Shown: in pieces, positions 1-64,000 of the stretch
How positions within the stretch are numbered: position 1 is the first letter of the stretch
Layout of the letters: every line of letters starts with the position of its first letter
Assembly: GCA_937124965.1 (NCBI GenBank)
Contig: CAKZLB010000016.1
Location: 88,712 to 152,711 of the forward strand
Direction: 5' to 3'
Source of the DNA: an uncultured Bacteroidota bacterium
GTDB taxonomy: Bacteria; Bacteroidota; Bacteroidia; NS11-12g; UBA9320
DNA: 64,000 nucleotides
Position numbers and translations under genes: made by a program
The notes under the pieces: generated by a model
Database searches by the model: none
What the model saw: the letters and a program-made list of their open reading frames with translations, nothing else
What the model was told of the DNA's origin: nothing

Positions 1-2029
1 TATCATCTCCTAAATCAATCTGTGGCGAAGTAGTTCGTGTCAGCGTAATAGTATCTGATTTGTCACAACCATTAGTGTCTTTTACGAATACACTGAAAGT
101 GCCGGGCTCTGCAGTGTAGAATGTTTCGTTTGTAGAACCGTCGTGCCATTCGTAACTAAACATATTTGGTGGTGCGACAAGCGTTCGTTCCAATTTATCA
201 CAATAATTAGTGTCTGGTCCAAGCTCCAAATCAATTATCGGGTTGTCAATAACAACGGTGTCACTCGTGATACAATGTTTGTAGGTAACTTGAACCCAAT
301 GAATTCCAGCCGTGCGTATAATATTATTTTTTGTTGTAGTGCCGTCACTCCACAGGTATGTAGCGCCATTATAATCGCCGGGGTCAAATTCTTTTTCAAA
401 TTCGTTGCAGATAAACATATAATCCCCAATTTCTGGTTTTGCAACACTGATGATTGTGGTGTCAATTTTTCTGCAGTGCTCATTTCTTACCAGTATCCAA
501 TACAGCCCTGGCTCTGTAACTAAAAGAGTTCTAGACGTATCCTTAAATCCGGTGCTCCAACGATATGTAATATCCGAACCAGAAACACCTGCGTCGAGGG
601 TTACATTGACTTCTTCTTTAGTGCAAAAGAGGGTGTCAGGCGTAAGATCCATTTTGACTGGGTTTTGGAATAATCGAACGGAATCGCTACCAACGCATTT
701 TCCATAATATACTGTGGCCTTATACAGACCCGTATCTTTAGCTCGGATTGAATATCCTGATTCGCCGGTGCTCCATTGAATTGAGGTGGCATCATAAATA
801 CGAGGAGTAATCAGTCGATCTACAAATTCACAGAAATGCAAATCAGGTCCAAGTTCAACCTGAACGTTTGATCGAATTCGAACGATAAATTTATAATCAT
901 CTTCACAGACTTCATTCCAAGCTGTAAGAGTTACAAGATAATCACCATCACCTGGGTAAACCCACGTCGGGTTAACTTGTGATGAAGTATCGTTAGCAGT
1001 GGTTGGGTCTCCAAAGTCCCATTTGTAATGCTCTGCCTTTTGGCTTTTATTAATAAAATCAACCGTATCCGTGCACGAATAGGTCAATGCTGATGAACCA
1101 GCACTTATCTGAAAGTTGCTGACTAGCGTAGTTTGACAATTGCGAACATTAAATTGGTAATCTCTTAATGTTTCACCTATTAAAACACCATCGCGATATT
1201 CGAGTACCTTAATACCAATAACATACTGTCCAACAAGATTTGGAGTGAGTGTTAACTCGCCAGTGAACCGATTGATTTCCATTTTTGGATCACCAGAAAC
1301 TTGATTGCTGGTGCTGTAACCATTTGCCCAAACGATAGTATTAAACGGCGGTGCTTTGAAATAACCACCAGAAGTGCCAAATGGTTCTTGACCATTGGGA
1401 CGAGGCAAGTTGTAAGTTGCTCCTTTGTATGGCTGATATAGCTCATAAACCAATGAATCCCCATCAGCATCATAGGCAGAATGGTCAAATTTAAGGGGGG
1501 CATCAGTGCAAAGATAGTTTGGAGGAAGTTCTTTGAAAGCAGCACTAGAGTTTTTGTTAACGAGATTTGTTCCTGGTATTTTAATCCAATACGTAGCGCC
1601 TGTGCTTTCTGGTGATACAATATTGTTGATACTAATATTTCTACAACAACGCTGAAAAGCTAGTATTACTCCATCCTTTCCTGGGTCTATATTTATCGTT
1701 TTTGTGTAAACATATTCAGAAACACACACGTCCTTTGGAGGTACCAAACATTTATAATGGATTTTATCTAAATACTTAGGTCCTGTTCGGCGAAACTCCT
1801 CTTGCTTTATAAGTTTATTGGTGCCCGCGTCCCACATGCTAATATTGGCTATAGCATCCTGACTAATTGCTACAGGTTTGCCATTTTCACAATCGAAATA
1901 TAATTTGAGGGTAACATCATATAGGCCATTACCAGTTTGAACGTAAAAGAAATCACCGCCTACAATGTGACTTGCCCATGAGGACAAGCTTGCGCAAAAA
2001 AGTACGTATGTAAAAACTAGTTTTTTCAA
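1..2029 (-). CDS. Secreted PKD/Ig-repeat adhesin, N-terminal part (runs off left edge)
   Basis: The frame is open for about 676 codons from 2029 to the left edge, so the C-terminus is missing. There is no usable ATG. An in-frame stop at 2041-2039 leaves TTG 2029 (or CTG 2035) as start, giving a Lys-Lys plus hydrophobic signal peptide ending at WAS-HIVGG. The mature start, HIVGGDFFY then TLKLYFDC, is characteristic of large Bacteroidota gliding/adhesion proteins. A PKD-like domain (KWDFGD) lies near residues 310-380, followed by Ig-like repeats of roughly 70-90 residues with motifs of the type LGPDxxFC and WSTG. By family it should be exported by Sec and T9SS and displayed at the cell surface; the sorting domain would be beyond the window. 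Function as adhesin or motility protein is inferred. Confidence 0.8.
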   Translation of the reverse strand, partial: MKKLVFTYVLFCASLSSWASHIVGGDFFYVQTGNGLYDVTLKLYFDCENGKPVAISQDAIANISMWDAGTNKLIKQEEFRRTGPKYLDKIHYKCLVPPKDVCVSEYVYTKTINIDPGKDGVILAFQRCCRNISINNIVSPESTGATYWIKIPGTNLVNKNSSAAFKELPPNYLCTDAPLKFDHSAYDADGDSLVYELYQPYKGATYNLPRPNGQEPFGTSGGYFKAPPFNTIVWANGYSTSNQVSGDPKMEINRFTGELTLTPNLVGQYVIGIKVLEYRDGVLIGETLRDYQFNVRNCQTTLVSNFQISAGSSALTYSCTDTVDFINKSQKAEHYKWDFGDPTTANDTSSQVNPTWVYPGDGDYLVTLTAWNEVCEDDYKFIVRIRSNVQVELGPDLHFCEFVDRLITPRIYDATSIQWSTGESGYSIRAKDTGLYKATVYYGKCVGSDSVRLFQNPVKMDLTPDTLFCTKEEVNVTLDAGVSGSDITYRWSTGFKDTSRTLLVTEPGLYWILVRNEHCRKIDTTIISVAKPEIGDYMFICNEFEKEFDPGDYNGATYLWSDGTTTKNNIIRTAGIHWVQVTYKHCITSDTVVIDNPIIDLELGPDTNYCDKLERTLVAPPNMFSYEWHDGSTNETFYTAEPGTFSVFVKDTNGCDKSDTITLTRTTSPQIDLGDD

Positions 2030-2148
2030 GTACAGCTTTTAAGTAAGACAAACGTAGGATAACAACCCTTCCAAAAATCGTGAATCTTTATCGAAGCTCA
2101 CGTTTTATTGTGTCATTATTTAGTACTTACGCCAAAGCTATAACACCT

Positions 2149-5100
2149 TTACCTACCAGAAAGTTGTTGAAATTGCTGTAAATATTTATTCGCTTCTGCA
2201 TCATTTCCTGCCTTTAGGTAGACTTGATACATTCCATAGTAAGGAGCAGCGTAATTCTTATTGGTTTGAATAGCTGCGTTGAAATAGTTTGCCGCATTAT
2301 TGATGTCGTTCAGTCTCATGTATGCCTCGCCAGCCTTGTAATAGGTTTGAGGATTGTTTCCTGAGTATTGCAATGACTCCTTGTAAAATTTAAGTGCAAG
2401 CTGCGTATTCCCTCGATAAAGAGCAACATCTCCTTGGCCCTCGTAAGCAGCACTAAAGTTAGGCTTATACTGTGCAGAAAGTTTGAAATGTTTTTCTGCT
2501 GAATCCAGTCTGCTGTTTACGTCTATTCCTTCTGCTTGAAATTGAATCGGTTGTAAATAAGCAAGTGCAACAAAATGGTGACTGAAATAATTTTCTGGAC
2601 AGAGTTCCAAACTCTTGCCACACCATTTCAGCACGTCATCATATTTGCGCTGAGCTAATGAAATGTATCCAAGTGTGCGATACGCTTCTTCTTCCAAAGG
2701 ATCATAGTTGATATAGTCCTTTAAAAGTTTTTCAGCTTGCGCATATTGACGTTGGTTCATCAGTTGATTCGCTTGATAGATGTTTTTGTTTTCGCGTTTT
2801 ACAATTGCAGCAACTGTTACTCCATCCACCTCAATTGTGTGAATTGTCCCTTTGGGAGGGAAGTATCCTTTTTCCAAAAGTGTTGGAGATAGTGTTCGAT
2901 TCGTCCAAATGGCATAATCCCAATCATCTTTATTCCAATTCAACTCACGACTCCAAAGTATGTTTGTCTGCCTAAGTGAATCCACAATTTTTTGCAACGG
3001 CTCTTTTTCCTTCAGTAATAAGTCAACTTCAACTTTATGCTCTGCTTCAGTTAATATTTTTTCTTTTTTGTAATGATTCAGTTTGTCGATCTCGTCATTT
3101 ATATCTTCTACTTTTAAGATGTTTTCCCGCAATTCTTCACCGTTTTCTTGAAATCTATCGGAGTAATATTGGAGACTAAACACTTCATTGTTGCTAATTA
3201 TCTTAGTTCGACCTTCCGGTAAGTCTTCGTTATCATGTATCCATTTTATAGCTTCTTTGGGCGTTTGACACCAGTAATCCAGTTCGTAATTACCAAATGC
3301 TCCCTCAACACCTCCAACAATCTCATTGTAATACATGTATTGGTATGGGTGATTTTTAACCATCCAAAAACCAACAATTAACATAGAAGCTGCAAGAACC
3401 ACAGGTGACGCAATTTTTAAAATCTTGTTTTTAAGACTTATTAAACTGTCCCAACCCAGACCAGATATTATTACTAAACTCGGCAGCACAAATAGAACGT
3501 GCCTCCATGAGTTGTAAAGTGAAGATTCTTTGTAAATTATGTACCCGAGTGGAAATACAATCGAAAAAAACAAAATACTTACCACTGGCAATTTGTAGGA
3601 TTTGCCAAACCATTTAAACCCAACGATTAAGGCCACAACACCTGCTAACAAAAATAATGGTAAGGTAATAAGCATCATCTTTGGAGCGTAGTACCATGGG
3701 TAATCTTTCATATAAAATCGTGCACCTTCAAAGATTTCATAAATATGAACCAGACTAAACTTTTCGAAATTTTGTAATGCTGCCAAGGGGTGCCCGAATG
3801 GGTCTTGCAACGCAGCTGGCCAAAATATTACACCAATAAAGTACCCTATTGCAACCGTAATCAACCCATTCATTAAATACGTTGGAAGTTGCTTCATTGG
3901 ATTGCCTGTCTTATTGCGCAAGGAAAGCAGAAAGTGTATGCCAGTAAATAGAGCTAGATATGCAAAAACCAATAATCCTCCAGCACGAATACTAAAGAGA
4001 ATTCCAATGGTCAAGCCGGTCATAACAATAGTCTTTAGTTTCACTTTCGGTAACTCTTGAACGAACCGAACGATGTAAAACAAACTGGCAATATAAAACG
4101 CCATAAAGGGCATGTCTTTTTGGTTGTTTGCTGCATGACCCCAGAAAGCAGGAGTGAACAGTAACAGTAATACAACGACGACAGCGGTCCTCCATGTTCC
4201 GGCTTTTCGAGCGAGTAACCCAGTAAAGAGCAATCCAATAAATGCAAATAAACTTAGTACAATATGTCTCGTCTCATACGTGTCGAATGGAGAGAGATAT
4301 TCTTCTGCAAATGCACATGCTAAATTCACAAAAGGCCCATAGTTTACAAGGTGATCATGTAGTTTTCTGCTCTCATCTAGTGCCCGAGTGTCTTCACCTC
4401 CCGTTTGAAAATAGGATATTACTTCAGTAAAGTATTTACGGTCTTCAGGTTCATCCCAAGTTGTTCCAAAATCAAAACTTAGAATTGGAAGAATTATTAA
4501 ACTGAAAAATACTAGCGCAGTAAATAGAAGTCTGTACACGCCAGAATTTCCTTGCTTGAACTGATTTATGCTGAAACTCTTAATTGGTTGTTTTACAAAC
4601 CAATCGAAGCGGCTTCCAACACTCGATAATATGTTTTTGGTATATGAAAAGGAAATATCATCCTGAGTAGTAGATGGCAATGCTACAGATTTTTGTTTCA
4701 GTCCATTTAGTACACACCAGTTTGCTAACTTATACTGTGAATTTTTTAAAGCAGTTTCATCAAATAAGTTCCTTTCGATCGCATCTTTTTTAGAGACAAT
4801 ACATACTCCACTTTCAACACCGTTTACTTCGGTTAATCCAAAGATTTTGCTGAATGAATTACCAAATTTGTTTAATAGTGATCGCTGAGCTTTTGAGCTT
4901 GCAAAGTCAGGGATTAACACCTTACCATTAATTTCTTTTTGCTGCCTAAGCGTCTGTATAACAGCAGATAGTAAATTTATTTTTTCAGCTGGTACTATGG
5001 CAAGTGTATTCGCGTCAGCAGAAGAAACTTTTTCTATGAGGTCACTGTAACGTGTTGCGGACTCTCCACAAAGTATGAATGAAGTGTTCGGATTTTTACC

Positions 5101-5214
5101 CTCGGTTTCTTCTTGAATACTAGTCCGAAGGGTCTCGGAATTAACGCCAGTAACGATAATTAAGTTTGAAGATAAAGGAGTGGTTTGTTTCTTTTTGTTT
5201 GTAGACTTTGCCAT
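2149..5214 (-). CDS. GT-C family membrane glycosyltransferase with N-terminal GT2-like remnant and C-terminal TPRs
   Basis: 1021 residues with three parts. Residues about 15-200 are soluble and resemble a worn family-2 glycosyltransferase (LIIVTG start, a VPAEK segment, an LxNKFGNxFSKxFGL segment), but I see no DxD metal site. Residues about 225-620 contain some 10-12 membrane segments. The first extracytoplasmic loop carries TWDEP, the acidic motif position expected in GT39/ArnT-like enzymes that use polyprenyl-phosphate sugars. Residues about 800-1021 form five or so TPR units. By family the enzyme would transfer a sugar from a lipid carrier to a cell-envelope acceptor outside the membrane; donor and acceptor are unknown. 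It stands alone between the left adhesin and the esterase. A -7-like TAGATTTG lies about 30 bases upstream. Confidence 0.7.
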   Translation of the reverse strand: MAKSTNKKKQTTPLSSNLIIVTGVNSETLRTSIQEETEGKNPNTSFILCGESATRYSDLIEKVSSADANTLAIVPAEKINLLSAVIQTLRQQKEINGKVLIPDFASSKAQRSLLNKFGNSFSKIFGLTEVNGVESGVCIVSKKDAIERNLFDETALKNSQYKLANWCVLNGLKQKSVALPSTTQDDISFSYTKNILSSVGSRFDWFVKQPIKSFSINQFKQGNSGVYRLLFTALVFFSLIILPILSFDFGTTWDEPEDRKYFTEVISYFQTGGEDTRALDESRKLHDHLVNYGPFVNLACAFAEEYLSPFDTYETRHIVLSLFAFIGLLFTGLLARKAGTWRTAVVVVLLLLFTPAFWGHAANNQKDMPFMAFYIASLFYIVRFVQELPKVKLKTIVMTGLTIGILFSIRAGGLLVFAYLALFTGIHFLLSLRNKTGNPMKQLPTYLMNGLITVAIGYFIGVIFWPAALQDPFGHPLAALQNFEKFSLVHIYEIFEGARFYMKDYPWYYAPKMMLITLPLFLLAGVVALIVGFKWFGKSYKLPVVSILFFSIVFPLGYIIYKESSLYNSWRHVLFVLPSLVIISGLGWDSLISLKNKILKIASPVVLAASMLIVGFWMVKNHPYQYMYYNEIVGGVEGAFGNYELDYWCQTPKEAIKWIHDNEDLPEGRTKIISNNEVFSLQYYSDRFQENGEELRENILKVEDINDEIDKLNHYKKEKILTEAEHKVEVDLLLKEKEPLQKIVDSLRQTNILWSRELNWNKDDWDYAIWTNRTLSPTLLEKGYFPPKGTIHTIEVDGVTVAAIVKRENKNIYQANQLMNQRQYAQAEKLLKDYINYDPLEEEAYRTLGYISLAQRKYDDVLKWCGKSLELCPENYFSHHFVALAYLQPIQFQAEGIDVNSRLDSAEKHFKLSAQYKPNFSAAYEGQGDVALYRGNTQLALKFYKESLQYSGNNPQTYYKAGEAYMRLNDINNAANYFNAAIQTNKNYAAPYYGMYQVYLKAGNDAEANKYLQQFQQLSGR

Positions 5215-5243
5215 TGATTCCGAACCTATTTTCTAATTCGAAT

Positions 5244-5251
5244 CAAATCTA
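5244..5251 (-). promoter_or_regulatory. Candidate -7 element TAGATTTG upstream of the GT-C/TPR gene
   Basis: The minus strand reads TAGATTTG here, an exact match to the Bacteroidota -7 consensus TAnnTTTG, 29 bases before the ATG at 5214. No TTG is seen 19-21 bases further upstream, so only the -7 half is supported. Confidence 0.4.
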
Positions 5252-5298
5252 TGAAAACCAAGTCAGAATTGGAATATATTTTGCCGAGCACTTCCCAC

Positions 5299-6063
5299 TT
5301 AATGTAAAAAAGACACAAGACAGTTGAAAAAGTCCTTAGGGTTTTCTGCGTGTACCCAATGTCCAGCGTTTTCGATAGTCTCAAATGAAGCATTTGGAAA
5401 CATTTCTAAAATCACAGATTCGTCGGATTCGCTGATGTAATTCGAATTTTCCCCTTTAATAAATAACGTCTCGTTAGAAAATGGCCAACCTAAAGTAATT
5501 GCGCCAATAATAGACTCATAGTTTGAATAGATGGCTTTAAGATTCATTTTCCATGAGTACCCTGAATCTGGATTACGTTGCAAGTTTTTTAGTAAAAATA
5601 AGCGGATTCCTGCCTCCGGAATAACCTCTTTCAACATATTTTCTGCTTCAGAACGTGAGTTTATTTCGTCGATTGGCAAGTCAAACATGGCCTTAAAAAG
5701 TTCAAGATGACCAGGTTTGTATTTTTTTGGTGCGATATCTACCACTACGAGTTTATCAATAAGTTGTGGGTAGAGATCTGCTAAACTCATTACTAATTTA
5801 CCACCCATCGAATGCCCCACAAAGTGAGCTTTATGAATAGCATGTGTTTCGCAAAATTCAGCAATGTCATGACACATTTCTGCATATGTCATGACATCTG
5901 AATGTGGTGATCCCCCGTGATTACGAACATCAACGGAGTATACTGTGAACTTTTCGGACAGCATTTTGGCGATGTTATGCCAATTGTCAAGCATACCAAA
6001 CAATCCATGAAGGATAATTATAGTTGGCTGCTGCTCACCGTATTTTTTATAATTTAGAGTCAA
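5299..6063 (-). CDS. Alpha/beta hydrolase, YbfF-like esterase
   Basis: 254 residues with the complete alpha/beta-hydrolase signature. An oxyanion-loop HGLFG lies near residue 19, the nucleophile elbow GHSMGG places Ser85, and GHWVHAENP places the catalytic His at 235. The DVRNHGGSPHS segment and overall length resemble the YbfF family of acyl esterases, which cleave short acyl-CoA or ester substrates; the physiological substrate cannot be read. The only sensible start is TTG at 6063, because the next Met is well inside the fold. It follows ald after only 4 bases, so the two are probably cotranscribed, although no metabolic link is evident. Confidence 0.8.
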   Translation of the reverse strand: MTLNYKKYGEQQPTIIILHGLFGMLDNWHNIAKMLSEKFTVYSVDVRNHGGSPHSDVMTYAEMCHDIAEFCETHAIHKAHFVGHSMGGKLVMSLADLYPQLIDKLVVVDIAPKKYKPGHLELFKAMFDLPIDEINSRSEAENMLKEVIPEAGIRLFLLKNLQRNPDSGYSWKMNLKAIYSNYESIIGAITLGWPFSNETLFIKGENSNYISESDESVILEMFPNASFETIENAGHWVHAENPKDFFNCLVSFLH

Positions 6064-6067
6064 TTAC

Positions 6068-7183
6068 TTAACCCAAGAATTCTTCTACAGGCGTGTAGTC
6101 TAATCCAAAAGCCTCTGAAACGCCTTTGTAACAAACCTTTCCCTGTACTACGTTAAGTCCCAATTTTAACTCTTTGTTGTCATTACACGCTTGTTTCCAA
6201 CCTTTGTTTGCCAACTGAATGGCATAAGGAAGCGTTGCATTTGTCAAAGCAACAGTTGAAGTATATGGCACAGCTCCTGGCATATTGGCTACACAGTAAT
6301 GAACGATATCATCAATAATGTACGTTGGGTCTTCGTGCGTAGTTGGTTTACATGTTTCAATACATCCACCTTGGTCAACGGCAACATCAACCAAAACAGT
6401 ACCTGGTTGCATGTCTTTCAACATGTCTCTAGTAATTAGGTTTGGAGCCTTAGCGCCAGGAATCAATACCGCTCCAACTATTAAGTCCATATGAGGAATT
6501 AGGTCACGGATATTCATTTCACTAGAAAAACGTGTAACTACGTTTGCAGGCATAACATCGTTAAGGTATCGTAAACGTTGCAAGCTTACGTCCAAAATCG
6601 TCACTTGCGCACCAAGTCCTGCAGCCATTTTTGCTGCTTGAGTTCCTACGACACCACCACCAAGGATTAAGACTTTTCCTGGAGGTACTCCTGGAACACC
6701 ACCTAACAAGACACCTTTTCCTTTAATTGGTTTTTCTAGGTATTTGGCTCCTTGTTGAACAGCCATTCTTCCAGCAACCTCACTCATTGGAATTAGTAAC
6801 GGAAGGCTTCTGTCGCTTGATTCAACAGTTTCATAGGCCAAACATGTAGCACCACTATTAATCATAGCATGTGTTAAAGGTTCGTAACTAGCAAAGTGAA
6901 AATATGTAAAAACTAATTGATCTTTTCTGATTAATGAATATTCTGGTTCGATAGGTTCTTTAACCTTCATTATCATTTCAGCAATCGCATATACTTCTTC
7001 GATTGTGTCGAGAATTTTTGCTCCTGCTTGAATGTACATGTCGTTTGAGAATCCACTCCCAAAACCACCGTCTTTTTGCACATATACAGTGTGTCCGCGC
7101 TTCACTAACTCTAATGCTCCACCTGGCGTTAAAGCAATTCTGTTTTCATTATTTTTAATCTCGGTAGGTACTCCTATTATCAT
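6068..7183 (-). CDS. ald: Alanine dehydrogenase
   Basis: 371 residues, full length for the family. The N-terminus MIIGVPTEIKNNENRIALTP is diagnostic, and the Rossmann NAD-binding loop is seen as LILGGGVVGTQAA near residues 170-185. The enzyme interconverts L-alanine with pyruvate and ammonia using NAD in the cytoplasm, typically for alanine catabolism or nitrogen balance. It is the first gene of a two-gene unit with the esterase. The upstream promoter (TTG, 21 bases, TATCTTTG) is one of the clearer ones in the window. It is divergent from purL across about 180 bases. Confidence 0.95.
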   Translation of the reverse strand: MIIGVPTEIKNNENRIALTPGGALELVKRGHTVYVQKDGGFGSGFSNDMYIQAGAKILDTIEEVYAIAEMIMKVKEPIEPEYSLIRKDQLVFTYFHFASYEPLTHAMINSGATCLAYETVESSDRSLPLLIPMSEVAGRMAVQQGAKYLEKPIKGKGVLLGGVPGVPPGKVLILGGGVVGTQAAKMAAGLGAQVTILDVSLQRLRYLNDVMPANVVTRFSSEMNIRDLIPHMDLIVGAVLIPGAKAPNLITRDMLKDMQPGTVLVDVAVDQGGCIETCKPTTHEDPTYIIDDIVHYCVANMPGAVPYTSTVALTNATLPYAIQLANKGWKQACNDNKELKLGLNVVQGKVCYKGVSEAFGLDYTPVEEFLG

Positions 7184-7206
7184 TGCCTTGTTTCTTTTTT
7201 CGTGGA

Positions 7207-7238
7207 CAAAGATAGTTTTATCCTATTGTTAAAAACAA
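7207..7238 (-). promoter_or_regulatory. Promoter of ald: TTG-N21-TATCTTTG
   Basis: On the minus strand a TTG (7238-7236) is followed after 21 bases by TATCTTTG (7214-7207), a perfect TAnnTTTG -7 element. The ald ATG lies 23 bases downstream. Spacing is at the upper end of the range usual for the Bacteroidota primary sigma factor. Confidence 0.55.
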
Positions 7239-7333
7239 GGCGAAACTTTCTTTGATTTACGAGCCATGACCTAAGGTTGTAAAATGTTTTCCCCAAAACC
7301 AATGGAGATTCTATATTTTGATAGAGCATTACG

Positions 7334-7341
7334 TAATTTTG
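7334..7341 (+). promoter_or_regulatory. Candidate -7 element TAATTTTG of purL
   Basis: TAATTTTG matches TAnnTTTG and ends 21 bases before the purL ATG. The ten-base string GTAATTTTGC around it is identical to the one just upstream of purQ. No TTG lies at the ideal distance upstream; a TTG ends at 7320, only 13 bases away. Confidence 0.45.
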
Positions 7342-7362
7342 CTTCCAATTGAAACGTAAAGC

Positions 7363-9576
7363 ATGCAAGAAGTAACTGTAGATACTGCCGTTGAATTAGG
7401 TCTTAGACCTGAAGAATTCGAAAAAATTAAAGAGATACTCGGGAGAACACCCAACTTCACAGAATTGAGTGTTTACTCAGTGATGTGGAGTGAGCATTGT
7501 TCATACAAAAACTCGATTGTTTGGTTAAAAAAACTACCGAAAGAAGGCCCGATGATGCTTGCCGAAGCTGGGGAGGAAAATGCCGGACTTGTTGATATTG
7601 GAGAAGGGCTAGCATGCTGTTTTAAGATAGAAAGTCACAATCACCCATCGGCGATAGAACCATATCAAGGTGCGGCAACGGGTGTTGGGGGAATCAATCG
7701 AGATATCTTCTCTATGGGAGCACGACCAATTGCTCAACTTAACTCACTAAGGTTTGGAAATATCGATACTGACCGAACAAAATGGCTGGCAAAAGGTGTT
7801 GTAAAAGGAATTGGCGATTACGGTAACTCTTTTGGCATACCTACTGTTGGTGGTGAGGTATATTTTGATGATTGCTATGAGACAAATATTTTGGTCAACG
7901 CGATGAGCGTTGGGATTGTTGAAGTCGGAAAAACAGTTAGTGCTATTGCTGAAGGTCCAGGAAATCCAGTATATATATTTGGATCAGCAACAGGTAAAGA
8001 CGGTATTGCAGGTGCTGCTTTTGCAAGTAAGGATATTGGCGAGGACGCTATGAATGATTTGCCAGCTGTTCAAGTTGGGGACCCTTTCTGGGAAAAGTTA
8101 ATTCTTGAAGCGACAATGGAAATTCTTGAAACTGACGCTGTAGTCGGTTTGCAAGATATGGGAGCAGCAGGTATTACGTGTTCTACATGCGAAATGAGCG
8201 CAAAGAGTGAAACCGGAATGACCATCGATTTAGATAAAGTACCACTTCGTCAAGATGATATGAAGGATTGGGAAATACTTCTTAGCGAAAGCCAAGAGCG
8301 CATGTTGGCAATCGTGAAAAAAGGTCATGAAGCAGAAATTGAGAAAATTCTTGAGAAATGGGATTTGACCTACGCTCAAATTGGTGAGGTCAATGATTCG
8401 GGGAGAATTAAATACATTAAAGATGGTGAAGTTACGTGTGATGTACCTGCTCAAAGTCTAGTGTTGGGCGGAGGAGCTCCTGTTTATCACAGAGAATGGG
8501 AAGAGCCAAAGTACGTTTCTCAGCTAGCAGAATTTTGTATTGACGATGTAGAGACTCCATCCAATATCGTTGAGGTAGCGAAGTATATGGCAGCTCTCCC
8601 AAACATTGCATCTAAACGTTGGGTTTACCGACAATATGATAGTATGGTTGGAACGGTGAATCAAAGCACAAATCAAGCAAGTGACGCTGCAATTGTCCAA
8701 ATTAAGGGCACAGATAGATCCTTGGCTTTGACCGTTGATTGTAATAGTCGATACGTTTATGCTGATCCAGCAATTGGGACTGCAATTGCTGTTAGTGAAG
8801 CAGCAAGAAATATCGTATGTTCTGGTGGTAAGCCAAGCGCAGTTACAAATTGCTTAAACTTTGGAAATCCGTATGACAAAGGCGTTTATTGGCAATTTAC
8901 GAACGCAATACTGGGTATGAAAGATGCCTGCTTAAAATTTGGAACACCAGTTACGGGAGGAAATGTAAGCTTCTATAATCAAAATTCTGATGGCTCGGCA
9001 GTATTTCCAACACCAACCATTGGAATGGTTGGATTGGTTGAGAAGCAAGAGCACATTACTACAATTGGGTTCAAAAACGCTGGAGACGTTTTGTTGATGC
9101 TTGGTAAAGAAATTGAAGATTTAGGCTCCTCACAATATTTGACAAATTATCATAAGGTATCTCATTCTCCATGTCCATGTTTTCATTTAGATGAAGAATA
9201 TGATTTACAACAAGCTACCATTAAACTTATCGAAAGTGGAGTTGTAAAAAGTTGTCATGATATTTCTGAGGGTGGTCTATTTATTTCATTATTAGAAAGT
9301 GCAATGTCAAGTGGCCTAGGGGTAGATGTGAAAACAAATGCATCTATTCGACAGGATGCATACTTATTTGGTGAAAGCCAGAGCAGAATTGTAATTAGCG
9401 TTGATGAAACACAGGTTAGCAACGTTCAAGAGGATCTTGAAAAAGCGGGAGTTCATTGCAATGTACTCGGAACAGTTGCTGGAAATAGAATGATAGTTAA
9501 CAATGTTGACTTCGGAACGATTGAAGAGTATTGTGACATATACGACAATGCTATTGAAAAGCGATTAATGGCTTAA
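7363..9576 (+). CDS. purL: Phosphoribosylformylglycinamidine synthase subunit PurL (small type)
   Basis: 737 residues, the length of the small PurL that works with separate PurQ (glutaminase) and PurS. The N-terminal [18 protein letters not shown] and the [24 protein letters not shown] stretch are classic PurL ATP/FGAR-binding segments. The catalytic step converts FGAR to FGAM in purine synthesis, with ammonia delivered by PurQ. The partner purQ is in this window about 16 kb away, not adjacent; PurS was not found. Transcription ends at the strong hairpin just downstream. Confidence 0.96.
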
Positions 9577-9597
9577 TTGCAGTTAAATGTATAGCAC

Positions 9598-9633
9598 AAA
9601 AAAAAGGTCTCACCGCGGTGAGACCTTTTTTTT
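9598..9633. terminator. Bidirectional intrinsic terminator between purL and the tonB-like gene
   Basis: A perfect 36-base palindrome: eight A, then GGTCTCACCG, then its exact complement, then eight T. It can therefore terminate purL (plus strand) and the convergent tonB-like gene (minus strand). Confidence 0.95.
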
Positions 9634-9649
9634 GGAAGAGATTTAACTC

Positions 9650-10330
9650 TTAGTTGAATTTTAATCGTATTGGTTTTGTAAATGCCATTCTTGCTGGCTT
9701 GTCTCTTTGAAGAGCAGGTTTCCATTTTGGCATTTTTTTGATAACCTTAATGGCTGCATCCTCAACACCGTATCCAATTTCTCTTGTTGAAGTAATTTTA
9801 ATATTACTTAGAGAACCATCTTTTTCAACAGTGAAAGACACCAATACAGTTCCACTTTCAGCTTCTTCGTAAGCGATATCTGGAATTTCCATGTTGTCTC
9901 TTATGAATTCGTCCATTGCAGCATCGCCTCCTGGGAAAGCCGCTTTTTCCTGAACTTGAAACCATTTAAAAACTTCGTCTGTATCTTCTGGACCTTCGTC
10001 CTCGAAATCCAGGTCACCAAAAGCCTCATCGTCATCGGTTTCAATATCAATTTCAACTTTCGTTTCAACTTTTACATCATCCTCAACAACTTCGATAACT
10101 GGATCTTGTGGCTTCTCTTTTGGTGGTGGTGGTTCCTCTTTTTGCTGGGTCTGTTCTTGGACAGTCATGTCTTCATCGTAAACCATATTCAAGTCTTCAA
10201 CGACTACAGGGTCGTACTCCTTGTACTCCATCAATCCGTAGGCTAAACCTAACGATACACACATTCCAATTAAAAAGAATGTTAATCGCTTTGTACGGAT
10301 ATCAACTTCTTTATACTTTTTTACTTCCAT
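9650..10330 (-). CDS. TonB-family energy transducer
   Basis: 226 residues. One N-terminal membrane anchor (residues about 15-35) follows a short basic cytoplasmic tail. A periplasmic Pro/Glu/Lys-rich spacer (KEEPPPPKEKP) and an unusually acidic stretch come next. A C-terminal TonB domain (residues about 135-226) contains FPGG, GTVLVSFTVEKDGS and WKPALQRDKP. By family it couples the ExbB/ExbD proton motor to outer-membrane TonB-dependent receptors such as the one at 45623-48457. No exbB/exbD is adjacent. It shares the strong terminator with purL and has a -7-like TAAATTTG upstream. Confidence 0.85.
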   Translation of the reverse strand: MEVKKYKEVDIRTKRLTFFLIGMCVSLGLAYGLMEYKEYDPVVVEDLNMVYDEDMTVQEQTQQKEEPPPPKEKPQDPVIEVVEDDVKVETKVEIDIETDDDEAFGDLDFEDEGPEDTDEVFKWFQVQEKAAFPGGDAAMDEFIRDNMEIPDIAYEEAESGTVLVSFTVEKDGSLSNIKITSTREIGYGVEDAAIKVIKKMPKWKPALQRDKPARMAFTKPIRLKFN

Positions 10331-10350
10331 TTGTTAAAAAGATTAATGTT

Positions 10351-10358
10351 CAAATTTA
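10351..10358 (-). promoter_or_regulatory. Candidate -7 element TAAATTTG of the tonB-like gene
   Basis: The minus strand reads TAAATTTG, matching TAnnTTTG, 20 bases upstream of the ATG at 10330. No well-placed TTG element is visible. Confidence 0.4.
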
Positions 10359-10413
10359 TAAATAATCGTTGATATATTTCATCAGTTACAAAAAGGTAAA
10401 CGAGATAACGTAA

Positions 10414-10797
10414 TTATTTAATATGTAATTTCTTTAAAGGGATATAAACCAAGCTAAACACTAACGAACCGATTGCAACACCAATAGAATTAGCTAACAT
10501 ATCTAAAAGCTCAAAATGTCGATTGATAAATGGAATTGCTTGAATAAACTCCATTAGAATGCCAAAGCCAATACAAATGGGAGCAACAACAATTAACGAA
10601 CGGGTTAATCTTTTTGACCAACGGAAATGACGAACGTAATCGTAGAGAAAAATCAATGCAAAGCCAGTATATGCAACAAAGTGTCCAATTTTATCACTGA
10701 GAGGAACGTTTAATTTCGGAACGTTTTGCACAGGAAGGACACTCACGAGAACAATCAGAGTGGCAACAAAAAATGTTAGTCTAAAGCTTCGGGTCAT
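10414..10797 (-). CDS. VanZ-like membrane protein
   Basis: 127 residues with four predicted membrane helices. The motif DKIGHFVAYTGFA near residue 35, and a later MEFIQ followed by LDMLANSIG, are the conserved elements of the VanZ-like family. That family is widespread as a small membrane protein; apart from the teicoplanin-resistance protein VanZ its role is not established, so no resistance function is implied. Its ATG overlaps the gcvH stop by one base (TAATG), which suggests translational coupling. Confidence 0.8.
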   Translation of the reverse strand: MTRSFRLTFFVATLIVLVSVLPVQNVPKLNVPLSDKIGHFVAYTGFALIFLYDYVRHFRWSKRLTRSLIVVAPICIGFGILMEFIQAIPFINRHFELLDMLANSIGVAIGSLVFSLVYIPLKKLHIK

Positions 10798-11177
10798 TAC
10801 TGACCAATAGACGCCTTGTATGCATCTACGTCCATAAGAGCATCGAACTCAGAGCTGTCTGCTACCTTGATTTTTATCATCCAGCCAGCACCATATGGGT
10901 CTGAATTAACAGAATCTGGAGCATCTTCTAATCCACCGTTCACTTCAACGATTTCACCAGTAAGAGGCATATATAAGTCTGAAACGGTTTTTACAGCTTC
11001 AACGGTACCAAAAGTTTCTTCAGAATCTAATGATTCTCCTTCTGTTTCAATTTCAACAAAAACTACATCTCCCAACTCTCCTTGGGCAAAATCAGTAATT
11101 CCAACGGTAGCGATGTCACCGTCTAATTTAATCCATTCGTGGTCTTTCGTGTATTTAAGGTCTGCTGGGAAATTCAT
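10797..11177 (-). CDS. gcvH: Glycine cleavage system H protein
   Basis: 126 residues, normal for GcvH. The lipoyl-attachment segment ETFGTVEAVKTVSDLYMP places the modified lysine at Lys63. H protein carries the aminomethyl group between the P, T and L proteins during glycine breakdown; gcvP, gcvT and lpd are not in the window. It lies between accD and the VanZ-like gene on the same strand, with a one-base overlap to the latter. Confidence 0.95.
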   Translation of the reverse strand: MNFPADLKYTKDHEWIKLDGDIATVGITDFAQGELGDVVFVEIETEGESLDSEETFGTVEAVKTVSDLYMPLTGEIVEVNGGLEDAPDSVNSDPYGAGWMIKIKVADSSEFDALMDVDAYKASIGQ

Positions 11178-11237
11178 AAGTTTTTTTTTGCGAATTAATA
11201 AATTTATGGCAATTAAATAATATAATCTTATTAAAAG

Positions 11238-12128
11238 TTATGGTTGCTCTGTTTTGGTTGTTTCCAATTTGACTTTTGGTTTTTTATCAGAGATAATAGC
11301 TAATAGAGCATGTAATTGGTCTTTCGCATCTTTTCTTTCAACGATAAAGTCTACAAAACCATGTTCTTGAAGAAATTCACTTCGTTGAAATCCTTTCGGA
11401 AGATCCTTCCCGATTGTTTCTTTTACAATCCTTGGACCTGCAAACCCAATAAGAGCGTTTGGCTCGGCAACATTAAAGTCACCTAGCATAGCAAATGACG
11501 CGGTAACTCCTCCCGTTGTCGGGTCGGTTAAATATGAAATAAACGGTATTCCATCCTGATCTAACAGCGCTAGTTTTGCACTCGTTTTAGCCATTTGCAT
11601 TAAGCTAAACGCAGCTTCCATCATACGAGCACCGCCACTTTTGGAAATAACTATTAATGGAATTTTATTCTCGCGAGCATAATCAATCGATCGAGCTATT
11701 TTTTCACCAACAACAGATCCCATTGAGCCACCAATAAAGCTAAAATCCATGCAGCTTATAACTACTTTAAGCCCATGAATTTTACCAACAGCACTGCGTA
11801 CAGCGTCTTTAAGACTAGTTTGTTCTTGAGCAGCTTTTATACGTGATGGATAGTCTTTTTTGTCAACAAATGTCAACGGATCACCAGAAGTTAGATTTGG
11901 ATTTAACTCAGTGTATTTTCCTAGATCAAAAAAGATTTGAAAATACTCTTCAGAGTTTATTCGCGAGTGATGACCGCATTCTTTACATACCCACATGTCT
12001 ACAGCAAAATCTTTACTCGCATGCGGAGTCTGACACTCTGTACATTTAACCCACAACCCATCCGGAGTGGATTTCTTGTCCTGAGTTTTCGTCAGAATAC
12101 CTTCTTTTACTCGCTTAAACCAACTCAT
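11238..12128 (-). CDS. accD: Acetyl-CoA carboxylase carboxyltransferase subunit beta
   Basis: 296 residues. An N-terminal four-Cys zinc ribbon (Cys29, Cys32, Cys48, Cys51) precedes a crotonase-type carboxyltransferase domain with SGGARMMEAAFSLMQMAKTS and a PTTGGVTASFAMLGD segment. With AccA it transfers CO2 from carboxybiotin to acetyl-CoA, the committed step of fatty-acid synthesis. The biotin ligase that loads the biotin carrier is encoded at 54819. A TAAATTTG -7 element sits only 7 bases before the ATG, so the leader must be very short if that promoter is used. Confidence 0.96.
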   Translation of the reverse strand: MSWFKRVKEGILTKTQDKKSTPDGLWVKCTECQTPHASKDFAVDMWVCKECGHHSRINSEEYFQIFFDLGKYTELNPNLTSGDPLTFVDKKDYPSRIKAAQEQTSLKDAVRSAVGKIHGLKVVISCMDFSFIGGSMGSVVGEKIARSIDYARENKIPLIVISKSGGARMMEAAFSLMQMAKTSAKLALLDQDGIPFISYLTDPTTGGVTASFAMLGDFNVAEPNALIGFAGPRIVKETIGKDLPKGFQRSEFLQEHGFVDFIVERKDAKDQLHALLAIISDKKPKVKLETTKTEQP

Positions 12129-12135
12129 ATCAAAT

Positions 12136-12143
12136 CAAATTTA
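12136..12143 (-). promoter_or_regulatory. Candidate -7 element TAAATTTG just upstream of accD
   Basis: A minus-strand TAAATTTG ends 7 bases before the accD ATG, implying a start of transcription at or next to the start codon. No clear TTG element at 19-21 bases. Confidence 0.35.
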
Positions 12144-12179
12144 AAAAATATTCGAAACAAAACAGAAACGTAAGCGGAT

Positions 12180-13235
12180 TTACGCTATCGTCACATCGTT
12201 GTTTAGATAAACATCTTGAATGTTGTTAAGTAATTCTACTCCTTCATTCAATGGTCGTTGGAATGCTTTTCTACCAGAAATAAGACCACATCCTCCTGCT
12301 CTTTTGTTAATAACTGCAGTTTTTACTGCGTCAAACATGTCGTTGCTTCCAGATGCTCCACCAGAATTAATCAAACCAGCACGCCCCATGTAGCAATTTG
12401 CCACCTGGTATCTACATAAATCAATAGGGTGATCTGATGATAATTCAGAATAAACTTTATCGTGAGTCTTACCGAACTTCAGGGCTTTATATCCGCCGTT
12501 ATTTTCTGGTAATTTTTGTTTAATGATATCTGCTTGAATGGTTACACCTAGATGGTTCGCTTGAGATGTTAGGTCTGTAGAAACGTGATAATCAACTCCG
12601 TCTTTTACAAACGACGAATTTCTTGTATAACACCATAGGATCGTTGCCATGCCTAATTCATGAGCTCTTTCAAAAGCTTCTGCAACTTCAACGATTTGAC
12701 GTTCAGCACCCTCTGATCCAAAATAAATAGTGGCACCAACAGCAGTCGCACCTAAATTCCATGCTTCCTCTACACTGCCAAACATTATTTGATTGTAGGT
12801 AGATGGGTAGGTTAGTAATTCATTGTGGTTTAACTTTACTATGAAAGGTATTTTATGAGCATACTTTCTAGAAACACTTGCAAGTACCCCAAACGTTGAA
12901 GCAACACCATTACAGCCACCTTCAATCGCCAATTTAATAATATTCTCTGGGTCGAAATAGTCAGGATTTGGAGCAAAACTTGCACCAGCAGAGTGCTCAA
13001 TTCCTTGGTCAACAGGCAAAATAGATACATAGCCAGTTCCAGCCAATCTACCAGTATTCATCAATTGATTTAAACTTCTCAATACTTGTGGGCTTCTATT
13101 AGAAATGCCCCATACGTCGTCTAAGTGATTTGGTCCAGGTAAATGCAAACGATCTTTTGAAATCGTTTTTGATTCATGGTTTAACAAATATTCAGATTCA
13201 CTACCTAAAATGTTTTCAATTGAAGAACTGCTCAT
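12180..13235 (-). CDS. fbaB: Class I fructose-bisphosphate aldolase (DhnA/FbaB type)
   Basis: 351 residues. This is a TIM-barrel aldolase with VDQGIEHS near residue 75 and NSGGASG near residue 290 for phosphate binding. The Schiff-base lysine candidate is Lys239 in ADIIKQK. It cleaves fructose-1,6-bisphosphate to triose phosphates, or runs in reverse for gluconeogenesis. The length and sequence fit the bacterial FbaB branch rather than metal-dependent class II. It is the upstream gene of a minus-strand run towards accD. A TACTTTTG -7 element overlapped by a 9-bp inverted repeat lies upstream. Confidence 0.93.
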
Positions 13236-13272
13236 TGTTTATTATTTTTTATTAGTCAAATTTTACGGTTGG

Positions 13273-13280
13273 CAAAAGTA
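13273..13280 (-). promoter_or_regulatory. Candidate -7 element TACTTTTG of fbaB
   Basis: The minus strand reads TACTTTTG, a perfect TAnnTTTG, about 37 bases upstream of the fbaB ATG. It partly overlaps the inverted repeat at 13278-13300. Confidence 0.45.
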
Positions 13281-13300
13281 GTTTTTTTTATAAAAACTAC
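13278..13300. repeat. Inverted repeat at the fbaB promoter
   Basis: Arms GTAGTTTTT (13278-13286) and AAAAACTAC (13292-13300), 5-base spacer. The left arm runs into the fbaB -7 element, so it could be an operator, although the arms are A/T-rich. Confidence 0.35.
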
Positions 13301-13339
13301 CGTTATCTGTAAACATGGTTTGGACTGTGGTGAAAAGGC

Positions 13340-13369
13340 TTGTCTACATGACGATTCTCCGTATTTTTG
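13340..13369 (+). promoter_or_regulatory. Promoter TTG-N19-TATTTTTG upstream of the GNAT gene
   Basis: TTG at 13340-13342 and TATTTTTG at 13362-13369 are separated by exactly 19 bases, the consensus Bacteroidota arrangement. Transcription should begin near 13375, just before a short upstream reading frame. Confidence 0.6.
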
Positions 13370-13380
13370 AAAAGAGCAAA

Positions 13381-13407
13381 ATGAAATTAATTTATACCAA
13401 TCAATGA
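13381..13407 (+). other. Possible 8-codon upstream reading frame overlapping the GNAT start
   Basis: ATG at 13381 opens an eight-codon frame (MKLIYTNQ). Its TGA (13405-13407) overlaps the GNAT ATG (13404-13406) as ATGA. It lies just downstream of the predicted transcription start. It may couple translation or be accidental. Confidence 0.3.
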
Positions 13408-13826
13408 ATATTGAAGTAAATAAGGTTGATAGCGGAAAACAACTCGATGCTGTCTTTAGTATCAGACAAGTTGTTTTTGTGGAGGAACAACGTGTTGATC
13501 CAGCATTAGAATATGATGAATTTGAAGAAACGTCAACACACTTTATTGCTTACGTAGATAAAGTTCCGGCTGGGACTGCTCGTTGGAGAAAAACGCCTAA
13601 CGGCATCAAACTCGAAAGATTTGCTGTTCTGAAAAATTTTAGAAACAAAGGAGTTGGAGGTGAACTAATTCAAACAGTGCTTGACGATTTACCCTCTAAG
13701 ATGGACGTGTATCTTCATTCTCAGGTTAAAGCCTGTAACCTATATAAACGTTTTGGATTTGTTCAAGAAGGGCAGCAATTTGAAGAGGCAAATATTCAAC
13801 ATTATAAAATGACCTTAAAAAAATAG
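13404..13826 (+). CDS. GNAT family N-acetyltransferase
   Basis: 140 residues. The acetyl-CoA binding motif A is seen as LERFAVLKNFRNKGVGGELI (R/Q-x-x-G-x-G/A form), followed by a C-terminal YKRFGFVQEGQQF motif typical of GNAT enzymes. The N-terminal VFSIRQVVFVEEQRVDPALE resembles ElaA/YjcF-like members. It transfers an acetyl group from acetyl-CoA to an amine; the acceptor is not identifiable. It starts the plus-strand run that continues with the L,D-transpeptidase lipoprotein. Confidence 0.85.
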   Translation: MNIEVNKVDSGKQLDAVFSIRQVVFVEEQRVDPALEYDEFEETSTHFIAYVDKVPAGTARWRKTPNGIKLERFAVLKNFRNKGVGGELIQTVLDDLPSKMDVYLHSQVKACNLYKRFGFVQEGQQFEEANIQHYKMTLKK

Positions 13827-13873
13827 ACGTTGAGCTATAATAAGTCTTGCCTTCTTGAGTTTCAATCATACAA

Positions 13874-14482
13874 ATGCATCGATTCTTACTCCTTTTAACG
13901 CTAGCTGCCATTCTCTCTGGCTGTCAATCAAGCACATCAAAAAAACATGAAGATAAAAAGTCGAACGACGTTATTGAATATCGGTTAGACAAAACCAAAA
14001 TTACAGAAGCATTATCGTTTGCAGCTTCCAATAACTATAATCAAGAGGTCGCATTCCTCCTGGATATTGGTATCCGATCTGGGCGCAAACGATTTTTTGT
14101 AGTTGATTTGAATTCGAAAAAACAATTGTTTTCAGGTTTGGTTACACATGGTCACTGTCAAGACTATAGTTCAACGAAACCTCAGTTTAGTAATGAATCA
14201 GGAAGCAATTGTACATCACTAGGTAAATATCGAATTGGAGTAAAATACTCAGGTCAATTTGGTACGGCATACAAGTTACATGGTCTAGAGAAAACCAATT
14301 CAAATGCTTTCGAGAGATTTGTAGTTTTGCATGCTCATGACTGTGTTCCAGATTATGAGTCGGCGATTGGAATTTGTAGAAGTGAAGGTTGTCCGACGGT
14401 CTCGCCTTTATTCTTAAAGAGGCTTGAACCGATTATCGACAAATCTGAGCGCTCAATTCTACTTTGGATATTTAATTCGTAA
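13874..14482 (+). CDS. Murein L,D-transpeptidase catalytic-domain lipoprotein
   Basis: 202 residues. A lipoprotein signal peptide ends in LSGC, putting the lipidated Cys at 17. The catalytic domain resembles the YkuD_2 family: FFVVDLNSKKQLFSG near residue 75, a VVLHAHD segment with His153, and SEGCPTVSP with the nucleophile Cys173. Family members form or remodel 3-3 peptide cross-links in peptidoglycan or attach proteins to it. It would act in the periplasm, anchored to a membrane. The assignment rests on the arrangement of catalytic residues; the exact reaction is inferred. Confidence 0.82.
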   Translation: MHRFLLLLTLAAILSGCQSSTSKKHEDKKSNDVIEYRLDKTKITEALSFAASNNYNQEVAFLLDIGIRSGRKRFFVVDLNSKKQLFSGLVTHGHCQDYSSTKPQFSNESGSNCTSLGKYRIGVKYSGQFGTAYKLHGLEKTNSNAFERFVVLHAHDCVPDYESAIGICRSEGCPTVSPLFLKRLEPIIDKSERSILLWIFNS

Positions 14483-14550
14483 AAGAAATTTCTAAACTTT
14501 TTCAGTTTCATTTGTTTACATAAAGTAGTGTTAGATTCTAACCGACAAAG

Positions 14551-14558
14551 TATTTTTG
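14551..14558 (+). promoter_or_regulatory. -7 element TATTTTTG, 4 bases from the homocysteine methyltransferase start
   Basis: TATTTTTG matches TAnnTTTG and ends exactly 4 bases before the ATG at 14563. If active, transcription would begin at or inside the start codon. No good TTG at 19 bases. Confidence 0.45.
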
Positions 14559-14562
14559 AATC

Positions 14563-15576
14563 ATGATTGACAGAGAAAGAATTCAAACTCTTTTAGAGAA
14601 CCGCATATTGATTTTAGATGGAGCTATGGGGACTATGATTCAGAAGCATAAACTTTCTGAAACTGATTACCGTGGGAAGAGGTTTGAGTCTTACGAGCAT
14701 TCCGTGAAAGGGAACAATGATCTTCTAAACTTAACCCAACCTCAAGTTATTGAGGATATTCATACTCAATTTCTTGCCTCAGGAGCAGATATTTTAGAAA
14801 CGAATACGTTTAACGCTAACAGTGTTTCTATGGCGGATTATCATATGGAAGATTTAGCCTATGAAATAAATCTTGAAGGGGCAAAAATCGCAAGAAAAGT
14901 TGCGGATGAATTTACGTCAAAGGCTCCTGATAAGCCAAGATTTGTCGCTGGTTCAATAGGGCCGACAACTAAATTGGCATCAATGTCACCTGACGTTTCA
15001 AATCCTGGGTTCCGAGCAATAACCTTCGATCAATTGTATGAAGCCTTTAAAGAACAAGCGTTAGGACTGCTGGATGGCGGAGTAGACTTCTTACTTATAG
15101 AAACAATAACGGATACTCTTAACTGTAAAGCGGCTATCTACGCAATACTCGAAATAGGCGATGAGAGAGGGTTGGATATCCCGATAATGATTTCAGGAAC
15201 TATAACCGATCAAAGTGGTCGAACGTTGAGTGGACAAACTGTGGAAGCATTTTGGAATAGCATTGTACATGCAAATCCAATTTCGGTTGGTTTAAACTGT
15301 GCCCTTGGTGCAGAGTTGATGAGGCCATTTTTGAAAAATCTAAGCTCAATTGCGACGTGTGCTGTAAGTGCGCATCCAAATGCTGGGTTGCCGAATGAAA
15401 TGGGTGAGTATGACGAAAGTCCAATGTACATGGCTTCTGTAGTTGGAGAGTTTGCGAAAAGTGGTTTGGTTAACATAGTTGGTGGTTGTTGCGGAACAAC
15501 TCCAGAACATATAGCATCAATTGCTGCTCAAGCTGAAAAGTATAAACCAAGAGTCAATATCGAAGTCTTGGCTTAA
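14563..15576 (+). CDS. Homocysteine S-methyltransferase domain protein (N-terminal half of split MetH)
   Basis: 337 residues. It matches the first domain of cobalamin-dependent methionine synthase: [11 protein letters not shown] near residue 16, ETNTFNAN near residue 80, and the zinc ligands Cys246, Cys309 and Cys310 (GLNCALGAE and [10 protein letters not shown]). This domain binds homocysteine on zinc. The pterin, B12 and activation domains of MetH are absent, and the next gene is bshA rather than a MetH C-terminal half. In Bacteroidota MetH is often split, so a partner is expected elsewhere. It could also be a stand-alone homocysteine methyltransferase. Confidence 0.88.
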
Positions 15577-15587
15577 TAAGAATAAGA

Positions 15588-16730
15588 ATGAAAATAGGTA
15601 TAATTTGTTACCCGACATATGGGGGGAGTGGAGTTGTTGCTACTGAGCTAGGGAAGTCGATGGGAGCAAAAGGACATAAGGTTCACTTTATAAGTTATGA
15701 TCAACCGGCAAGACTAGATTTTTTCAGTGAAAACCTGTTTTATCATGAGGTAAACGTGTCGGAATACCCATTGTTTAAATACCCACCTTACGAGATTGCG
15801 TTGTCAAGCAAGATTGTTGAAATTGTAAAATCTGCCGAATTAGACATCTTACACGTTCATTATGCCATACCGCATGCAGCAGCAGCTGTAATGGCAAAAT
15901 ATGTATTGAGAGAAGAAGGAATAAATATTCCAATTGTAACCACGTTACATGGTACAGATATTACTCTTGTTGGCAAAGATGCTACCTATGGCCCAGTGAT
16001 CAATTATTCTCTCAACAAGTCTGACGGAGTTACTGCGGTGTCGGGCAGTTTAAAAAGAGACACTGAGGATATTTTTAACATCGAAAAGGAAATTCGAGTA
16101 ATTCCAAATTTCGTAGATTTCGATAGATTTAAACGCCAACCGAAAGAGCATTTCAAACTGGCCATTGCTCCAAATAATGAGCGAATTGTAATTCATACAT
16201 CCAACTTTCGGAAGGTGAAACGTGTCGATGATGTTATGAGCGTTTTTCGACTAATACAGCAAGAAATCCCAGCTAGGTTATTAATGGTTGGAGATGGACC
16301 AGAAAGAGTCCGACTTGAAAGAGAGTGCAGAGAGTCTAACATGTGTGATAAAATTACATTTTTAGGGAAACAGGATGCCGTAGAAGAGATTTTGTCTGTT
16401 GGCGATTTATTTTTAATGCCGTCAGAAACGGAGTCTTTTGGACTAGCAGCACTTGAGGCAATGGCATGTCAGGTTCCTGTAGTTTCATCAAATACAGGTG
16501 GTTTGCCAGAGGTTAACATAGACGGAGTTACTGGTTTTACGTGTAATGTCGGAGACGTTAGCGAAATGGCCAAGAGAGGGGTTCATATCTTGTCGGATGA
16601 TGATCGTCTGGCAACGTTCAAGGCAAATGCTTTGAACCATGCGAAAACATTTGATATTCATGCAGTTTGCCCTATTTATGAAAAGTATTATGAAGAAATT
16701 ATTGAAAAGCACTTAGCAAGTGTGCATTGA
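15588..16730 (+). CDS. bshA: N-acetyl-alpha-D-glucosaminyl L-malate synthase
   Basis: 380 residues, a GT4-family glycosyltransferase. The N-terminus MKIGIICYPTYGGSGVVATE and a later DILHVHYAIPHA are distinctive of BshA. The C-terminal nucleotide-sugar site ESFGLAALEAMACQVPVV is intact. It joins GlcNAc from UDP-GlcNAc to L-malate, the first step of bacillithiol synthesis, giving the cell its low-molecular-weight thiol. bshB and bshC are not in the window. It starts 11 bases after the methyltransferase gene; both concern thiol metabolism, which may be meaningful. Confidence 0.94.
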   Translation: MKIGIICYPTYGGSGVVATELGKSMGAKGHKVHFISYDQPARLDFFSENLFYHEVNVSEYPLFKYPPYEIALSSKIVEIVKSAELDILHVHYAIPHAAAAVMAKYVLREEGINIPIVTTLHGTDITLVGKDATYGPVINYSLNKSDGVTAVSGSLKRDTEDIFNIEKEIRVIPNFVDFDRFKRQPKEHFKLAIAPNNERIVIHTSNFRKVKRVDDVMSVFRLIQQEIPARLLMVGDGPERVRLERECRESNMCDKITFLGKQDAVEEILSVGDLFLMPSETESFGLAALEAMACQVPVVSSNTGGLPEVNIDGVTGFTCNVGDVSEMAKRGVHILSDDDRLATFKANALNHAKTFDIHAVCPIYEKYYEEIIEKHLASVH

Positions 16731-16743
16731 TTATTTTTGCTTC

Positions 16744-17574
16744 ATGCACAAGGTTTGGTGTCGAGTACTAATTTTAATCTGTTTACTAAGTCTAAACATA
16801 TCGTCTTTTGCTCAATCTACGCTAGATACGGTCAATAAAGTTGGAGATACGACAACCACTAATGTCGAGAACGATAATTTAATCCCGTTAAGTCTGGATG
16901 ATATTGTTCAACCGAATATTGTTGATCGTACCAAAGTGGAATATGCATGGGTGTTTTTTGTAGTCGTTTTAGTATTAATACTCGTGGGATTAATCAGAGC
17001 CTTTGGGCTTTCCAACCACCAGTTGGCTATCAAAGTAGCTTTTGTGAATATTGCTGGTAAACTGGATCAATTAGAGAAAGAATTAAGCATAGGACCTATC
17101 GTTATCTTACAGGCGATTGTTAGTTCCATTATCTTGTCGTTAGGATTATTTTTAATACAACCATTGGTCGTAAGCATGGGAGTGCAAAGCAGTTTGGTAG
17201 CATTCCTACTTGTTTTGTTAATTGTTCTACTGATATATACATTTAAATATTTTGCTCATTACATCGTTGGGCTAGTGCTCCAAGCAGAGGACCTTGCGAT
17301 GTTAATGGTTGTTAATTTAATCGGTTTACTCTACGCATTTACACTATTTGTTTTCCCATTTATCGTGATTTGGTTTTATGCGCCATACCCAAAACTAAGG
17401 TTAATTCTTTATGTGTTTTTAGGTATTAGTTTAGTCATTTTTCTTGGGTGGAGGCTAGTAAAAAGTGCAAGTATTTACTATCGATACTTTCCATTCGATA
17501 AAATTTATATTATTATCTATCTTTGCACCCTTGAAATTACACCCCTTTTAATTATCATGAAAATGATTAATTAA
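16744..17574 (+). CDS. DUF4271 membrane protein
   Basis: A signal-peptide-like start is followed by about seven membrane segments. I prefer ATG 16744 (MHKVW...) to the GTG at 16720, because it removes overlap with bshA and gives a clean signal peptide ending at SFAQ. The sequence (AFGLSNHQLA, KYFAHYIVG, FPFIVIWFYAP) matches the DUF4271 family, which in Bacteroidota sits next to hemD, as here. The biochemical role is unknown; a part in heme supply or envelope assembly would be a guess. A TATCTTTG -7 element near its 3' end could serve hemD. Confidence 0.82.
   Translation: MHKVWCRVLILICLLSLNISSFAQSTLDTVNKVGDTTTTNVENDNLIPLSLDDIVQPNIVDRTKVEYAWVFFVVVLVLILVGLIRAFGLSNHQLAIKVAFVNIAGKLDQLEKELSIGPIVILQAIVSSIILSLGLFLIQPLVVSMGVQSSLVAFLLVLLIVLLIYTFKYFAHYIVGLVLQAEDLAMLMVVNLIGLLYAFTLFVFPFIVIWFYAPYPKLRLILYVFLGISLVIFLGWRLVKSASIYYRYFPFDKIYIIIYLCTLEITPLLIIMKMIN
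17518..17525 (+). promoter_or_regulatory. Internal -7 element TATCTTTG upstream of hemD
   Basis: TATCTTTG lies inside the 3' end of the DUF4271 gene, 68 bases before the hemD ATG. A TTCG, close to the TTTG form of the upstream element, ends 20 bases earlier. It may give hemD its own promoter. Confidence 0.35.
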
Positions 17575-17593
17575 TCGAGCGAATTACCAAAGA

Positions 17594-18334
17594 ATGTTGA
17601 AAGTGAAAAGTATTTTAGTATCTCAACCTGATCCAGGTGAAAAAAAAACGGCGTATCATGCGTTGGCTGAAAAGTACAAATTGAAGTTAGACTTTCGACC
17701 ATTTATTCAAGTCGAGTCAGTTCCAGCAAAAGAATTACGTAAAAAAAGAATTAACATTCTTGACCATACTGCAATCATTCTTACGTCTCGAAGCGCAGTT
17801 GATAATTTCTTTAGATGCGTGGAAGAACTAAAAGTAGAGGTTCCTACAACAATGAAGTACTTCTGTGTAAATGAAGGGATTTCATTGTATACCCAGAAGT
17901 ATACAGTTCTGAGAAAAAGGAAAATGTTTTTCGGAAAAGGTAGAGAACCTGAATTTTTGAAACTAATAAAATCACATTCTAAGGAGAAGTATCTTTTTGT
18001 TTGTTCTGACATACGTAAACCATCAATTCCTACATTTTTGGAAGACAATAATATAAACTTCACTGAGGCAATTATGTACCGCACTGTCAATGCCGACTTA
18101 AGTGATTTGGAAGATGTGTTTTACGATGTTATTGCATTTTTTAGTCCGGCTGATATTAAGTCCTTATTCGATAATTTTCCTGATTTTAAACAAAATCACA
18201 CTCGAATTGCAGGGTGGGGGGCTTCTACAAATAAGGCAATAGAAGAAGCGAATTTAGTCAATAACATACCTGCTCCTACGCCTGATTCTCCGTCGATGAC
18301 TGCAGCAATCGAAGCATATATCAAAGCACTCTAA
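17594..18334 (+). CDS. hemD: Uroporphyrinogen-III synthase
   Basis: 246 residues. HemD is poorly conserved, but the two-lobed layout is recognisable: ILVSQPDPGEKK at the start, an AIILTSRSAVDNFF segment near residue 60, ITFFSPADIKSLF-like sequence near residue 175, and a C-terminal APTPDSPSMTAAIEAYI. It cyclises hydroxymethylbilane with ring-D inversion to uroporphyrinogen III for heme and B12. It follows the DUF4271 gene by 19 bases, a pairing typical of the phylum. Its last 14 bases overlap the convergent methyltransferase gene. Confidence 0.9.
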   Translation: MLKVKSILVSQPDPGEKKTAYHALAEKYKLKLDFRPFIQVESVPAKELRKKRINILDHTAIILTSRSAVDNFFRCVEELKVEVPTTMKYFCVNEGISLYTQKYTVLRKRKMFFGKGREPEFLKLIKSHSKEKYLFVCSDIRKPSIPTFLEDNNINFTEAIMYRTVNADLSDLEDVFYDVIAFFSPADIKSLFDNFPDFKQNHTRIAGWGASTNKAIEEANLVNNIPAPTPDSPSMTAAIEAYIKAL

Positions 18335-19550
18335 CGATTGGCTCACAGTAAAAGCATCTCGCTTTGTGGTTAATGTCGATGGTGAAAAGTAAAAACTGTG
18401 TTCCGCCCTCTTTTATGTTAAGTTTGTTTCGTATTGCTTTCACATCGTGATAAAAGTTTCGTTGTGCGACATTTATTGCCTTAATTTTTCTTGCCTTGAG
18501 GTGTTTTTTTATTTGTGACCACTGAACTGGAAGGTCTTCAATAATCTCAAACTGCCTACCCATAAAATTATCTAATGTCTGGTCGCTAAAGAAATACTGA
18601 CTTTTGGGGTGAATGCTTTTAAGCTTGTTTAATTTAGCGTAAACCATTCCGAGTTCCGCTTTGATTATAGATTTACTTGGTTCGAGAATTACTTTAGGAG
18701 AAGCCATCAATTCTCCCATTTCGTAGTTTTTTTTGCCAATATACTGCTGAGTGCCATGTTGATTAATGTCAACTGCTATTCTTTGTTGAACAGTGTTATC
18801 AGCATTAGAGTCAATTTTTAGAAGTAGTTCTTTAACTTCATTTTTATACGCAATAACGTAAGTAGCGGTAATTTCAGGAATCTGCTGCTCGAGATAGTTT
18901 ATATCAACCATTGGGCTAAGTTTTATTAGCAAAGTCTTGCAATGAGTCAATAGTTTTTTATACCAGACAAAAATATCTGGAGAGTAGGTTTCTACAGATC
19001 GAAGCTGGGTCTGGCCACTTAACCTGCGATCAGGGTCAAGATAAATTACATCATAGTCGTTCTGAAAGTCAAAGGTTTCAAGGTCACCATGAATAACTGA
19101 TATGTTAGTTGCTTTAAGTTTTAAGGTATTATATTTATTGAATGCGAACGTGTTCGTGTCTTTTTCTAGGGAAACAACATTGTTGAATTGCTTCGAAAAG
19201 TAGTAGCTATCAACACCTAAACCTGCAGTTAAGTCTAATAATAAATTTCCTTTTACTAAAGTTGATTTGAATTTTGACACCTCGTGATGTGAACATTGCT
19301 CGTAACTCTTTGAGTGCATAGCACATCTGGAACTTACCCAAAGTGGAATTTTGTGTTTTGCTTTATGATATAATTGTAATAATTGGGTAAGTTTGGTTAG
19401 GTCGAACGGGACCTTGTTTTTAAATGTAAGAGCCAAAGAGTCAGGCTTTTCATTGATATGATCTGCAATAAAATTGTGGGCAATTGGGTTTTTGAGTAAC
19501 TCAATTATTTCATTACTTTGCACTAAGTTATCGCGTGAGCCGTTATCCAT
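18321..19550 (-). CDS. Class I SAM-dependent methyltransferase with THUMP-like domain
   Basis: 409 residues. The SAM-binding core has LLLDLTAGLGVDSYYFSKQF (motif I) near residue 108, an acidic VVSLEKD, and YLDPDRR as the motif IV equivalent. A C-terminal region with the feel of a THUMP-like RNA-binding domain follows, ending FYCEPIVRVL. This combination occurs in Bacteroidota proteins annotated as THUMP-like methyltransferases, probably acting on RNA; the target base is unknown. It converges on hemD with a 14-base overlap. Confidence 0.75.
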   Translation of the reverse strand: MDNGSRDNLVQSNEIIELLKNPIAHNFIADHINEKPDSLALTFKNKVPFDLTKLTQLLQLYHKAKHKIPLWVSSRCAMHSKSYEQCSHHEVSKFKSTLVKGNLLLDLTAGLGVDSYYFSKQFNNVVSLEKDTNTFAFNKYNTLKLKATNISVIHGDLETFDFQNDYDVIYLDPDRRLSGQTQLRSVETYSPDIFVWYKKLLTHCKTLLIKLSPMVDINYLEQQIPEITATYVIAYKNEVKELLLKIDSNADNTVQQRIAVDINQHGTQQYIGKKNYEMGELMASPKVILEPSKSIIKAELGMVYAKLNKLKSIHPKSQYFFSDQTLDNFMGRQFEIIEDLPVQWSQIKKHLKARKIKAINVAQRNFYHDVKAIRNKLNIKEGGTQFLLFTIDINHKARCFYCEPIVRVL

Positions 19551-19577
19551 AGTAGGCGTTCACTAAAAAATAAAAGT

Positions 19578-19715
19578 ATGAAAAAGGCATTAAGCATCGT
19601 TTGCGTAGCACTATTAATGGTTGGTCTATTATCGTCTTGTGGCTCAAGAAGAGGAGATAAAGGTTGTCCAAATAACTTTGGACAAGTTCAACAACACGAA
19701 TCAATTCCTTCTTAG
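19578..19715 (+). CDS. Small lipoprotein of 45 residues
   Basis: An ATG at 19578 opens a 45-codon frame ending in TAG at 19715. The product starts MKKALSIVC, has a hydrophobic core, and ends its signal peptide in a good lipobox LLSSC (Cys21). The mature part is only about 25 residues: GSRRGDKGC, then PNNFGQVQQHESIPS. It would be a lipid-anchored microprotein in the envelope. Its last four bases overlap the end of the convergent OsmC gene. No function can be assigned. The signal peptide makes a real gene likely despite the size. Confidence 0.72.
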   Translation: MKKALSIVCVALLMVGLLSSCGSRRGDKGCPNNFGQVQQHESIPS

Positions 19716-20119
19716 GCATACGTAAAAGTTACAGTCTGTTTAATTGACGGATGTAAACTTAAGGCTACTGGGCAATCTAGTGCTGTAGTCTGCATGATTT
19801 CTTTTTGGTTAAGGGTCCAGTTGTGGTCAATGACTATTTCTATTATCAGTTCAGAAATTCTTCTTGGATTTGATGTCATAACCTTTGTGCATGTCGCCTT
19901 CACATTTGAAAATAGGATGTTTGCGGCTTGTGCTTTAATCCCCATTACGGTTATCATGCAACTTACAAGTGAGGTTGCTGTTAAATCTGTTGGTGAAAAA
20001 GTGGTACCCAAACCTTGATTGTCTGTAGGAGCATCCGTTTGCAGCAAAGTTCCAGATTTTACGTGAGTAGAGCTTGATCGTAATTTTCCGTCGTACTGTA
20101 AATTTATAGTTATTCCCAT
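19712..20119 (-). CDS. OsmC family protein
   Basis: 135 residues, normal for the family. It has TFSPTDLTATSLVSCMITVMGIKA around residue 41 and ALDCPVALSLHPSI near the C-terminus. Of the two Cys expected in OsmC/Ohr peroxidases, Cys54 and Cys115 are in the right places. Such proteins reduce organic hydroperoxides or respond to osmotic or oxidative stress in the cytoplasm. The OsmC versus Ohr distinction cannot be made securely. Bacillithiol synthesis (bshA nearby) gives a possible thiol partner, by inference only. Confidence 0.87.
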   Translation of the reverse strand: MGITINLQYDGKLRSSSTHVKSGTLLQTDAPTDNQGLGTTFSPTDLTATSLVSCMITVMGIKAQAANILFSNVKATCTKVMTSNPRRISELIIEIVIDHNWTLNQKEIMQTTALDCPVALSLHPSIKQTVTFTYA

Positions 20120-20128
20120 TTACAATTT

Positions 20129-20158
20129 TGTTTGCCTTTTACTAAGTCTTATCTTTAC
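20129..20158 (+). promoter_or_regulatory. Promoter-like TTG-N19-TATCTTTA
   Basis: TTG (20129-20131) and TATCTTTA (20151-20158) are 19 bases apart; the last base of the -7 element deviates from consensus. The ATG of the outer-membrane-like protein follows at 20168. Confidence 0.4.
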
Positions 20159-20167
20159 CACTGAAAG

Positions 20168-20905
20168 ATGCGATTCGTTCGGCGAAATATACATAGATTA
20201 TTTTTGTTGTCCATGATTTTATGGTGTGTAAATGGGTATGGTCAATCCAGCCTAACAAGCAAGACGTATAGTTTTGGAGTTGTTGGTAAGGGCAATGGAT
20301 TTGGTGTTGCGTTCAAAAAAGTGAAGCAGAGTAATAAGCAATTCAACCGTGTCTATTATGCTGATTTTACTTCTTTTAAACATGTAAGTGAAGCAAAGGT
20401 TGTAAATAATAAAATCGAAAACCGAATGCCTTTTGTTTATGGCAAATTGAATCACAACGGGTTGATTCGATTAGGTTACGGCGTTGCTAAGCCATTAATG
20501 CAGTCAAATTTAGCGAATAGTTTGACCGTTGGTTTTCAGCTAAATTCCGGTCTTACGATAGGCGTACAGAGGCCAGTTTACTTAAGAGTTGAAGAAGTTG
20601 AAGATAATCTGAAAACCGTAAAAATTGTGAAATATTCACCTCAGGTTTTAACAAGCGCGGAGAGTATTGTGGGGTATGCCAGAAATGGATCAGGATGGGA
20701 CGAGTTAACTGTTACCCCTGGAGTTATGGCCAATCTAAGTGTAAATTTTACATGGAATGACTACGCTAACATTGCGAAACGCCTTGAAATTGGGGCAATG
20801 TTAGACTATTTTCCTTCAGGTTTCGATGTGATGGCTTTCAAGCCGAACCCCAAACTAAATCCTAGTTTTTTTGTTGGGTTTATGTGGGTGATAAATCGAG
20901 GGTAG
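20168..20905 (+). CDS. Putative secreted or outer-membrane beta-rich protein
   Basis: 245 residues. A basic N-terminus and hydrophobic stretch (residues about 10-26, ending NGYGQ) form a signal peptide. The rest is rich in alternating hydrophobic/polar strands, and the protein ends FFVGFMWVINRG, suggesting a small outer-membrane barrel. No family is recognised. It has its own promoter-like sequence and precedes the T9SS propeller protein, which also has its own promoter, so the two need not be cotranscribed. Confidence 0.6.
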   Translation: MRFVRRNIHRLFLLSMILWCVNGYGQSSLTSKTYSFGVVGKGNGFGVAFKKVKQSNKQFNRVYYADFTSFKHVSEAKVVNNKIENRMPFVYGKLNHNGLIRLGYGVAKPLMQSNLANSLTVGFQLNSGLTIGVQRPVYLRVEEVEDNLKTVKIVKYSPQVLTSAESIVGYARNGSGWDELTVTPGVMANLSVNFTWNDYANIAKRLEIGAMLDYFPSGFDVMAFKPNPKLNPSFFVGFMWVINRG

Positions 20906-20947
20906 ATTCCGTTCCTCAACTTCAATCACCCCATGGTGAATTTAGTC

Positions 20948-20977
20948 TTGGTTTACATGATAATCCTAATAAATTTG
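20948..20977 (+). promoter_or_regulatory. Promoter TTG-N19-TAAATTTG of the T9SS propeller gene
   Basis: TTG (20948-20950) and TAAATTTG (20970-20977) are separated by exactly 19 bases. Transcription should start near 20984, about 30 bases before the ATG at 21015. Confidence 0.65.
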
Positions 20978-21014
20978 CAACATAGAGATTTAGAATAACT
21001 GTATAAATAGTAAT

Positions 21015-23729
21015 ATGAAGAAGAATATCTACTTGAGTATTTTAGCGGTAGCTGTTGTTGGTTCTGTTGGATTAGTGTCCACAGACTTGCTAAACAATGA
21101 AACAGCTTATCATCCGCGTGTAGAAGGCACTGATGAGTCAGAAAGCATAGATGGTGCCGGTGAATATTGGAACAGTCTCAGAGCTAATCAATTTACAGGG
21201 GTTGTCGATCCGTTGGATGTAGATCAAGCTAAAACTGAAGTCCTTAATTTTGAAAAATCACGTGGTAAAGCGACTTTCCCATTTTCATGGAAATTTGCTG
21301 GACCTGATAATCGAGGAGGTAGAACTCGTGCTATGATTGTTGATCGAAATGACAACAATATCTTGTATGCAGGTGGAGTAATGGGTGGTGTTTTTAAGTC
21401 GACCAACAAGGGTGCTTCTTGGTATCCTATTGATGATCAAATGATTGATATGTCTATTGGTAGTATGTGCCAAACCGTAGACGGAACTATATACGTTGGG
21501 ACAGGTGAAGGCAATGCAGGCGCTCAAGAAACAGCAACACCACAATTTTCAGGCGGAGGAATTTACAAGAGTACCGATGACGGAAAAACTTTTGAAAAAA
21601 TTACCACTACATCAGGATTTCGAATCACGTATCGACTTGTTGCTCACCCAACAAAAAATATTGTTTTTGCAGCGACTAACTCTGGTTTGAGAGCTTCTGA
21701 TGAAGGAGACGATACAAAGTGGAACTTGGTTCTTGGTGGAAATGTTGAGGATTTTGTTTTAGATAAAAATGGGAATGCACTTGCATATGCCAATGTTATT
21801 TACCGATCCACTGATCCAACAACCAATGGTTCATTCAAACAAGTGGCGGGAATCCCATTGGTTACTGGTAATAGAAGAATGGCAATTGCCTTTTCCAATT
21901 CAGACCCTAATTATGTGTACGTTATAGCAGTAGGTAGTGCCTCTATCGATGGGCCAATAGGTTTTGTAACTACAAATAGTGGTTTAAATGGAGTTTTTCA
22001 ATCGAAAGATAATGGTCAAAATTTTGAGCAAATTATCGGTAGCGCTAGTTCTTTCTTTGCTCCTTTCACCTCGCTAACTAGCCAGATAGCTCCTGGTGTT
22101 GTAAGGTCTCAAGGCTATTGGGATTTGTGCATAGGGGTGCACCCAACAGAGAAAGAAAGAATTTTTATTGGTGGAGTAGATTTTGCCGAATGGACTCCAG
22201 AAACTGGTGCTAGAATCGTAGGAAACCTGTTTGATTCAAAAGCGAATCCAATGGGAATTCACGCAGATAAACACCAAATTGTTTTTGATACTGTGTCTAA
22301 ACCAGCAATCATGTACATTACTAGTGATGGTGGTGTAGCTAGAACAACCAATGCTGGTATGACAAACTATACGCCGCTTTATACAGGGTATGCAACTACT
22401 CAATTTTATGGAATTGGAGCAGGTACTAACGGTATAATAATTGGAGGAACTCAAGATAACAATACGATGGTTATTGATGGTAAAGGAAATACTCCTCAAT
22501 CAGCCTTCGATATGATTGGTGGTGATGGTTTTCAATGTGAAGTTTCTGAAATTAACCCTGATGTTGTTTTTGGTGAAAGTCAATACCTTGGTTTAAGAAG
22601 ATCTCTTGGAGCTGGATCAAATAGTTCGCCTATTTGGGATGATAGAATCAAAAATAGCGGAGAGTTAATTAGCGTTAGAGCTTCAGATAATGTTGTGCTT
22701 CAAGCAAATAGTATTTTTAACACCCCGATTGAATTATATGAGAACTTAGAGGATTCAACAAACCGTCTATTTGTCGCCTTAGACAATAGCATTTGGATGG
22801 CTGATGGGGCTTCTTTGTCTCCTAGTCCACAGTGGTATAAAGTTGCAGATGTTCCAGGAGCATCAAATGCAATGCACGTAACACATGATGGAAATGTATT
22901 AATTGTTGGAGGTAGTGGATGGGTAACTCGAATAGCTGGGTTAAATAAGACGGTTTGGGATACGGCAATGATACCTGCAACAGTAGTTCCTGATAGTTTA
23001 ACGATTACCGATATTAAAGGAAACATACCAGGAAGTAGACAAACTACAGATATTGAGATTGATAAAAACAACCCAAATAGAGTGATTGTTACTCTTGGAA
23101 ATTATGGCAATTCAACGTATGTGTACTTAACTGAAAATGCTTTGGACGAAACGCCAACATGGAAAAGTATACAAGGTTCAATGCCAGCAATTCCTGTATA
23201 TGATGCTGAAATTAGCTACACTGATCCAGATGTAATCGTCTTAGGAACTGAGTATGGTGTTTATTATACTCAAAATGGAACAGCTTCATCACCAACATGG
23301 ATGTTTAACCAAGATAGTTTACCAAGAGTGCCTATTTTGCAAATGCAACAAGTGGAAGAGAAGGTATGGAAAAATGGCAAACGAACAGGTGCCGTAATGT
23401 ACGTGGGAACTCATGGACGTGGTATTTGGAAGTCATCAAGTTTGTTGACAAGTGCTAAAACTGTATCAAAAGAAGTTAGAAGTATAAATCTTTATCCAAA
23501 CCCAGCTCAAAATCAAGTGTCGTTTGAAATGCCAGTTTTAGGCAAAGATGAAGTCTTGATTACTGTTTTAAACTATCAAGGTCAAGTTGTTAAAACATCA
23601 TCTATGGATATTAGTGGAACAACAGTGAGAATATCATTAGACGTTAGTGATATTCCTGCTGGCAATTATATTGTTAGCGTAAAAGGAAACTTGCACAAGT
23701 CTGCGGCTAAATTGGTTAAGCTTGACTAA
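21015..23729 (+). CDS. T9SS-secreted BNR/sortilin-like beta-propeller protein
   Basis: 904 residues. A signal peptide (residues 1-25) is followed by repeated propeller motifs of the BNR/VPS10 kind: GGVFKSTNKGASWYP, GGIYKSTDDGKTF, NGVFQSKDNGQNFEQI and others up to GRGIWKSSSLL. The last 80 residues form a type A T9SS sorting domain starting SINLYPNPAQNQVSFE and ending KLVKLD. By family it crosses the outer membrane via T9SS and is attached or released. BNR repeats occur in sialidases and in non-enzymatic binding proteins; no catalytic residues are evident. The stop is 20 bases before the ATG of the next gene. Confidence 0.88.
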   Translation: MKKNIYLSILAVAVVGSVGLVSTDLLNNETAYHPRVEGTDESESIDGAGEYWNSLRANQFTGVVDPLDVDQAKTEVLNFEKSRGKATFPFSWKFAGPDNRGGRTRAMIVDRNDNNILYAGGVMGGVFKSTNKGASWYPIDDQMIDMSIGSMCQTVDGTIYVGTGEGNAGAQETATPQFSGGGIYKSTDDGKTFEKITTTSGFRITYRLVAHPTKNIVFAATNSGLRASDEGDDTKWNLVLGGNVEDFVLDKNGNALAYANVIYRSTDPTTNGSFKQVAGIPLVTGNRRMAIAFSNSDPNYVYVIAVGSASIDGPIGFVTTNSGLNGVFQSKDNGQNFEQIIGSASSFFAPFTSLTSQIAPGVVRSQGYWDLCIGVHPTEKERIFIGGVDFAEWTPETGARIVGNLFDSKANPMGIHADKHQIVFDTVSKPAIMYITSDGGVARTTNAGMTNYTPLYTGYATTQFYGIGAGTNGIIIGGTQDNNTMVIDGKGNTPQSAFDMIGGDGFQCEVSEINPDVVFGESQYLGLRRSLGAGSNSSPIWDDRIKNSGELISVRASDNVVLQANSIFNTPIELYENLEDSTNRLFVALDNSIWMADGASLSPSPQWYKVADVPGASNAMHVTHDGNVLIVGGSGWVTRIAGLNKTVWDTAMIPATVVPDSLTITDIKGNIPGSRQTTDIEIDKNNPNRVIVTLGNYGNSTYVYLTENALDETPTWKSIQGSMPAIPVYDAEISYTDPDVIVLGTEYGVYYTQNGTASSPTWMFNQDSLPRVPILQMQQVEEKVWKNGKRTGAVMYVGTHGRGIWKSSSLLTSAKTVSKEVRSINLYPNPAQNQVSFEMPVLGKDEVLITVLNYQGQVVKTSSMDISGTTVRISLDVSDIPAGNYIVSVKGNLHKSAAKLVKLD

Positions 23730-23748
23730 AAAAGAAGTATCAAATAAT

Positions 23749-24429
23749 ATGCATGAAACCCGTCCTAACACGACGGGTTTTTTGTTTTGTGTTCGTTGGT
23801 TATTGTCATTTTTCTGGCCACAAAAAATTGCAAGATCAAAACCAGGAGAGGAGTACTTGGAGCTTATTTTATATCGAGGACGAAAATTGGTCGACAGTAA
23901 AAATGCGAACTATAGTTATGGTAATTTACAAACCGCGTATATAGGGCTATTTCGTCAATTAGATATCGACTGGACTGCGTGTAATGATGTTTTGGTGCTT
24001 GGTTTCGGTGTTGGTGGAGTAAGTTCATTAATGCAGCAGAAAAATCCCTCATTAAGGCAAATTGGGGTTGAGTACAATTCACAAATGATTGAATGGTATA
24101 CAGACTTTTTTGTTCAAATCAATCAATTGCAGTTAGTGCACGAAGATGCTCACGAGTATGTAAAGTCATGCGAGATGTTTTTTGATGTGATTGTGGTCGA
24201 CTTGTTTACTGACTTATCGGTTGAACCTCGTTTTCAATCATCAGAGTTTCTTGCCTTAGTCAAAAAATGTTTAACAGCGAATGGAGTATTAATCTACAAT
24301 AAAGTGAGTAAGTCAAGTGAACAGAATCTAGAATATCAATCACTGGTATTGACCTGTTCTAGCCTTTTTCGTCGGGTCAAGGTAATTGAACAAATGGATA
24401 TAAATAAGTTCATCATCTGTAGAAAGTAG
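23749..24429 (+). CDS. Spermidine-synthase-like methyltransferase fold protein
   Basis: 226 residues from ATG 23749; TTG 23782 is an alternative start. The core has DVLVLGFGVGGVSSLMQQ (SAM-type nucleotide loop), an acidic QIGVEYNSQMIEWY, and FDVIVVDLFTD, as in the spermidine synthase/SAM methyltransferase family. The segment LVDSKNANYSYGNLQ is typical of Bacteroidota homologues. Whether it makes polyamines is unproven, because the catalytic Asp context is not the canonical one. The first codons coincide with a strong terminator hairpin (23756-23783) belonging to the preceding gene: either the true start is the TTG at the end of the T-tract, or translation runs through the terminator. Confidence 0.78.
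   Translation: MHETRPNTTGFLFCVRWLLSFFWPQKIARSKPGEEYLELILYRGRKLVDSKNANYSYGNLQTAYIGLFRQLDIDWTACNDVLVLGFGVGGVSSLMQQKNPSLRQIGVEYNSQMIEWYTDFFVQINQLQLVHEDAHEYVKSCEMFFDVIVVDLFTDLSVEPRFQSSEFLALVKKCLTANGVLIYNKVSKSSEQNLEYQSLVLTCSSLFRRVKVIEQMDINKFIICRK
23756..23783 (+). terminator. Intrinsic terminator inside the first codons of the spermidine-synthase-like gene
   Basis: A 9-bp perfect stem (AAACCCGTC / GACGGGTTT) with a 7-base loop and six T (23778-23783). It lies 27 bases after the T9SS gene stop and 5 bases after the ATG of the next reading frame. Confidence 0.85.
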
Positions 24430-24481
24430 ACATTGTGACATACAAATGCGCGCACATCTTTAAAAAGTGGACAAAGTGACA
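24430..24481 (+). repeat. Direct repeats ACAwwGTGACA upstream of the small heat-shock gene
   Basis: ACATTGTGACA (24430-24440) and ACAAAGTGACA (24471-24481) differ at two of 11 bases and start 41 bases apart, close to four helical turns. They may be regulator sites for the hsp20 gene. Confidence 0.4.
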
Positions 24482-24549
24482 CAATTTTGATGATTGTTTG
24501 ATCTGGTATACGTGTTGAAGACTAGATAGTAAAAATAATAATTACGACA

Positions 24550-24984
24550 ATGACACTAACAAGATTAAAACCAAGAAGAAGCCTACTAACCGATTCATTA
24601 TTTCCAACAGGATTTGAGGCTATGTTCTCAGATCTTATGAAAGATTCTAATATTGATGATGTATTAACTCCAAGAGCAGAGATTGTAGAGAATGAAGATC
24701 AATTCAAAATTAACGTGGTTTTTGCGGGATTTGACAAAGACGATATTAAGCTAGAATTCAAAGACAATGAATTAGTTGTTTCTGGTCAACGGGAAGAAAA
24801 CACAGAGGAGAAAAACGAGAAGTACCACTTACGTGAGTTTAGAACTGGAAAATTTAAGAGAAGTTTTTACCTTCCAGATACGGCTGATACCGATAATGTA
24901 GAAGCTGAATTGAAAAATGGGATATTAAACGTTGTGATTCCAAAAAGAGAAAAAGCAAAAGTGAAAGAGATTTCAATAAAGTAA
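24550..24984 (+). CDS. Hsp20/alpha-crystallin small heat-shock protein
   Basis: 144 residues, the usual size. The alpha-crystallin domain runs from about residue 38 to 135: FKINVVFAGFDKDDIKLEF, LVVSGQREE, and the C-terminal beta strand motif AELKNGILNVVIPK (the A-x-x-x-N-G-V/I-L consensus). It is an ATP-independent holdase chaperone in the cytoplasm. The C-terminal I-x-I tail is present as ISIK. The gene is isolated between a 120-base leader carrying paired repeats and a clear terminator, so it is probably a single transcription unit. Confidence 0.95.
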   Translation: MTLTRLKPRRSLLTDSLFPTGFEAMFSDLMKDSNIDDVLTPRAEIVENEDQFKINVVFAGFDKDDIKLEFKDNELVVSGQREENTEEKNEKYHLREFRTGKFKRSFYLPDTADTDNVEAELKNGILNVVIPKREKAKVKEISIK

Positions 24985-25008
24985 TAATATTTATTAAGTT
25001 GCACGAAT

Positions 25009-25039
25009 AAAACCTAGGCAAGATTGTCTAGGTTTTTTT
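25009..25039 (+). terminator. Intrinsic terminator of the hsp20 gene
   Basis: The 12-bp stem runs from AAAACCTAGGCA to TGTCTAGGTTTT with one G-T wobble, a 4-base loop AGAT, and a run of seven T. Confidence 0.88.
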
Positions 25040-25060
25040 ATTTATCAATAACTTCGAAAA

Positions 25061-25687
25061 GTGGAAAAAAGGATTAAAGAATTCTTAAGGAGAGGGGAAG
25101 ATGATCAGTTAGATTATAAGCAAGCTATTACAAGTGCTTCGAAAATTGCAAAGACCATGTCTGCATTTGCCAATCATCACGGAGGAGTTTTGTTAGTTGG
25201 AGTCAAAGACAATCGCAAGATATGTGGTGTTGAGAGTGAAGATGAGATTTATATGCTTGATCTAGCTGCTAGATTCTACTGTAAACCGGAAGTGACTCTT
25301 GAAATAATTTCACATATCGTAGATGGAAAGACCATATTAGAGTGTAGAGTAAAAGAGGGCTCAGATAAGCCATATTACGCTAAAGATGAAGAAGGTAAAT
25401 GGTGGGTCTATGTACGTGTAAAGGACAACACACTGCTTGCTAGTAAGATTGTTGTGGACGTACTGAAGAGAGGTGCTGATGGTATTGGGACGATGATTCA
25501 GTATGGAAAAATGGAAAAGGCGATACTTGAGTATTTGGCTGAAAACGATAGGATTACCCTGAAAGAATATAAACACATGGTGAACATATCCACACGCAGG
25601 GCAACTAAAATTATCGTAAACCTCATTAGTGCTGGTGTACTTCGGTCCCATACAACCGAAAAAACCGAATATTATACACTTGTTTAG
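25061..25687 (+). CDS. AlbA_2 (Schlafen AAA_4-like) DNA-binding-domain protein with C-terminal winged helix
   Basis: 208 residues from a GTG start. Residues about 10-130 match the AlbA_2 fold: EDDQLDYKQAI, then KTMSAFANHHGGVLLVGVKDN, and later KPYYAKDEEGKWWVYVRVKDN. Residues about 145-208 look like a helix-turn-helix (AILEYLAENDRITLKEYKHM). Similar proteins are called putative transcriptional regulators or RNA/DNA-binding proteins. There is no AAA ATPase, helicase or nuclease domain. It sits between hsp20 and purQ without obvious partners. The GTG start follows the hsp20 terminator closely. Confidence 0.75.
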   Translation: MEKRIKEFLRRGEDDQLDYKQAITSASKIAKTMSAFANHHGGVLLVGVKDNRKICGVESEDEIYMLDLAARFYCKPEVTLEIISHIVDGKTILECRVKEGSDKPYYAKDEEGKWWVYVRVKDNTLLASKIVVDVLKRGADGIGTMIQYGKMEKAILEYLAENDRITLKEYKHMVNISTRRATKIIVNLISAGVLRSHTTEKTEYYTLV

Positions 25688-25707
25688 GTTTGCTTTTCAC
25701 GGTATAG

Positions 25708-25715
25708 TAATTTTG
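25708..25715 (+). promoter_or_regulatory. -7 element TAATTTTG, 4 bases from the purQ start
   Basis: TAATTTTG matches TAnnTTTG and ends exactly 4 bases before the purQ ATG. The surrounding GTAATTTTGC is the same ten-mer as upstream of purL. A TTG lies 15 bases upstream, shorter than ideal. Confidence 0.45.
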
Positions 25716-25719
25716 CATT

Positions 25720-26415
25720 ATGAAAATCGGTGTAGTAATATTTCCTGGGTCAAACTGTGATCATGACTTAATTAGTGTTTTAGAAGAAATATCTGGAAAC
25801 AGAGTGGAAGAACTATGGCACAAGGATGTTGATTTAAAAGGATGTGATTTTATATTTATTCCAGGAGGCTTTTCTTTTGGAGATTACTTGCGAAGTGGAG
25901 CTATTGCTAAATTGAGCCCAATTATGTCTGCGGTGATTGACCATGCAAATAATGGTGGGTATGTAATGGGCATCTGCAATGGTTTTCAAATACTGTGTGA
26001 GTCTGGTTTATTAGATGGAGCTTTGTTGCGAAATAGCAATCAACTGTTCATTTGTGATAATGTTTTTCTGAAAACATCAACGACTAATTCTTTAGTTACC
26101 TCAAAACTTGCACAAGACCAAGTTGTCAAAATCCCTATCGCACATGCTGAAGGTAGATACTATGCAGACGATCAGACTATAAGCAGGCTAGAGTCAAACG
26201 ATCAAATATTGTTTTACTATAGCAATGAAGAAGGAGAAGTTTCGAGTGAAACCAACCCAAATGGTTCGGTCAACAATATTGCGGGTATCTGCAATGCCAA
26301 TAGAAATGTTTTTGGAATGATGCCACATCCAGAGCGTGCAGCGAGTGAAAAATTATTCAATACGGATGGACTGGCAATGTTTCAAGGAATATTTGACCAA
26401 ATTGAGATAGCATAA
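25720..26415 (+). CDS. purQ: Phosphoribosylformylglycinamidine synthase subunit PurQ
   Basis: 231 residues, a class I glutamine amidotransferase. The nucleophile is Cys86 in MGICNGFQ, and the triad is completed by His203 and Glu205 in MMPHPERAASE. The N-terminus MKIGVVIFPGSNCDHD is specific to PurQ. It releases ammonia from glutamine for PurL, which is encoded at 7363. The two subunits are on the same strand but in separate transcription units. A -7 element abuts the start codon. Confidence 0.95.
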   Translation: MKIGVVIFPGSNCDHDLISVLEEISGNRVEELWHKDVDLKGCDFIFIPGGFSFGDYLRSGAIAKLSPIMSAVIDHANNGGYVMGICNGFQILCESGLLDGALLRNSNQLFICDNVFLKTSTTNSLVTSKLAQDQVVKIPIAHAEGRYYADDQTISRLESNDQILFYYSNEEGEVSSETNPNGSVNNIAGICNANRNVFGMMPHPERAASEKLFNTDGLAMFQGIFDQIEIA

Positions 26416-26518
26416 CGTACAAAAAACTCTTGTGTCCCTAATTGTAGACGCTGTGCATACGCAAAATCCACATTGTCTTATTAATTTACTTCCTTTGTTG
26501 CATCAAATAAACGTTAAG

Positions 26519-27025
26519 ATGCAATTAGAACTAGGGATGTTTAGAACTACAAAAGGATTTCGCACCAATCACAAGTCAACCGAATTAGTATGTGAAAACT
26601 GTAATGCTGCTTTTTTAGCTAACCGCAAAAATGCGCGATTTTGTAGCTCAAGTTGTCGTTCTCAGTTTTGGTTGAATAAAAACGATAAGAAGGTTATAAC
26701 GCTTGCTGTGCCTGCGGATATTGATGACGACTACTTAGAAGAAGTGAAAAATATGTTGTTGAACTATCGTAAAGGCGATACGTTGTCAACCATAGAAAGT
26801 CACGAAACTGACGAAGTCGAAAATTCAAAAGAGGCAGTTTCTTTAATACGCAAAGAAACCATGGTCTTTGAGCAAATTTCAGAATTACGATCGTACCTAA
26901 AGGAAGAAGGTTTTGAAGATTACAAAGTGCCAAAAATAGATAACGGGATCTACTACGATGAAGGGTTGTCTATTAAGAAAATTGAAGAAGGGTGGGAAAC
27001 CCTAATCTCTAAAAAAGTGGTTTAA
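26519..27025 (+). CDS. Zinc-finger protein of unknown function
   Basis: 168 residues from ATG 26519; an upstream GTG (26432) would add an uncharacteristic N-terminus, and ATG 26537 is also possible. Near the N-terminus is a four-Cys site, CENC then 13 residues then CSSSC (Cys25, Cys28, Cys42, Cys46), embedded in basic residues (NRKNARFC). This resembles small treble-clef or zinc-ribbon nucleic-acid-binding motifs. The rest is acidic and probably helical, with no recognised domain. It follows purQ and converges on the reductase gene with a 3-base gap. Confidence 0.6.
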   Translation: MQLELGMFRTTKGFRTNHKSTELVCENCNAAFLANRKNARFCSSSCRSQFWLNKNDKKVITLAVPADIDDDYLEEVKNMLLNYRKGDTLSTIESHETDEVENSKEAVSLIRKETMVFEQISELRSYLKEEGFEDYKVPKIDNGIYYDEGLSIKKIEEGWETLISKKVV

Positions 27026-27028
27026 AAA

Positions 27029-28114
27029 CTATTCGAAGTTGATTTCAACGTTCTTTGTTGTTGGGTGTGCTTGACACGTTAATACATAGCCGTCTTCAAT
27101 CTCTCCATCACTTAAACCTTCTCGTTCATCCATACGTACCTGTCCTTTGAGAACTTTAGCTCGACATGTGGTGCACACACCTACAGTACAAGAATATGGA
27201 GGATCTAATCCAGCATCTTGAGCTGCTTCTAGAATAGTTTTGTCGGGAGATACTTTGATGGTAGCTTGATCTCCAAATATGTCTACTATAACTTCTGCAT
27301 CACCGTCTAATGCTTCATCTGAGTTTTCCGTCTGATCTGTTGAACTCTCATCAGCATCTTTTTTAATAGCGGTGAAATATTCTAAGTTGACGTTATCTTT
27401 TGCTACACCCGCATCTATTAGTGTGTTCTCTACCAAATTCATTAACCCTGATGGACCACAAATAAAATAGTGACCATCTTTAAACTGTGTTGGATTTACT
27501 TTTTGAATAAGCTGGTTTATTTTCATTGGGTTGAGCATGCCTGATAAACCGTTCCAATCAGCACTTGGGTTGTCTAATATGTGAGTAACCTCAAAACGGC
27601 CGCTATAATCGTTGGTCAATTTTTCAATGTCGCTTTTAAAAATAATTGAAGATTCATCTCTATTCGCATAAATTAAAGACACTTTACTATTCGGTTCTTG
27701 GCCTAATACTGTCAAGGCAATCGAAAATAAAGGGGTGATTCCGCTACCACCTCCAAAAAGAATATAATGTTTTTGTGAATTAGCGGTTGGTTCAACGATG
27801 AAATTACCCATTGGAGGCATTGCATCGATTAAATCTCCTTCTTTGAGTTCATTATTTAAAAAGGTGCTCATTCTTCCCTGCTCAACTTGCTTTACTGCAA
27901 CGGTTGGCATTGCATCTTCATAAGGACTACTGCACACCGAATAAGATCGCCTAACATCTTCACCATTAATCATGGAGTGAAGCGTCAAATACTGTCCCGC
28001 TTTATAGCTAAACATTCCCTTTAATGGCGGAGGCACTAACAATCGTATGCTTACAGCATCTGCAGTTTCACGCTTAATCTTGTCAACTTTAAGTTTATAA
28101 AATCCGTTAGGCAT
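27029..28114 (-). CDS. PaaE-like FAD/NAD(P)H oxidoreductase with C-terminal 2Fe-2S ferredoxin
   Basis: 361 residues. The FAD-binding barrel has RRSYSVCSSP (RxYS), the NAD(P)-binding lobe has ILFGGGSGITPLFSI, and the C-terminal plant-type ferredoxin has ligands Cys309, Cys314, Cys317 and Cys347. The domain order FAD-NAD-2Fe2S matches PaaE, the reductase of the phenylacetyl-CoA epoxygenase, and related reductases. No oxygenase subunit is nearby, so the electron acceptor is unknown. It begins inside the last codons of asd (8-base overlap), suggesting translational coupling. Confidence 0.85.
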   Translation of the reverse strand: MPNGFYKLKVDKIKRETADAVSIRLLVPPPLKGMFSYKAGQYLTLHSMINGEDVRRSYSVCSSPYEDAMPTVAVKQVEQGRMSTFLNNELKEGDLIDAMPPMGNFIVEPTANSQKHYILFGGGSGITPLFSIALTVLGQEPNSKVSLIYANRDESSIIFKSDIEKLTNDYSGRFEVTHILDNPSADWNGLSGMLNPMKINQLIQKVNPTQFKDGHYFICGPSGLMNLVENTLIDAGVAKDNVNLEYFTAIKKDADESSTDQTENSDEALDGDAEVIVDIFGDQATIKVSPDKTILEAAQDAGLDPPYSCTVGVCTTCRAKVLKGQVRMDEREGLSDGEIEDGYVLTCQAHPTTKNVEINFE

Positions 28115-29132
28115 TACTTGTAATATTAAAGGTTATATTTTTATCAATTAAATTATTGTCTGCGAGATATTCCGCAATTTGCACCGCGTTCGTCGCTGCT
28201 CCTTTTCGAAGATTGTCAGCAACAATCCACATATTTATTGCGTTATCTGCACTTTCGTCTCGTCGAATTCTGCCAACAAAGACCTCGTTTTTACCCTTGG
28301 CATATAAAGGCATAGGGTAGGAGTTAGTGGAATGATCATTTTGTATCACTAGCCCTGGCATTTTTTCCATACAAGAGACAAGCTCATTCAGTTCGAATGG
28401 TTTAGTAAATTCTATATTAACCGATTCAGAATGGCCACCGTCAACAGGAACTCTTACTGCTGTTGCGGTAATGCGTAACGAGTCATCGTTGAGAATTTTT
28501 TTGGTTTCGTGAACCATTTTCATTTCTTCCTTTGTATATCCAGTATCTAAAAAGTCGTCACATTGTGGAATACAGTTTTTATCAATGCGATGAGGATATG
28601 CCATTTCAGTATCTGCATTTACCCTTTCTGCAGACATTTGATTTACAGCTTTATATCCTGTTCCAGATACCGATTGATATGTGCTGATTATTAATCGCTT
28701 GATGTTAAATTCGTCATGCAGTGGCTTTAATGCCATGACTAATTGAATTGTGCTACAATTTGGGTTAGCAATTATTTTATTGGAGCTTGTTAAAGATTGA
28801 GCATTGATTTCTGGAACAATTAAAGCAATCTCTGGATTCATTCTCCAAGCAGATGAGTTATCGATAACAGTAGTTCCTTGAGCTGCAAATTTTGGAGCCC
28901 ATTCTAGTGATACGGATCCTCCAGCAGAGAAAAGGGCAATGTCTGGACGTAAAGAAACAGCTTGATTGAGTCCAACACACGAGTGTGCTTTGCCTTTAAA
29001 TTGAAGTTGTTTTCCAGTAGATTTTTCGCTTGCTACTGGAATAAATTCAGAGATAGATAAGTTGCTTTCTTCAAGAACTTTTATCATTTCTGACCCTACC
29101 ATACCTGTAGCTCCAACTAATGCTAATCTCAT
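28107..29132 (-). CDS. asd: Aspartate-semialdehyde dehydrogenase
   Basis: 341 residues. The NADP loop is GATGMVGSEM near residue 8. The catalytic Cys126 sits in NPNCSTIQ. It reduces aspartyl phosphate to aspartate semialdehyde, feeding lysine/diaminopimelate, threonine and methionine. It overlaps the PaaE-like reductase by 8 bases and lies downstream of aroF, from which it is separated by a possible terminator around the aroF stop. Confidence 0.95.
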   Translation of the reverse strand: MRLALVGATGMVGSEMIKVLEESNLSISEFIPVASEKSTGKQLQFKGKAHSCVGLNQAVSLRPDIALFSAGGSVSLEWAPKFAAQGTTVIDNSSAWRMNPEIALIVPEINAQSLTSSNKIIANPNCSTIQLVMALKPLHDEFNIKRLIISTYQSVSGTGYKAVNQMSAERVNADTEMAYPHRIDKNCIPQCDDFLDTGYTKEEMKMVHETKKILNDDSLRITATAVRVPVDGGHSESVNIEFTKPFELNELVSCMEKMPGLVIQNDHSTNSYPMPLYAKGKNEVFVGRIRRDESADNAINMWIVADNLRKGAATNAVQIAEYLADNNLIDKNITFNITSNA

Positions 29133-29163
29133 GTTAAATTTTTTGCAAAGGAAATAGAATTAA

Positions 29164-29193
29164 TTAAAAAGAAGAATGTGAAATTACACATTC
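29164..29193 (-). terminator. Terminator with the aroF stop codon in its loop
   Basis: On the minus strand GAATGTG, then the 6-base loop TAATTT, then CACATTC, followed by TTCTTTTTAATT. The first three loop bases are the aroF TAA stop. The 7-bp stem is only moderately stable. Confidence 0.5.
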
Positions 29194-30044
29194 ACTGTTT
29201 CATGTTCTTTTTGCCAAGAACATGATTTGTTTACAGCCTGCGCTACCTTTTCGAATGCTGGGAGCATTTCTTTGAGCTGTTCTAAATACAATGACTGAGG
29301 ACCATCAGATAATGCCTCTTTCGGATCATTGTGCACTTCTATCATTAAACCATCTGCACCAGCAGCAATAGAGGCTAAACTCGCAGGTTTAATCAATGAT
29401 CGATTACCTGTTGCTTGACTCGGGTCTGATATAACAGGTAAGTGCGATAGTTGTTGTGCAAGAGCAATACCTGCAATGTCTAACGTATTTCTATTACTTG
29501 TGTCAAATGTTCGGATTCCTCGTTCACATAAAATGACTTGCTCATTGCCACCTAGGAGTATGTATTCTGCAGCAAGCAACCATTCTTCCATGGTTGCATC
29601 CATTCCTCTTTTGAGTAAAACAGGTTTGTCGGTTTTACCAATTTCTTTTAAGAAATGGTAATTCTTCATATTTCTAGAACCTATTTGTATTATGTCGGTA
29701 TATGGATAGACCTCATCAAGTAAGCTTAAATCCATGACCTCCGTTATGATTCCAAGATTATACTGTTGAGATACTTGTTTCAACAACTCGAGACCTTCTT
29801 TGTGAAGACCTTGAAAACTGTATGGAGAGGTTCTAGGCTTAAACGCTCCTCCTCGTAAAAATTTTATGCCAAGGTTGCTGATATATGATGCAACTTGATC
29901 AATTTGATCTTCCGATTCAACGGCGCAAGGACCAGCAATAAGGAATAAATCATTACCGCCTATTTTACATCCTTTGACGTCGATAATGGTCTTTTCAGAT
30001 TTCCATTGACGACTAGCTAATTTGTATTTAGGTGTATCTGTCAA
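29184..30044 (-). CDS. aroF: 3-deoxy-7-phosphoheptulonate synthase (DAHP synthase)
   Basis: 286 residues, type I-beta, single domain with no ACT or chorismate mutase extension. [10 protein letters not shown] near residue 35, then [28 protein letters not shown] and [10 protein letters not shown] are the PEP, metal and erythrose-4-phosphate binding motifs. It performs the first step of aromatic amino-acid synthesis. The only plausible start is TTG at 30044, because no in-frame Met occurs before the catalytic core. Without a regulatory domain, feedback control must be absent or supplied by another protein. Confidence 0.94.
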
Positions 30045-30068
30045 CTCTCGAATATTTCTGCAAATTAA

Positions 30069-30096
30069 ACACCAAGATTTGATTAAAGTTTGGTGT
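30069..30096 (-). repeat. Inverted repeat around the DUF4270 stop codon
   Basis: Arms ACACCAA and TTGGTGT with a 14-base spacer containing the DUF4270 stop; the downstream T-tract (TTAATTT on the minus strand) is weak. Possibly a poor terminator between DUF4270 and aroF. Confidence 0.35.
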
Positions 30097-31468
30097 AAGT
30101 GACTTTTAAACGTATATTTTTTACAGTTCCGCTGTTGTCGGTATCTAGAATTACACGACTAGGAGTAATCGGGTTGTCTGATGGAATGATTAGATACAAG
30201 CCTCTGTTGTTGTCAACTCCTGAGTTTAAGTAAGTGTCTAATAATAATTGAATATGTCTGTTAATCCCAAACGTATATGATTTAGAATCTTCATCATATG
30301 TTCCGCCGTAAGTGGTATAACCGTTCCATTGTGAATTTGGTGGCGCCAAAACATCAATTAGGTCTATGATAAATGCGTTAGAACCATCTTCCTCCGAAGG
30401 TTGCAGAAGTAATAATCTGTCTGGTGCTGGGAAATCATCAGAAGTAGAGTTAGCCTTTACTTTAAAAGTGATTTTTGCATCGTTTATGGCAATGGAGTTA
30501 CCGTCTTTAACTAGGTCATATAAGCCTCCAATGTCTATTTTTACTTTACTACCTCCCATGGCTTGCAAATACGTTTCTGAATAATGTACATTCGGATTAG
30601 ATATTTGATTTGTTATGGTTGGGTTTCTGTCTTCAATCCTATAGGTTGAAATATTCTGAGATTCTGCGTTGATTTCAAATTCTTTGATTAGGCCTTGGTT
30701 ATAATATATAACCAATTTAGAATTGTCAGAAGTTCTGTCAATTGGGATTATTTGACCTTTTCCGGAGCTTAGACTAGAGGTATTTGGAATTAGAGCAATA
30801 CCGTTTAAGTATTCAACAAAAACTTCATTGCTACCAAACTTACCGTTAGAGAAAAAGTCTTCTCCAAAATCATTGTTTAAAGGAATTCGAATTGTATTGA
30901 GCGTCCATTTCAGTTCTCCGGCTTCTTCATACCAAACGGTATCTGTTGAAGCGAGATTACCAGTCCATTTTCCAATTGCATTTGGTTGGATTTTTGGCTC
31001 GTAGTTAGAGTAATACTTGTTTTCAGAAAGGATTATTTCATCCATTCTAAATATGTCGAGTTCTACTTCAGAGTTCTCGTTACCGTAATTGGCAACTGAT
31101 GGCTTTCTGGCGAGAGAAAGTATTACAGAGTCTATTGTTGGGTTGGTTCCAAAATCAACATTTATTTCTCTCAGCAATACTTGCGTGTACATGTTTGCGG
31201 AAGATGTGCCAAATTCAGGGTCGTTGATGGCACCAAGCAATGTAGCACTTAACGAATCTATTTTTAGTGAATCTTCTTGTATAGTGTACGCAGTGATATC
31301 AAAAGAATCATACGCTACACTTGCGTAGTTGTTTCCTTGTGGGAGGAAATCCACACCTACTTCATCATTGTTTTTGCGACAAGATGAAAATATTATGGCT
31401 AGAATAGAAAGAAATAAGGCTGCCCTTTGGGCAGCCTTATTATTAGTTTGTAGACAAGATCGTGTCAT
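30083..31468 (-). CDS. DUF4270 lipoprotein
   Basis: 461 residues from ATG 31468; a GTG at 31501 would lengthen it inside the preceding gene. A signal peptide with lipobox IIFSSC is followed by DEVGVDFLPQGN. The body is beta-rich with LLREINVDFGTNPTIDSV and a C-terminal RLKVTYTKL, consistent with DUF4270, a Bacteroidota surface lipoprotein family of unknown role. The start lies within the end of the glycogen-synthase-like gene. A strong GC-rich hairpin is encoded within residues 11-17 of this protein. Confidence 0.82.
   Translation of the reverse strand: MTRSCLQTNNKAAQRAALFLSILAIIFSSCRKNNDEVGVDFLPQGNNYASVAYDSFDITAYTIQEDSLKIDSLSATLLGAINDPEFGTSSANMYTQVLLREINVDFGTNPTIDSVILSLARKPSVANYGNENSEVELDIFRMDEIILSENKYYSNYEPKIQPNAIGKWTGNLASTDTVWYEEAGELKWTLNTIRIPLNNDFGEDFFSNGKFGSNEVFVEYLNGIALIPNTSSLSSGKGQIIPIDRTSDNSKLVIYYNQGLIKEFEINAESQNISTYRIEDRNPTITNQISNPNVHYSETYLQAMGGSKVKIDIGGLYDLVKDGNSIAINDAKITFKVKANSTSDDFPAPDRLLLLQPSEEDGSNAFIIDLIDVLAPPNSQWNGYTTYGGTYDEDSKSYTFGINRHIQLLLDTYLNSGVDNNRGLYLIIPSDNPITPSRVILDTDNSGTVKNIRLKVTYTKL
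31416..31438 (-). terminator. Terminator-like hairpin inside the DUF4270 signal-peptide codons
   Basis: A 10-bp perfect stem AAGGCTGCCC / GGGCAGCCTT with a 3-base loop, starting 4 bases after the glycogen-synthase-like stop. The following TATTTCTTTC is only moderately T-rich. It is contained in the DUF4270 reading frame. Confidence 0.65.
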
Positions 31469-32261
31469 AAAATTCGGTGTACTCTTCAGCGATGTTATCA
31501 CCTCTGTGTTCTAATACCGGTTTAGATTTGTCGTTTTGTAAATGATCCATTACCTCTTGAGATAAAGAATCTTGGCATTTAACAACGGCATCAGCGTGTG
31601 TTATTGCCCCAATGTACATGCTTGTGCAATCCGCGTTTGCGAAAGGCTTCATTTCAGCGTCTTGAATGTGATTCAGGCTTGCTTTTCTTGAGAAATCTTC
31701 TCCTAATGTAGCTTGAAATTCATTGTCAAATACACTGTAAACGATTTTAGCATTTTCAAAAACTGGTTCGTCTTTGTAAATTGTTTTTAAATACAAAGGA
31801 ATAAGACTTGTCATCCAACCGTGACAGTGAATGATGTCTGGGTACCAGCCTAGTTTTTTCACAGTCTCCAAAGCGCCTTTGCAAAAGAAAATTGTGCGCT
31901 CGTCATTGTCGGCGAAAAATTCATTGTCCTTGTCTCCGTATACACTTTTGCGGTGGAAGTAATCCTCATTGTCTAAGAAATACACCTGCATTTTTGTATT
32001 AGGAATAGAAGCAACCTTGATTGTAAGTGGATTGTCGTTATCATCAATAGTAATGTTCATTCCTGAAAGTCGAACCACTTCGTGTAATCGGTTTCTTCTT
32101 TCATTAATAACACCAAATCGAGGAACTAGAATTCTTACTTCATTATCCTGCTCTTGAACTGCTTGTGGAAGCATTCGAGCGATGTCAGATAATGCATTGC
32201 TTTCCAAAAAAGGACTCATCTCCGAAGAAATGAATAAAACTTTTTTTCTGTTGTTTTCCAT
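31443..32261 (-). CDS. Glycogen/starch-synthase-like protein, N-terminal domain only
   Basis: 272 residues resembling the GT5 starch-catalytic domain: VLFISSEMSPF near the start, KVASIPNTKMQVYFLDNEDYF, and DIIHCHGWMTSLIPLYLKT. The ADP-glucose loop KxGGLGD of true GlgA is replaced by ESNALSD, and the entire C-terminal GT1-type lobe is missing, so activity as a glycogen synthase is unlikely. Truncated homologues occur in other Bacteroidota beside panC and DUF4270, as here, implying conserved but different function. It is divergent from panC and has a -7 element upstream. Confidence 0.75.
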   Translation of the reverse strand: MENNRKKVLFISSEMSPFLESNALSDIARMLPQAVQEQDNEVRILVPRFGVINERRNRLHEVVRLSGMNITIDDNDNPLTIKVASIPNTKMQVYFLDNEDYFHRKSVYGDKDNEFFADNDERTIFFCKGALETVKKLGWYPDIIHCHGWMTSLIPLYLKTIYKDEPVFENAKIVYSVFDNEFQATLGEDFSRKASLNHIQDAEMKPFANADCTSMYIGAITHADAVVKCQDSLSQEVMDHLQNDKSKPVLEHRGDNIAEEYTEFYDTILSTN

Positions 32262-32293
32262 AAATAAACTGTGTTTTTACTATAATGCGACTG

Positions 32294-32301
32294 CAAAGAT
32301 A
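32294..32301 (-). promoter_or_regulatory. -7 element TATCTTTG of the glycogen-synthase-like gene
   Basis: The minus strand reads TATCTTTG, followed by C, a perfect TAnnTTTG, 32 bases upstream of the ATG at 32261. No TTG at exactly 19-21 bases; one lies at 14. Confidence 0.45.
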
Positions 32302-32362
32302 CCCTCTAAAATCGGCAAAATTGCGAGTGGTTCTACTTGTATTATTACTATTTTTTTTGTAT

Positions 32363-33226
32363 ATGTTTATATTCAAATCATCCAACTTGTTGCAAAAAGA
32401 CCTGCGTACCAGAGCTCATAAAAAAGGTAAAGTAGGCTTCGTTCCGACAATGGGAGCTTTACATGTTGGTCATCAATCATTAATAGAACGTGCTCGTTCC
32501 GAAAATGATACAGTAGTCGTCAGTATCTTCGTTAATCCTAAGCAATTTGACGATAAACAAGACCTCGAGAACTACCCAAACACCATTTCTGCAGATATAA
32601 AGATGCTTTTGCAATGTGGGGTAGACTACCTTTTCTATCCAAATGTGGACGCTATTTATGATGAATCATATGTTGATCACGACATTCATCTTGGTGGGTT
32701 AGACACAATTCATGAGGGACATTTTCGCCCTGGTCATTTTCAAGGAGTAGCAAAAGTAGTTAAGCGGTTTTTCGAAATTGTTGAACCTACAAATGCCTAT
32801 TTTGGACAAAAGGATTTCCAACAATCAGTTGTCGTTGATCGATTAATCAAACTGATGAATGCGGAAATCAACCTTGTAGTTTGTCCTATTGTACGAGAAC
32901 CACATGGTCTAGCCATGAGCAGCAGAAACGAACGACTTTCTCCCGATGCAAGGGATAAAGCGGCTTTTATCTATAAATCGTTGATAAAGCTAAAAGAGCG
33001 GACATACTTCAAATCGCTAAAAGAGTCTCTTCAAACTACATTGGACTATATAAACTCCATTGAGAATGCCGAGCTTGAATATTTGGTTTGTGTTGATGGT
33101 GAAACTCTCTTGGAGGTGAAAAAGTTGACTGACGCGGCTTACGTAGCAGCACTTACTGTGGTTCGAGTAGAAAATGTGCGGTTGTTGGATAACATTGTTA
33201 TAAAAGATACGAGATTTAAGCGCTAG
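32363..33226 (+). CDS. panC: Pantothenate synthetase
   Basis: 287 residues from ATG 32363. An earlier ATG at 32285 would add a hydrophobic stretch foreign to the family and overlap the divergent promoter. VPTMGALHVGHQSLIERA contains the HxGH nucleotide site, FGQKDFQQ is the pantoate-binding segment, and REPHGLAMSSRN carries the second ATP motif. It condenses pantoate and beta-alanine. With coaX at 55559 it supplies coenzyme A. The last four bases overlap the convergent alkC-like gene. Confidence 0.95.
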   Translation: MFIFKSSNLLQKDLRTRAHKKGKVGFVPTMGALHVGHQSLIERARSENDTVVVSIFVNPKQFDDKQDLENYPNTISADIKMLLQCGVDYLFYPNVDAIYDESYVDHDIHLGGLDTIHEGHFRPGHFQGVAKVVKRFFEIVEPTNAYFGQKDFQQSVVVDRLIKLMNAEINLVVCPIVREPHGLAMSSRNERLSPDARDKAAFIYKSLIKLKERTYFKSLKESLQTTLDYINSIENAELEYLVCVDGETLLEVKKLTDAAYVAALTVVRVENVRLLDNIVIKDTRFKR

Positions 33227-34326
33227 TCTATAATTAACCTAAATGATGTTTTGTCTACCTCCTGCCCGTTTATTATTGCAGCGACATAGTGCTCTCCAGA
33301 ATAATATACTCTAGTGGTGATTGGTTTAAAGTGATGCTTTTTTGAAATAGGCAAGCTTGAACTTCCTGACATTTTTCGCTCACTTATTTTAAAAACTTTC
33401 TTTGAGTGAGAACCATTTTTTTTTAGTAAGTATATCCCATACTCCAGTCGGAACAGTTGCTCACTAGGTGAGGAGTTGCTTACAGTAAATTCAAAAATCA
33501 AATGATTTCCCATTTGTACGGTTTTCGTTTTTACAGCAAAACCACTAATTTGAGCATGTTTACTACTAATTCCAAATAGCGCTAGCACTTCCTTATTAGC
33601 TTCTTTTAGTAAACCTCTGCATGCATGTTTGATCAAAGAGTCAGTGGACTTGTTGTGTCCAAACCATTTTTTGGCAATCGCGATTGTTGTGGCAGGATTG
33701 TCTTTCGAAATATCGTTTAAGTTATTCGCAACACTCCGCCTAACGAGTTCATCAGGATCATTTTTAAGTTTTTCGAGTATAGGAAGAATTGGAGATGGAT
33801 TTTGTTTGAATTCTGGAAGCGCCATTGCCCATGGTAATCGTGGGCGGCACCCCTCTGATGCAAGTCTTCTTATTTTAGGGTCTTTATGAGTTGTCCACTC
33901 TAACATGGTGGTCATCATTTTTTTTGGATATTTTAAAATAAACGGTCTGACAGCAAATTCTGAGCTGGTAAAATGTGTTGTTCTTGCTAATGTTTCCGTT
34001 GATATTTCAAATTGTTCAATGCCATTTGTTGCAACAAAATCAGGTAAAAACATGTACTCAAAATTTTCTTGTACACCTAAGACTTTTAGTTCATCTACTG
34101 TTGCAATGATTTCATTGCATGCAAGGTTAAAGTCGTTAGATAAATACCGTTTTAGAACATTGGCGATATATGACATTCGTTGCTTTAGTTCTAACGAAGT
34201 GAACTCAGAATTTGTAAACTCATGTTTAAAGTCTGATTGATTAAATGATCGTAAGACGTTCATTAACGCTTTTGCAAATGTGTCAAAGAAATCGGCGTTG
34301 TAGCGGTCTTTTAATGCAGTACTCAT
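33223..34326 (-). CDS. AlkC-type DNA alkylation repair glycosylase
   Basis: 367 residues. The HEAT-like superhelix contains SSEFAVRPFI and RRLASEGCRPRLPW, sequences characteristic of AlkC. Residues about 265-367 look like the C-terminal Ig-like sandwich found in AlkC. The family removes cationic alkylated bases such as 3-methyladenine and 3-methylcytosine from DNA. It is the last gene of the HTTM-AlkD-AlkC operon, 4 bases after the AlkD-like stop. Confidence 0.87.
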   Translation of the reverse strand: MSTALKDRYNADFFDTFAKALMNVLRSFNQSDFKHEFTNSEFTSLELKQRMSYIANVLKRYLSNDFNLACNEIIATVDELKVLGVQENFEYMFLPDFVATNGIEQFEISTETLARTTHFTSSEFAVRPFILKYPKKMMTTMLEWTTHKDPKIRRLASEGCRPRLPWAMALPEFKQNPSPILPILEKLKNDPDELVRRSVANNLNDISKDNPATTIAIAKKWFGHNKSTDSLIKHACRGLLKEANKEVLALFGISSKHAQISGFAVKTKTVQMGNHLIFEFTVSNSSPSEQLFRLEYGIYLLKKNGSHSKKVFKISERKMSGSSSLPISKKHHFKPITTRVYYSGEHYVAAIINGQEVDKTSFRLIID

Positions 34327-34330
34327 AACG

Positions 34331-35062
34331 TTATTTTGGTCGATAAATAGCTCGTGGGTAATCAGAGCTTCGCAGATTGTCTTTGGTCAGTTCATTTAAA
34401 ACATCCTTTGAAATCCATTGGGCAGCTTTAACATTGTTTTTTGCAATATTCAATGCTACTTCAATCGCTCTTTCTTTGAGGTCTAAATTCCTCTTCCCAA
34501 TATTGCGAAGTGCCCAGCTAATAGCTTTCTTGACGTAAATACGATTGTCCCAACTTTCCCGTAAAATCACATCAAAAAAAGGATCAAATACTTCATTCGT
34601 AGCCTTTTTATCTGCCATACAATAAGCTGCGATAGTCGCAAAACCAGCTCTTTTTTCGAACTCTGGTTCTAATGTCGTCCATTCCAACGCTTTTTCAATT
34701 GCACAGGTAGTTCTTGCAAATACTTTCATGCAGAATGAATCACAAATCTCCCATGTATTAAATTCCTTGATCCAAAGGTCCATTTGTTGGGAGGTGACAT
34801 TTTTTGGATTTATGATTTTGCTACTTAATATTCGAGCATCATAGTTTTTGGTAGCAAAAAGTTCCAATGCTAGTTTGTCATCATAGCCAATGTCCTTAGC
34901 GATTAGGTTCAAGTCTTTCTGAAAAACACCAAAGCTTGAATCTGTGTTTATTCCAAATTTTGCCGACTTGAATTTGATGGTTTCTGGCGAACCCAACATT
35001 CTCAACGTTTCCATTACATCTTTTAGGTTGTAATGGGGTTTGTTTAGACTAAGTTTATTCAT
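34331..35062 (-). CDS. AlkD-like DNA alkylation repair glycosylase
   Basis: 243 residues from ATG 35062; a longer frame to 35152 would run into the HTTM gene. The HEAT-repeat protein carries WEICD, placing Trp104 and Asp108 in the W-x3-D spacing of AlkD's catalytic Trp109/Asp113. KRAGFATIAAY (an Arg near residue 140) and SWALRNIGKRN are also typical of the family. AlkD enzymes excise bulky or positively charged alkyl-purines without base flipping. It overlaps the HTTM gene by 8 bases. Confidence 0.85.
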   Translation of the reverse strand: MNKLSLNKPHYNLKDVMETLRMLGSPETIKFKSAKFGINTDSSFGVFQKDLNLIAKDIGYDDKLALELFATKNYDARILSSKIINPKNVTSQQMDLWIKEFNTWEICDSFCMKVFARTTCAIEKALEWTTLEPEFEKRAGFATIAAYCMADKKATNEVFDPFFDVILRESWDNRIYVKKAISWALRNIGKRNLDLKERAIEVALNIAKNNVKAAQWISKDVLNELTKDNLRSSDYPRAIYRPK

Positions 35063-36380
35063 TTTCTTGAATGTCGAAATCATATGGTAAAATCCAATCC
35101 TCATGCTTGAATCGATGCCATTTGGCCTTTGCCATGTCAACGTTTGGATCAATTAATCTCTGGTGTTTATGCATATTTAAAGACACATAGGAGTTTACGT
35201 AAATCTCAATATCGTTGCCATAGACTGTTTTTAGGTATTGACAGTACTGCCAAATCATATCTGGGTGCGTTGACATGGTGCGATATTGATCTTTGGTTAG
35301 ATCACCGTGCACGTCATGGTAAATTTGTTTACCATCAGCGCCAAGTATCCGAAATCCAATATTTCCGCTCTTTGATCGCAACATCATACGCCAACTGAGC
35401 TTATGGCCTTCCTCTGTCCAATATACCCAACCTGGTATGGCAAAGTGACGAAGTGGTAGTAAAATTTGCCAGACAAAGAATAGAGCAAACCCATAAGTCA
35501 TGAGCGATTTTCGTTTTGGCGTATATTCTAGTGTCGAGGATGTATCAGAAGGTTTGAGTCTGAAAAACTTATGTAACGTTGCAGGCGGGAAGAACAAAAC
35601 GGACGCCCCTATCATCATGTACGGAAAAGTTCCTATTTGAAACGTAATTGAGTTAAACAAATGAAAACCAATACTTATGACGAATGCAAATTTTCGAGTG
35701 GGCTTCCATAGCAGTAATGGGATTACCAATAAATCATAAAGAATACCGCCCCACGCCACAACAATGGGTGTGTACTTTAAGGAGTAAATCCAACCAATTA
35801 TTGGGATAGATTTTTTATGTCCAAGCATATTTGAGGATACAATCCCACTGGTCCAGTCAGGATACCATTTAGCTATGCTAGCGTATACATAAACAACTAG
35901 AAATAATAGTAAAAACTGCCATTTGAAAATTTGTGGAAGTGTTGACTGACGTTTAACTATGCCATACTTCGCGTCTAAACTTAGATTGATGTTCGCTGGA
36001 GTTAAAGTCATCATTAATGATAACAAAAGCATTAAGTAATGATGATTGTTGTAGCTTGTTTTATGCATGAAGTACAAGCCCATCCAGCCAATGGTGAGTA
36101 TTACCATCGCAAAGCGATATCGATACCCAAGGGTGACCATGATTGCCAAACACCCCATTAGTCCAAAATACACATACATCCCATTGCCAGACAATGGTTG
36201 AAGCCATTCAAAACCAATAAAGTTAAACGTAAACTTAGGAGGATCAATAAATACCTGTTTGGTCCAGCCAACCAGAATAGCACCAAAGCACTCAAAGACC
36301 ATGACTAATCCAAAGACAATCCGCCACAAGGTAACAGGACTATGATCAATAGGGCTAAATAAAAACTTCTTTAATTTCAT
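35055..36380 (-). CDS. HTTM (vitamin K-dependent gamma-carboxylase-like) membrane protein
   Basis: 441 residues from ATG 36380. A TTG four codons upstream lies next to the -7 element TACCTTTG (36397-36390) and would leave no leader. About eight membrane segments occur in the first 300 residues, including WRIVFGLVMVFE and YNNHHYLMLLLSLMMTLTPAN, which fit the HTTM domain. A soluble C-terminal part (residues about 320-441) follows. Bacterial HTTM proteins are mostly uncharacterised; carboxylase activity should not be assumed. It heads a tightly packed operon with two DNA alkylation glycosylases. Confidence 0.8.
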   Translation of the reverse strand: MKLKKFLFSPIDHSPVTLWRIVFGLVMVFECFGAILVGWTKQVFIDPPKFTFNFIGFEWLQPLSGNGMYVYFGLMGCLAIMVTLGYRYRFAMVILTIGWMGLYFMHKTSYNNHHYLMLLLSLMMTLTPANINLSLDAKYGIVKRQSTLPQIFKWQFLLLFLVVYVYASIAKWYPDWTSGIVSSNMLGHKKSIPIIGWIYSLKYTPIVVAWGGILYDLLVIPLLLWKPTRKFAFVISIGFHLFNSITFQIGTFPYMMIGASVLFFPPATLHKFFRLKPSDTSSTLEYTPKRKSLMTYGFALFFVWQILLPLRHFAIPGWVYWTEEGHKLSWRMMLRSKSGNIGFRILGADGKQIYHDVHGDLTKDQYRTMSTHPDMIWQYCQYLKTVYGNDIEIYVNSYVSLNMHKHQRLIDPNVDMAKAKWHRFKHEDWILPYDFDIQENE

Positions 36381-36389
36381 TTGGTTTTC

Positions 36390-36397
36390 CAAAGGTA
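36390..36397 (-). promoter_or_regulatory. -7 element TACCTTTG of the HTTM-alkD-alkC operon
   Basis: The minus strand reads TACCTTTG, a TAnnTTTG match, 9 bases before the ATG at 36380. It abuts the alternative TTG start and so supports the ATG. No upstream TTG element is clear. Confidence 0.4.
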
Positions 36398-36433
36398 AAT
36401 AATCCTAATTCGTTCTTTACTGAAAATTACATT

Positions 36434-37351
36434 ATGACGTTGGCGAAGCATATATTTGTTTCTATGCATTCATATATTAATGATAAACACTTGGCTGTAA
36501 AAGATGGAAGCTCGTTCCGTCTAGCAGAATATAAAACAGATTATACAGCAGACTTAAAGAGTAAAAAAGAAGGAAGAAAAAAGCTTAAAAAGGACAAAGA
36601 GATTCTTCATGATTTGCAACGAAAGATGTATGCAACGGATAGTCACTCAGTCTTGTTGGTGTTTCAAGCGATGGATGCAGCAGGAAAAGATAGCACTATA
36701 CGAGAGGTGTTTTCTGGTATGTTCCCTCAAGCGAGTTCAGTTCATAGTTTTAAAGCTCCGACATCAAAAGAGTTAGATCATGATTATTTGTGGCGTTCGG
36801 TAAACGTACTTCCAGAGCGAGGGAAATTCGCAATTTTTAATCGATCGTATTATGAAGAAGTTTTGGTGACTCGTGTACATCCAGAGTATATTGTTGGCCA
36901 GAGAATTCCTGGCGTTAATTCAGTATCCGACATAGATAACACGTTTTGGAGTAATAGGCTACAAGCTATTAAGGATCACGAAAGGCATTTAACGTCGAAT
37001 GGAACAATTATTTTGAAGTTTTTTTTGAACGTAAGTCGAGAGGAACAAAAACGTCGTTTTATCAGTAGAATTGAAACTCCTGAAAAAAATTGGAAGTTCA
37101 ACATTGGAGATTTGCGGGAAAGAGCGCGTTGGGATGATTATATGCAAGCATACGAAGAAGCAATAAGAACAACCGCTTGTGAGTCAGCACCATGGTTTGT
37201 TATTCCGGCTGATAACAAATGGTTTATGCAAACCGCGGTTTGTGATATTATTATAGGAGCACTACAAGAGCTTAATCTTTCATATCCAACTGTTGGTCAA
37301 AAAGAGAGAGATGAGCTGTCAAAAGGTCTTCAAATGCTAAATGAAGAATAG
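36434..37351 (+). CDS. ppk2: Polyphosphate kinase 2 family protein, class III-like
   Basis: 305 residues from the first ATG; the Met at codon 11 is an alternative start. The P-loop MDAAGKDST (residues 80-88), the Walker B/lid segments FNRSYYEEVLVTRVHPE and RERARWDDYMQAYEEA, and HSFKAPTSKELDHDYLWR match PPK2. The SFKAPT / DHDYLWR pattern is that of the class III group, which can phosphorylate AMP and ADP with polyphosphate. It acts in the cytoplasm in nucleotide and energy balance. The subclass is inferred by motif. Confidence 0.9.
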   Translation: MTLAKHIFVSMHSYINDKHLAVKDGSSFRLAEYKTDYTADLKSKKEGRKKLKKDKEILHDLQRKMYATDSHSVLLVFQAMDAAGKDSTIREVFSGMFPQASSVHSFKAPTSKELDHDYLWRSVNVLPERGKFAIFNRSYYEEVLVTRVHPEYIVGQRIPGVNSVSDIDNTFWSNRLQAIKDHERHLTSNGTIILKFFLNVSREEQKRRFISRIETPEKNWKFNIGDLRERARWDDYMQAYEEAIRTTACESAPWFVIPADNKWFMQTAVCDIIIGALQELNLSYPTVGQKERDELSKGLQMLNEE

Positions 37352-37439
37352 CATAAGATGACTTGGTTGCTTGTTAGATTTTTGTAAATTAGTGTGCTTT
37401 TAATTCAGCAATATTACTAAAACTAATTTTAGCATCTTT

Positions 37440-40400
37440 ATGAAACGAGTACTTACATTTTCAGTGTTTTTAATTGTGGTTGGTTTTACCGTGGCTCAAG
37501 CTCAGTGTGTTACCAAATACCCATATACATATACTTTTCAGAACTTTGATACACTTCAAATAGAAGGGAGCTGCGACTTAACGGTAAAAGGAGATAACGG
37601 AGACGGTTGGGTGCAAGACGCACTTGATGATGGAGATTGGCGAGCGGATACCGCTGGAACAGTGTCATTACGAACAGGTCCTGGATCAAGTATGGCTGGC
37701 AGTGGTGTTGGAATAGGAACAGACTATACGGGCAGTACAAGTGGTACGTACTTGTATGCAGAGGCAACAGGATGTCCAAGCGCAGAGGTTGCAATGATTA
37801 GCCCATGTTTTGACTTGGGAAATACCACAATCTACAGGTTGAAGTTTGGTTACCATATGTTTGGAGCGACCATGGGAGAACTGCACGTTGATGTGTATGA
37901 CGGAAGTTCATGGACGAATTCTGTATGGGTGAAAAAAGGGAATCAAGGGGAGGCGTGGCATACGGCGTATGTTCTACTTGAAGATTATGCAAATAAAAAA
38001 ATACAACTGAGATTAAGAGCAATTACCGGTACTGCTTATTTAAGTGACATTGCCATTGACCATATAGTTGTTGAAGAGGCTCCAGAATTCGATTTAGCAA
38101 TAACGAATGTTTGGAGAAGTGCAATGGAATACTCAATGATTCCTGAGAAGCAAGCAAGTGGCAATTTAGATGTTGATATCAATGTGTTTTATGAAAATGC
38201 AGGTACTGATAGCATCAGTGGTATTAAGGTACTAGGGGTTAATAATAAATGGAGAGACAGTGTGACAACAACAGAACTCGGTCCGGGCGATACAATTAGA
38301 ACACAGTTCTCAACTACATTTACTTCTGATTCGAAAGACACTTTATTTGAGATTGAAGGCCAAATGACCCAAACAGATGGCTATACTAATAACAACCAAT
38401 TTGATCAAGCGTTTGACGTTATATCAGATACGGTTTTAGCAAAAGACTATGGTGTTATTACGAATGCTATTGGAGTAACTGGAACTTCTGGGATACGAAT
38501 TGGTCAGCAATTCGAAGTATTACAAGATGATACAGTAACATCGTTTACATTTTTATTGAATGGTCCTGAAGTCGGAGATTCTGTGAGGGCGCATCTGTAT
38601 GAGTTTAGTGGAGGGCCTCAAAACCTAATTCAAAGTTCATATCCAATTGTTATTACTTCCGCAAATCCACTTTGGTATACTGCAACTCTTCCATGTGAAG
38701 AAGCGCTGTCAAAAGGTGACTACTTTGTTGCGATTGAGCAGATGGGAGACAGTAATATGTCGTTGGGTATTGATGGAGAAATTGTATACCCTCAGACTGT
38801 TTACTACAGTTTTGGCGGTGCATGGACAGACTTGGGTACTCAATTTCCAGGTATTACTTTGATTCGAATGAATTTTGGAGAGGTCAAAGGACCTGAAATT
38901 TATGTTAGTTTGACCGATACAATCTGCGATAATGTGGAGTATATAGTTAATGCAAGTGGTGCAGCGACATACTCTTGGGCTCCTTTTGGAATTGTACGAT
39001 CAAAGACTGGCAACACCGTGAAAGTAAAATCAGATACAAGCTTTACGCTTCGAGTAACGGGCACTGATCAATGTAAAGTTTCGGCGGAGTTGGTTAAAGA
39101 CATTACAGTCGTTAATGCACCAAGCCTAACGTTGACCCCAGATACAACAGTCTGTGCGGCGCAAAGCGTTTTATTGCAGGCAAACACTGGAGCAAACTAC
39201 CGATGGGTTGGTGGGCCAAACAATTCAAATTACAATGTGAACCCAACTAAGACGACCGTTTACACGGCAATTGCTGACTCTTTGTATGGGTGTAAAACTC
39301 AGAAATTTGTATCTGTGTATATCAGCAAACCAACTCCTGAAGTAACGAATGATACAACCATTTGTGCATCACAGCCATTAAAATTGAAAGCACTAGGAGG
39401 AACTTCATATCAATGGATTGGCGGTCCGAGTGCTTCAGAACACACCGTAAATCCATCTTCGAATACCTCATATATTGTTCAGGTTATTGATGATTACAAC
39501 TGTAGCGCATATGACACGGTCAACGTAACTACGAAAGCAGGGCCACCACTTTATACATCAGCAGATACTTCCATTTGTTTTGGAAATAAAGTGTTGGTAA
39601 AGGCGTATGGTGCTCAGTCGTATGAGTGGATTGGTGGACCTAAAACGGCTGAATATTTAACACAACCCCTGTCTTCAAAACCTATTATTGTCAAAGGGTT
39701 CGCCCCCAATGGCTGTTATGTATTAGATAGCGTAATGGTTGAAGTTGCGACGATACCAAAAGTAGATGTACGTGCTGATACGATTATTTGTGAAGGAACT
39801 ACATTAGATCTTGAAGCAAAAACACAAGATGATGTAACATTTGACTGGTCTACTAACGAAACTACTAAAACGATTCAAGTTAGCCCTAAGGTAAATACTG
39901 CATATAAGGTGGTAGTTAAAAATTCAACAGGGTGTTCTGCTGAAGATTCTGTTCGACTTATTGTAAACCCATTGCCTGTGTTAGACCTTACTATAACTCA
40001 AGCACACAAGACATTAAGTATTTTGAACTCTTCGAAGAACGTTGATAAACACAAATGGACTTTTGGAGATAATGATAGCTCAACCGAAAAGAGTGTTACA
40101 CACAAATACTTGAAACATGGTGACTATCAAGTGTATTATAGTGCGACTAACGGTTGCGGAAAAGCTGATACAACATTTACGGTTGTGGTTGAAAACCTCA
40201 GTGTTTCTCAGAAGTCTGCATTTGGAAACTTGTCTGTTTATCCAAATCCTGCAGAAAAAAATGTTGTAGTTGAGTTTACAAATTCTGATAGGGGAGTTGT
40301 GCAGGTCAACGTTTTAGATGCAACTGGTAAAGTTGTTTACCAACACGAATCACTTAAAATAAACAACACGTTTATTAGGAATGTTGACATCGATGGATTG

Positions 40401-40472
40401 AGTGCTGGAAGTTATTTGATAGAAATTACTTCTACATCAGGAACATCGGTGACAAAACTTCTCAAACAATAA
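37440..40472 (+). CDS. T9SS-secreted protein with jelly-roll, Ig-like repeats and PKD domain
   Basis: 1010 residues. A signal peptide (residues 1-21) is followed by a MAM-like/jelly-roll domain (residues about 25-215) and a domain of the CARDB kind (about 220-330). Next come at least four Ig-like repeats marked by DTTVC/DTTIC and YxWIGGP. A PKD domain lies at HKWTFGDNDSS, and a type A T9SS sorting domain begins LSVYPNPAEKNV and ends TKLLKQ. Two Cys per Ig repeat suggest disulfides. By domain composition it is a surface adhesin or binding protein; the ligand is unknown. A terminator follows. Confidence 0.87.
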   Translation: MKRVLTFSVFLIVVGFTVAQAQCVTKYPYTYTFQNFDTLQIEGSCDLTVKGDNGDGWVQDALDDGDWRADTAGTVSLRTGPGSSMAGSGVGIGTDYTGSTSGTYLYAEATGCPSAEVAMISPCFDLGNTTIYRLKFGYHMFGATMGELHVDVYDGSSWTNSVWVKKGNQGEAWHTAYVLLEDYANKKIQLRLRAITGTAYLSDIAIDHIVVEEAPEFDLAITNVWRSAMEYSMIPEKQASGNLDVDINVFYENAGTDSISGIKVLGVNNKWRDSVTTTELGPGDTIRTQFSTTFTSDSKDTLFEIEGQMTQTDGYTNNNQFDQAFDVISDTVLAKDYGVITNAIGVTGTSGIRIGQQFEVLQDDTVTSFTFLLNGPEVGDSVRAHLYEFSGGPQNLIQSSYPIVITSANPLWYTATLPCEEALSKGDYFVAIEQMGDSNMSLGIDGEIVYPQTVYYSFGGAWTDLGTQFPGITLIRMNFGEVKGPEIYVSLTDTICDNVEYIVNASGAATYSWAPFGIVRSKTGNTVKVKSDTSFTLRVTGTDQCKVSAELVKDITVVNAPSLTLTPDTTVCAAQSVLLQANTGANYRWVGGPNNSNYNVNPTKTTVYTAIADSLYGCKTQKFVSVYISKPTPEVTNDTTICASQPLKLKALGGTSYQWIGGPSASEHTVNPSSNTSYIVQVIDDYNCSAYDTVNVTTKAGPPLYTSADTSICFGNKVLVKAYGAQSYEWIGGPKTAEYLTQPLSSKPIIVKGFAPNGCYVLDSVMVEVATIPKVDVRADTIICEGTTLDLEAKTQDDVTFDWSTNETTKTIQVSPKVNTAYKVVVKNSTGCSAEDSVRLIVNPLPVLDLTITQAHKTLSILNSSKNVDKHKWTFGDNDSSTEKSVTHKYLKHGDYQVYYSATNGCGKADTTFTVVVENLSVSQKSAFGNLSVYPNPAEKNVVVEFTNSDRGVVQVNVLDATGKVVYQHESLKINNTFIRNVDIDGLSAGSYLIEITSTSGTSVTKLLKQ

Positions 40473-40478
40473 GATAAT

Positions 40479-40512
40479 AATTAGCCGTGTATATCATATA
40501 CGGCTAATTTAA
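40479..40512 (+). terminator. Intrinsic terminator after the T9SS Ig-repeat gene
   Basis: AATTAGCCGT (40479-40488) pairs with ACGGCTAATT (40500-40509) around an 11-base loop; a short T stretch follows. It lies 7-37 bases past the stop and directly before the gbsR operator. Confidence 0.7.
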
Positions 40513-40520
40513 TAAATAAT

Positions 40521-40542
40521 ATTTTCAGAAATAATTGAAAAT
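40521..40542. promoter_or_regulatory. Inverted-repeat operator candidate in the gbsR promoter
   Basis: Arms ATTTTCA (40521-40527) and TGAAAAT (40536-40542) with an 8-base spacer. The right arm contains the TTG element (40535-40537) of the gbsR promoter, so a bound repressor would block transcription. A second TTTCA-N8-TGAAA lies at 41081. Confidence 0.55.
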
Positions 40543-40564
40543 ACAAAATATTGATATATCTTTG
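40535..40564 (+). promoter_or_regulatory. Promoter TTG-N19-TATCTTTG of the gbsR-like gene
   Basis: TTG at 40535-40537, exactly 19 bases, then TATCTTTG at 40557-40564: a full consensus Bacteroidota promoter. It ends 4 bases before the GTG start at 40569, suggesting a leaderless or nearly leaderless transcript. Confidence 0.65.
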
Positions 40565-40568
40565 TCTT

Positions 40569-41063
40569 GTGAAATTAGAAGAAGCACAACAGAAATTTAT
40601 ACAGGGCTGGGGCCAATTAGGTGCCAGTTGGGGTATAAACAGAACAATGGCTCAGATACAAGCCGTGTTGTTGCTTTCGCCAAAACCCTTATGCACAGAC
40701 GAAGTAATGGAGAAACTTCAAATTTCAAGAGGTAATGCAAACATGAACATTCGAGAGCTAATATCATGGGGCGTAGTTTATAAAAGCTTTATTAAAGGAG
40801 ATCGAAAGGAATACTATTATTCAGAGAAAGATATGTGGCAATTGGCTAAGAAGGTGTCACGTGAAAGAAAGAAAAGAGAACTCGAACCACTTGTTCAAAT
40901 ATTAGGAGAATTAAAGACCATTGAAGGAAATGGAGACGAAGTGGATGAGATTAAAAAAGTAGTAAAATCAGCAAACTCAATGGCAAATCGAGCAGAAAGT
41001 GTTCTTGATTTAGTAATGAAGCTAGATGAGAATGTTTTTTTTAAATGGTTTAAAAAGAAGTAA
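40569..41063 (+). CDS. GbsR/MarR family transcriptional regulator
   Basis: 164 residues from GTG 40569; a TTG at 40551 would lie inside the promoter and is rejected. The winged helix is seen as MAQIQAVLLLSPKPLCTDEVMEKL and ISRGNANMNIRELISWGVV, the latter being the recognition helix typical of GbsR-like proteins. The C-terminal half is charged and helical, probably for dimerisation. An inverted repeat overlaps its own promoter and a similar one precedes the downstream membrane-protein genes, suggesting autoregulation and control of that cassette. The inducing ligand is unknown. Confidence 0.83.
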   Translation: MKLEEAQQKFIQGWGQLGASWGINRTMAQIQAVLLLSPKPLCTDEVMEKLQISRGNANMNIRELISWGVVYKSFIKGDRKEYYYSEKDMWQLAKKVSRERKKRELEPLVQILGELKTIEGNGDEVDEIKKVVKSANSMANRAESVLDLVMKLDENVFFKWFKKK

Positions 41064-41080
41064 AAAAATTTTTTACAAAC

Positions 41081-41098
41081 TTTCAAAAATTATTGAAA
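41081..41098. promoter_or_regulatory. Second operator-like inverted repeat, upstream of the membrane-protein genes
   Basis: TTTCA (41081-41085) and TGAAA (41094-41098) flank an 8-base A/T spacer, the same arm sequence and spacing as the core of the gbsR operator. It ends 16 bases before the ATG at 41115. Confidence 0.5.
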
Positions 41099-41114
41099 AT
41101 ATGATAAATATAGT

Positions 41115-41480
41115 ATGAGTTGGAACATTGAAGCATATAGCATTTATTTAGGTGTAACAGCTTACATAACTATAGTTGTTGGCTACATGTTCCATAAATA
41201 TGGTTTCTTTTTGATTTTGAATCTATTCAATGGAAACGTACAAGCTGCGAAATCAATTAACAATTTATTATTGGTAGCGTATTACTTGGTCAATCTGGGA
41301 TACCTCGCAATTTCCATATCTACTTGGCCAGAGCTTCTGTCAATAGTGCAGGTACTGCAGTTGCTCTTTCATAAGATAAGCCTCATTTTATTGGTGCTAG
41401 GCATATTACATTTCAATAACATATTCTGGTTAAACTATTTATCCAGGAGAAAAGACTTTATAAAATTTTTAACTCATTAA
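41115..41480 (+). CDS. Small integral membrane protein, cassette protein 1
   Basis: 121 residues with three predicted membrane helices. The pattern LFNGNVQAAKSINNLLLVAYYLVNLGYLA in the middle is mirrored in the next gene (LF/IF-x-G, A-x-S-x-N-x-L, YL-x2-LG), so the two are probably an ancient duplication. No family with a known role is recognised. It is the first structural gene after the gbsR-like regulator, with the second inverted repeat just upstream, and is 12 bases before its paralogue. A heteromeric membrane complex is an inference. Confidence 0.65.
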   Translation: MSWNIEAYSIYLGVTAYITIVVGYMFHKYGFFLILNLFNGNVQAAKSINNLLLVAYYLVNLGYLAISISTWPELLSIVQVLQLLFHKISLILLVLGILHFNNIFWLNYLSRRKDFIKFLTH

Positions 41481-41492
41481 TACATATCAATT

Positions 41493-41906
41493 ATGAAAAA
41501 CTTAATTGTTCCAACCTACATTGTTTACCTACCCATCGCTATCGTACTTACGTTTATTGTAGCAAAGATTTTCTTCAGAAATTCAAAAATCTTTATGTCG
41601 GATATATTCAGAGGAAGAATGGAGATTGCCGACAGCACCAACAAATTGTTCGAAATGGGGTTCTATTTACTTAGTCTTGGATTTGCCCTTTTTATCATGA
41701 AGGTTAATGATTATTTCGAAATGAATACTCAACAATTTTACGAAGTGCTGAGTGAAAAAATTGGTGTGTTAAGTGTATTTCTTGGGTTAATGGTTTTCTT
41801 TAATCTTTACATGCTTTTCAGAGGAAAGAAAAAAACGTCTGAGAACGAACGAATTAGAGCGCGACTTGAAAATCAACAAAACCTAAGAGCGAATACTGTC
41901 AAGTAA
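41493..41906 (+). CDS. Small integral membrane protein, cassette protein 2
   Basis: 137 residues, three membrane helices, with a charged cytoplasmic C-terminal tail (RGKKKTSENERIRARLE). It resembles the preceding protein in helix layout and in the IFRGRMEIADSTNKLFEMGFYLLSLG segment. Unknown function. The 12-base gap to the upstream gene and 40-base gap to the next suggest one operon. Confidence 0.65.
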   Translation: MKNLIVPTYIVYLPIAIVLTFIVAKIFFRNSKIFMSDIFRGRMEIADSTNKLFEMGFYLLSLGFALFIMKVNDYFEMNTQQFYEVLSEKIGVLSVFLGLMVFFNLYMLFRGKKKTSENERIRARLENQQNLRANTVK

Positions 41907-41946
41907 CTGCGGTTGTCGTATTTCACTAACATAAAACACAATTCAA

Positions 41947-42324
41947 ATGAAAGCTTTAATATCAATCAATTTTTATCTACAAGCCGTAATAATAGCAACT
42001 TGCTTAGTTGCAGTTATAGAGCCAGAATTACTTGTACTTGAGGCATTAGCACTCGGGGTAACTCAAATGATTTTTTCACTAATGTTTCTAATAGTCAGAG
42101 GGAACAAGTCAAAACTAAAAGGACATTTTTTTGCAGCAACAATTTATCTAGGGTCACTTTACCTTGGCTTATTTAATCAACCTTTCGGACTGCAGTTTCA
42201 TATAGATGGAAAAGATTTACTTTTTTGGGTAGTTCCAGCTTTGCTATGCTGCTATTATTGGTATCAAACCTTTGTGCATCTCAACCCATTTAGAATTTTT
42301 AACCATCATGTATTAGATTTATGA
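41947..42324 (+). CDS. Four-helix membrane protein, cassette protein 3
   Basis: 125 residues with four hydrophobic segments (MKALISINFYLQAVIIATCL at the start, then helices near residues 35-50, 58-75 and 90-108). Not obviously related to the two preceding membrane proteins. No family recognised. Its last four bases overlap the start of the SDR gene (ATGA-type overlap), so it is translationally coupled to the oxidoreductase. Confidence 0.62.
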   Translation: MKALISINFYLQAVIIATCLVAVIEPELLVLEALALGVTQMIFSLMFLIVRGNKSKLKGHFFAATIYLGSLYLGLFNQPFGLQFHIDGKDLLFWVVPALLCCYYWYQTFVHLNPFRIFNHHVLDL

Positions 42325-43223
42325 AAATAGTCATAGCAGGAGGTTCTGGCTTTATTGGAAGCTACCTCATTCGACGATTTGAAGAAGAAGGTCACTCTGT
42401 AATAAACATTTCCCGTAGTCCCAAAAAAGTTGCACAAGCAAATATACTATGGGATGATCGAACAGGATTAGAACATGCCATTAACCATTGTGATGTGCTC
42501 ATAAACATGGCAGGGAAATCAGTGGATTGTCGCTACAATGACCAAAATAAAAAAGCCATACTTGACTCTAGAGTTTCGACAACAAAACTATTACAAGAAG
42601 TAGTTGAAACTGTTTCTCATCCTCCAGAAGTGTGGTTTAATAGTTCAACCGCAACAATATATCGGCATGCAATGGATCGGCCTATGGACGAAGAGTCAGG
42701 AGATATCGGCACTGGATTTTCGGTAAATGTAGCTACTTCTTGGGAAAAGACATTTTTTGCGACCACCCGTCGAGAAACACGACTGATTGCACTTCGCACA
42801 GCCATAACATTAGGTCCGAATGGAGGAGCTTATAAGCATTTTAATGGTTTGTCAAAAATTGGTTTTGGAGGAAAACAGGGTTCTGGCAAACAGATGGTTA
42901 GTTTTGTCCATGTAGAAGACGTTTATCAAGCCATCGATTTTCTAATTAACAATAATTTCGCGACTGGAGTATTCAATGTTTCGGCACCAAACCCCATAAC
43001 AAACGATACTTTTATGCATGCTTTCAGGACGAATAATTCAATTAAGATTGGAATTCCGATTAAACGATGGATGCTGGAAATTGGGGCTTTCTTTCTACGA
43101 ACAGAAACCGAGCTGTTACTAAAAAGCCGTTGGGTACTTCCAACTCGATTAATAGCGATGAATTTCCAATTTAAATACAACACCATTGGTGAGGCGATTT
43201 CGGCGATAGGCAAGTCTAACTAG
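42321..43223 (+). CDS. TIGR01777-like NAD(P)-dependent SDR oxidoreductase
   Basis: 300 residues. The Rossmann loop is GGSGFIGSYL (residues 7-16). INMAGKSVDCRY, then a NSSTATIYRH segment, then GPNGGAYKHFNGLSKIGFGGKQGSGKQMVSFVHVEDV match the TIGR01777 group of extended SDR proteins with a DUF1731-type C-terminus. Substrate unknown. The classical YxxxK is not clearly placed (a TSWEK motif sits where SxWE is usual in this group). It is the last gene of the gbsR-controlled cassette. Confidence 0.82.
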   Translation: MKIVIAGGSGFIGSYLIRRFEEEGHSVINISRSPKKVAQANILWDDRTGLEHAINHCDVLINMAGKSVDCRYNDQNKKAILDSRVSTTKLLQEVVETVSHPPEVWFNSSTATIYRHAMDRPMDEESGDIGTGFSVNVATSWEKTFFATTRRETRLIALRTAITLGPNGGAYKHFNGLSKIGFGGKQGSGKQMVSFVHVEDVYQAIDFLINNNFATGVFNVSAPNPITNDTFMHAFRTNNSIKIGIPIKRWMLEIGAFFLRTETELLLKSRWVLPTRLIAMNFQFKYNTIGEAISAIGKSN

Positions 43224-43237
43224 TAAAAAATGAGTAC

Positions 43238-43284
43238 ATGACACGGCAGAAATACCTATTGGTACTTATATTTGTCTGTGTCAT
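43238..43284. repeat. 7-bp inverted repeat flanking the histidine-kinase promoter
   Basis: ATGACAC (43238-43244) and GTGTCAT (43278-43284) enclose the -7 element TATATTTG (43267-43274). Could be a regulator site; arms are short for the 33-base spacing. Confidence 0.3.
43267..43274 (+). promoter_or_regulatory. -7 element TATATTTG of the histidine kinase gene
   Basis: TATATTTG matches TAnnTTTG, 18 bases upstream of the ATG at 43293. No TTG at 19-21 bases. Confidence 0.4.
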
Positions 43285-43292
43285 AGGCTCAT

Positions 43293-44567
43293 ATGAAAGT
43301 TAAAGACAATGAATTAACATGGCCGGAAGTGTATTTGCGCATGTTCGCGCCAATCATGATAGTCGTTCTAATTACTATTGGAGCTGACGCATGGGTGGAG
43401 TATGAGGAAAGAGGAGTTTCCCCATTTTTCATCAAGGATTTAATCACCATGGTAATTATTGGGTTCTCTTATGCACTGTTTTCATTAGAAAAACTTACCA
43501 AAACAGAGGTCATCAATATTTCAGTGTACACCATTGTGGTAGGAATAATGCTTTTGTTGCCATTTAGATTACAACTAGCAGATTTCTATTTTGAGGTGTA
43601 TTTCCTTAAAGTTGAAATCATTTTAATAATTCTAACATACGCCATAGGAATACTCGTGCACCCTAAGCACATTCTTTATCTTTTAATACTAAACCTCATT
43701 TTTATCACGGCATGTATCGTTGCGATGCAAGATGCATATCCAATATCCAAGTTTGTGTTTTACGTTATGTTAATGACGGCAACTAGCCTTCTTGGGTATA
43801 AGTTGAATAGAATATTTTTGGATTTAAATATTCAAGTTGCGGAGGCAAACGAATTGATTCAATCTCAAAATGAAGATTTAAAACGTGCCAATGAAGCGAA
43901 GGATCAATTATTTGAGATTTTAGGTCATGATTTAAAAGCTCCATTTTTTCATTTATCGGCATTGGTATCGTTATTAAACAATACAGATGACGAGGAGAAA
44001 AAACAGGAGTATATTGATTTAATGAAAGACGCTATTTGTAGAGGTGATAAGTTAGTTGGTAGTCTTTTAGATTGGGTAGACGTTCAAAGTACATATTTGA
44101 AATTTACATTAGAAAAAGACTCAATTGAAAGGATAATAGACACAGCTATTGATGTGAAAAAAGCAGATGCAACTCTCAAAGATTTGAGAATAATCAAAAG
44201 TGTGCCTAGCGATTTTAAGATTGCAATGGATAGTAGAATGATGGATACTATTTTCCGTAATCTAATTAGTAATGCAATTAAGTTCTCATATCGTGGAGGG
44301 AACATCTGTGTTAGAGCTATTAACAAAGAAAACGAAGCTTTTCTATCCGTAACGGACGAAGGTGTAGGGATGGATGAAGAAGTTATTCAGCAACTATTTA
44401 CTTATGGAAAAATTCCTACTCAGAAAGGAACAGAAAACGAAACTGGCAGTGGGTTTGGACTAAATATTTGCAAAAAAATGGTTGAGAATCAAAAAGGAAC
44501 CATGGAAATACAAAGTAAACCAAATCAAGGGACAACGGTATTAATGAGGTTCTCTTTGATGTCGTAA
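43293..44567 (+). CDS. Membrane sensor histidine kinase
   Basis: 424 residues. Five or six membrane helices (residues about 15-175) with little extracytoplasmic loop suggest an intramembrane or lipid-sensing input. A short coiled linker leads to a HisKA domain with the phospho-acceptor His212 in ILGHDLKAP. The catalytic ATPase has the N box NLISNAIKFS, the G1 box VTDEGVGMD and the G2 box GSGFGLNICKKM. No response regulator is adjacent. It follows the gbsR cassette but has its own promoter element. Confidence 0.88.
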   Translation: MKVKDNELTWPEVYLRMFAPIMIVVLITIGADAWVEYEERGVSPFFIKDLITMVIIGFSYALFSLEKLTKTEVINISVYTIVVGIMLLLPFRLQLADFYFEVYFLKVEIILIILTYAIGILVHPKHILYLLILNLIFITACIVAMQDAYPISKFVFYVMLMTATSLLGYKLNRIFLDLNIQVAEANELIQSQNEDLKRANEAKDQLFEILGHDLKAPFFHLSALVSLLNNTDDEEKKQEYIDLMKDAICRGDKLVGSLLDWVDVQSTYLKFTLEKDSIERIIDTAIDVKKADATLKDLRIIKSVPSDFKIAMDSRMMDTIFRNLISNAIKFSYRGGNICVRAINKENEAFLSVTDEGVGMDEEVIQQLFTYGKIPTQKGTENETGSGFGLNICKKMVENQKGTMEIQSKPNQGTTVLMRFSLMS

Positions 44568-44618
44568 AAAGTTGTTGAAATAAATACCAACTGATTGTCT
44601 TTCTTTGTTCTAACAATT

Positions 44619-45626
44619 TTGAAAGAATTTTGGCAAAAATATAAGCAAAATGGGCTGGCGGTTTTTGGCCTTATATTTATCTGTTTATGTGCAATTATCG
44701 CTTTGGGAGGTTATCTATTTACGCCAGATAAAACAACTTCAGCAAACGAAATGCATATTGAAATGGATCGTAAGTCGCCAAACTATGTGGCGCATTTCTT
44801 AACAGATACAATCAAACAATCAAGTTCGATTAATAAAGTACTTGTTACAGGTTATCAGCCATTGAATCATCTATACTTATACGACGACAATGGAGACACA
44901 TCATCTGTAAATATGCTTATTGCTCTAAATAGTGACCCAAGTCGAATCGAGCAAAAACGATTTTTATTAGGGACAGACGTCTATGGACGAGATGTTTTGA
45001 GTCGAATACTGCTAGGCACTAGAGTATCACTTTCTGTTGGATTAATATCGGTTTTAATATCGCTGATTTTAGGCGTTTCTCTTGGCTTAGCTGCAGGTTA
45101 TTATCGTGGTAAAGTTGATGCAATAGTTATGTGGCTAATAAATGTAATATGGTCGTTGCCTACTTTGCTGTTGGTGATCGCAATCACGTTTGCTTTGGGT
45201 AAAGGTTTTTGGCAAATATTTGTAGCTGTTGGTTTGACGATGTGGGTTGAACTTGCAAGAATAGTTAGAGGTCAAGTGTTTAGTTTACGTGAACAGGAAT
45301 ACATTCAGGCTGCTCGCATACTCGGCTACTCCAATGCACGAATTATGTTTCGTCACATTCTCCCAAACTGCGTTGGTCCAATTGTAGTGATATGTGCGGC
45401 TAATTTTGCTTCCGCAATTCTTTTAGAGGCGGGCCTTAGCTTTTTGGGTTTAGGGGTACAACCACCATTTCCAAGTTGGGGTCAAATGCTTAGTGAAAAT
45501 GCAGATTACATTGCACTCGGAGCAGCACATTTAGCAATAGCGCCTGGAATAGCAATTATGCTTTTAGTAATGTCGTTTAATTTTGTTGGAAATGGGCTGC
45601 GTGACGCACTTGACGTAAAACTTTAG
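44619..45626 (+). CDS. Dipeptide/oligopeptide ABC transporter permease (DppC/OppC type)
   Basis: 335 residues from TTG 44619, which gives the usual LKEFWQKYKQNGLAVFGL start; TTG 44595 is possible. Six membrane helices are predicted, with the binding-protein-dependent transport signature QAARILGYSNARIMFRHILPNCVGP (EAA loop) and FLGLGVQPPFPSWG. The loop between helix 1 and the LGTDVYGRDVLSR motif is about 90 residues, longer than in typical DppC. No ATPase, second permease or binding protein is adjacent. Its stop overlaps the convergent TonB receptor gene. Confidence 0.88.
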   Translation: MKEFWQKYKQNGLAVFGLIFICLCAIIALGGYLFTPDKTTSANEMHIEMDRKSPNYVAHFLTDTIKQSSSINKVLVTGYQPLNHLYLYDDNGDTSSVNMLIALNSDPSRIEQKRFLLGTDVYGRDVLSRILLGTRVSLSVGLISVLISLILGVSLGLAAGYYRGKVDAIVMWLINVIWSLPTLLLVIAITFALGKGFWQIFVAVGLTMWVELARIVRGQVFSLREQEYIQAARILGYSNARIMFRHILPNCVGPIVVICAANFASAILLEAGLSFLGLGVQPPFPSWGQMLSENADYIALGAAHLAIAPGIAIMLLVMSFNFVGNGLRDALDVKL

Positions 45627-48457
45627 AACCTAAATCGGATTCCAAATAACATTTGACGTGGTGCCAAGAAACGAGCAGGATTATTTGGTGGCGTGCCTGA
45701 TTCTTGTGGTCCAATATACCTTGGGTCTCTCCAAGTGTTTGGAACATTATCTCCCTCTCTATATGCATCACCTGTTATTGGATTAATAATCTGAGGGTTT
45801 TGATTGTTAAACAGGTTTCGAACTTCAAAGCTTACAGTTATTCCATTTGCATTCTTTTGGTTAAAACGAATTGTTCGATTCAGTTTAATGTCTGTGTTGT
45901 ACCAAGGCTTTGCACGTGATTGAAGGTATTGGTCGTTCAATTCTAAGTATTCTGGTCGACCAAGGTCATTGTAACCTTCCAAGCGCTGTGGAGTGTACCT
46001 ATAACCACTTTGATAGTTGCTTGATATAAAAAATTGAGTATTCTTTAACCATTTAGGTAATCGTCGTAACGAGGTGTCGTAGGTTAATGCTAGTCCTACA
46101 GTAGTATTCCATGGTCGATCCCAAGCCAAATATTGTTCAGTACTCAATGGCACTTCTCCTGTTTGTTCGATTTGAAGACTTGATTCTCGCGCTGAGTTCG
46201 ATTTTCCACGGGCTACTTGGTAAGAAACGTTCCAAAAAACCTTCATGAACTGTTTAATTCTATAGGTTGTAGAAAACTCGGCACCAACAATTTTTGCGTA
46301 ATCTTGGTTGATGTACATTACTTTAGTAACGGGTCTACCTGTTTGATCTTCCACAATTACCCGGCGACTTACAATGTAGTCAAATCGATTGTTGTTATAT
46401 GCTGAAAGGGTAACGCCAAAATCTTTTGTTATTTGAGTTTTGTACCCTAGCTCATACGACACATTCACTTCTGGATTTAAGTCAGGGTTTCCAATATTAG
46501 ACAAAAATGATCGATCTTGATATGTAGGGTCTAACCCAGCGTATAGAAACCGAGGATGCGGCAATCGCATGGAATGCGAGTAATTGAAATACAAAGAGTT
46601 GTTGCTAGTTACTGGGAAACTCACATTTACTTTAGGGAGCAATCGCACTTTGTATCGCATTCCAAATAGTCCAAAGGTGTTCTTTTCGTAATCCTCCCGA
46701 ATTTGGTCAATAACGGGTGCATCTTCGTTAGCTATAGCGTCGTCGGCAAACTTACCCGGAGCCCAATAATTGAATCGCAGTCCAAGAGTTGCCACGATGC
46801 CTTTATAGGTAATTTTATCTGTTGCAAAAAATCCTCCATTGTTTGGTTTAACTTCCCAAATGTCGTTACTCGATCCAATTGAGATTGATGCTGTGCTAGT
46901 GGTGTCGTCAATTTTTATTGGAGCGCCTACCCATGGTCGTGTAACATCTACCCATTGGTAATGATTAAATTTTTGTTCCCATCCAAAGGTAAATTGGTTC
47001 TTTTTGTTCTTCGGATAATATTTAAGATTTGCTTTTAGTGTAATCTCTTTCGCAAAATGATCATGCCATGTACCTGAAATACCACCATTGTTTATCAACC
47101 CAGGGCCAGGCAGTACGAATTGAATGTTACCATTTGGATTAAAGACTTCAACGGGGTCTGTAACAATGGAGTATTCATCATACAATTGGTCAACGGTTTC
47201 GGTACGAAACGGTCTTCCATTAGCATCTGCGCGTAAATTTGTGAATAGTCTACCAACCGTTGCGCGTAAAATAAGCTTCTCACTAAACGTATGTCTTAAG
47301 TTTAGTGCAGTAAGATTTGCACTATGCGTGTAGGTAGTTGCATTGTCTAAATTTAGACTTCGATTAAACTGAAAGCCAGGTGCAAGAATCGCATCAAATC
47401 CAACTATTTGAAGTGTTCTTGTATTTTGATTAATTGATAAACTATGCTGATTCGATAGTGTGATTTTCGTTCCTCGCTTAAGTTGATATGCAAGTTTTAT
47501 GGTGTTGGTGTATTGATTTTCTTGTCGTGGAGCCCAAAACGAATCATTAGTATACAAGGAGCTATGCAGTTGGTTCGCTTGTGCTCCAAAATACGTATCA
47601 CTCATTCGCATTGTGAAGTTTGTGAAATACGTTAGTTTCTTTTTAGTCTTTGGCACCGTTCCGGCGATGTTTAAGTCGGCAATGTCTGATTTCCATTGTG
47701 ACTGACCATTGTAAACACCCATATGGTCGGTTTGCCAACTACCTGCTACTTGGAATTTTTCAGTTCCTTCTTTTATCGTTGTGGAAATTACACCTGCTGA
47801 TCCGTCGCCATATTCTGCTCCTGTTCCTCCAGTCGTTAACTCCATTTCACCTATGGAACCACTCGCTACCTCAACACCAAAGCCTGTTCCCGCAAGAGGA
47901 TCTTGCGCAGTGACATTATCCACCAAATATAAAGTCTCATAAACTCTCGCTCCTCGAATTTGTAAGCCGTCCGCAGTTTTTGAAACACCCGCCTGAAGTG
48001 CAACCACCTCTTGAACGTCACGAACGTTCATGTCGGAAATATCTTTTTGTGTAACTGTAACTTTGGAGTCGGCTTCATCAAGATCAACCACGCGCTTTGT
48101 CCCAACAATCGTTACCGTTTTAAACGTGTTACGTTGAGATTCCATTGAAATATTCAATGTGGTTGTTTTTCCAGCATCAATGTGAATACCGGTATAAATT
48201 TTTTCGACGTAACCAACATATTGCACTTTCACCGTGTAATCGCCAGATTTAATGTCTTGTACAAGGTAATTGCCGGACTCGCTAGCGGTGGCACCATAAT
48301 ACGTTCCAACTAAAAAAACAGTAGCTGCAGCCAATCCTTCACCAGTTACTTCATCGGTAATAATACCTTTTAAATAGCCAGTTTTCGTTTGTGCTATAGA
48401 ACTAGTCCAGGATAGAATAAGGACTAACATCAGTAGTATATGCTGTCGATTTACCAA
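45623..48457 (-). CDS. TonB-dependent receptor with carboxypeptidase-regulatory-like N-terminal domain
   Basis: 944 residues. A signal peptide ends at SSIAQ. The CarbopepD_reg-like domain (residues about 27-112: GYLKGIITDEVTGEGLAAATV) precedes a plug (VVDLDEADSKVTVTQKDI, IRGARVYETLYLVDNV, then TGGTGAEYGDGSAGVISTT) and a beta-barrel ending LFGIRFRF. It imports a substrate across the outer membrane using TonB energy. The start is TTG 48457, overlapping the preceding lipoprotein gene by 7 bases. It is last in a four-gene operon whose other members are a lipoprotein and two secreted proteins. Confidence 0.9.
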   Translation of the reverse strand: MVNRQHILLMLVLILSWTSSIAQTKTGYLKGIITDEVTGEGLAAATVFLVGTYYGATASESGNYLVQDIKSGDYTVKVQYVGYVEKIYTGIHIDAGKTTTLNISMESQRNTFKTVTIVGTKRVVDLDEADSKVTVTQKDISDMNVRDVQEVVALQAGVSKTADGLQIRGARVYETLYLVDNVTAQDPLAGTGFGVEVASGSIGEMELTTGGTGAEYGDGSAGVISTTIKEGTEKFQVAGSWQTDHMGVYNGQSQWKSDIADLNIAGTVPKTKKKLTYFTNFTMRMSDTYFGAQANQLHSSLYTNDSFWAPRQENQYTNTIKLAYQLKRGTKITLSNQHSLSINQNTRTLQIVGFDAILAPGFQFNRSLNLDNATTYTHSANLTALNLRHTFSEKLILRATVGRLFTNLRADANGRPFRTETVDQLYDEYSIVTDPVEVFNPNGNIQFVLPGPGLINNGGISGTWHDHFAKEITLKANLKYYPKNKKNQFTFGWEQKFNHYQWVDVTRPWVGAPIKIDDTTSTASISIGSSNDIWEVKPNNGGFFATDKITYKGIVATLGLRFNYWAPGKFADDAIANEDAPVIDQIREDYEKNTFGLFGMRYKVRLLPKVNVSFPVTSNNSLYFNYSHSMRLPHPRFLYAGLDPTYQDRSFLSNIGNPDLNPEVNVSYELGYKTQITKDFGVTLSAYNNNRFDYIVSRRVIVEDQTGRPVTKVMYINQDYAKIVGAEFSTTYRIKQFMKVFWNVSYQVARGKSNSARESSLQIEQTGEVPLSTEQYLAWDRPWNTTVGLALTYDTSLRRLPKWLKNTQFFISSNYQSGYRYTPQRLEGYNDLGRPEYLELNDQYLQSRAKPWYNTDIKLNRTIRFNQKNANGITVSFEVRNLFNNQNPQIINPITGDAYREGDNVPNTWRDPRYIGPQESGTPPNNPARFLAPRQMLFGIRFRF

Positions 48458-49911
48458 TTGAATTCTTTATTTAAAACCTTATCAAAAAGAGCATCAATTT
48501 TTTGTGGATCTTTATCAAATCGGTAAACTTCCACACTAAAAAACACTTGATTTATTTTACCAGCTTTGCGCCTTACCGCACCGACAACATTTGGGCCTTC
48601 CCATGCACCAAAAGTTGAGATTTGAGCAGTATAAATTGCTTCTCCGTCAATACTGGGTACAAAAGGATCAAGACCTAAGATTAGGTTTGTTGGTTGTAAA
48701 CTTGGCCATTCAGATGAAACACCAACTAAACTAGAATCACTGTTTACAACGGCTTGGCCACTTGTTGTACTTAATGTATCAATTGGAACGGCTCCTCTAA
48801 TTTCATTTGGGTCATATCCAGCAGGGAAGCTTGTAATTATAAAGGACTTTCCGCCTGTATTATTATAGTTTTGTAACACAGGAGACGCAAATTCTAACAA
48901 CAAACCTGATTGTCCCGTAATTGCATTACTGAATAAACTTTGATCACAGTTGAACACTACTTTGTCGTACAACTCAGTTAACAGCGAAAATGTTGGGTTC
49001 CAAAATTTTGGTTGATATTGACCGTTGTCTAGCGCAAAATCCACGGCGTCAAAAGCTCCGTAATTTCGTTGAACTAAGTCTTGATAAACCTTGTTTACCT
49101 GCGGTGGTTGCCCACCAATCAAAAGTAAATCAGAAACTTGCTTTTTTATGAATATTGTATTTGAAGTGTCTACAGCGCTTTCGCTACCAGCAAAATCAAT
49201 TACTTTTAGATAAAACACGTTTTCGTCATTGTTTTTTAAACCACTCAACGTTGTGCCTGCCGACGAAATATCCGTGTTGTAATAAATATTCGCATCAACT
49301 ATTCCATCTTGTTTTGAATCTGTTGGTCGTATACTTAGTAGAAATTTACTTCGATCAATTTCTGTCCAATCCCCATCATTTGCTTTGATTAAAGCCTTTA
49401 CCACGGTGTTCACTCCGTCAGGGTCATCAAATCTCCATCTAAATGTTACAATACTAAAAGCGGTATCTAAGGGAAACGTCTCTTCCACAATTTCAACTTC
49501 CGGCGGAGAGTTTCTCAAAGGCACTTTTAAATAAGCAGGCGATTGATCGGTAGTATTTTCATTGTCTATTGCTCGAACATAAAAATCAATGTCAGTGGTG
49601 TCTTGTCCAGCTGCAATGGGGAATTTGAAAGTGCTATCGCGACTTTCTGTGAATGTCCAAGTCTGCTGATCTAATGAGTATTCGTAGCCAATGACATAAC
49701 CATCTTGGTCTGTTCCGTACCACGATAAATAAACACTAGAGTTGAGTCTATTTTCTCCTGTCAGTTTTATTTCTTCAATAGAAATGTGTGTATCAGGAGG
49801 AAGGTTAGATACTGGTTGATCTTCCTTACATCCAGAAAAAAAAGATACACCAATAAGAGCCAGCATTACATATGCGGCAATTATTGGTGTACTATGTGTT
49901 TTGGTAAACAA
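48451..49911 (-). CDS. Surface lipoprotein with fibronectin/Ig-like modules
   Basis: 486 residues from TTG 49911; no upstream ATG exists between the previous stop and the signal peptide. The signal peptide ends in a lipobox FFSGC (Cys28). Residues about 45-250 contain two FN3-like modules (SVYLSWYGTDQDGYVIGYEYSLD; FRWRFDDPDGVNT). The rest (LLIGGQPPQVNKVYQDLV onward) is of unknown fold. It lies between the T9SS protein and the TonB receptor, overlapping the latter by 7 bases. A terminator-like hairpin is encoded within its first 25 codons. A substrate-capture role alongside the receptor is an inference from position. Confidence 0.68.
   Translation of the reverse strand: MFTKTHSTPIIAAYVMLALIGVSFFSGCKEDQPVSNLPPDTHISIEEIKLTGENRLNSSVYLSWYGTDQDGYVIGYEYSLDQQTWTFTESRDSTFKFPIAAGQDTTDIDFYVRAIDNENTTDQSPAYLKVPLRNSPPEVEIVEETFPLDTAFSIVTFRWRFDDPDGVNTVVKALIKANDGDWTEIDRSKFLLSIRPTDSKQDGIVDANIYYNTDISSAGTTLSGLKNNDENVFYLKVIDFAGSESAVDTSNTIFIKKQVSDLLLIGGQPPQVNKVYQDLVQRNYGAFDAVDFALDNGQYQPKFWNPTFSLLTELYDKVVFNCDQSLFSNAITGQSGLLLEFASPVLQNYNNTGGKSFIITSFPAGYDPNEIRGAVPIDTLSTTSGQAVVNSDSSLVGVSSEWPSLQPTNLILGLDPFVPSIDGEAIYTAQISTFGAWEGPNVVGAVRRKAGKINQVFFSVEVYRFDKDPQKIDALFDKVLNKEFNW
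49836..49891 (-). terminator. Terminator-like hairpin inside the lipoprotein signal-peptide codons
   Basis: On the minus strand TACACCAATAA (49891-49881) pairs perfectly over 11 bp with TTATTGGTGTA (49856-49846) around a 24-base loop, followed by TC and eight T (49843-49836). It starts 20 bases after the TTG start. The T-tract encodes Phe-Phe next to the lipobox. Confidence 0.7.
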
Positions 49912-49912
49912 A

Positions 49913-52153
49913 TTAGTGTTTGATTAGGCTGAAGCTACCTAAGTTCTCTGATTTTGAAGTGCAAGTCACAATGTACATTCCAGCTTGAAGGCTTGAAACA
50001 TCCATGGAGTTATACTCTTGAATAGTTGAATTCAGTAAAACTTTACCCGTCAAGTCCGTAATTTGAACTGAAACGTTTTGTAATCCTTGTTGAGTAAATT
50101 TAAAGTTTAACACGTCGTTTACCGGGTTAGGATAAACAGTGATACCTTCTAGTTCTTTTGCAACGTTTTTAACCGAAACAATTTCTGGGTAATCTGTTTC
50201 TGGAAGTGTTACACTTGAACCTTTGAAATCATCGTCATTTCGAGGAATCAAGCTATAGTTGCTAAAGCCATAATAAAGTATGCCTACAATTGTGTCAAAC
50301 GACATGCCTTTGACTGCTTCGATAGGAGTTACGTTCATCGATCCGTCATTGTCTTTTAGGGTTTTATCTGAAACAATAGACACCCATAAACTACTTGAAT
50401 TATTCGTGTTTTGAATTCCAGCCTGTACTCTTCGCGACATACCGTAGGTGTTGTCTTCATCAGTTGAAATCATGTATTCACCAAATGCACTTAGTCGTGG
50501 ATTTGAGATATACACTTTCCCTCCTGCTGGATTCACCATTCCAACCAACATACTTTCATATGCTTCTGCTTCTTTGCTGAAATAGAAGGCACTATCTGAT
50601 GGGTCAAGTGTTACGATCGGTACAGTTTTAACTTCGCCTGTCAGTTGAACATTTGTTACATTGAGTACAGTGTAGCCAAAGCTTTCTGCAACGGTTCCTG
50701 TTACAGTTACTTCTTGACCACGGTATAATTTGATTAAATCTGAATTTCCTTGACACTTAATAGCTGACCATTTATCGCTAGTTGGGTCTTGGATATAAAT
50801 TTGTTCTAAGTCGTAAGCTTTAGCACTTGCAGTAACTACACCTGTAACGGTTACCTCTTGATTTTCGAACGGTGAAGCATCATTTGCAACATTTAAAACA
50901 CGTTGAATGTCCGAAATTGTTAATCCACCATTTCTCACAGTGTAAAATGAGAAATCTGGATTTGTAGATGCATTGGCACCAAAAGGAACATAACTTTCTT
51001 GCCCGATGTCATCAGTTGCAAAGAAGTAGTAACGCACAACTGTGTTCTCGGCATTCGCAGGAATCTCTGCTTCGTATGAATCCGTTGTACCAGACTTTAA
51101 AGTCATAGTCACTTCTGTAAATTTATCATAAGTGTCAGTTAAGTTGGTGCTGTAAAATAATTTAGCACTTGCTACAGTTCCATCAAAGTCGACAATTTTT
51201 GCGCTAAGGGTAACCTTTTCATCGTCTTTAGGAACTAAAGGAGTTCTTACAATTGATGAAATATTTGGTGGAGTTTTTCCAACAAGGTAATCACTTTCAC
51301 GAGTTGGGTTTAATTCATACCCTCTTCCATTGTTTCCTGAACATCCATTTTCTGAATGTATTACGATACCACGGATGTAGTCATATTTGGTTCCAACCAC
51401 TGGTGGTTCGAAACTTCCTTCTTTTTCTGGTGCGCTGCTACGAGTCGTTGTATAATTTTTCGTTTTTTGAACAAAGAAGCGATCAGATACGTTGATTACG
51501 TTTCCATTTCCATCGGCTACATCAAAACTTACACGGTTTCCATTAAAATTATTGACAGCTGTCACTGTTACATTTTTAATTTCGATGTATGAATCTTCAT
51601 ACTCTTCACCTGTAGTTAGGATATTGGTTCTTGTGTTGTCGTTGAGTTTTCCTAAGTCTACAACTATAGGAGCAGGTTTTGCTTGGTTACCAAGAACCGT
51701 AAGCGAAGAGTTGTTAAGAAGGCTCAATTGAGTCTCTCCTAAATATCGTCCAACAATACCAGTTAGTTCAACAACCATCCCTGCATATAAATTATAGACG
51801 TCGGTTACAGGCAATGATGCACCCGCTGCATCGGTATAAACACCCATCACTTGTAAACCACTATATCCGCCGCTTTCGCCACTATTTGCGGTGTCTACCA
51901 CATGAACAAATGGTCTAAAATTACCTTGAACAGAGCTAGAAGGAACATCAATTAAGTTTGCATCTTGAACCACTACAGCAACCACCGTTACTGTATCTCC
52001 GTAATAAACTGATGAGTCATTACAAGCAGCTAATTTTGTCTGCGAAACTTCTTGCAATTGCTTAATTGTGATTCTTGGGTATTGCGCATTTGCAACAACA
52101 GCTGTAACTGCGAATAGAGCTACTAGAATCAATTTTAATGAATAATTTTTCAT
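49913..52153 (-). CDS. T9SS-secreted OB-fold-rich protein
   Basis: 746 residues. A signal peptide ends at ANAQ. Several OB-fold-like modules follow: VYYGDTVTVVAVVVQDANL with YAGMVVELTGIVGRYLGETQL (residues about 45-150), a second around 185-290, and NQEVTVTGVVTASAKAYDLEQIYIQD with RGQEVTVTGTVAESFG (about 430-510). A type A T9SS sorting domain starts ITVYPNPVNDVLNF and ends SLIKH. OB folds of this kind accompany extracellular nucleases or bind oligosaccharide or nucleic acid; no nuclease domain is seen. Second gene of the surface operon, 21 bases after the first and 1 base before the lipoprotein start. Confidence 0.8.
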   Translation of the reverse strand: MKNYSLKLILVALFAVTAVVANAQYPRITIKQLQEVSQTKLAACNDSSVYYGDTVTVVAVVVQDANLIDVPSSSVQGNFRPFVHVVDTANSGESGGYSGLQVMGVYTDAAGASLPVTDVYNLYAGMVVELTGIVGRYLGETQLSLLNNSSLTVLGNQAKPAPIVVDLGKLNDNTRTNILTTGEEYEDSYIEIKNVTVTAVNNFNGNRVSFDVADGNGNVINVSDRFFVQKTKNYTTTRSSAPEKEGSFEPPVVGTKYDYIRGIVIHSENGCSGNNGRGYELNPTRESDYLVGKTPPNISSIVRTPLVPKDDEKVTLSAKIVDFDGTVASAKLFYSTNLTDTYDKFTEVTMTLKSGTTDSYEAEIPANAENTVVRYYFFATDDIGQESYVPFGANASTNPDFSFYTVRNGGLTISDIQRVLNVANDASPFENQEVTVTGVVTASAKAYDLEQIYIQDPTSDKWSAIKCQGNSDLIKLYRGQEVTVTGTVAESFGYTVLNVTNVQLTGEVKTVPIVTLDPSDSAFYFSKEAEAYESMLVGMVNPAGGKVYISNPRLSAFGEYMISTDEDNTYGMSRRVQAGIQNTNNSSSLWVSIVSDKTLKDNDGSMNVTPIEAVKGMSFDTIVGILYYGFSNYSLIPRNDDDFKGSSVTLPETDYPEIVSVKNVAKELEGITVYPNPVNDVLNFKFTQQGLQNVSVQITDLTGKVLLNSTIQEYNSMDVSSLQAGMYIVTCTSKSENLGSFSLIKH

Positions 52154-52174
52154 ATTATTTTTTAATCAAATTTT

Positions 52175-54331
52175 CTATTTCAAAATGGCAAACTTCCCTT
52201 TATACGTGTCGCCAGTTTTATTGTCTTTAACAGTAAATATGTATAATCCTCTTGCAATTATTTGAGATTGGTTTGAAAGTAAGTCCCATGCATGCTCGCC
52301 TCCACTAAAGACATTTTTATCTGGATTTTCAGAACCAAATGTTTGGTACCATCTCGAATCACCTCCATTATACTCTTGATTGTGATCAATAATGTCAATA
52401 AAATCACCTGCAACAGTAAAGATCTGGATTGTACAATCTTCTGGCAAATTAGCGAAGTACAACTTTCTGCTTTGTTCTTGAAAATTACTTTGCCCTTCCC
52501 AAGCCGCTCCCGAATAATATGGATTCGGGTAAACAAATGGCTCGTTGGTTGTAAGATTCTCGTTGATTGGTTTTCCGGCAAATACTCGATAATTGTTGCT
52601 CAGCAAACTACTTTCCAGCGACTCTAAGTTACTGTTTACATTGCCTCGATCATATGCCGAAACAGAGATAGCATATTGCCACCCGTTTTGAATATTGTTT
52701 ATAGTGAACTTGTATTTGTATAGTGTTTCGTCGCCATCGAAGCGAACAGGTTCCGCTAGCCGAATAGATTCGAAGCCATTTTCGTTGAATAGATTATTGC
52801 CCTTTATGTCCCAGTCACCAATTTTTTTAAGATCCGTAGCTAAACTTGGCACTTTCGTTACATCAAAACCAAGTTGTGTCATAAACACTCGATATCCCTC
52901 AAAATCTTGTTCAAGTGTTATTGGGTCGATACTCGATTCTGCATTATCGCTCCAATATATATCTATGGTATTTTGAGAACTAACGATTTTTGTTTTTGGG
53001 ATATTCGGTGGAGCCGGAAGAATAAAACGAGTTATTTCCCCATCTCCATTCGCATCTTCGTCAGCATCTAATTGTCCGTTGAAATTCTTATCCTCGCCAT
53101 TATATGCAACTTGTGCCCAATCTGCATTTGCTCGAAATATGGTCTGCTGCGTTTTTGTATTTTCAGAATTAGGCAAGCCATCTTCTAATTTTTTAGCAAG
53201 AACAAATGCGTATGACACGTTAATCGTTTCTCCGGGAGCTAAGCTTCTAAAAGGACCTACTGAAATTAAATCTGCTCTATTTCCTGCTTCATTTAATTGA
53301 TCTTTAAAACTCTTTGAACCACAATTCCCATTCTGCGTTGAATTTTGATCCCAGCAAGGATTGTGATTGAGTCCAGAGGTCAACTTTGCATATCGAGCTT
53401 GTTCTGAATTAGGTAGAAAAAAAACAGGGTTTGTAGTGTTATTAAATTCCCAAGCGTTATAATGTACCTTAAACGATGGATCAACTAACGGGTGTTTAAA
53501 GCCATCTTTATCTTCAGCACCTAAGAACTTTTGGCCAACATAACTTTCAGTAAAACCTAAGTCACCCGAATGGTCATAGCAATAAGCCATTGTCAAGGTG
53601 TCTAAGTATCCATTCCCACCTTTATTGTAAAATGCTGCGCCACCGCTACCGGCTGGTGTTACATTGGTATTGCGCACAACGGTGTTAGTCCAAAGACCAA
53701 AGTAAACACTGTCTATGGTACTTGAACTTGTGTTCGTTACATCAAAATTAAGTATAACAAAAAAGTCACTAAAAGAATAATTCCAATTATATGTCTCCAT
53801 TGAGACACCTAATTTTAGGGGTTGTGTATGACTATTAATTGGAGTGTTGGTACCAGGAACAACTAGGTTTGAGTCTGAAAAAGTTGCAACAAAATCTTGA
53901 TGTGATACTGCATCAGGAGTAAAAAAAGGACTGTCGAACAAACTAGAGCGCTGTTGTAGAGTACTTCCGACTTCTGCTGTAAATTCGAATCCGCCACGTC
54001 CAGTAGCATATCCACTTGGAGCGTCATAAGCAGAGGTTGATACAGCGACTAATGAACCGTCAATTAAGCCACCGACCCAAATGCCTCCTTCAAACAAATG
54101 TTCGATGCCTGAACCTGCAGGGAATTCACAACTTTGATTCCCGCTACCGTCTCGATATCCCTGAAAAGCATTGCCGAATGTGCCAACATTACTGACGTTT
54201 AACCGAACGTTGCTTGCAGTTGTAACGCGTTGTTCAAACGAGCTTTGAGACAGGCCCAACAAATATGTTGAGACAAGAATAAAAAGAGTTGACAGACACT
54301 TTAACACAAGTGCAAAAATATGGTATCGCAT
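52175..54331 (-). CDS. Large secreted protein with FlgD/T9SS-like C-terminus
   Basis: 718 residues. A signal peptide covers residues about 1-28. A large beta-rich body contains GGIWVGGLIDGSLVAVST and FSDFFVILNFDVTN, then DSVYFGLWTNTVVRN. The C-terminus has FVYPNPYYSGAAWEG and HAWDLLSNQSQIIARGLYIF, like the FlgD-Ig form of a sorting or anchoring domain, and ends KFAILK. An FN3-like module lies near residues 440-560 and an acidic DKNFNGQLDADEDANGDG segment may bind calcium. Function unknown. First gene of the surface operon; a TATTTTTG -7 element lies upstream. Confidence 0.7.
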   Translation of the reverse strand: MRYHIFALVLKCLSTLFILVSTYLLGLSQSSFEQRVTTASNVRLNVSNVGTFGNAFQGYRDGSGNQSCEFPAGSGIEHLFEGGIWVGGLIDGSLVAVSTSAYDAPSGYATGRGGFEFTAEVGSTLQQRSSLFDSPFFTPDAVSHQDFVATFSDSNLVVPGTNTPINSHTQPLKLGVSMETYNWNYSFSDFFVILNFDVTNTSSSTIDSVYFGLWTNTVVRNTNVTPAGSGGAAFYNKGGNGYLDTLTMAYCYDHSGDLGFTESYVGQKFLGAEDKDGFKHPLVDPSFKVHYNAWEFNNTTNPVFFLPNSEQARYAKLTSGLNHNPCWDQNSTQNGNCGSKSFKDQLNEAGNRADLISVGPFRSLAPGETINVSYAFVLAKKLEDGLPNSENTKTQQTIFRANADWAQVAYNGEDKNFNGQLDADEDANGDGEITRFILPAPPNIPKTKIVSSQNTIDIYWSDNAESSIDPITLEQDFEGYRVFMTQLGFDVTKVPSLATDLKKIGDWDIKGNNLFNENGFESIRLAEPVRFDGDETLYKYKFTINNIQNGWQYAISVSAYDRGNVNSNLESLESSLLSNNYRVFAGKPINENLTTNEPFVYPNPYYSGAAWEGQSNFQEQSRKLYFANLPEDCTIQIFTVAGDFIDIIDHNQEYNGGDSRWYQTFGSENPDKNVFSGGEHAWDLLSNQSQIIARGLYIFTVKDNKTGDTYKGKFAILK

Positions 54332-54378
54332 TGAACTATTTCAAGGTGTGTGCTACCAGAATGTTAACTTTTTACAAT

Positions 54379-54386
54379 CAAAAATA
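54379..54386 (-). promoter_or_regulatory. -7 element TATTTTTG of the surface operon
   Basis: The minus strand reads TATTTTTG, a TAnnTTTG match, 47 bases upstream of the ATG at 54331 and downstream of the rsfS stop. No TTG element at 19 bases. Confidence 0.4.
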
Positions 54387-54407
54387 AATAATCAGAATCT
54401 GCAGAAT

Positions 54408-54776
54408 TTAGTCTGTGGTAATTTCTTGGATTTCACCGTCTGCCCATAGGTCTTCCAGTGCATAAAATTCCCGCATGTCATTTTTGAAAACATGAACCAC
54501 AACATTTACGTAATCGACTAGTACCCATTCACCTAGAGAAAAACCTTCTTTACTAAATGGATGCTCTCCCGTATTTTTTTTCACTTCGTGAACAACACTT
54601 TCCGCAATTGCAGTTACTTGCCGATCGCTATCACCATGACAAATAATCATTATCTCAGTGACTGCTGAGGTTAAGTTTCGTAAATCAATTTTTACGATGT
54701 TATGAGCCTTTTTTTCTAACATGCCTTGAACTACAAGGTCTGCAAGTTTTTCGGTTACCGGATTTTTTTTCGGCAT
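54408..54776 (-). CDS. rsfS: Ribosomal silencing factor RsfS
   Basis: 122 residues from ATG 54776; the longer frame to 54857 would overlap the divergent birA gene and has no family support. The Iojap/RsfS domain shows LADLVVQGMLEKKAHNIVKIDLR, a DRQVTAIAESV segment, and GEWVLVDYVNVVVHVF followed by REFYALEDLWAD. It binds ribosomal protein uL14 and blocks subunit joining when nutrients are short. It is divergent from birA with about 40 bases between. Confidence 0.93.
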   Translation of the reverse strand: MPKKNPVTEKLADLVVQGMLEKKAHNIVKIDLRNLTSAVTEIMIICHGDSDRQVTAIAESVVHEVKKNTGEHPFSKEGFSLGEWVLVDYVNVVVHVFKNDMREFYALEDLWADGEIQEITTD

Positions 54777-54818
54777 AAAAGAGTTATTGCGTAATTTGCC
54801 CGCAAAAGTCGTAAAAAA

Positions 54819-55568
54819 TTGCTGAACAGTAACCCAGAAACCTTGTTTGTTGGTCAAACCTTGTTTTTTGTAGATGAAGTGGATTCCTCAAATTCCTATT
54901 TAAAAGAAATGTTGCAAAAACAAAAGTTGCCAGAAGGTGCAGCAGTGATTGCAAATTTTCAAACCGCTGGCAGAGGACAGCATCAAAACACATGGGAAAG
55001 TACAAAGGGCGACAATGTTCTATTAAGTCTGTATTTAAAACCTTCATTCGTAACAAAAGATATTTCCGTTATTTCCTTTCTGGTTAGTCTGGCGATAAGA
55101 GGTGTGGTCCAAAAGCTCCTACCTGAGACTGAAGTCCGGGTTAAGTGGCCGAACGATGTTATGGTAGGAAATAAGAAAATTGCAGGCATTTTGGTTGAAA
55201 ACAGATTTTCGAGTGCAGTCGAATCAATAATAGGTATTGGCTTAAATGTTAATCAAAAGTTAATCAAAAGCAACCACAAGGCTACGTCTCTTTTAAATGA
55301 AGCGAATAAGTCGTTTCACGTAGGTCAGGTTCTCAGTGAATGTTTTACGTTTGTCGAGAAATACTACCTTTTAGCAAATAAATCGGGGGGAGTGAAACAA
55401 ATATGGAAACTGTACGTATCTCAATTATATCAATTAGATGAAGTGATTGAAGTTGATGGAGTGTTTCATACAGTTTGCGGAGTATCTCCAGAAGGTTTGT
55501 TGGAATTAAACCATAATGGAGTAACGCGATTTATCGCTCATAATGAATTTAAGATAAAATGGAATTAG
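54819..55568 (+). CDS. birA: Biotin-[acetyl-CoA-carboxylase] ligase
   Basis: 249 residues from TTG 54819, the only start before the conserved core. DSSNSYLKE near residue 22, TAGRGQHQNTWES near residue 49 (the biotinyl-AMP loop) and VKWPNDVMVGNKKIAGILVE are diagnostic. It lacks the N-terminal winged helix of the E. coli repressor, so it is a ligase only. It activates biotin and attaches it to the AccB carrier. Its stop overlaps coaX by 10 bases. Confidence 0.93.
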   Translation: MLNSNPETLFVGQTLFFVDEVDSSNSYLKEMLQKQKLPEGAAVIANFQTAGRGQHQNTWESTKGDNVLLSLYLKPSFVTKDISVISFLVSLAIRGVVQKLLPETEVRVKWPNDVMVGNKKIAGILVENRFSSAVESIIGIGLNVNQKLIKSNHKATSLLNEANKSFHVGQVLSECFTFVEKYYLLANKSGGVKQIWKLYVSQLYQLDEVIEVDGVFHTVCGVSPEGLLELNHNGVTRFIAHNEFKIKWN

Positions 55569-56287
55569 TAATAGATATCGGAAATACCAGAGTGAAGGCG
55601 GCAGTCTTTATTAATAATGGAATTCATACGATACTCTATACCGAAAATGCTGATGATGAGTTATATAATAAACTTACTCAATATAAAATCCAAAAAGTAA
55701 TCATTAGTTCAGTGCGAACAGACCTTGAACGTGTTGTTGAGTTCTGGAAGTCGAAATATTCCGTTTTAGTGTTAGATCATCTTACTCCTCTGCCAATAGT
55801 AAATACGTATAAAACGCCTAAGACTTTAGGGAAAGACAGAATAGCCGCAGTTGTCGGTGCTCGATTTTTACATGAGAAAGGACCCCTTTTGAGTATTGAT
55901 ATCGGAACTTGCATTACGTATGATCTGCTCACAGATGACAATAATTATATTGGTGGCAGTATTAGTCCTGGAATCGAGTTGCGTTACAAGGCACTACATA
56001 CGTTTACCAGTGCACTACCTTTAGGCGGTCAGAAAGACATTGATTATTTGTATGGAGACGATACTGAAACTAGTTTGTCGACAGGGGTTATCAATGGTAT
56101 AACCCACGAAATTGACGGCTTTATATCCGCTTATGAAGAACAGTACCCGACCCTCAAAACATTAATTTGTGGAGGAGATGCAAGGTATTTTGTTAAACAT
56201 CTTAAAAAGAAGATATTCGCGAACCAAAATTTGGTGCTTTTAGGCCTGCACAAAATCTTATTATTTAATGAAAAAAACCTTAATTAA
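55559..56287 (+). CDS. coaX: Type III pantothenate kinase
   Basis: 242 residues. The ASKHA-fold signatures are MELVIDIGNTRVK (phosphate 1), TLGKDRIAAVVGAR, and LSIDIGTCITYDLL with the catalytic Asp. PGIELRYKALHTFTSALPL is also typical. It phosphorylates pantothenate, committing it to coenzyme A. The gene overlaps birA by 10 bases and the next outer-membrane gene by 20 bases. Confidence 0.94.
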   Translation: MELVIDIGNTRVKAAVFINNGIHTILYTENADDELYNKLTQYKIQKVIISSVRTDLERVVEFWKSKYSVLVLDHLTPLPIVNTYKTPKTLGKDRIAAVVGARFLHEKGPLLSIDIGTCITYDLLTDDNNYIGGSISPGIELRYKALHTFTSALPLGGQKDIDYLYGDDTETSLSTGVINGITHEIDGFISAYEEQYPTLKTLICGGDARYFVKHLKKKIFANQNLVLLGLHKILLFNEKNLN

Positions 56288-57590
56288 ATTGCTTGTTATT
56301 GGAACCTTGGGACTAGTCTCAAGTTCTGAGTTAGCCGGCCAGACGTCGCCTTATACTTTTGGTAGTTTAGGCTTGATGAAATCAAAAGGTTTCGTTCAGC
56401 ATGATTTGATGGGAGGCATATCATCTAATATGATATCTGCAAATGATTACTCAATGGTAAATCCTGCCTCATTAAGTCATATTGAGCATACAAATTTACA
56501 AACTGGGAGTTTTTTAAGTTTTATTGACCAACAATCTGCAACCAAACGTAACAATAATCGAGATGGAGATTTTGGATACTTTTCACTTGGTCTTCCATTA
56601 TCTGTAAAGAAAAAAGTAGGGTTTGGAGCTAGTTTAAATCGTTTCACGGCTCTTGACTATAGTATCCCCGGTTCTGGAATTGAGAACGGTGAATCGGTTA
56701 CAAATTTGTTTGCTGGAAAAGGCGGTTTGAGTCAGTTTACAACATCGTTTGGTGGTCAGCTAGTTGACGGGTTATCTTTCGGAGTTGGAGCATCATTCAT
56801 ATTTGGTAGCATAGAAGAAATTGTTGAAAAGCAATTTCCTGAAAGTCAAGATGTATTCAGTGTAAGGAATACGAGTGCAACGTTTTATTCTGGCGTAAAA
56901 TACAATTTCGGAGTCCAGTATAGTAGACAATTTAAAAAGGGGAGACAGGTGGTCGTCGGTGGACATTTCTCACCTTCCGTGAGTTTAGAAACTAGTCAAA
57001 CGCAACTAGTACAGACTTATAATTATCAAGGAGAATTTTTTGTTGACACGTTAGTCGAAAGAGCGGATGTGTCTGCAGCTCAAGAAATACCGACCCAATT
57101 TGGAGGCTCGTTGAGTTATGGAAAAAAGGAAGTGTGGAGTTTAGGCCTTGAATATAATGTTGCTCAATGGTCGAGTATTATTCCACGAGGGAATGACAAT
57201 ATGTATTTTGATCAAACCTCGATAGCTGTTGGTGGTTTTTGGCAAGTAAAAGAAGAAATGAATAGTCAACATTCTTCTAAAGCAGAAAAGTTTGCTGACT
57301 ACCTAAAGGTTTCCAGAATCTATTATGGATTCAGAACTGAATCTCTATATACAGGAGTAGTGAACAAAAAAGTTGACCAAATGGTATTTACCTTGGGCGT
57401 TGGTTTGCCATTAACTAGAACATATTCTATTGAAGGTGAAAAAAGTCGATTGACTAGCAGAATAAACATTGGACTAGAATATACGGTTAGAGGGAATACG
57501 GATCCTGGAATGATTCAAGAAAATATCCTTGGCATCAAATTTGGGTTAACTCTAACAGATAAATGGTTTATCAAAAGAAAGTATCAATAA
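56268..57590 (+). CDS. Outer-membrane beta-barrel protein, FadL/PorV-like
   Basis: 440 residues. A signal peptide (MKKTLIKLLVIG, ending near LAGQ) is followed by TFGSLGLMKSKGFVQHDLMGG and ANDYSMVNPASLSHI. The NPASL motif is typical of FadL/OmpP1 and PorV-type barrels in this phylum. Repeated amphipathic strands continue to the end (GLTLTDKWFIKRKYQ). The transported substrate, or whether it is a T9SS accessory barrel, cannot be decided. It overlaps coaX by 20 bases and is followed by the TPR gene after about 30 bases; homologues often sit in this coaX-lptC neighbourhood. Confidence 0.75.
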   Translation: MKKTLIKLLVIGTLGLVSSSELAGQTSPYTFGSLGLMKSKGFVQHDLMGGISSNMISANDYSMVNPASLSHIEHTNLQTGSFLSFIDQQSATKRNNNRDGDFGYFSLGLPLSVKKKVGFGASLNRFTALDYSIPGSGIENGESVTNLFAGKGGLSQFTTSFGGQLVDGLSFGVGASFIFGSIEEIVEKQFPESQDVFSVRNTSATFYSGVKYNFGVQYSRQFKKGRQVVVGGHFSPSVSLETSQTQLVQTYNYQGEFFVDTLVERADVSAAQEIPTQFGGSLSYGKKEVWSLGLEYNVAQWSSIIPRGNDNMYFDQTSIAVGGFWQVKEEMNSQHSSKAEKFADYLKVSRIYYGFRTESLYTGVVNKKVDQMVFTLGVGLPLTRTYSIEGEKSRLTSRINIGLEYTVRGNTDPGMIQENILGIKFGLTLTDKWFIKRKYQ

Positions 57591-57620
57591 GTATAAAAGT
57601 AAAATAAATTGAAAATTAAG

Positions 57621-58961
57621 ATGACAGCACTAAAAAAACTATGCACGGTAGTAATATTAACCTTAGCTGCCACATTTGCGTTCGGACAAGAAAACTGTGG
57701 AAGCTCGATCTATGGTTCAGACACTGTACTTGCTCAAAAAAATGAAGCAATGTTTAACCAATATTTTAAAGCAAAAGATTACGTTCAAGTATATCCATAC
57801 TGGGTTTATCTTTTTGAAAATGCACCTTGCGCGAGTAAGCGTATCACTTTTAACGGAGCATTTATCGCTAAAAAATATCTAATCTCCTTAAAGAAGAATA
57901 ATCCAGAAGAGTATGAAGCTCGAATGTCTGGCATCATTGATACAATTTTAATGACCTACGATATGCGCGTGAAGCACTGGGGAGATGAATATATCGTAAT
58001 GGCCAAAAAAGCTGTAGACATGTTTAAATTGAGACCAGATCTAAGAGATTCAGCCATGGGATTATATGCTTTGAGTGTTGAAAAGCTTGGAAACAAAACA
58101 GAATACAAAACACCATTGTATTACATGCAGGCCGCAATAACACAACACAAAATCGAAAAGTATAGTGCAGACTCTTTGTTTAATCTTTACTTTCAACTTC
58201 AAGATATCATCAGTCACAATTTAAAAAAAGGTGGGAAGATGAAATCGAAATGGGTTGCTTGTGATACGAACGTCACTAAAATGATGAGGCCTTACCTAAA
58301 CTGCGAGAAAATTACTGAATACTTTAAACCTCAAACCGATGCAGAACCTGAAAATGTTGAGTTGTTGAAGAAAGTATCAAATCTTTTGAATGTTGCTAAA
58401 TGTAACAGAGATGACTATGCATTAGAAATTGCAATGAAGGTTTACGAATTAAAACCAAGTTCAGAAGCGGCTTTATCTATTGCAAGAGCATACAAAGACA
58501 ATGGAAATGGAGCTGAAGCAATTAAGTGGTACAACAAAGGAGTTGCCGATGTTGCAGATGACTCTATTAAGGCTGATATCTATCAAACCATGGCAGCATT
58601 AGAATACAAGGCAGGAAACGTTTCTTCTGCTAAGTCTTATGCAAATAAAGTACTTGAATTAAACCCTAATAGTGGTGCGGCTCATTTGATTATTGCTTCA
58701 AGTTATGCGAAAAGTGTTAGTGCTTGTACAGCAGATGGAATTAATGGTTTAAGCGCATATTGGGCAGCTGTTGATAGAGCCGTAAAAGCTAAAACAGTTG
58801 ATCCAAGTGTTGAGGAGCAAGCAAACAAATTTATTGCTACATATAGAGCGTACTTTATAAAATCTGAGCAAGCTTTCTTCAAGAATTTCCCTGTTGCAGA
58901 AGGTGGAACATACACAGTTCCTTGTTTGGGAGTTTCGACAATCGTAAGATTTAACAAGTAA
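57621..58961 (+). CDS. Secreted TPR-repeat protein
   Basis: 446 residues from ATG 57621; a TTG at 57609 would add four residues before the signal peptide. The signal peptide ends near TFAFGQ. Residues about 255-390 have TPR-like helices (EIAMKVYELKPSSEAALSIARAYKDNGNGAEAIKWY; AALEYKAGNVSSAKSYANKVLELNPNSG). Probably periplasmic, and a scaffold for protein interactions. Lies between the barrel protein and lptC; the lptC start is 5 bases beyond its stop and overlaps a terminator-like hairpin. Confidence 0.75.
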   Translation: MTALKKLCTVVILTLAATFAFGQENCGSSIYGSDTVLAQKNEAMFNQYFKAKDYVQVYPYWVYLFENAPCASKRITFNGAFIAKKYLISLKKNNPEEYEARMSGIIDTILMTYDMRVKHWGDEYIVMAKKAVDMFKLRPDLRDSAMGLYALSVEKLGNKTEYKTPLYYMQAAITQHKIEKYSADSLFNLYFQLQDIISHNLKKGGKMKSKWVACDTNVTKMMRPYLNCEKITEYFKPQTDAEPENVELLKKVSNLLNVAKCNRDDYALEIAMKVYELKPSSEAALSIARAYKDNGNGAEAIKWYNKGVADVADDSIKADIYQTMAALEYKAGNVSSAKSYANKVLELNPNSGAAHLIIASSYAKSVSACTADGINGLSAYWAAVDRAVKAKTVDPSVEEQANKFIATYRAYFIKSEQAFFKNFPVAEGGTYTVPCLGVSTIVRFNK

Positions 58962-58966
58962 AAAAT

Positions 58967-59548
58967 ATGAGCCGGTTATTCAAGTTAGGCATTGCTTTGC
59001 TGGTAACCGGCTTTTTTGTGCAATGTCGGAAGGCAGATGTAACGGATTTCGAAGCTTTTGATAAAGACACAGAAGATTTAAGCGTTGAGCGTGTCGAAGA
59101 TGTAATCATACGTTATACCGATTCTGCAATATTGAAAGCAAAAATACACGCTCCTGAAATGATCCGATACCCAAACAAGGAAGAGCCTTATACTGAAATG
59201 CCTAAAGGGTTATTTGCAACGTTTTATGATTCAGATGGAAAAGAAGATAGCAAATTGTCTTCTGCCTATGGAATAAACTACGAAGCCAAGAAGTTAATTA
59301 AGCTAACCGACAGTGTTCGTGTTTACAATCGAAAAGGAGAGGAGCTTAAAAGCGAGGAGTTGTTTTGGGATCAAAAAGAAAAGAAAATTTATACAAATAA
59401 GTTTGTCCGAATTATTCGAAATGGAGAAACGTTACGGGGAGATGGATTCGAGAGTAATGAGAATTTTACTAAATATCGAATTTTGAAACCAGCGGGGCCA
59501 GTGGCAGTCCAAGATAATTTATTAGAAGACGATGAAGAAGTTCAATAA
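58967..59548 (+). CDS. lptC: LPS export periplasmic protein LptC, lipoprotein form
   Basis: 193 residues. A signal peptide with lipobox FFVQC replaces the inner-membrane anchor of proteobacterial LptC. The OstA/LptC-like beta-jellyroll has SVERVEDVIIRYTDSAILKAKIHAPEMIRY and LTDSVRVYNRKGEELKSEELFWDQKEKKIYTN, conserved in Bacteroidota LptC. It receives lipopolysaccharide from LptBFG and passes it to the LptA bridge. The hairpin at 58970-59017 overlaps its first 17 codons. The 3' end overlaps the next small gene by 17 bases. Confidence 0.87.
   Translation: MSRLFKLGIALLVTGFFVQCRKADVTDFEAFDKDTEDLSVERVEDVIIRYTDSAILKAKIHAPEMIRYPNKEEPYTEMPKGLFATFYDSDGKEDSKLSSAYGINYEAKKLIKLTDSVRVYNRKGEELKSEELFWDQKEKKIYTNKFVRIIRNGETLRGDGFESNENFTKYRILKPAGPVAVQDNLLEDDEEVQ
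58970..59017 (+). terminator. Terminator-like hairpin inside the lptC signal-peptide codons
   Basis: AGCCGGTTA (58970-58978) pairs perfectly with TAACCGGCT (59004-59012) around a 25-base loop, with six T at 59012-59017. The left arm begins right after the lptC ATG. The T-tract encodes Phe-Phe directly before the lipobox. Confidence 0.7.
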
Positions 59549-59714
59549 AATTATTCAAATTATTTGGTTAGCGGTTGCTGCAGTTTCTGCGGTCGAAGCA
59601 TACATAGCATATTCAAAAGGATCCAATCAACGATTTTATTTAATGTTGGGAGTGTTTGTAGCAGCCATCGCTATGTATTCCATTCGTAAGAGACAATCAA
59701 GAAGTATTAAATAA
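59532..59714 (+). CDS. Small two-helix membrane protein
   Basis: 60 residues with two hydrophobic helices (residues about 8-27 and 34-50) around a short polar loop, and a basic C-terminus (IRKRQSRSIK). It overlaps lptC by 17 bases, so it is translated in tandem with it. No family known to me; its fixed place after lptC makes a role in envelope assembly plausible but unproven. Confidence 0.65.
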   Translation: MKKFNKIIQIIWLAVAAVSAVEAYIAYSKGSNQRFYLMLGVFVAAIAMYSIRKRQSRSIK

Positions 59715-59792
59715 AACATCGAGTTCGATTATTTTTCATAGTTTCTTTAACCAAGATCAAAAATAGAAATCAGGTAAAAAGAATAGAAGGAG

Positions 59793-60575
59793 TTAGCTAT
59801 CGTTTTTCTCAGAGAGGGAAGGGTGTTCCTTTAGAACTTTTATTGCTTCATCATACCCAGCTTGAATCAACTCATTAGTTTGTTTCGTGCTGATGTAGCT
59901 AAAACTAGTTAGATCTGGAGTTATCAAAACGTCTATTTCGCCATATTGAATTTGTGAAGCGGAGGCTAAGGTAAAGTGAAAACTGTTAACCAAAACATCC
60001 ACAACATTTTCAGGGACTTTTTTACCATGTTTTCCATTCAAATCAACGGCGATTATAATATCTGCACCCATTTCAATCAACGGTGATATTGGTAGGTTCT
60101 CTACAATACCTCCATCAACTAGCAAACGTTCTTGATGGTTTATAGGTTTAAAAACGCCAGGAATGCAAGTGCTAGCGAGAACCGCATTAGCTACATTTCC
60201 TTCGTTCAAAACTACTTTGTCACCATTTGTAATGTCGGTAGCAATAACCGCGAAAGGGATGTCTGATTTGTCGAAGGTCACATCATCGATATGTTTCTTC
60301 AAGAAATCTTTCATTTTATTATTGGTGAAAAGTCCGTAGGACGAAAATGAGATTGAAGAAATATCTTTCCAGGCTAAGTTGGATGTAATATCGTGTACTT
60401 CATCACAGTTCTTGCCAAAAGCAAACAAACTGCCCACTAATGCGCCAATACTGGTGCCGCTAATAAAGTCAATTTTGATATTGTGTTCTGCTAAGGCCTT
60501 TAGGACTCCGACATGAGCCGCGCCAAGTACTGCTCCGCCACTAAGCGCTAATCCAATTTTTTTTCGTGGTTCCAC
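59793..60575 (-). CDS. Patatin-like phospholipase, RssA type
   Basis: 260 residues from GTG 60575. The oxyanion loop is LSGGAVLGAAH (residues 11-21), the nucleophile is Ser42 in SGTSIGA, and the partner is Asp154 in VDGGIVENLP, so the Ser-Asp dyad is complete. Such enzymes hydrolyse phospholipids or other acyl esters at the membrane. The lack of a signal peptide suggests cytoplasmic location, unlike the T9SS-associated PlpD-type fusions. It lies just downstream of the giant repeat adhesin, 25 bases after its stop, and converges on the lptC operon. Confidence 0.9.
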   Translation of the reverse strand: MEPRKKIGLALSGGAVLGAAHVGVLKALAEHNIKIDFISGTSIGALVGSLFAFGKNCDEVHDITSNLAWKDISSISFSSYGLFTNNKMKDFLKKHIDDVTFDKSDIPFAVIATDITNGDKVVLNEGNVANAVLASTCIPGVFKPINHQERLLVDGGIVENLPISPLIEMGADIIIAVDLNGKHGKKVPENVVDVLVNSFHFTLASASQIQYGEIDVLITPDLTSFSYISTKQTNELIQAGYDEAIKVLKEHPSLSEKNDS

Positions 60576-60600
60576 ATGGCAAGGTTACGGATTTTTTTGG

Positions 60601-63600
60601 CTATCGTAAAACACTAATTTCAGCTTTTTTGTAATGTTTTCTACCACGGTTATCGGTGATACTCATTATGTAAATGTATGAACCCATTTGAACTTTCTCA
60701 CCTTGATATGTGGCGTCCCAAAATTCAAAATCGTCAGATTGATAGATACGCTCACCCCAGCGATTGAAAATCTCAATCTTAATATTCGTGTATCCTAAAC
60801 CAGAGACTCTAAATACATCATTAATTCCATCGTTATTCGGACTAATAGCATTCGGATAAAATAGTAATATCTCATCCTTAATAAACAATGATTGAATTGT
60901 GCTGTCAAAACACCCATTGTTATTTGTAACCTTTAATTCGACACTATATTCACCTGCGTCCGAGTAGTTATGAATAGGGTCTTGAACTGTTGAATTTTGG
61001 CCATCACCAAAACTCCAATCCCAATTAGTTATAATTCCACTAGATAGATCTGTAAAGTCAACATTCGGGTCAGAAATATAAAGCTCAGTTGGTGAGTATG
61101 AAAAATTCGCAACTGGTTTCGCAAAGACCTCAATAAGCGTATCCAATTTAATCGAGCAGTTTTGTGGGGATACAACGGTCAATGATACTGGTATGATTGA
61201 AGCGTTAAAACTATCTGTCACAGTTGTCTGATTTACATACTGTTGTGTGTTAATTGTCCAGATAAGACTATCGATAATCTGTGTTGATAGTTCAACTTCA
61301 AGCTTTTCGCAGCCTTTAGCAGGACTTAACGAAATGGTATTTGTTGGTAATCCATATACTTCGACATCAATCGAATCAGACGAGGAACAACCGTTTGCAT
61401 TCACTAATGAGTAAATAACTTTGTTCAACCCTACCGATGAATTTTCAGGGTCAAATAAACCTGCTTGACTAATATATGCTCCGCCGCTAAAACTACCATT
61501 TGGTTCAACAGTAGATACTGCTATAGAGCTCGCATTTTTACATAAAGCCGCAAATGGCAAAATGCTCGCATCGGGTATATCATTTACTTGTACCTGAATC
61601 GAATCTGATCCAATACAACCGTTGGCATCCGTAAAAGAATAAATCACCTTATGTAATCCAGTTCCAGCCAAAGCGGGATTGAATACACCAACAGAGTTTA
61701 TATAAGAGGAAACAGTAAAATCTCCATTTTTATTCAGTATTGGCACTATAGAAATTGTATCATCATTAACACAATATGGACCTGAAGGGGTTAATGACGC
61801 ATCAGGAATGGTATCAATTACTATTACTGTTGAATCAATATTTCGGCAATTGTTACCGTCTTGGTAGGTGTAATAAATGGTAAAGTTACCAGGGCCAGCG
61901 AGTGAAGGGTTCAATGTTCCCGATTTAGTCATATATGCAGTCGAGTCAAATTCTCCACCTATATTTATTAGTGGTGATAGAACTTGTGAGCCGGCATTCT
62001 CGCAGAAAGGGCCTGCAGGAGTAATTTTAGAATTTGGTATTGAATCCACAACAATAATCGATGAATCCATATTTGAACACCCATTGCCATCCGTTATCGA
62101 ATAGAATATTTTGTGACTACCAGTTTTTGCAACACTTGGGTCAAAATTACCAGTTGTGTCAAGGTAAGCTGTTGGTGAGAACCTTCCTCCTGAATTTACC
62201 GTTGTAACGGTAATAATTGATGCGTTCTCGCATTGCGGCATAGTCGCATTAATTCCCGCATCCGGAATTGAGTCAATAGTTATTGATGTAGAATCAATAT
62301 TCTTGCAACCATTACCGTCAACAAATTGATAGTAGACCTTATTCGTTCCTACATTGGCATTGGCAGGAGTGAATACTCCATTTGTATCAATATAGCTGGA
62401 AGCATTAAAAACTCCGCCAACATTTAAACGTGGCATTATTTGAACTGAAGTATCATTCATACAGAATGGTCCGTATGTTTGAAGTGATGCGTCAGGAATG
62501 GTATCAACTAAAATAGTAACAGAGTCTTTGTTTGAACAACCTGCTCCGTCAACAAGGGAGTAGTATATTGTATGACTTCCAGCGCCCGAAATCATTGGGT
62601 CAAAGTTTCCTGATGTATCCATGAACGAAGTCAAAATAAACTTTCCATATGTGTTTGTTACCGGATTGATCTTTTGTATGCCTCCATTTTGACAAAACGG
62701 ACCTGCTGGACTAATTTGTGCATCTGGTATGGAGTCTACTCGAACAGTGAAAGAGTCAGTATTTGAACATTGGTTGCCGTCTATAACGGAATAGAATACG
62801 TTGTGTAAACCTACGTCAGCAATCCAAGGGTCAAACATTCCAACAGTGTCAAGATATGTGGTAGCTGAGAATCGACCAGAGGCGGAAGTATTTATACTTT
62901 GTAATAGTTGAGTCGTGTCATTTTTACAAAATGGGCCACTTGGAAGTATGCTAGCATTTGGAATTGTGTCGATGCTAATAACTGTTGAATCGGTGTTTTG
63001 ACAACCATTTCCATCAACAAACGTGTAGAATATCGTAGCGCTGTCGCTTGCAACAAAGCTTGGAGAAAAGTTACCTGTAGAGTCGATAAATATATCTTTT
63101 TGAAATAACCCAGCCGAATTGACTGCTGCAGCTAACTGCTGGTCTTCCGCATTTCTACAAAAAGGTCCTGCAGAAATAATTGAGGCGTCAGGTATTGAAT
63201 CTACTGTAACTGCGGTAGAATCTACATTTGAACAACCTTTCCCATCGACAAATTTATAATAAACGGTGTGTTGACCTGATAACGCTAATGCCGGATTGAA
63301 GACTCCTAAAGTGTCAAGATATGATGTTTTGTAGAAAACGCCACCATCATTAACTTTAGGTTTTAACGTATCGATTCCATTGTTTTCGCAAATTCGTAAT
63401 GTATTGATGCTCGCATCTGGAATACTGTCGATAGCAATCAAAATGGAATCGGAGGACGAGCACCCTTTTCCATCGGTAATGTTGTAATACAGTTTAACCG
63501 AATCAAGCGTAGTTGCAGAAGGATCAAATTTTCCGGTACTATCAATAAAGCTTCCACCTGAAAAATGACCACCAGAAACAAACGAGCTTAGTTGGATAAT

Positions 63601-64000
63601 TGAATCATTTTTACAAATAATTCCTGGATTTTGAATACCAGCATTTGGGAGTGAATCAACCACTATTTCAATTGAATCCGTATTTGAACAGGAGTTGTTA
63701 TCTGTATATGAATAGTATACTGGATGAGTCCCTTGTGTAGCAGTAAGCGGGTTAAATACACCGTTTGAGTCTACATAAATTCCACCATGGAATCGTCCTC
63801 CAATGTTTGTTAATGGTGTTAGTTGAACTGAATCAACACTTTGACAGAATGGGCCACTTTTGGTGATTCGCGCATCAGGTATAGTATCAAATTGAATCGT
63901 AATAGAGTCGGTGTTTTTGCAACCGTTGTTATCAGTAACAAAGTAGAATACTACGTGACTGCCTGGTGTAGCAAGTCCTGGATCTACGTTTCCTGAAGTG
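60601..64000 (-). CDS. Giant repeat adhesin with PKD domain and type B T9SS (CHU_C) sorting domain, C-terminal part
   Basis: The frame is open from the right edge to 60601, over 1,130 codons, so the N-terminus is missing; the GTG at 63663 is internal. About 11-12 repeats of roughly 75 residues each start (I/V)DSIPDAxI, with a Cys in (P)FCxN and a second in DGNGC, and share YIDTxGxFDP. They are followed by a PKD domain (NWDWSFGDGQNSTVQDP). The CHU_C gliding-type domain begins FYPNAISPNNDGINDVF and ends SVLR. By family it is exported by T9SS and displayed for adhesion or gliding. The two Cys per repeat suggest a disulfide each. Confidence 0.88.
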   Translation of the reverse strand, partial: TSGNVDPGLATPGSHVVFYFVTDNNGCKNTDSITIQFDTIPDARITKSGPFCQSVDSVQLTPLTNIGGRFHGGIYVDSNGVFNPLTATQGTHPVYYSYTDNNSCSNTDSIEIVVDSLPNAGIQNPGIICKNDSIIQLSSFVSGGHFSGGSFIDSTGKFDPSATTLDSVKLYYNITDGKGCSSSDSILIAIDSIPDASINTLRICENNGIDTLKPKVNDGGVFYKTSYLDTLGVFNPALALSGQHTVYYKFVDGKGCSNVDSTAVTVDSIPDASIISAGPFCRNAEDQQLAAAVNSAGLFQKDIFIDSTGNFSPSFVASDSATIFYTFVDGNGCQNTDSTVISIDTIPNASILPSGPFCKNDTTQLLQSINTSASGRFSATTYLDTVGMFDPWIADVGLHNVFYSVIDGNQCSNTDSFTVRVDSIPDAQISPAGPFCQNGGIQKINPVTNTYGKFILTSFMDTSGNFDPMISGAGSHTIYYSLVDGAGCSNKDSVTILVDTIPDASLQTYGPFCMNDTSVQIMPRLNVGGVFNASSYIDTNGVFTPANANVGTNKVYYQFVDGNGCKNIDSTSITIDSIPDAGINATMPQCENASIITVTTVNSGGRFSPTAYLDTTGNFDPSVAKTGSHKIFYSITDGNGCSNMDSSIIVVDSIPNSKITPAGPFCENAGSQVLSPLINIGGEFDSTAYMTKSGTLNPSLAGPGNFTIYYTYQDGNNCRNIDSTVIVIDTIPDASLTPSGPYCVNDDTISIVPILNKNGDFTVSSYINSVGVFNPALAGTGLHKVIYSFTDANGCIGSDSIQVQVNDIPDASILPFAALCKNASSIAVSTVEPNGSFSGGAYISQAGLFDPENSSVGLNKVIYSLVNANGCSSSDSIDVEVYGLPTNTISLSPAKGCEKLEVELSTQIIDSLIWTINTQQYVNQTTVTDSFNASIIPVSLTVVSPQNCSIKLDTLIEVFAKPVANFSYSPTELYISDPNVDFTDLSSGIITNWDWSFGDGQNSTVQDPIHNYSDAGEYSVELKVTNNNGCFDSTIQSLFIKDEILLFYPNAISPNNDGINDVFRVSGLGYTNIKIEIFNRWGERIYQSDDFEFWDATYQGEKVQMGSYIYIMSITDNRGRKHYKKAEISVLR
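61350..64000 (-). repeat. Tandem repeats of about 226 bp coding the adhesin modules
   Basis: At least 11 degenerate direct repeats, seen as the recurring DSIPDA/DTIPNA codon string every 75-76 codons, run from near 61350 to the right edge and beyond. The DNA identity between units is moderate, so these are old duplications rather than a recent expansion. Confidence 0.8.

Follow-up and report, generated by a model that had tools for sequence, protein, structure and literature searches.

A terminator-like hairpin in the signal-peptide codons of lptC across Bacteroidia, probably the terminator of the preceding TPR gene

The window analyzed here is a 64,000-nucleotide stretch of a contig from an uncultured Bacteroidota bacterium. 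In it, lptC follows the gene for a TPR-repeat protein almost end to end, and a hairpin with a T-tract occupies the first codons of lptC. LptC is normally essential for LPS export. The features of the locus are:

56268..57590, + strand: outer-membrane-protein-like gene (open reading frame); its homologue lies directly upstream of lptC in relatives lacking the TPR gene
57609..58961, + strand: TPR-repeat protein gene (open reading frame; TPR_14, E 4.7e-7), with the hairpin after its stop
58967..59548, + strand: lptC (PF06835, TIGR04409), with the lipoprotein signal peptide MSRLFKLGIALLVTGFFVQC
58970..58978, + strand: left arm AGCCGGTTA, in codons 2-4 (S-R-L)
58979..59003, + strand: the 25 nt that separate the two perfect arms, some of them paired in the fold
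59004..59012, + strand: right arm TAACCGGCT, within the V-T-G-F codons
59012..59017, + strand: T-tract TTTTTT, in the Phe-Phe codons ahead of V-Q-C

An earlier note on this DNA, made from its letters, had named the last gene lptC, and profile searches bear this out: the product matches PF06835 (E 6.6e-13) and TIGR04409 (E 3.2e-22, with 78.9 bits where 38 is the cut-off), and its N-terminus reads as a lipoprotein signal peptide. With its homologue followed by lptC in 159 of the 162 junctions examined across the class, the TPR protein is a possible LPS-export partner. When viral contigs were searched with a pattern for this protein, two stretches matched and no relative was confirmed; PADLOC found nothing. 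At L063 / L002 (G004) the gene for the TPR homologue is spread over more than one reading frame, by sequencing error or because the gene is broken.

The geometry that the earlier note described is correct. The lptC ATG is at 58967-58969, the left arm begins at the very next base, 58970, and the right arm runs into six T (59012-59017), the first of which doubles as its own final base. The arms AGCCGGTTA and TAACCGGCT form a 9-bp repeat, 100% complementary and 25 nt apart, in an element spanning 58970-59017; 8 nt separate the TPR stop from the left arm, and the right arm and T-tract encode V-T-G-F-F just ahead of V-Q-C. Folding lengthens the stem to about 58969-58980 with 59002-59013, an extension that the stem-plus-T score finds as well, and places a small hairpin within the 25-nt ‘loop’. 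The minimum free energy is -21.7 kcal/mol (z -3.28), with one of 200 shuffles as stable, and the stem-plus-T-tract score is -14.4, which none of 200 synonymous shuffles of the lptC start equals. The window thus holds what is expected of an intrinsic terminator (a stable stem, a T-tract immediately 3′ and a position after the end of a same-strand gene), and the analysis confirms that an element resembling an intrinsic terminator lies within the lptC codons for the lipoprotein signal peptide. Rfam 15 covariance models gave no match at E <= 1 across 58700-59300. We rejected a frameshift signal, since its stem would have to follow the T run and this one precedes it. A plain terminator scan of 9 kb returned seven sites, including a 5-bp inner hairpin that overlaps the lptC element, against 6.0 expected; as this was no excess, we compared relatives instead.

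Comparing lptC 5′ ends in relatives, as the earlier note had suggested, revealed hairpins with T-tracts in the same place and unrelated stems well beyond the window. LptC is present in 54 of the 58 nearest genomes searched. Among 56 loci in which lptC starts were read, a same-place hairpin and T-tract, with differing stems, occurs in most genera of the family, the genus g3 and most of the family f2 being clear exceptions. Of the 108 genomes of the order searched, 37 gave a match to the TPR protein at E 1e-8; nine f2 genomes are among them, and all seven g3 genomes lacked one.

For the class as a whole, TPR homologues were matched in 147 of 395 sampled genomes. The junctions read came from 121 of the 138 TPR-matching class genomes outside f1 and f2 (22 + 99), from the f1 and f2 loci and from four named Bacteroidales loci, 162 in total; three of them (L113, L114 and L194) had no lptC match at E 0.01, which leaves 159. 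Second copies (L031, L032, L043, L045, L047, L050 and L058-L087) were dropped before the counts, and L028 is uncounted: it has a hairpin at the lptC start, on a contig that holds 53 nt upstream, and the TPR gene is not visible. We called a hairpin at a simplified stem-plus-T-tract score of -8 or lower and used synonymous-codon shuffles of lptC as the null. This score was reached in 105 of the 159 TPR-lptC junctions, against a mean of 15.0 in the shuffles; a score of -12 or lower was reached in 90, against 6.0, and in 93 at most two of 200 shuffles were as good, the genomes being related and the counts therefore of non-independent events.

Of the 32 bins (31 families and one bin of the four named Bacteroidales loci), 22 contain hits and ten have none. 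The element is not universal: 54 junctions score above -8, and some families have few hits or none (f25 0/5, f53 0/4, f62 0/4, f52 2/10, f30 4/13). Stem sequences are unrelated between many families, as in the AAAGCGGC, ATCCCGG, AAAAAGGC and GCATAACAA types. The relatives also ease a doubt raised in the earlier note, that 25 nt is a long loop for a terminator: the loop is at most 9 nt in 85 of the 105 hits and at least 20 nt in 10.

Within genera, pairing is kept while sequence changes, clearly in the genus g10 and more weakly in the window's own. In 15 g10 sequences, aligned leaving out two rows with a shorter stem, 94.9% of cells are paired, and eight of 13 pairs and 30 cells have changed on both sides; controls in which the partners were slid by one to three columns gave at most two pairs and three cells. 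In the five species of the window's own genus three of ten pairs have changed on both sides. There, paired cells, doubly changed cells and the covariation score beat shuffles (2 of 500 as high for each), whereas doubly changed pairs and pair types do not (253 and 486 of 500 as high).

The hairpin goes with the upstream TPR gene. In all 21 lptC loci from genomes without a TPR match, the upstream neighbor is the outer-membrane-protein-like gene; its stop lies 8 nt or less from the called lptC start in 17 loci, at 32-38 nt in three and at 214 nt in one. None of these 21 loci has a hairpin, whether from 60 nt before the start or over the whole gap, as against 105 of 159 junctions with the TPR neighbor (Fisher P 1.6e-9, uncorrected for relatedness). 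At the TPR gene's own start a hairpin was found in 0 of 43.

In seven of the 105 hits the left arm begins ahead of the called lptC start; in the other 98 it lies at that start or beyond it. From the TPR stop it is a median of 29 nt away (IQR 24-33, sd 8.0, 105 junctions), and the median gap between that stop and the called lptC start is 4 nt; relative to the called start, the left arm follows at a median of 27 nt with an sd of 15.1, the start calls being noisy. The window hairpin, at 8 nt past the TPR stop, is closer than most of its relatives' hairpins. In 96 of 97 embedded cases no later start codon would leave 12 or more codons ahead of the lipobox Cys, so a full-length lptC mRNA must read through the element. 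The earlier note had allowed for expression from another promoter; for full-length LptC this escape fails, and we rejected a second promoter as a bypass because the element is inside the lptC ORF.

The explanation that we propose for the existence of the element, its conservation, covariation and synonymous-site selection, and its co-occurrence with the TPR gene is that hairpin and T-tract are the TPR gene's own intrinsic terminator, embedded in lptC, partly read through and acting as an obligatory attenuator. On the sequence evidence we consider this probable. The element would be a factor-independent transcription terminator that ends many TPR transcripts. TPR gene and lptC lie nearly end to end, and the terminator would need clearance from the ribosome finishing the TPR gene; for these two reasons, we infer, an element placed for the upstream gene falls inside lptC. 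It would thus sit in signal-peptide codons, where many hydrophobic residues interchange, and its right arm and T-tract would double as h-region codons (AFF, GMLF, TGFF) before the lipobox Cys. Since every full-length lptC transcript would have to read through, the element would act as a built-in attenuator and hold lptC mRNA at a lower level than TPR mRNA: RNA polymerase would terminate there, and read-through would set the lptC/TPR mRNA ratio. Ribosomes on the lptC start may raise read-through by covering the left arm, a suggestion to which we give slightly less than even credence.

A refinement of this reading would make the attenuator dependent on translation. Ribosomes starting lptC, or arriving from the TPR gene, would melt the left arm, so that lptC is transcribed only while it is translated, with feedback on LPS export. 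Terminator hairpins can in general be blocked by translating ribosomes (PMC12548453). The near-constant placement at or after the called lptC start, though a few genomes manage with an intergenic hairpin, points the same way, and the window's left arm, at the base after the ATG, would be under the initiating ribosome. However, the distance of the hairpin is tighter to the TPR stop than to the (noisily called) lptC start, and a left arm at the median position is outside the initiating ribosome. We regard the refinement as possible, with the balance somewhat against it.

It is unlikely that the hairpin serves to control lptC at the level of translation or mRNA processing rather than termination. 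A structure of -21.7 kcal/mol at the ATG would hinder initiation, as such a role would have it, but the stems share structure and not sequence, the hairpin is absent where lptC follows another gene, and the bases after the stem argue for a terminator. For these bases we took stems scoring -10 or lower, picked without regard to T (120 of the 159 junctions). In the 8 nt that follow the last G-C pair there are on average 5.77 T, compared with 4.79 expected from synonymous choice and a regional average of 2.69, although the count includes T that pairs with left-arm A, so that some of the surplus may be there for the stem. After the stem, Phe is TTT:TTC 113:10, against 502:240 in the rest of lptC, and Leu is CTT in 54 of 85 cases, against 210 of 1213. 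A T-run is needed by a terminator and not by a translation hairpin, so these T-rich synonyms speak against the latter. Shuffles, covariation and T-rich synonyms together uphold the earlier note's placing of a terminator in the first codons of lptC, as a selected terminator-like element, and the comparisons support the view that selection keeps such an element there.

It is very improbable that gene starts have been miscalled and that lptC begins past an ordinary intergenic terminator. A few loci do look like this: the terminator precedes the called start in L096 and L151, both doubtful hits with an intergenic element, and in L218, and perhaps in L101, a further doubtful hit in which an ATG straight after the hairpin could be the lptC start (in L125, also doubtful, the element lies after the lipobox Cys). 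In the window, however, only F-F-V-Q stands between hairpin and Cys, and the embedded cases, with the one exception, offer no usable later start. That the element is a by-product of protein sequence and codon bias, in which a Lys/Arg-rich and then Phe/Leu-rich signal peptide yields A/T repeats by chance, can be dismissed almost entirely: the shuffles still give 15 of 159, and Phe and Leu dictate part of the T-tract (4.79 of the 5.77 T), but 105 were observed, stems covary in g10 and in the window's own genus, and neither lptC without the TPR gene nor the TPR gene's own start has a hairpin.

The lptC element exceeds chance within its own genome: over 338 kb, the window included, three of 213 genes scored -8 or lower in their first 108 nt, lptC among them; this control took ATG starts only and missed the case at 49.8 kb, and a later control allowed GTG and TTG. 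The window holds two further examples:

31413..31441, - strand: second example, a 13-bp perfect hairpin and T-tract that occupy signal-peptide codons of a DUF4270 lipoprotein gene; a glycogen/starch synthase gene precedes that gene
49845..49892, - strand: third example, a hairpin with a 24-nt loop and T-tract in a lipoprotein signal peptide; abuts a gene with a T9SS sorting domain

The third of these, the 49,836 case of the earlier note, is indeed the same kind of arrangement as that at lptC. A terminator-like hairpin at 23751-23785 (+ strand), at an ORF whose called start is doubtful, is probably an ordinary intergenic one.

In samples from three genomes (338, 400 and 400 kb), strong embedded elements occur in 3 of 34, 1 of 45 and 1 of 43 lipoproteins, as found by a rough pattern, and two doubtful cases turned up among the other 744 ORFs, within their first 130 nt. 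The same samples (1.14 Mb) contain 10 more terminator-like elements deep inside ORFs and 135 that are intergenic or antisense. The enrichment in lipoproteins has a Fisher P of 0.0009, a biased figure in that all three cases from the genome under study lie in the window that prompted the analysis; the other two genomes alone offer too few cases. Homologues of the DUF4270 protein occur in 96 of 119 class genomes. Of 30 such loci that were read, 14 score -8 or lower, ten of them being classed as embedded, where shuffles would give 2.3; in this count the Cys finder failed on several rows, the window copy included, and two of the ten rest on doubtful starts. We suggest tentatively, and with more doubt than belief, a general device of Bacteroidia: the upstream gene's terminator would be written into the signal-peptide codons of a closely following lipoprotein, whose expression, and with it LPS export in the case of lptC, would depend on read-through controlled by translation of that same signal peptide, with lptC the class-wide case and DUF4270 after glycogen synthase the second.

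If the proposed explanation is true, coding sequence and a transcription stop signal are under joint selection in many families, and read-through limits how much lptC is expressed across a large part of Bacteroidia. Signal-peptide motifs like GMLF-SC and AFF-xxC would then be accounted for, and anyone recoding lipoprotein starts in Bacteroidia would have to reckon with a possible change in operon expression. The junctions offer a natural site with about a hundred variants at which one could directly test whether translation relieves intrinsic terminators inside ORFs. A search of open-licence papers returned none on lptC with a terminator in Bacteroidetes, on LptC with an intrinsic terminator or on DUF4270 with glycogen synthase.

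Among described systems, ORF-internal RNA 3′ ends in E. coli are alike in lying inside coding sequences. The available part of the paper ascribes ORF-internal sRNA ends mostly to RNase processing and one to intrinsic termination, and some 3′ ends in coding sequences to Rho (PMC7815308); it is in that part that no signal-peptide-embedded intrinsic terminator is described. The lptC element resembles an intrinsic (Rho-independent) terminator in its G+C-bearing stem followed by a T-tract, with structure kept and sequence free, and differs from one in lying inside the coding sequence of the next gene, where it doubles as signal-peptide codons. Leaky terminators internal to operons set gene stoichiometry, for example between rpsU and dnaG in E. 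coli. As in that case, an essential downstream gene would be expressed through read-through; the rpsU-dnaG terminator, however, lies between genes, whereas the lptC element is past the start codon, where no internal promoter could get around it. Ribosome-mediated transcription attenuation is known from leaders of the trp/his type and of the erm/bmr type. A single fold of 181 nt of the window keeps the two arms paired with each other, and no antiterminator hairpin was seen in it. As in the trp/his and erm/bmr attenuators, translation could choose between hairpin and read-through; unlike them, lptC would do so without a leader peptide, and the regulated ORF itself would carry the hairpin.
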